A stretch of 12,791 nt of DNA, taken from Actinomycetota bacterium. GTDB lineage: Bacteria > Actinomycetota > Actinomycetes > Actinomycetales > Microbacteriaceae. The position numbers and the translations under genes were made by a program. The notes under the pieces were generated by a model, which saw nothing but the letters and a program-made list of their open reading frames with translations, ran no database searches and was not told where the DNA came from. Below are positions 1-12,791 of this stretch, in pieces (the stretch's first letter is position 1; each line of letters opens with the position of its first letter). The stretch spans positions 1 through 12,791 of the forward strand of contig WLFX01000011.1 of assembly GCA_009703545.1 (NCBI GenBank). Reading direction: 5' to 3'.

Positions 1-1
1 C

Positions 2-268
2 TTCGCTGCCTCTCTCGGGTGGGGAGTCGCATTCGCGGCTCTTCCCGTCGGAATCTGGCAGGGCGTTCTGACGCTCGCAGCCTTCGCCCTCGGCTCTGTC
101 TTGCCCGGAGCATCCATCGCCACCCTCACGGCAACCGGTGGTGTCTTGTTGCTCGGTGTTGGGCTTCGACTGTTGAACCTTCGAGCCGTGTCCGTTGCCG
201 ACATGTTGCCCGCGCTCGTCGTCGCACCCATCCTCACAAGCGTCGTAGCGAGTATCGTCAGCACTTAA
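2..268 (+). CDS. DUF554-type integral membrane protein, 3' end only
   Basis: The last 88 codons of a gene that begins before the window, read in frame from base 2 and ending at a TAA at 266-268. The visible protein is strongly hydrophobic, with at least three membrane-like stretches. Its tail contains TATGGVLLLGVGLRLLNLRA followed by a DMLPAL motif. This Gly/Leu-rich segment followed by an 'LL-N-L...MLPAL' signature is what I know from the C-terminus of the DUF554 (YdfK/YqgA-like) family. Members are predicted multi-pass inner-membrane proteins of about 220-240 residues with no established function. The rest of the gene, its start and its promoter lie outside the window. It is probably not part of the catabolic operon downstream, because 68 bases and a palindrome separate them. 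The family call is from memory of the consensus and is moderately sure; the reading frame is clear. Confidence 0.7.
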   Translation, partial: FAASLGWGVAFAALPVGIWQGVLTLAAFALGSVLPGASIATLTATGGVLLLGVGLRLLNLRAVSVADMLPALVVAPILTSVVASIVST

Positions 269-299
269 CCGACGCCAACGGTGGTAACGTTTGCCTCAT

Positions 300-315
300 T
301 CTGGAACGTTCCAGA
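300..315. promoter_or_regulatory. Perfect 16-bp palindrome, candidate repressor operator for the catabolic operon
   Basis: TCTGGAACGTTCCAGA is fully self-complementary and lies 21 bases before the start codon of the first operon gene, just upstream of its ribosome binding site (GGAGG, 326-330). A short dyad with a central CG flanked by AA/TT is the usual shape of LacI-family operators. A TAACGT hexamer at 285-290 could serve as a -10 box. If it does, the palindrome would cover the start of transcription, a classic repression position. No good -35 box stands at the right distance, so the promoter itself is uncertain. A second, imperfect AACGTT core is at 286-291, 19 bases from the first. The palindrome is seen; its role as an operator is inferred. 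Confidence 0.45.
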
Positions 316-336
316 GACTCATCGCGGAGGCCGTCA

Positions 337-1785
337 ATGAAGGCGCAATCACTGCTCATCGGAGGGCAATGGGTTGACGCCAAAGCCCACGAACGCGAAG
401 ACGTTACTTCCCCATTCAACGGTGAAGTCGTGGGCAATGTTTCCCTTGCTCGACCGGTCGACGCGGAACGAGCAATCGACGCGGCTGTCATCGGTTTTGA
501 GACATGGCGTCGAACTCCCGCCCACGCCCGATTCGCGATTCTGACCAAAGCCGCCGCTCTCGCGGACGAACGCGCCGAGGACATCGCGCAAATAATGTCT
601 CGAGAAAACGGGAAGTCGATTCTTGAAGCGCGAGGCGAAGCCGGTCGATCGGGTGACATCATTCGATTGTCCGCATTCGAGGGTTCACAGTTGTACGGCG
701 ATTCGTTGCCTCTTGATGCGAACAAGGGAACCGGTTTTGACAAGATTGGCTTCACGATTCACCAGCCGGTCGGTGTCATTGTCGCGATTTCGCCATTCAA
801 CTACCCGGCGCTCTTGGTTCTACACAAAATCGCTCCGGCCCTCGCGGCCGGGAACGCCGTCGTTCTCAAGCCGGCGCGCGCAACTCCATTGACCGCGTTA
901 GCCGTAGCCCAGTGTTTCGTCGATGCGGGACTCCCCGATGGCGTGCTCAATGTGATCACGGGCGGCGGTTCCGATGTCGGCGACGCACTAGTTGGCGACC
1001 GTCGCGTTCGCAAGATTTCCTTCACGGGGTCGACGAGCGTTGGCGAGCACATCGCCTCGATCGCGGGTGTGAAGAAATTGTCCCTCGAACTCGGTGCCTC
1101 GGGGCCAGTCATTGTTCTCGATGACGCCGACATCGACGCCGCGACGACCTCCATCGCGCTCGGTGGATACATCAACTCCGGACAGGTCTGCATTTCCGCG
1201 CAGCGCATCATCGTTCACGAGAAGATCGTGGATGACTTCCTTGCGTCACTCACGCCGAAAGTCGAGGCGATTCGAGTCGGCGACCCATTCGGGGACGGAA
1301 TCACCGTCGGCAGCATGATCTCGAGGACCGAAGCTGACCGCGTCACCGGATCCATTCGTGCGGCCGTGTCGGCCGGCGCTCGTCTCGTCACCGGCGGTGA
1401 ACAGGACGGAAGCGTGATTCAGCCGGCGATTGTTGCCGACGTCGACCCCTACTCACCATTTGCACAGGACGAGCTGTTCGGACCTGCTGTGGCCGTCAGC
1501 ACCGCTCGAGACATCCAACACGCCATCGAACTCGCGAACTCCACCGCATACGGGCTCGGCGCGGGTGTCTTCACGAACAACATGTCCAACACAATTCGTG
1601 CCATTCGCGAGATCGAATCCGGCGTCGTCCACGTCAACTGGACCCAATTGTGGCGTGCGGACCTGATGCCCTACGGCGGTTTCAAATCGAGCGGGATCGG
1701 TAAAGAGGGACCGCGGTCGGCAATCGCCGAAATGACCGAAATTAAGACCGTCATCATGCACGGAACTCCCTGGACAAACAACTAA
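337..1785 (+). CDS. NAD(P)-dependent aldehyde dehydrogenase (first gene of the catabolic operon)
   Basis: A complete 482-residue ALDH-superfamily enzyme, which oxidises an aldehyde to the carboxylic acid with NAD(P)+. Visible motifs are the oxyanion-hole Asn in PFNYP (N155), the cofactor-binding Lys in VLKPA (K178), the Rossmann segment SFTGSTSVG (228-236), the general-base Glu in LELGASGP (E251), the catalytic Cys in SGQVCIS (C285) and ELFGP (379-383). The frame is open far upstream to base 19, but that extension overlaps the preceding gene. The ATG at 337 has GGAGG six bases before it and gives the normal family length. The SGQVCISAQR signature and the C-terminal MTEIKTV segment recall lactaldehyde/semialdehyde-type dehydrogenases. 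They do not fit the CoA-acylating methylmalonate-semialdehyde enzyme IolA, which I recall having GQRCM at the active site. It probably oxidises the aldehyde released by the aldolase two genes downstream. The substrate is not known. Confidence 0.9.
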   Translation: MKAQSLLIGGQWVDAKAHEREDVTSPFNGEVVGNVSLARPVDAERAIDAAVIGFETWRRTPAHARFAILTKAAALADERAEDIAQIMSRENGKSILEARGEAGRSGDIIRLSAFEGSQLYGDSLPLDANKGTGFDKIGFTIHQPVGVIVAISPFNYPALLVLHKIAPALAAGNAVVLKPARATPLTALAVAQCFVDAGLPDGVLNVITGGGSDVGDALVGDRRVRKISFTGSTSVGEHIASIAGVKKLSLELGASGPVIVLDDADIDAATTSIALGGYINSGQVCISAQRIIVHEKIVDDFLASLTPKVEAIRVGDPFGDGITVGSMISRTEADRVTGSIRAAVSAGARLVTGGEQDGSVIQPAIVADVDPYSPFAQDELFGPAVAVSTARDIQHAIELANSTAYGLGAGVFTNNMSNTIRAIREIESGVVHVNWTQLWRADLMPYGGFKSSGIGKEGPRSAIAEMTEIKTVIMHGTPWTNN

Positions 1786-1794
1786 GGACACCCC

Positions 1795-3753
1795 ATGACA
1801 CACTCCGGAAAAACCATTCGACTGACCGTTGCCCAAGCGCTCGTCAAATACATCGCGGCGCAATATTCCGTTGCCGACGGCGTTCGCGAGCGGTTCATCC
1901 CCGCCGCATTTGGGATTTTCGGGCACGGAAACGTTGCCGGTCTTGGGCAGGCGCTCGACGAATTCAACGATGAACTCCCCTTTATCCAGGGTCGAAACGA
2001 ACAGGCTCTTGCTCACGCCGCCATCGCTTTTGCAAAAGCAAAACGGCGTCGCCAAGCGCTCGCCGTGACGGCATCGATTGGGCCGGGCGCACTGAATATG
2101 GTGACCGCCGCCGGACTCGCGACGGTCAACAGACTCCCGGTCCTGTTGCTCCCCGGGGACACCTACGCCACCCGACGCCAAGGTCCCGTTCTGCAGCAGC
2201 TCGAAGACCCCAGCGCGCCCGACATCACGGCGAACGACGCATTCCGCCCCGTCTCGCGTTTCTTCGACCGGATCACGCGGCCCGAGCAACTCCTAACCGC
2301 ACTGCCGCAGGCGTTCCGTGTGCTCGCGAACCCCGTCGAAACCGGCGCCGTCGTCATCGCGCTTCCGCAAGACATTCAGTCACACGCTCACGACTACCCC
2401 GTCGAATTCTTTGAGCCGCACGACTGGAAGATCCGTCGCCCGCAGCCCGACGCAGATGACGTGCGCGCGGTCGCAGAAATTCTGCGCTCGGCGACCAAAC
2501 CGCTCATCATCGCCGGTGGTGGAATCATTTACTCGGGTGCGACACCCGAACTCGAAGCACTGGCGAACGCGACGGGCATTCCCGTTGCCGAGACATTCGG
2601 TGGCAAGGGCGCAATTCAGAATCCAGGGTCCTGGCACATCTGGGGTATCGGACTAGAAGGTTCCCCCGAAACGAACCGACTGGTCGAGCAGGCCGACGTC
2701 ATTCTGCACGTCGGTACGCGCTTGACTGATTTTGCGACCGCGTCACAGTCGCTGTTCCAGAACCCCAACGTCCGCTTCGTGAGCCTCAACGTCAGCGAAT
2801 TCGACGGAGTGAAGCAGGGAGCCGCCACGATTGTCGCGGACGCCAAGGTTGGGCTCGCTGCGCTAACGGCCGAAGTTGCGGGTTATCAGGTTCCGGGTGA
2901 ATGGACCGCGGAAATCGCCAAACGCCAGTCGCGCTGGGTCGCGATGCGTGCCGCCGCGATCGATCCCGACGTGTTATTCCCGAAGACCACGGAACACGAC
3001 CCCGACGGGACGGACGCGATCATTACACAGGGGCAAATGCTCGGTGTCATGCAAGAACACGCTCGAGCCGGTGACATCCTCATCGCGGGAGCTGGCGGTC
3101 CTCCCGGCGACGTCCAGAAGGTGTGGGACGCGACGAACGGGCGCTTCGCTCATCTCGAGTTCGGTTTCTCGTGCATGGGGTACGAACTGCCCGCCGCGAT
3201 CGGCGTTCGATTCGCCGAGCCCGATCCCGCTCACCGCGTCATGACGTTCATCGGTGACGGAACGTTCCTCATGGCTCCCACGGAACTCGTCACGGCGGCA
3301 CAAGAAGGCCTCCCGTTGACGATCGTCATCTCCGAGAACCACGGGTATCAGGTCATCCGGCGACTCCAGATGTGGCGCGTCGGCCACCACTACGGCAACG
3401 AATTCCGCTATCGCGACCCGGCGAAGAACGTTGTCAACCAGGTCGAATCAAAGAACAACGCTGGTCGCCTCGAGGGCGGATACCTCGACGTCGACCTCGT
3501 GTCGGTCGCCCAGGGACTCGGCGCTCACGCCCTTCGTGTTCGAACCGCTGACGAGTTCCGCGCCGCGCTCAACGACACCCGCGACAATGCCGGTCCCGTG
3601 GTCATCGTCGTCGCCACCATCCCCCACGCCAACCTGCCCGGTTCAGACGTCTGGTGGGATGTGGCACCCGCTGAGGTGTCGGACCAACCGTGGCTTGCCG
3701 CCGTCCGCAAGGACTATGCGGCGGGGATTGCCAACCAGCGTTGGCACGGATAG
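1795..3753 (+). CDS. iolD: IolD-like thiamine-diphosphate-dependent acylhydrolase (trihydroxycyclohexane-1,2-dione hydrolase family)
   Basis: A 652-residue TPP enzyme with the three domains of the acetolactate-synthase superfamily. The N-terminal pyrimidine domain covers about 1-200, with IFGHGNV at 41-47 and the cofactor-activating Glu in GRNEQ (E69). A central domain follows at about 220-360. The C-terminal pyrophosphate domain is at about 420-620, with GDG at 487-489 and the metal-ligand Asn N515. The opening IRLTVAQALVKYI, the FGHGNVxGLGQAL motif, PVLQQLE and RITRPEQL match IolD as I remember it. IolD hydrolyses the ring of 3D-(3,5/4)-trihydroxycyclohexane-1,2-dione to 5-deoxyglucuronate in myo-inositol breakdown. 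The start ATG is six bases after AAGGA, which overlaps the stop of the preceding gene. Two things are odd: the active-site strand reads NHGYQVIRRLQ where canonical IolD has NxGFGCINNLQ, and about 10-15 extra residues follow EFRYRDP (537-543). No iolB, iolC or iolE is nearby, so a related but different cyclic diketone may be the substrate. Confidence 0.85.
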   Translation: MTHSGKTIRLTVAQALVKYIAAQYSVADGVRERFIPAAFGIFGHGNVAGLGQALDEFNDELPFIQGRNEQALAHAAIAFAKAKRRRQALAVTASIGPGALNMVTAAGLATVNRLPVLLLPGDTYATRRQGPVLQQLEDPSAPDITANDAFRPVSRFFDRITRPEQLLTALPQAFRVLANPVETGAVVIALPQDIQSHAHDYPVEFFEPHDWKIRRPQPDADDVRAVAEILRSATKPLIIAGGGIIYSGATPELEALANATGIPVAETFGGKGAIQNPGSWHIWGIGLEGSPETNRLVEQADVILHVGTRLTDFATASQSLFQNPNVRFVSLNVSEFDGVKQGAATIVADAKVGLAALTAEVAGYQVPGEWTAEIAKRQSRWVAMRAAAIDPDVLFPKTTEHDPDGTDAIITQGQMLGVMQEHARAGDILIAGAGGPPGDVQKVWDATNGRFAHLEFGFSCMGYELPAAIGVRFAEPDPAHRVMTFIGDGTFLMAPTELVTAAQEGLPLTIVISENHGYQVIRRLQMWRVGHHYGNEFRYRDPAKNVVNQVESKNNAGRLEGGYLDVDLVSVAQGLGAHALRVRTADEFRAALNDTRDNAGPVVIVVATIPHANLPGSDVWWDVAPAEVSDQPWLAAVRKDYAAGIANQRWHG

Positions 3754-3757
3754 CCGC

Positions 3758-4534
3758 ATGACGACACCGCTGAACCACGGACGACTTCGCGAGCGCCTGC
3801 ACGGTCCCGACGTGACCGTCGGTGTTTTTGCGGGGCTGGGCTCTGTCCTCGCCGCCGAGGTCGCCGCCGCGAGCGGAGTCGACTGGATACTCGTGGATTG
3901 CGAACACGGTGCGTCGGGCGATGACATCGTGTCGCCAATCGTCGCGGCAACTGGCGCGTACGGCGTACCGACTCTGGTTCGGGCGGAATCCGGCGAGCGA
4001 ATCCGTATCGGTCGAGCTTTGGACGCGGGAGCGGCCGGTGTGATGATTCCCCGCCTGACAAGCGCTGATGAGGTCCGCGCTGCCGTCAGCCATTTCTTTT
4101 ATCCGCCGCGCGGAGACCGTGGTGTCGCCACCTACAACCGGGCAAACCAGTGGGGGGCCGAAATATCGGCACTCGACGGCGCCGTGCATGCGTGCGCGAT
4201 GATACAGATTGAAACCCGTGGCGCGCTCGCTGACGTCGACGAGATTGCGTCGATTGACGGTGTCGACATGCTCTTTGTCGGCCCACTAGACCTCAGCTAT
4301 TCCCTCGGAATTCCCCGACAATACGACCACCCCGACTTTCTCGCCGCGCTCGATTCGGTGCTCGTCGCTGCGAATCGCGCCGGGATTGCCGCCGGGATCC
4401 TCGCCCCCGACGCCGAGACCGCGCGGCGGCACATCGACCGGGGCTTTCGTTTCATCGCCGTGTCGTCCGACTCCGTCCTCTTGTCCGCCGCAATTCGCCA
4501 GAACGTCACCGCCCTGAAAGGAAACACCCCATGA
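3758..4534 (+). CDS. HpcH/HpaI-family class II (metal-dependent) aldolase
   Basis: A 258-residue protein of the size and fold of HpaI, GarL and RhmA. These enzymes cleave 2-keto-3-deoxy or 4-hydroxy-2-keto acids into pyruvate and an aldehyde. Visible residues are the catalytic His in VDCEHG (H50), the substrate-carboxylate Arg in LVRAES (R74), the pyruvate-loop segment GVMIPRL (94-100), and two metal ligands: the Glu in IQIETRGAL (E152) and the Asp in FVGPLDLSYSLG (D178). The ATG is four bases after the stop of the preceding gene with only a weak GGA before it, so translation is probably coupled. The frame stays open upstream into the previous gene, but MTTPLNHGRLRERL is the normal family beginning. 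In the operon it would split a product of the IolD-like step and hand an aldehyde to the first gene's dehydrogenase. The aldehyde partner cannot be told from the sequence. Citrate-lyase-beta-like members of the superfamily are longer and less likely. Confidence 0.88.
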   Translation: MTTPLNHGRLRERLHGPDVTVGVFAGLGSVLAAEVAAASGVDWILVDCEHGASGDDIVSPIVAATGAYGVPTLVRAESGERIRIGRALDAGAAGVMIPRLTSADEVRAAVSHFFYPPRGDRGVATYNRANQWGAEISALDGAVHACAMIQIETRGALADVDEIASIDGVDMLFVGPLDLSYSLGIPRQYDHPDFLAALDSVLVAANRAGIAAGILAPDAETARRHIDRGFRFIAVSSDSVLLSAAIRQNVTALKGNTP

Positions 4535-5745
4535 CCGCCTTTCCCCGCACCGAAATAGGCGTCGGACTAATCAGTGTCGGTTGGATGGGCAAGGTTCACA
4601 GTCGCGCCTACAGCGCCGTTCCGGTCGTGTATCCCGAACTGGGCATCATCCCCAAACTCATCATCGCTGCGGACACCGAGCCGTCGCGCGCCGAGTACGC
4701 GAAGGATGTTCTCGGCTATGCCGAATCGACCCTTGACTATCGCGAGGTGCTCGCACACCCCGACGTCGACGTTGTGTCAATTTGTGCGCCCAATTTCCTC
4801 CACGCGGAAATCGGCATCGCGGCAGCGAAAGCGGGCAAAGCATTTTGGATTGAGAAGCCCGTCGGACGTGGAGTTGAGGAAACGCGTGCCATCGAAGACG
4901 CCGCGAACGACGCTGGCGTTGTGTCGAGCATCGGATTCAACTATCGCCATGCCCCTGCCATCGAAAAGGCCAAGCAGATGATCGCCGACGGCACGCTCGG
5001 TCGCATCACCAACATTCGCGGAACATTCTTTGCCGACTATTCCTCTGAACCTAACGGAGCTCTGTCGTGGCGTTTCACTCGAGCCCTCGCGGGAAGTGGG
5101 GTTCTGGGTGATCTCATGGGACACCTCGTCGACCTCATGCAGTACATCGTCGGTCCGATTTCGGACGTTTCGGCGCTCACGTCAACGATTCACACACAGC
5201 GCCCCATCCAACAAATGGGCAAGGGCACACACTTCGATGTCATCGAAGGCGGCGAGATGGGGGACGTCGAAAACGAAGACTACGCGGCACTGCTCGTCCG
5301 ATTTGCGGAAAACGCCGTTGCAGCGGGGGCGGTCGGAACCCTCGAGGCATCGCGCGTCGCTGTCGGACCGCGCGCGGCCTATAACATCGAAATTTACGGG
5401 ACCGAGGGTTCGCTCAAATGGGATTTCGAGAAAATGAACGAGTTTGAGGTGGCCATCGGTCGTTCCGGCGACCTTCTCGGTTATCAGCGGGTGATGGCGG
5501 GGCCGAATTTCGGCGACTTCGCCCACTTCCAACCCGGCGCGGGAACAGGCATGGGGTTCGACGACCTGAAAGTTGTCGAAGTCAGGAAATTCCTCGAATC
5601 CTATATCGGGACGAGACACGTCAATTCGAACATTCATGACGCCGTTGCGGCCGCTCAGGTAATCGATGCGGCAGAACGTTCGGCCGAGAGCGGTGAGTGG
5701 ATTCACCTCAATGCGGTTGCTGGTGTCACCGCCGCGATTCGTTAG
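4531..5745 (+). CDS. Gfo/Idh/MocA-family NAD(P)-dependent oxidoreductase
   Basis: A complete 404-residue protein with the two-domain layout of inositol and glucose-fructose oxidoreductases. The Rossmann domain covers about 8-130, with the nucleotide loop GLISVGWMGKVH (12-23), VDVVSICAPN and the hallmark EKP (108-110). The C-terminal alpha/beta substrate domain contains GFNYRHAP (135-142) and the GDLMGH segment, whose D194 and H198 sit at the usual catalytic positions. Members oxidise a hydroxyl of a sugar or cyclitol to a ketone, or catalyse the reverse. The start codon overlaps the stop of the aldolase gene (ATGA) and has AAAGGAAA at 4517-4524. The first Gly of the usual GxGxxG is Ser here (SVGWMG), which may be a subfamily trait. 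Inositol dehydrogenase IolG is shorter, around 340 residues, so I do not call it iolG. In this operon it probably makes the keto intermediate that feeds the IolD-like enzyme. Confidence 0.88.
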   Translation: MTAFPRTEIGVGLISVGWMGKVHSRAYSAVPVVYPELGIIPKLIIAADTEPSRAEYAKDVLGYAESTLDYREVLAHPDVDVVSICAPNFLHAEIGIAAAKAGKAFWIEKPVGRGVEETRAIEDAANDAGVVSSIGFNYRHAPAIEKAKQMIADGTLGRITNIRGTFFADYSSEPNGALSWRFTRALAGSGVLGDLMGHLVDLMQYIVGPISDVSALTSTIHTQRPIQQMGKGTHFDVIEGGEMGDVENEDYAALLVRFAENAVAAGAVGTLEASRVAVGPRAAYNIEIYGTEGSLKWDFEKMNEFEVAIGRSGDLLGYQRVMAGPNFGDFAHFQPGAGTGMGFDDLKVVEVRKFLESYIGTRHVNSNIHDAVAAAQVIDAAERSAESGEWIHLNAVAGVTAAIR

Positions 5746-5752
5746 GAGCCCC

Positions 5753-6664
5753 ATGTCCGTCGTTGTCGCATTGGGTCCGGTCGACCGACCGATTGTCGAA
5801 AAACACCTTGGAGTTGACCACGTCCTCGTGTCGGACCCATCCGCTGCCGACCTGGCTGTTGCGGAAGGTGCGATTGTTCGTGGCAACGTGACCGTTGACC
5901 GAGCCTTGTTCGATTCCATGCCCCAACTTCGCGTACTCGCCCGAACCGGGGTTGGTACTGAACGTGTCGACCTCGATGTCGCACGGGAACGCTCCATCTC
6001 TGTTGTCATCACCCCGGGAAGTAACACCAACGCTGTGGCGGAAGGGGCGTTGGCTATGATGCTCCACCTCTCGAAACGACTTTCCCAACTCACGAACCTG
6101 GTGCGCGACGGCCGATGGTCAGAACGCGACAGTCTTCCGCTGGGGGATATCGACGGATCGACCGTGGGAATCGTTGGTTGGGGTCGAATTGGTCAGCGCC
6201 TCGGCGCAATCACCACGGCCCTCGGTGCGACGGTTCGCGCATTCGATCCGGTCGCACCAATCCCAACCGACATCCGTTGCGATTCCCTGGGCGAACTACT
6301 CGCGGTCAGTGATTTTGTGTCACTGCACGCACCCCTCATCGACTCCACCCGCCATATGATCAACGATGAATCACTCACGCACCTGAAGCCCGGTGCGATC
6401 CTCATCAATTGCGCACGGGGGCCGCTCATGGACCTCGACGCCGTGCATCGTTCACTGGTTGCTGGACGCCTTGCCGGGGTCGGTCTCGACGTGTTCGATG
6501 AGGAACCCGCGTCGATTCACCCGATCATGAGCGACCCACGCGTTGTCCTTACCCCACACGTCATGGGTCTCACTCAAACCGCAGCGGCACAAACGTTTAC
6601 CGACGCTGCCGACGGGATTTGTGCGGTTCTTCGTGGGGAAGCTCCCGCGGCAACCGCGTTCTAA
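5753..6664 (+). CDS. D-isomer-specific 2-hydroxyacid dehydrogenase
   Basis: A complete 303-residue NAD(P)-dependent dehydrogenase of the D-2-hydroxyacid family, which interconverts 2-hydroxy acids and 2-keto acids. The N-terminal substrate domain includes the RTGVGTERVDL segment (64-74). The nucleotide domain opens with GIVGWGRIGQRLG (139-151; GxGxxG at 142-147). The catalytic triad is intact: Arg in NCARGPLMD (R222), Glu in DVFDEEP (E251) and His in LTPHV (H269). There is no ACT or other regulatory domain, so it is not long-form SerA; the length fits hydroxypyruvate/glyoxylate reductases and phosphoglycerate-dehydrogenase-like catabolic members. The ATG lies four bases after AGGAG, which overlaps the previous stop. 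The frame is open 29 codons further upstream, but that would overlap the previous gene. It is last in the operon and probably acts on a 2-keto or 2-hydroxy acid from the pathway. The substrate is not determinable. Confidence 0.9.
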   Translation: MSVVVALGPVDRPIVEKHLGVDHVLVSDPSAADLAVAEGAIVRGNVTVDRALFDSMPQLRVLARTGVGTERVDLDVARERSISVVITPGSNTNAVAEGALAMMLHLSKRLSQLTNLVRDGRWSERDSLPLGDIDGSTVGIVGWGRIGQRLGAITTALGATVRAFDPVAPIPTDIRCDSLGELLAVSDFVSLHAPLIDSTRHMINDESLTHLKPGAILINCARGPLMDLDAVHRSLVAGRLAGVGLDVFDEEPASIHPIMSDPRVVLTPHVMGLTQTAAAQTFTDAADGICAVLRGEAPAATAF

Positions 6665-6683
6665 AATAGACGCCGTCAACGAA

Positions 6684-6711
6684 CGAGACCCCCGATTTCT
6701 CGGAGGCCTCG
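6684..6711 (-). terminator. Hairpin terminator between convergent genes, better formed on the minus strand
   Basis: The 63-base gap between the dehydrogenase stop (6664) and the permease stop (6728) holds a long dyad. Read on the minus strand it forms a 12-bp stem, ten Watson-Crick pairs and two G-U wobbles, closed by a GAAA tetraloop, starting 17 bases after the permease stop. On the plus strand the two wobbles become A-C and C-A mismatches, and the stem breaks into 4+2+4 pairs. No clear T-run follows in either direction, as is common for actinobacterial hairpin terminators. It is therefore most likely the permease terminator, with weaker action for the catabolic operon. Confidence 0.6.
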
Positions 6712-6727
6712 AACGGTAACAGTCGTC

Positions 6728-8293
6728 TTAGTCGACCGTGTGGACACGCTTCTCAAGCGTCTTGCCCTGGAAATAGGCGGGCGCAACAATGTTGAACCAG
6801 ACCATGAGCACAGCGCCAATCACCATGGACAAAATGCCCACGACACCGACCGCGCCGTATCCGAAGAGCGTCACGTTCTCGCCGTTGTCATCGACCAACC
6901 AGTCAGGGAGCAGGAACTGCTGAAGGCCGTAGATGAACACCACGAGCATCATGAGCCCCCCTGCGAGCGGAATGATTCCGCGCATGAACAGATTACGCGC
7001 CGAGCGTCCGAGAGTCTTACGGAAGAACCACACCGATGCGAATCCGGTCATTCCGTAGTAAATCGCGATCAGCAGACCAATCGAACCGACAAGAGCCGCC
7101 AGCATGTTGGGGCTGAGCACGGTGAACGCGAGATAGAACGCCGCCGAGATGAGACCCATTCCCCACGTCGCCCACGTGGGCGTGAGGTACTTGGGGTGCA
7201 TCTTCGTGAAGCTCTTCGGGAGCGCTTTGAACGCGGCCATCGACAGTGCGCCGCGCGCCGTTGGCAGGATGGTCGTTTGGGTGGACGCTGCGGCCGACGT
7301 CAGGACCGAAACTGCAAGCAACATCATCATGATTTTGCCGAGGACCGAATCGCCAAACAGGGCAGTTCCCACCACCGCGAAGATATCGTCTGCGTTGTCA
7401 GGGTTTCCGAGGCCGATACCCGTATCGCCGACACCGGCGAACGCGACAGCAGCGGTGCTGACCAGAACATAGGTGACGAGGAGCAACAAGGTCGAGATGA
7501 CCGCCGCGTTTCCGGGGGTCTTCGTTGGGTTCGACGTCTCTTCGTTGATCGCAACCGCGGTGTCCCAGCCCCAATAGAGGAAGAGCGCCGTCAGCAGCGC
7601 AGGTGCAATCGCGCTGTCGAATGGGAGGTCGAACGGGTTCAGCCACGACACGTCCGGGGTAATCGATTCCGCAACACCTCCACCCGAGTAGACGCGGTAC
7701 AACGCGAAGATCGAGAAAATGATAAGCACGACGATCTCGATGCCGAGCAACCAGTACTGGAGCTTGGCCGAGATTTCGATTCCGCGCCAGCAGATCCAGG
7801 TCATGAGAACAATCCAGATGAGGCCTGCTGTCGTCGTCCACACGACATCCCCACCGAGAGCGGCGATATCGGGGTTTTGGAAGACCTCTCCGAAGAAGAC
7901 GAACGAGTAACTTCCAGCGACCTGGGCGAGGCTCGACATGCAAATGACGTCGGCCATGATTAGCGCCCATCCACCGAGCCACCCGGTCCGACTGCCGAAT
8001 GCGCGAGCCGACCAGGTGAAGACGGTCCCACAGTCGGGCTCGACACGATTCAGTTCCTTATAGGCAATTGAAATGAAGAACATCGGGATAAATGCGAGAA
8101 GCATGATTCCCGGTGCCTTGACGCCGACGGGCGTCATTCCCCCAAGGACAACCCATCCAAGGGCGGCCGCGAGGCTGAAGGCTGGAGCAGTGGAGGCCAT
8201 TCCGACAACAACGCTGGACATCAGTCCGAGTGCGCCTGTCTTGAGGCCCTTTTGTCCGGCGAGGTCTGGATTTCTCGACGCGGTAGTTGACAT
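6728..8293 (-). CDS. APC-superfamily amino-acid/polyamine permease
   Basis: A complete 521-residue polytopic membrane protein, about the normal length for the amino acid-polyamine-organocation family, with about 12 hydrophobic segments (for example near 21-48, 59-77, 151-168, 181-200, 230-248, 266-286, 382-401, 408-426, 450-471 and 486-512). TM1 contains the broken-helix stretch GMASTAPAFSLAAALG, typical of APC transporters, and WGWDTAVAINEETSNP (241-256) matches the conserved segment around TM6. I chose the ATG at 8293 because GGA lies six bases upstream in the transcript. An in-frame ATG 14 codons earlier (8335) has no such support. It lies downstream of the carotenoid pair on the same strand with a 117-base gap, so it is probably transcribed separately. 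It faces the catabolic operon tail to tail and need not serve it. The substrate is unknown: an amino acid or amine is likely, and direction and coupling cannot be told. Confidence 0.88.
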   Translation of the reverse strand: MSTTASRNPDLAGQKGLKTGALGLMSSVVVGMASTAPAFSLAAALGWVVLGGMTPVGVKAPGIMLLAFIPMFFISIAYKELNRVEPDCGTVFTWSARAFGSRTGWLGGWALIMADVICMSSLAQVAGSYSFVFFGEVFQNPDIAALGGDVVWTTTAGLIWIVLMTWICWRGIEISAKLQYWLLGIEIVVLIIFSIFALYRVYSGGGVAESITPDVSWLNPFDLPFDSAIAPALLTALFLYWGWDTAVAINEETSNPTKTPGNAAVISTLLLLVTYVLVSTAAVAFAGVGDTGIGLGNPDNADDIFAVVGTALFGDSVLGKIMMMLLAVSVLTSAAASTQTTILPTARGALSMAAFKALPKSFTKMHPKYLTPTWATWGMGLISAAFYLAFTVLSPNMLAALVGSIGLLIAIYYGMTGFASVWFFRKTLGRSARNLFMRGIIPLAGGLMMLVVFIYGLQQFLLPDWLVDDNGENVTLFGYGAVGVVGILSMVIGAVLMVWFNIVAPAYFQGKTLEKRVHTVD

Positions 8294-8353
8294 CGTTGTC
8301 CTACTTTCCGTTGTGGGCAGACACCATACGGTCACCCTTGTGTTTCGTCCCCG

Positions 8354-8383
8354 ACACTACTCTGCGTGGGTGCCCGTGTGCAA
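8354..8383 (-). promoter_or_regulatory. Possible sigma-70-type promoter for the permease gene
   Basis: Read on the minus strand, TTGCAC (8383-8378) and TAGTGT (8359-8354) are 18 bases apart. They resemble -35 and -10 boxes and would give a leader of roughly 50 bases before the ATG at 8293. The -10 match covers only the three most conserved positions (T, A and final T), so this is a weak prediction. It is supported mainly by the 117-base gap in an otherwise tightly packed region. Confidence 0.3.
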
Positions 8384-8395
8384 CAGTTTGAGTTA

Positions 8396-8408
8396 CGTCT
8401 CTGAGACG
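8396..8408. promoter_or_regulatory. 13-bp palindrome just after the crtI stop
   Basis: CGTCTC-T-GAGACG is a perfect 6+6 dyad with a one-base centre, starting three bases after the desaturase stop codon and just upstream of the proposed permease -35 box. It could be a protein-binding site for a regulator of the permease, or a short hairpin ending the carotenoid transcript. As an RNA stem it is small and has no T-run. The symmetry is seen; the role is open. Confidence 0.3.
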
Positions 8409-8410
8409 AA

Positions 8411-9832
8411 TTAGGACAACGAGGCGAGGAGTCGGTTGGTCGAAATCATCGCACCACCGAGGACTGCGGGGACTCCTCCGCCGGGGTGCACAGAAGCGCC
8501 AACGCGCCAAAGCCACGGGCGTCGTTTGGACGAGTAGCCGGGTTTGTGGAATGGCCCGCTCTGCCACCACGGATGGCCCTCGCCATAGAGGGCGCCGCCG
8601 ACGGCACCGAAGGCGGCGAAGTACTCGGGGTGAAAGACAGTGTGATCGGTGATCATCGTCGACAGTTCGCGCGGCAAACCCATCACGCGCGTGATTCGCG
8701 TCATCTCGCGTTGAACGAACTCATGGTCAATTCCGTATCGATTGCCGTCCGGTGGTGCCGTGAGCAAGATCGCAGCGGTCGGACGGTCATTCGGATAGAT
8801 GTGTCCGGCTCGGTAGTAATTGAGGAACGCCATCGTCTGATTCGGCAGAGTCTTCGTTCGAATGCTCTCGTACAGGTCGGCGGGGTCGTCCGGCATGATC
8901 ACCGAGTGCGTGACGATTTCCGGCGGTAACTCCTCGTCAAGTGCGGCGAACACAGCAATGCCTGAACACGACAGCGCTTTCGGGGCTCGGACCCGCTGAC
9001 CAAGTAATCGTTCGAGAATTCCCGCATCGAGCCCGCTGACAACAACATCCGCGTCATATTCCGCCAACTCCGTGACGACCTTCCCGCGCGACACCGAAAC
9101 GACCGGCTCACCGAGTCGAATCGTCGCCCCTGATTCCGTCGCAAGTCTGGCAATGGTCCGCGGGATCTCGTTGACTCCGCCGGTCGGTACCCAGACGCCG
9201 TCCGTTGACATCACGGCGGGCATCGTCGCGAACAGGGCGAGAGTTTTGGCTGGGGATACCCCCGCGTTAAGAGTGTGAATCGAGATGACTTCGCGCAGAT
9301 TCTCTGGCATCCAGTCGAGGCCGTCAAGATATCTGTCGGTGTTGAGCCGAGTTCCGTAGTGGCTGAACAGCGCGGCGGCTGCTGGGTAAATCGCGGGGTC
9401 CCACGGGTCGTTCGTCAACATCGTAGTGATGTGACGTCCGAGTGGTCCGTGTTCCGCCTCGAATCGGTCCCACGGCTCGCGCCACGCGTGCCCCGCTTCG
9501 ACGGGCAGGTTGGCAACATCGCCACGAAAGTAATACCGCCCGACTTCGGGAAGGCGTTCGAGAGTGAGCGGTGCAATCGTGCGGGCCGGCGTCGCACCGA
9601 CCGAACCGAGTTCGTCAAAACGATCGAAGAATTTCTCGAGCGCCGCCGGGAAAGTGATTAACGAGGGCCCGGTGTCGATGCGCTGACCCGCAACCTCGAT
9701 GCGACGACTCTTCCCGCCGATCCAATCATTCTTGTCAATGACCGTGACGTCGTGACCTGCGCGGGCAAGGAGCGCGGCCGAGGACAGGCCACCGAGCCCC
9801 GCCCCGATGACGACGACGCGGCGAGGGGTCAC
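8411..9832 (-). CDS. crtI: CrtI-family carotenoid (phytoene-type) desaturase
   Basis: A 473-residue FAD-dependent oxidoreductase of the phytoene desaturase/CrtD family, which introduces double bonds into carotenoid chains at the membrane. The N-terminus is a dinucleotide-binding fold ([21 protein letters not shown], with GxGxxG at 10-15), followed by a GGKS segment and [10 protein letters not shown]. The C-terminus has the family signature [17 protein letters not shown]. The frame is open far upstream, but the family start is at a GTG (9832-9830) that overlaps the stop of the prenyltransferase gene by four bases (GTGA). No ribosome binding site is visible, so translation is most likely coupled to that gene. 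The neighbour is a UbiA prenyltransferase resembling lycopene elongases. The product may therefore be the main phytoene desaturase, or a CrtD-like 3,4-desaturase acting after elongation; at 473 residues it is somewhat short for phytoene desaturases. No crtE or crtB is in the window. Confidence 0.82.
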
Positions 9833-10680
9833 GGATACAGCCCGAGCGTAATGCCCGTCACCAACTGAACGCCGGCAACGGCTCCCGCAACATAGGGGAA
9901 CGCAACCGAAAATTTGTAGAGGCGTTTTGCCTCGGCACTGGTGGGCGTTCGCCAGTTCGCGAGCAACAACCAGCCCGAAATCAGTCCAGACACAATTGCG
10001 ACCGGAGGGTTCACCATCGCGAACGCGACGGTCGAGACAATCCACCACGAACCCGACCACAACAGCGAACCTTTAATACCGAATTTCACTGCTGTCGTGA
10101 CGATTCCTGCTGCCGCATCCTCGTCGATGTCCTGAATGGCGTCATAAACGTGTTTCGCCATGCTCCAGGTCATGAGCCCGATGACCGCCGGCCACATCGG
10201 CTCGACCCCGAGTGCCAAGGGCACAAACGCGAGTGGGAAGGCATAATCAGCGTTGCTGACCGAATCCCAGACGGGTCGGGCCTTGAAACGCAGGGGAGTC
10301 GACGAGTACTGCCAGAACGAAAACGTGTAGGCCAGCATCCACAGGAGAGCGGCGACCGGAACCGTGAAAGCGAAATACACAAGGAACGGAGTGTTGAGGA
10401 CTACGACACCCCAGTTGATCATCCGGACTTCGGCGGGCTTGATTTTGGCTCCACCAAATCCGCCCTTGCGATCGTTCTCGGCGTCGGTGTCTTGATCGTA
10501 GATGTCGTTGATTCCGTAAATCAGGAGGTTGAACGGGAGGGTGACCCAGATGAGAATCGGCAGGATTTCCCAGGTCCAGAGGAACCCGGACAGCCACATA
10601 CCAACGACCGTGGTCCCTATCGTGTTAACCCACAGAACAGGACGAGAGATTTCAAAAAGTCGGCGAATCACAATGCCCAC
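9829..10680 (-). CDS. UbiA-family prenyltransferase, probably lycopene elongase-like (CrtEb/LyeJ type)
   Basis: A 283-residue membrane prenyltransferase with several hydrophobic helices. Both prenyl-diphosphate/Mg-binding motifs are present: the first is NDIYDQDTD (58-66, loop 2-3), the second YDAIQDIDED (169-178). UbiA enzymes attach an isoprenoid to an acceptor in the membrane. The YGINDIYDxDTDxEN pattern and the short ISRPVLWVN N-terminus are like lycopene elongases, which add C5 units to lycopene to make C50 carotenoids. The following gene is a CrtI-family desaturase with which it overlaps, which supports a carotenoid role over quinone, heme O or chlorophyll synthesis. The start is a GTG with GGAAG five bases upstream in the transcript. 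A second in-frame GTG three codons later is possible. The start region lies in an 11-bp inverted repeat that may affect translation. Confidence 0.82.
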   Translation of the reverse strand: MGIVIRRLFEISRPVLWVNTIGTTVVGMWLSGFLWTWEILPILIWVTLPFNLLIYGINDIYDQDTDAENDRKGGFGGAKIKPAEVRMINWGVVVLNTPFLVYFAFTVPVAALLWMLAYTFSFWQYSSTPLRFKARPVWDSVSNADYAFPLAFVPLALGVEPMWPAVIGLMTWSMAKHVYDAIQDIDEDAAAGIVTTAVKFGIKGSLLWSGSWWIVSTVAFAMVNPPVAIVSGLISGWLLLANWRTPTSAEAKRLYKFSVAFPYVAGAVAGVQLVTGITLGLYP

Positions 10681-10714
10681 TCTAACTTCCGCACGGGCGG
10701 GTCAGAGTGGGCAT
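10673..10714. repeat. 11-bp inverted repeat covering the prenyltransferase start
   Basis: ATGCCCACTCT (10673-10683) and AGAGTGGGCAT (10704-10714) are perfect reverse complements separated by 20 bases. In minus-strand RNA the hairpin starts 11 bases after the helicase stop. It carries the prenyltransferase Shine-Dalgarno (GGAAG) in its loop and the GTG start in its 3' arm. It could be a terminator for the helicase transcript without a T-run, an mRNA-processing site, or a structure limiting initiation of the downstream gene. Confidence 0.6.
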
Positions 10715-10725
10715 CGCTGAATGAA

Positions 10726-12651
10726 TTAGACGAGGTTGTCGAGGTGCGGGTCTCCGACGCGAGTCGGGACCATGACAGCCTGAATCTCGGCACGGTTGAG
10801 CAGGTCCGTCATGCGGCGCTGGCGTTGCTTCGGTATCAACGTGACAACCGTTCCGGTCTTTCCCGCACGGCCCGTACGGCCCGAACGGTGCAGGTACGTC
10901 TTGTACTCGTCGGGGGCGTCCGCCTGGATGACGAGGTCGATGTCGTCGACGTGGATTCCACGTGCGGCAACGTCGGTCGCAACGAGCACGTTGACGCGGC
11001 CCGTCGTGAGGCGCTCGAGGTTACGAGTACGACGCGACTGGTTGAGGTCACCGTGAAGGCTGGTCGCCGGGATTCCGGCGTCCTCGAGTTCATCGGCGAG
11101 CTGCTCGGCATAAGCACGGGTGCGCGTGAACACGAGGGTCTTGCCATCACGACGGACGAGGTGCTCGATGAGAGGAATCTTGTCGCGGTGATCGATGATG
11201 AACACGCGGTGGTCGATGGTAGACGAGGACTGGTCTTCACCGGCAACCTCGTGAATCGCGGGCTCGGGGAGGAACTCGTCGATGATCGAGGCGACACCCT
11301 TATCGAGTGTTGCCGAGAACAACAGGCGCTGTCCGCCCTCGGCGGTGTCGCGAAGGATTCGCTGAACCGGCTCGAGGAATCCGAGGTCACACATGTGGTC
11401 GGCCTCGTCGAGAACCGTGATCTGGATCTGCGACAAGTCGATGTGACGCTGACGCGCGAGGTCCTCGAGACGACCGGGCGTGGCGATGACAATGTCAACA
11501 CCGCGACGGAGGCTCATGACCTGGGATCCTTGCGGAACTCCACCGACGATAGTCGTCGTGAAGAGACCGACCGATTTCGCGATGGGCATCACGGTGCGGT
11601 TAATCTGCATCGCGAGTTCACGAGTCGGAGCAAGGATGAGCGCGCGAGGCGAACGACCTTGGCTGCGCTTTTTTCCGCCTCCGTTTGCCATCAACAGTTC
11701 AACAATCGGTGCAGCAAAGGCGATGGTCTTGCCCGAACCGGTCCGACCACGACCGAGAACGTCACGACCAGCGAGAACATCCGGAATCGTTGCGGCCTGA
11801 ATGGGGAACGGGGCGGTTGCACCGAGTTCCAGGAGTGCGGATTCGATATTGCGTCCCAAACCGAGGTCGCCGAACGTCACACCATCGACGTCGTCGGCCG
11901 TGGTAGCCATCGCTTGAAGACGCTCGAGTACGACGTCTTCACCGGGCTCGTAGAACGCCTTCTCGTCGCGCGAGGGGTAGAAGTCGGAATCGCGGCGGGC
12001 GGGACGGTCGTCTCGTGCCGGTCGGTCGTCACGCGAGAAGCGATCGTTTCGGGGAGCGCGGTCATCACGAGCGGGACGACGGTCGTCGCGCACGGGACGG
12101 GACGGACGGTCATTGCGATCCGTGCGCGGTGCACGGTCGTCACGCGCGGGGCGTGAGCCACCAGAAAACCGGTCATCGCGTGCCGGACGGTCATCGCGTG
12201 CTGGACGGTCATCGCGTGCCGGACGGTCATCGCGTGCCGGACGGACGTCACGACGCTCATCACGTGTAGTTCGAACAGGACGGTCAAACTTGCTCTTCGC
12301 ATCCACGTGGCGGCCTTCCCGAACGGGACGGCCATCGCGGAATGCATATTCGTTTCGGGGGGCACGGTCGGTACGATCTGCGCGAGGAGCGCGGTCATCA
12401 CGCGCGGGGCGTACTGCGCGATCGTCGCGCGCTGGACGGTCGTCGCGCGCTGGGCGTGGCCCCGAGGCGTACCGATCGTCTCGTGCCGGGCGTGCGTCGC
12501 GGACGGGTCGGTCGTCGCGAGCACTACGAGCCGGACGGCTTGCGCCTGCCGGGCCATCGGGGCGGCCGAAACGGCTCTTTTTTTTCGCAGCGGCGTCGCG
12601 CGGCACGAAGTTCTTTCCGCGGCGTTCCGCGGGAGGGGTGTTGCTGGGCAT
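10726..12651 (-). CDS. DEAD-box ATP-dependent RNA helicase with Arg/Asp-rich N-terminal tail
   Basis: A 641-residue helicase that unwinds or remodels RNA using ATP, probably in ribosome assembly, mRNA turnover or cold adaptation (RhlE/DeaD-like). The core has all expected motifs: Q motif FPIQAATIP (282-290), Walker A RTGSGKT (303-309), PTREL (342-346), TPGR (391-394), DEAD (415-418), SAT (446-448), ATDVAARGI (558-566) and HRSGRTGRAG (588-597). Residues about 39-230 are low complexity, built from units such as DDRPAR, and presumably a disordered, RNA-binding, highly charged tail. I start at the ATG at 12651, which has GGAAAG seven bases upstream in the transcript. An ATG ten codons earlier and an open frame reaching 12771 have no clear ribosome binding site. 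Few residues follow the helicase core, so unlike DeaD there is no C-terminal RNA-binding domain; the long basic extension is N-terminal instead. Confidence 0.93.
   Translation of the reverse strand: MPSNTPPAERRGKNFVPRDAAAKKKSRFGRPDGPAGASRPARSARDDRPVRDARPARDDRYASGPRPARDDRPARDDRAVRPARDDRAPRADRTDRAPRNEYAFRDGRPVREGRHVDAKSKFDRPVRTTRDERRDVRPARDDRPARDDRPARDDRPARDDRFSGGSRPARDDRAPRTDRNDRPSRPVRDDRRPARDDRAPRNDRFSRDDRPARDDRPARRDSDFYPSRDEKAFYEPGEDVVLERLQAMATTADDVDGVTFGDLGLGRNIESALLELGATAPFPIQAATIPDVLAGRDVLGRGRTGSGKTIAFAAPIVELLMANGGGKKRSQGRSPRALILAPTRELAMQINRTVMPIAKSVGLFTTTIVGGVPQGSQVMSLRRGVDIVIATPGRLEDLARQRHIDLSQIQITVLDEADHMCDLGFLEPVQRILRDTAEGGQRLLFSATLDKGVASIIDEFLPEPAIHEVAGEDQSSSTIDHRVFIIDHRDKIPLIEHLVRRDGKTLVFTRTRAYAEQLADELEDAGIPATSLHGDLNQSRRTRNLERLTTGRVNVLVATDVAARGIHVDDIDLVIQADAPDEYKTYLHRSGRTGRAGKTGTVVTLIPKQRQRRMTDLLNRAEIQAVMVPTRVGDPHLDNLV
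12171..12242. repeat. Four 18-bp tandem repeats within the helicase gene
   Basis: Four head-to-tail copies of GGTCATCGCGTGCCGGAC, with a single C-to-T change in the second copy, encode residues 137-160 of the helicase as DDRPAR units. More degenerate copies of the same hexapeptide extend on both sides, roughly 11960-12540. The near-identity at the DNA level, including synonymous positions, suggests recent expansion by slippage or unequal recombination. The repeat length is a multiple of three, so copy-number change keeps the frame. Confidence 0.9.
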
Positions 12652-12682
12652 CAGAATGCTTTCCGGCTTGTAAATACCCATG

Positions 12683-12702
12683 GCGGCACACAGCAGTGCC
12701 GC
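12683..12702 (-). promoter_or_regulatory. Leader hairpin upstream of the helicase gene
   Basis: GCGGCAC and GTGCCGC form a perfect 7-bp GC-rich stem with a 6-base loop, ending 31 bases before the chosen helicase start codon. If the transcript begins further upstream, this lies in the 5' leader of the mRNA. DEAD-box helicase leaders are known in some bacteria to be structured and autoregulated, so a regulatory role is possible but unproven here. The remaining leader (to 12791) shows no complete promoter. Confidence 0.35.
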
Positions 12703-12791
12703 ACGAAACCGAGCTATCAGTGACCGGGTTCGATTCACGAGTGGGGACCATTGCCAACAGGATGTTGTCAACCCGACTCGGAACCTATACA

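Follow-up and report, generated by a model that had tools for sequence, protein, structure and literature searches.

Three groups of described pathways come closest to the locus analysed here. The classical myo-inositol pathway of Bacillus, Salmonella and Corynebacterium runs through the series IolG-IolE-IolD-IolB-IolC-IolJ-IolA. In the D-glucarate/galactarate pathway, an HpcH/HpaI aldolase cuts a six-carbon diacid to give a 2-keto acid together with a carboxylated aldehyde; the substrate of the aldolase GarL is a 3-deoxy acid supplied by a dehydratase, and its product is pyruvate. The Weimberg and Dahms pathways start from aldoses, which are oxidized to an acid and then cleaved or oxidized with the help of aldonate dehydratases and without a kinase. 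PMC9430895 treats iolBCDE as the essential core and defines a classical inositol cluster by at least three of iolB, iolC, iolD and iolE within 10 kb. In its account of inositol, PMC9007349 presents an alternative phospho-aldolase that forms a fusion with IolC. Our literature search found no description of inositol-type breakdown that skips the usual phosphorylation, and nothing on the intermediates proposed below.

The present locus lies in a window of 12,791 bases, which is one entire contig of a Microbacteriaceae metagenome-assembled genome (MAG, 65% complete). Like the classical pathway, it has an apparently true IolD, the related locus of Arthrobacter cf158 carries IolG, an IolE-like enzyme and MmsA/IolA, and malonate semialdehyde is an expected product; unlike it, the operon is without IolB, IolC and IolJ/Cgl0159/DUF2090, and an aldehyde dehydrogenase (ALDH), a D-2-hydroxyacid dehydrogenase (HADH) and an HpcH/HpaI aldolase (HpcH) stand in their place. 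The proposed cleavage of a six-carbon diacid by an HpcH/HpaI enzyme resembles the GarL pathway, and GarL is among the nearest models of HpcH, but the operon core contains no dehydratase and hydroxypyruvate would be expected. As in the Weimberg and Dahms pathways the proposed acid route is kinase-less, yet the acid would arise from the opening of a cyclitol ring by IolD. Levoglucosan and scyllo-inositol (L-glucose) dehydrogenases are the nearest solved kin of the operon's Gfo/Idh/MocA dehydrogenase (Gfo), which stays below the curated cut-off of the levoglucosan dehydrogenase model (321 versus 650 bits) and has no counterpart in 5 of 45 loci.

An intact five-gene operon with further inositol genes elsewhere in the genome

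Inspection of the sequence confirmed a genuine operon of five intact, presumably co-transcribed genes, all on one strand, with intergenic gaps of 9, 4, −4 (an overlap) and 7 bases, in agreement with the five families and the close packing given in the initial annotation (Table 1). For HADH the in-frame ATG at 5753 (MSVVV...) was chosen as the start, the mechanical ORF being 5666–6664. The dN/dS ratios of all five genes were 0.03–0.18 (NG86, against four loci of the same genus, with dS values of 0.36–2.2 that are partly near saturation), which indicates purifying selection on each of them.

Table 1. Genes of the operon, with positions in the 12,791-base window.
Product	Position	Strand	Model or family
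NAD(P)-dependent aldehyde dehydrogenase (ALDH)	337..1785	+	PF00171, 517 bits
IolD, thiamine-diphosphate (ThDP)-dependent trihydroxycyclohexane-1,2-dione hydrolase	1795..3753	+	TIGR04377, 776 bits
HpcH/HpaI-type metal-dependent 2-keto acid aldolase (HpcH)	3758..4534	+	PF03328
Gfo/Idh/MocA dehydrogenase, putative entry dehydrogenase (Gfo)	4531..5745	+	levoglucosan dehydrogenase model, 321 bits
D-2-hydroxyacid dehydrogenase (HADH)	5753..6664	+	PF02826/PF00389

A profile search of the large ORFs in the window gave no match to the iolB, iolC, iolE and Cgl0159 families, so that of the four classical cluster genes iolD stands alone there, on a contig that stops at both window edges. Elsewhere, the same genome carries iolB and a second iolD (807 bits) at C70, iolC (373 bits) at C47 and, at C109, an iolE-like gene that scores 176 bits against a cut-off of 290. 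These genes rule out a mere absence of iol genes from this genome, and because of them the earlier description of an operon that lacks the remaining inositol pathway holds only locally; a search for iolB, iolC and iolE elsewhere, which had been recommended, thus yielded the first two and a below-cut-off relative of the third.

Sequence features of the operon enzymes

The window IolD exceeds the TIGR04377 cut-off of 715 bits over residues 9–649 of 652. The G and D of its ThDP-binding GDG motif are kept in 47/47 loci with this IolD type and the N-terminal Glu69 in 45 of the 47, the other two being unaligned. A quick IolD tree covered 116 sequences, 145 before identical rows were removed, with L069 (a stop in the extracted piece), matches shorter than 500 aa and four duplicate window-genome loci left out. 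In it the window type formed a clade of 47 rows with an SH-aLRT of 100, on a long branch (0.84), and the tree warns of long-branch joins with L144. Solved relatives of the window IolD include many other ThDP enzymes. Re-use of an IolD relative for another ThDP reaction, outside inositol breakdown, would suit this branch length and these relatives, but is extremely unlikely given that the curated IolD cut-off is passed and that inositol-type genes surround this IolD in relatives. A plasmid search returned two IolD matches, both below 50%.

The catalytic Cys and Glu of ALDH are kept in 42/42 orthologues (at least 60% identity, 47 loci examined), and ALDH does not appear to be an MmsA, whose model TIGR01722 is absent from the best 25 of 45 matches listed for the window. 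The best solved match of ALDH is a succinate-semialdehyde dehydrogenase. HpcH stays below the cut-offs of its best NCBIfam models, namely HpaI (176 bits, curated equivalog cut-off 369), PRK10558 (163 bits) and GarL (160 bits, curated equivalog cut-off 407), and has YfaU, HpaI and GarL as solved relatives; its Asp47, His50, Arg75, Arg121 and Glu152 are kept in 45/45 sequences and Asp178 in 43/45, and Glu152, Asp178, Arg75, His50 and Asp47 are presumably the metal- and substrate-binding residues. The nearest solved structures of Gfo are 6a3f, a levoglucosan dehydrogenase that is labelled a putative dehydrogenase, and 5ya8, a scyllo-inositol/L-glucose dehydrogenase. Its Lys, Asp and His are kept in 40/40 sequences; Gfo was nevertheless rejected as an essential operon member owing to the five readable loci that lack it (L014, L015, L043, L050 and L018). 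HADH is nearest to solved PGDH and glycerate dehydrogenase/glyoxylate reductase structures, and among its 41 orthologues the Arg and the Glu are each kept in 40 and the His in 39, the remainder being unaligned.

Conservation of the gene set

Among the 47 loci with the window IolD type, 45/46 readable ones have HpcH immediately behind IolD, more than chance would give. ALDH and HADH are present in 43/44 and 41/42, respectively, loci cut by a contig end being excluded from the matching counts. Locus L018 is the exception in all three cases, and the 43rd ALDH (L045) is only 47% identical. The conserved co-occurrence of these families, which the initial annotation proposed to look for, is thereby largely borne out, and the data support an operon that is catabolic, is built around a true IolD without IolB, IolC or aldolase partners, and is kept as a unit. 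Because ORF picking may miss real genes in high-GC DNA, as happened with the known Cgl0159 gene of L180, we relied on tblastn for presence or absence near the operon, with L180 as a positive control that gives IolC, Cgl0159 and MmsA, and on whole-genome family searches. Locus L162 of genome G358 was considered as a second instance and rejected as weak, with IolD followed by a 41% identical HADH, a nearby HpcH of 28% identity, and a different neighbourhood of HisD-like, SDR, SMP-30 and DegT genes.

Inositol context at related loci

The Arthrobacter cf158 locus adds a sugar ABC transporter, an IolG (371 bits, above the cut-off of 355), an IolE-like enzyme (173 bits against a cut-off of 290, with IolE as the sole model matched) and the malonate-semialdehyde dehydrogenase MmsA (705 bits, above the cut-off of 448.5), and IolB, IolC and a Cgl0159 aldolase were not found at this locus. 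The ABC binding protein best matches a rhizopine substrate-binding protein, at 199 bits and below the cut-off of 420. Homologues of the cf158 IolE-like gene, IolG and LacI were detected by tblastn in the other Micrococcaceae loci, which, together with the cf158 transporter, partly answers the suggestion to look at neighbouring transporters and regulators: the transporter was seen at the cf158 locus, and the LacI regulator recurs. Locus L034 of Arthrobacter globiformis NBRC 12137, a cultivable soil strain, combines ALDH, IolD, HpcH, Gfo, LacI, HADH and genes resembling IolG and IolE within a single stretch. MmsA lies at the locus in 4/5 extended Micrococcaceae stretches, being absent in Sinomonas G083, and not at the locus in two Rhodococcus genomes. 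By tblastn, none of the stretches fetched around the operon in Micrococcaceae, Rhodococcus or the window genus contained IolB, IolC or Cgl0159; in four genomes with MmsA at the locus (G075, G076, G078 and G088), IolB is at least 300 kb off on the same contig. Among the fetched stretches, those of several freshwater-type genomes and of L017 have iolB close to the operon. L018, which alone among the readable loci has no ALDH, HpcH and HADH, is the only one in which iolC adjoins a window-type IolD.

The IolE-like proteins of the carriers stay below the IolE cut-off. The presence of IolE-like genes at relatives' loci, in some together with IolG and MmsA, points to inositol or a close isomer as the substrate, rather than a deoxy-cyclitol. 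Another cyclitol, such as an O-methyl-inositol, a rhizopine-like aminocyclitol or a quercitol, possibly with the aldolase acting first to give pyruvate and an aldehyde that ALDH and then HADH would process, seems rather unlikely. The best match of the transporter protein to a rhizopine-binding model and the Gfo relatives of levoglucosan and scyllo-inositol/L-glucose type are in its favour, and IolC is present over the cut-off in 22/23 carriers of a second IolD, so a split by isomer or derivative is plausible. Nevertheless, the window type is the only IolD in seven small genomes, the above-cut-off IolG and the MmsA of cf158 are those expected for plain inositols, and a split into pyruvate and an aldehyde requires a dehydratase to make a 3-deoxy acid, which the conserved core does not contain.

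A proposed kinase-free branch

We put at about one half the probability that the operon encodes the lower branch of a non-phosphorylative route by which inositol, or one of its close isomers, is broken down. In this route, the upper steps would be those of the classical pathway: a Gfo/Idh/MocA dehydrogenase would produce a keto-inositol, an IolE-like enzyme encoded outside the window would dehydrate the latter, and IolD would open the ring to 5-deoxy-D-glucuronate. ALDH could then form 5-deoxy-D-glucarate, which HADH would oxidize at C2 to 3,4-dihydroxy-2-oxoadipate, and cleavage between C3 and C4 by HpcH would give hydroxypyruvate and malonate semialdehyde. The latter would pass to acetyl-CoA by MmsA/IolA, and hydroxypyruvate to D-glycerate, perhaps via the same HADH. 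We infer every substrate, as well as the order of ALDH, HADH and HpcH; to place ALDH and HADH ahead of the aldolase, unlike the order first suggested, appears to be the better explanation. The enzyme types fit such a linear route: IolD gives an aldehyde-acid, ALDH an acid, and a dehydrogenase of the D-2-hydroxyacid type gives a 2-keto acid, while 4-hydroxy-2-keto acids that are diacids are substrates of HpaI/GarL-type aldolases.

The genome comparison reveals a conserved gene set, an inositol context in relatives and, in some carriers, no detectable kinase or Cgl0159. The proposed branch is favoured by the near-constant ALDH-IolD-HpcH-HADH core of the 47 loci and by an apparent swap in G066, where IolC stands in place of ALDH, HpcH and HADH; against it stand the retention of IolB, for which the route has no use, in 29/30 carriers, and the uphill character of NAD-dependent oxidation of a 2-hydroxy acid. 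With somewhat greater reserve, we suggest that a complete non-phosphorylative inositol pathway, from IolG and an IolE-like enzyme through the operon enzymes to MmsA, may exist in Actinomycetota, replacing IolB-IolC-IolJ, saving the ATP of IolC and serving as the sole inositol route in some small-genome members. If a kinase-less route exists, some actinobacteria have been mis-scored as unable to use inositol or as using the wrong chemistry; its products would differ, with hydroxypyruvate in place of dihydroxyacetone phosphate, and substrates would be defined for members of the ALDH, D-2-hydroxyacid dehydrogenase and HpcH/HpaI families, which are hard to annotate.

Carriers with and without the canonical branch

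IolC is above the cut-off in one of the seven genomes with the window type as their only IolD, namely G066, which is without HpcH, ALDH and HADH. Whole-genome family searches of five others (G067, G068, G069, G070 and G086) found no IolC and no Cgl0159 over the cut-off; each of the five carries an IolE-like gene and IolB, and MmsA is present in four and not found in G068. All five are either draft MAGs or a single-cell genome, and they come from two tree branches, one holding four close relatives; other PfkB-type matches in G067 and G086 reach 157 and 160 bits with the IolC model (cut-off 300). Because of these five genomes the operon is probably kinase-free, as initially proposed; a shorter route that omits a dehydratase is not supported, as relatives carry IolE-like genes at the same locus. 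MmsA is over the cut-off in 8/11 genomes, and was not found in G000 (65% complete), G066 and G068.

In the five IolC-free genomes IolB is on the contig of the operon in four, at about 3.6 kb in three of them and 18 kb in G070. IolB might therefore act in a kinase-free route of its own, converting 5-deoxyglucuronate to 2-deoxy-5-keto-D-gluconate, which HpcH would split into malonate semialdehyde and dihydroxyacetone, with ALDH and HADH taking the C3 product via glyceraldehyde, glycerate and hydroxypyruvate. The broad retention of IolB, this proximity and, in L017/L119, an above-cut-off IolB (210 versus 205 bits) in line with the operon are consistent with such a route. We consider it distinctly unlikely, since the nucleophile of HpcH/HpaI aldolases of this subfamily, whose metal- and substrate-binding residues HpcH keeps, is pyruvate or hydroxypyruvate, and the Micrococcaceae stretches have no IolB near the operon.

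With IolC in nearly all carriers of a second IolD, the proposed branch is usually not the sole route. That the window IolD is a paralogue feeding the canonical IolB and IolC, with ALDH, HpcH and HADH handling side products, would agree with the carrier counts (IolB in 29/30, IolC over the cut-off in 38/46), with the iolB and iolC elsewhere in the window genome, and with L018, where this IolD type lies beside IolC and IolB. Such a role is very improbable in view of the five carriers without IolC or Cgl0159 over the cut-off and of the persistence of a four-gene core from family to family, a high constancy for a side function. L018 of G066 is nested in the same IolD clade and has none of ALDH, HpcH, Gfo and HADH; the neighbours of its IolD include IolC (374 bits) and IolB. 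Neither Cgl0159 nor MmsA was found in G066, so its own pathway is incomplete in the data. G065 (L017) was not counted as kinase-free because its contig begins with a Cgl0159 gene and in L129 and L163 iolC comes ahead of Cgl0159, and G061 and G116 were rejected for an iolC piece at a contig end. L043 of G482, near G070 in the tree, has both the operon and IolC.

Organization and conservation of the IolD operon

The five tightly packed genes reported by the initial annotation were borne out: all are present and intact on contig C13, the whole of which forms the 12,791-base window within a source genome of 1.0 Mb (147 contigs, 65% complete). They are spaced by 9, 4, -4 and 7 bases when the start of the D-2-hydroxyacid dehydrogenase (HADH) is set at an in-frame ATG. 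The nearest named relatives of the IolD are from Microbacteriaceae MAGs, and none of the other four products exceeded any NCBIfam cut-off among the matches listed (25 of 45 for the aldehyde dehydrogenase, ALDH).

Genes of the operon and its downstream neighbors
Gene	Position	Strand	Remarks
ALDH	337-1785		intact
IolD	1795-3753		intact; 776 bits, passes curated IolD cut-off of 715
HpcH/HpaI aldolase (HpcH)	3758-4534		intact
Gfo/Idh/MocA dehydrogenase (Gfo)	4531-5745		intact
HADH	5753-6664		intact; in-frame ATG at 5753
Amino-acid permease	3' of operon	opposite
CrtI-family desaturase	8411-10060	-	165 bits to phytoene desaturase family model, below cut-off of 238
DEAD-box RNA helicase	10726-12771	-	downstream of operon

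A CrtI-family desaturase gene also lies close to the operon in three related loci (L008, L013 and L015), and the helicase domain of the DEAD-box protein is preceded by long N-terminal Arg/Asp-rich repeats of the PARDDR type.

By scanning one genome per species for exact matches of six 8-residue patterns, 46 loci with close relatives of the window IolD were obtained from Microbacteriaceae MAGs, Arthrobacter, Pseudarthrobacter, Paenarthrobacter, Sinomonas, Rhodococcus jostii, R. koreensis, a Cellulomonadaceae MAG and uncultured actinobacteria including SCGC AAA278-O22, the last presumably freshwater organisms judging from sample names. In a phylum sample, 2 of 396 genomes, the window's own included, exceeded 1000 bits for this IolD; one extra locus with ALDH-IolD-HpcH-Gfo came from this sample (G116, another class). 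Three MAGs (L008, L009 and L014; 0.9-1.2 Mb) are labeled Gulosibacter, which looks doubtful, and their IolDs group with those of MAGs labeled only Microbacteriaceae.

Across the 47 loci, with those excluded in which the contig ends first, HpcH lies directly 3' of IolD in 45/46, ALDH 5' of it in 43/44 (one at 47% identity) and HADH after it in 41/42, while Gfo was found in 40/45. L018 is the only readable locus without ALDH, HpcH and HADH. Four Gfo-less loci (L014, L015, L043 and L050) retain HpcH and HADH, plus ALDH where readable, and the core is therefore ALDH-IolD-HpcH-HADH. Catalytic residues are retained almost without exception, and comparison of the window with four same-genus loci gave dN/dS values of 0.03-0.18 for all five genes. 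The window-type IolD was found in 11 of 14 other genomes of the genus but in none of 45 sampled genomes outside it in the same family and order, a patchy distribution that suggests transfer.

Relation to the classical inositol pathway

The initial annotation had placed the operon without the rest of the inositol pathway, which holds for the operon but not for the organism. Elsewhere in the window genome, contig C70 carries in line iolB, a second iolD (807 bits, about 40% identical to the window IolD), a Gfo gene and, truncated to its 3' end, a Cgl0159-type aldolase gene; C47 carries iolC followed by Cgl0159, and C109 an iolE-like gene (176 bits, below the cut-off of 290). The order on C70 (326-4246) is Cgl0159-iolB-Gfo-iolD. 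Its IolD, which may itself be unusual, falls in a very long-branched clade (branch 2.4) of four rows in a quick IolD tree, the other three being same-genus or from genomes of same-genus loci.

IolC was above cut-off in 38 of 46 carriers, that is, genomes with the window-type IolD (17/23 and 21/23 in two sets). It occurred in 22 of the 23 carriers having a second IolD, which indicates that the operon adds to the classical route in most hosts, perhaps for other isomers. The window-type IolD is the sole IolD in seven of 30 carriers searched (G065-G070 and G086). Clear cases of IolC below cut-off or absent among the 46 are G067-G070 and G086, all drafts of unstated completeness from two branches; in G067 and G086, other PfkB-type proteins matched the IolC model at 157 and 160 bits (cut-off 300). 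G065 also had no IolC above cut-off, and its Cgl0159 gene sits at a contig start, so that IolC may be lost to a contig break; G061 and G116, likewise without IolC above cut-off, have IolC pieces at contig ends. In an aldolase search that covered the Cgl0159 type, 17 of 23 carriers were above cut-off and G066-G070 and G086 were not (20 bits in G086, cut-off 27).

All carriers form one IolD clade in the quick tree (47 rows, SH-aLRT 100); the program flagged the junction of this clade with the long row L144 as possibly spurious, which affects the outside of the clade and not its interior. Nested within it, sister to L019/L020/L021/L047, is L018 of G066, in which IolC and IolB adjoin IolD, ALDH, HpcH, Gfo and HADH are absent, and neither Cgl0159 nor MmsA was found in the genome. 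Compared with its clade relatives, this looks like replacement within one lineage. Caution is called for by the missing Cgl0159 and MmsA in G066, by the draft state of the five IolC-free genomes, and by G482 (L043), in which operon and IolC are both present.

Surroundings of the operon in relatives

In Arthrobacter cf158 (L028 and L173), the locus consists, in sequence, of an ABC transporter (binding protein, permease, ATPase), ALDH, IolD, HpcH, Gfo, LacI regulator, HADH, IolG, SDR, IolE-like, another Gfo and MmsA. IolG (371 bits, cut-off 355) and MmsA (705 bits, cut-off 448.5) pass; the IolE-like protein matched IolE as its sole model (173 bits, below the cut-off of 290), and the binding protein best matched a rhizopine SBP (199 bits, below the cut-off of 420). 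By tblastn, LacI, IolG and IolE-like homologues also occur in the other Micrococcaceae loci, and MmsA lies within the locus in four of five extended stretches (G075, G076, G078 and G088), but not in Sinomonas G083 nor in the Rhodococcus stretches. Using the same search, which recovered IolC, Cgl0159 and MmsA from a canonical control stretch (L180), no IolB, IolC or Cgl0159 was found in the Micrococcaceae, Rhodococcus or window-genus stretches fetched around the operon. IolB lies on the same contig >300 kb away in G075, G076, G078 and G088 and 104 kb away in G080, and in G076 about 0.8 Mb separates the operon from a canonical iolC-Cgl0159-iolD-mmsA cluster.

In the small uncultured genomes, LacI, RmlD-like and IolE-like genes join the operon, iolB is nearby in most, and Gfo genes near the operon are ~50% identical to Arthrobacter IolG. 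In window-genus stretches, tblastn found no IolE-like gene, IolG-like Gfo or iolB near the operon; of these accompanying genes, only the RmlD-like type (L011-L013) and the LacI-like type (L011, L013) were present. The RmlD-like extended SDR recurs with the operon or nearby inositol genes (L011-L013, L119, L121-L123, L125 and L127) and is not among the window's large ORFs. In SCGC AAA278-O22 (G070; C1, 38001-75000), a roughly 26-kb inositol-type island holds MmsA, IolB, an IolE-like gene, several Gfo genes, an ABC transporter and the five-gene operon; this genome has no IolC above cut-off.

A possible route from IolD to MmsA

D-2-hydroxyacid dehydrogenases act on (R)-2-hydroxy acids, and HpaI and GarL cleave 4-hydroxy-2-keto diacids. 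From such enzymology we infer that 5-deoxy-D-glucuronate, the IolD product, which ends in an aldehyde on one side and a carboxylic acid on the other, would be oxidized by ALDH to 5-deoxy-D-glucarate, an (R)-2-hydroxy acid whose C2 HADH would oxidize to give 3,4-dihydroxy-2-oxoadipate. HpcH would split this 4-hydroxy-2-keto diacid into hydroxypyruvate and malonate semialdehyde, the latter passing to MmsA and the former being reduced to D-glycerate by HADH or another reductase. Such a route would employ all four core genes with no gap between IolD and MmsA, and would account for MmsA in the Arthrobacter loci.

It leaves IolB unexplained. Of 30 carriers, 29 have IolB, and four of the five genomes free of IolC have it on the contig that bears the operon; a rival was therefore kept, in which IolB is needed and HpcH cleaves 2-deoxy-5-keto-gluconate directly. 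The operon likely represents a new variant of inositol catabolism, its chemistry being predicted. The initial annotation's kinase-free idea is supported in outline; its shorter route, substrate and order of steps are not. The upper steps appear to be those of the classical pathway and are encoded elsewhere. In earlier papers, inositol clusters are defined by iolB, C, D and E, called essential (PMC9430895), a DUF2090 phospho-aldolase is fused to IolC (PMC9007349), and IolC and IolJ are used (PMC8355322). Titles and abstract openings, a scope that leaves out most subscription journals and does not prove absence, gave no description of inositol breakdown without a kinase or of the intermediates of such a route.

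At L162 (G358 C13, 5083-14300), the IolD is a different one (46% identity) and is followed by HADH and a gluconolactonase-like gene; with its neighboring HpcH-family gene, HisD-like dehydrogenase, two SDRs and DegT aminotransferase, this locus possibly encodes an aminocyclitol pathway.
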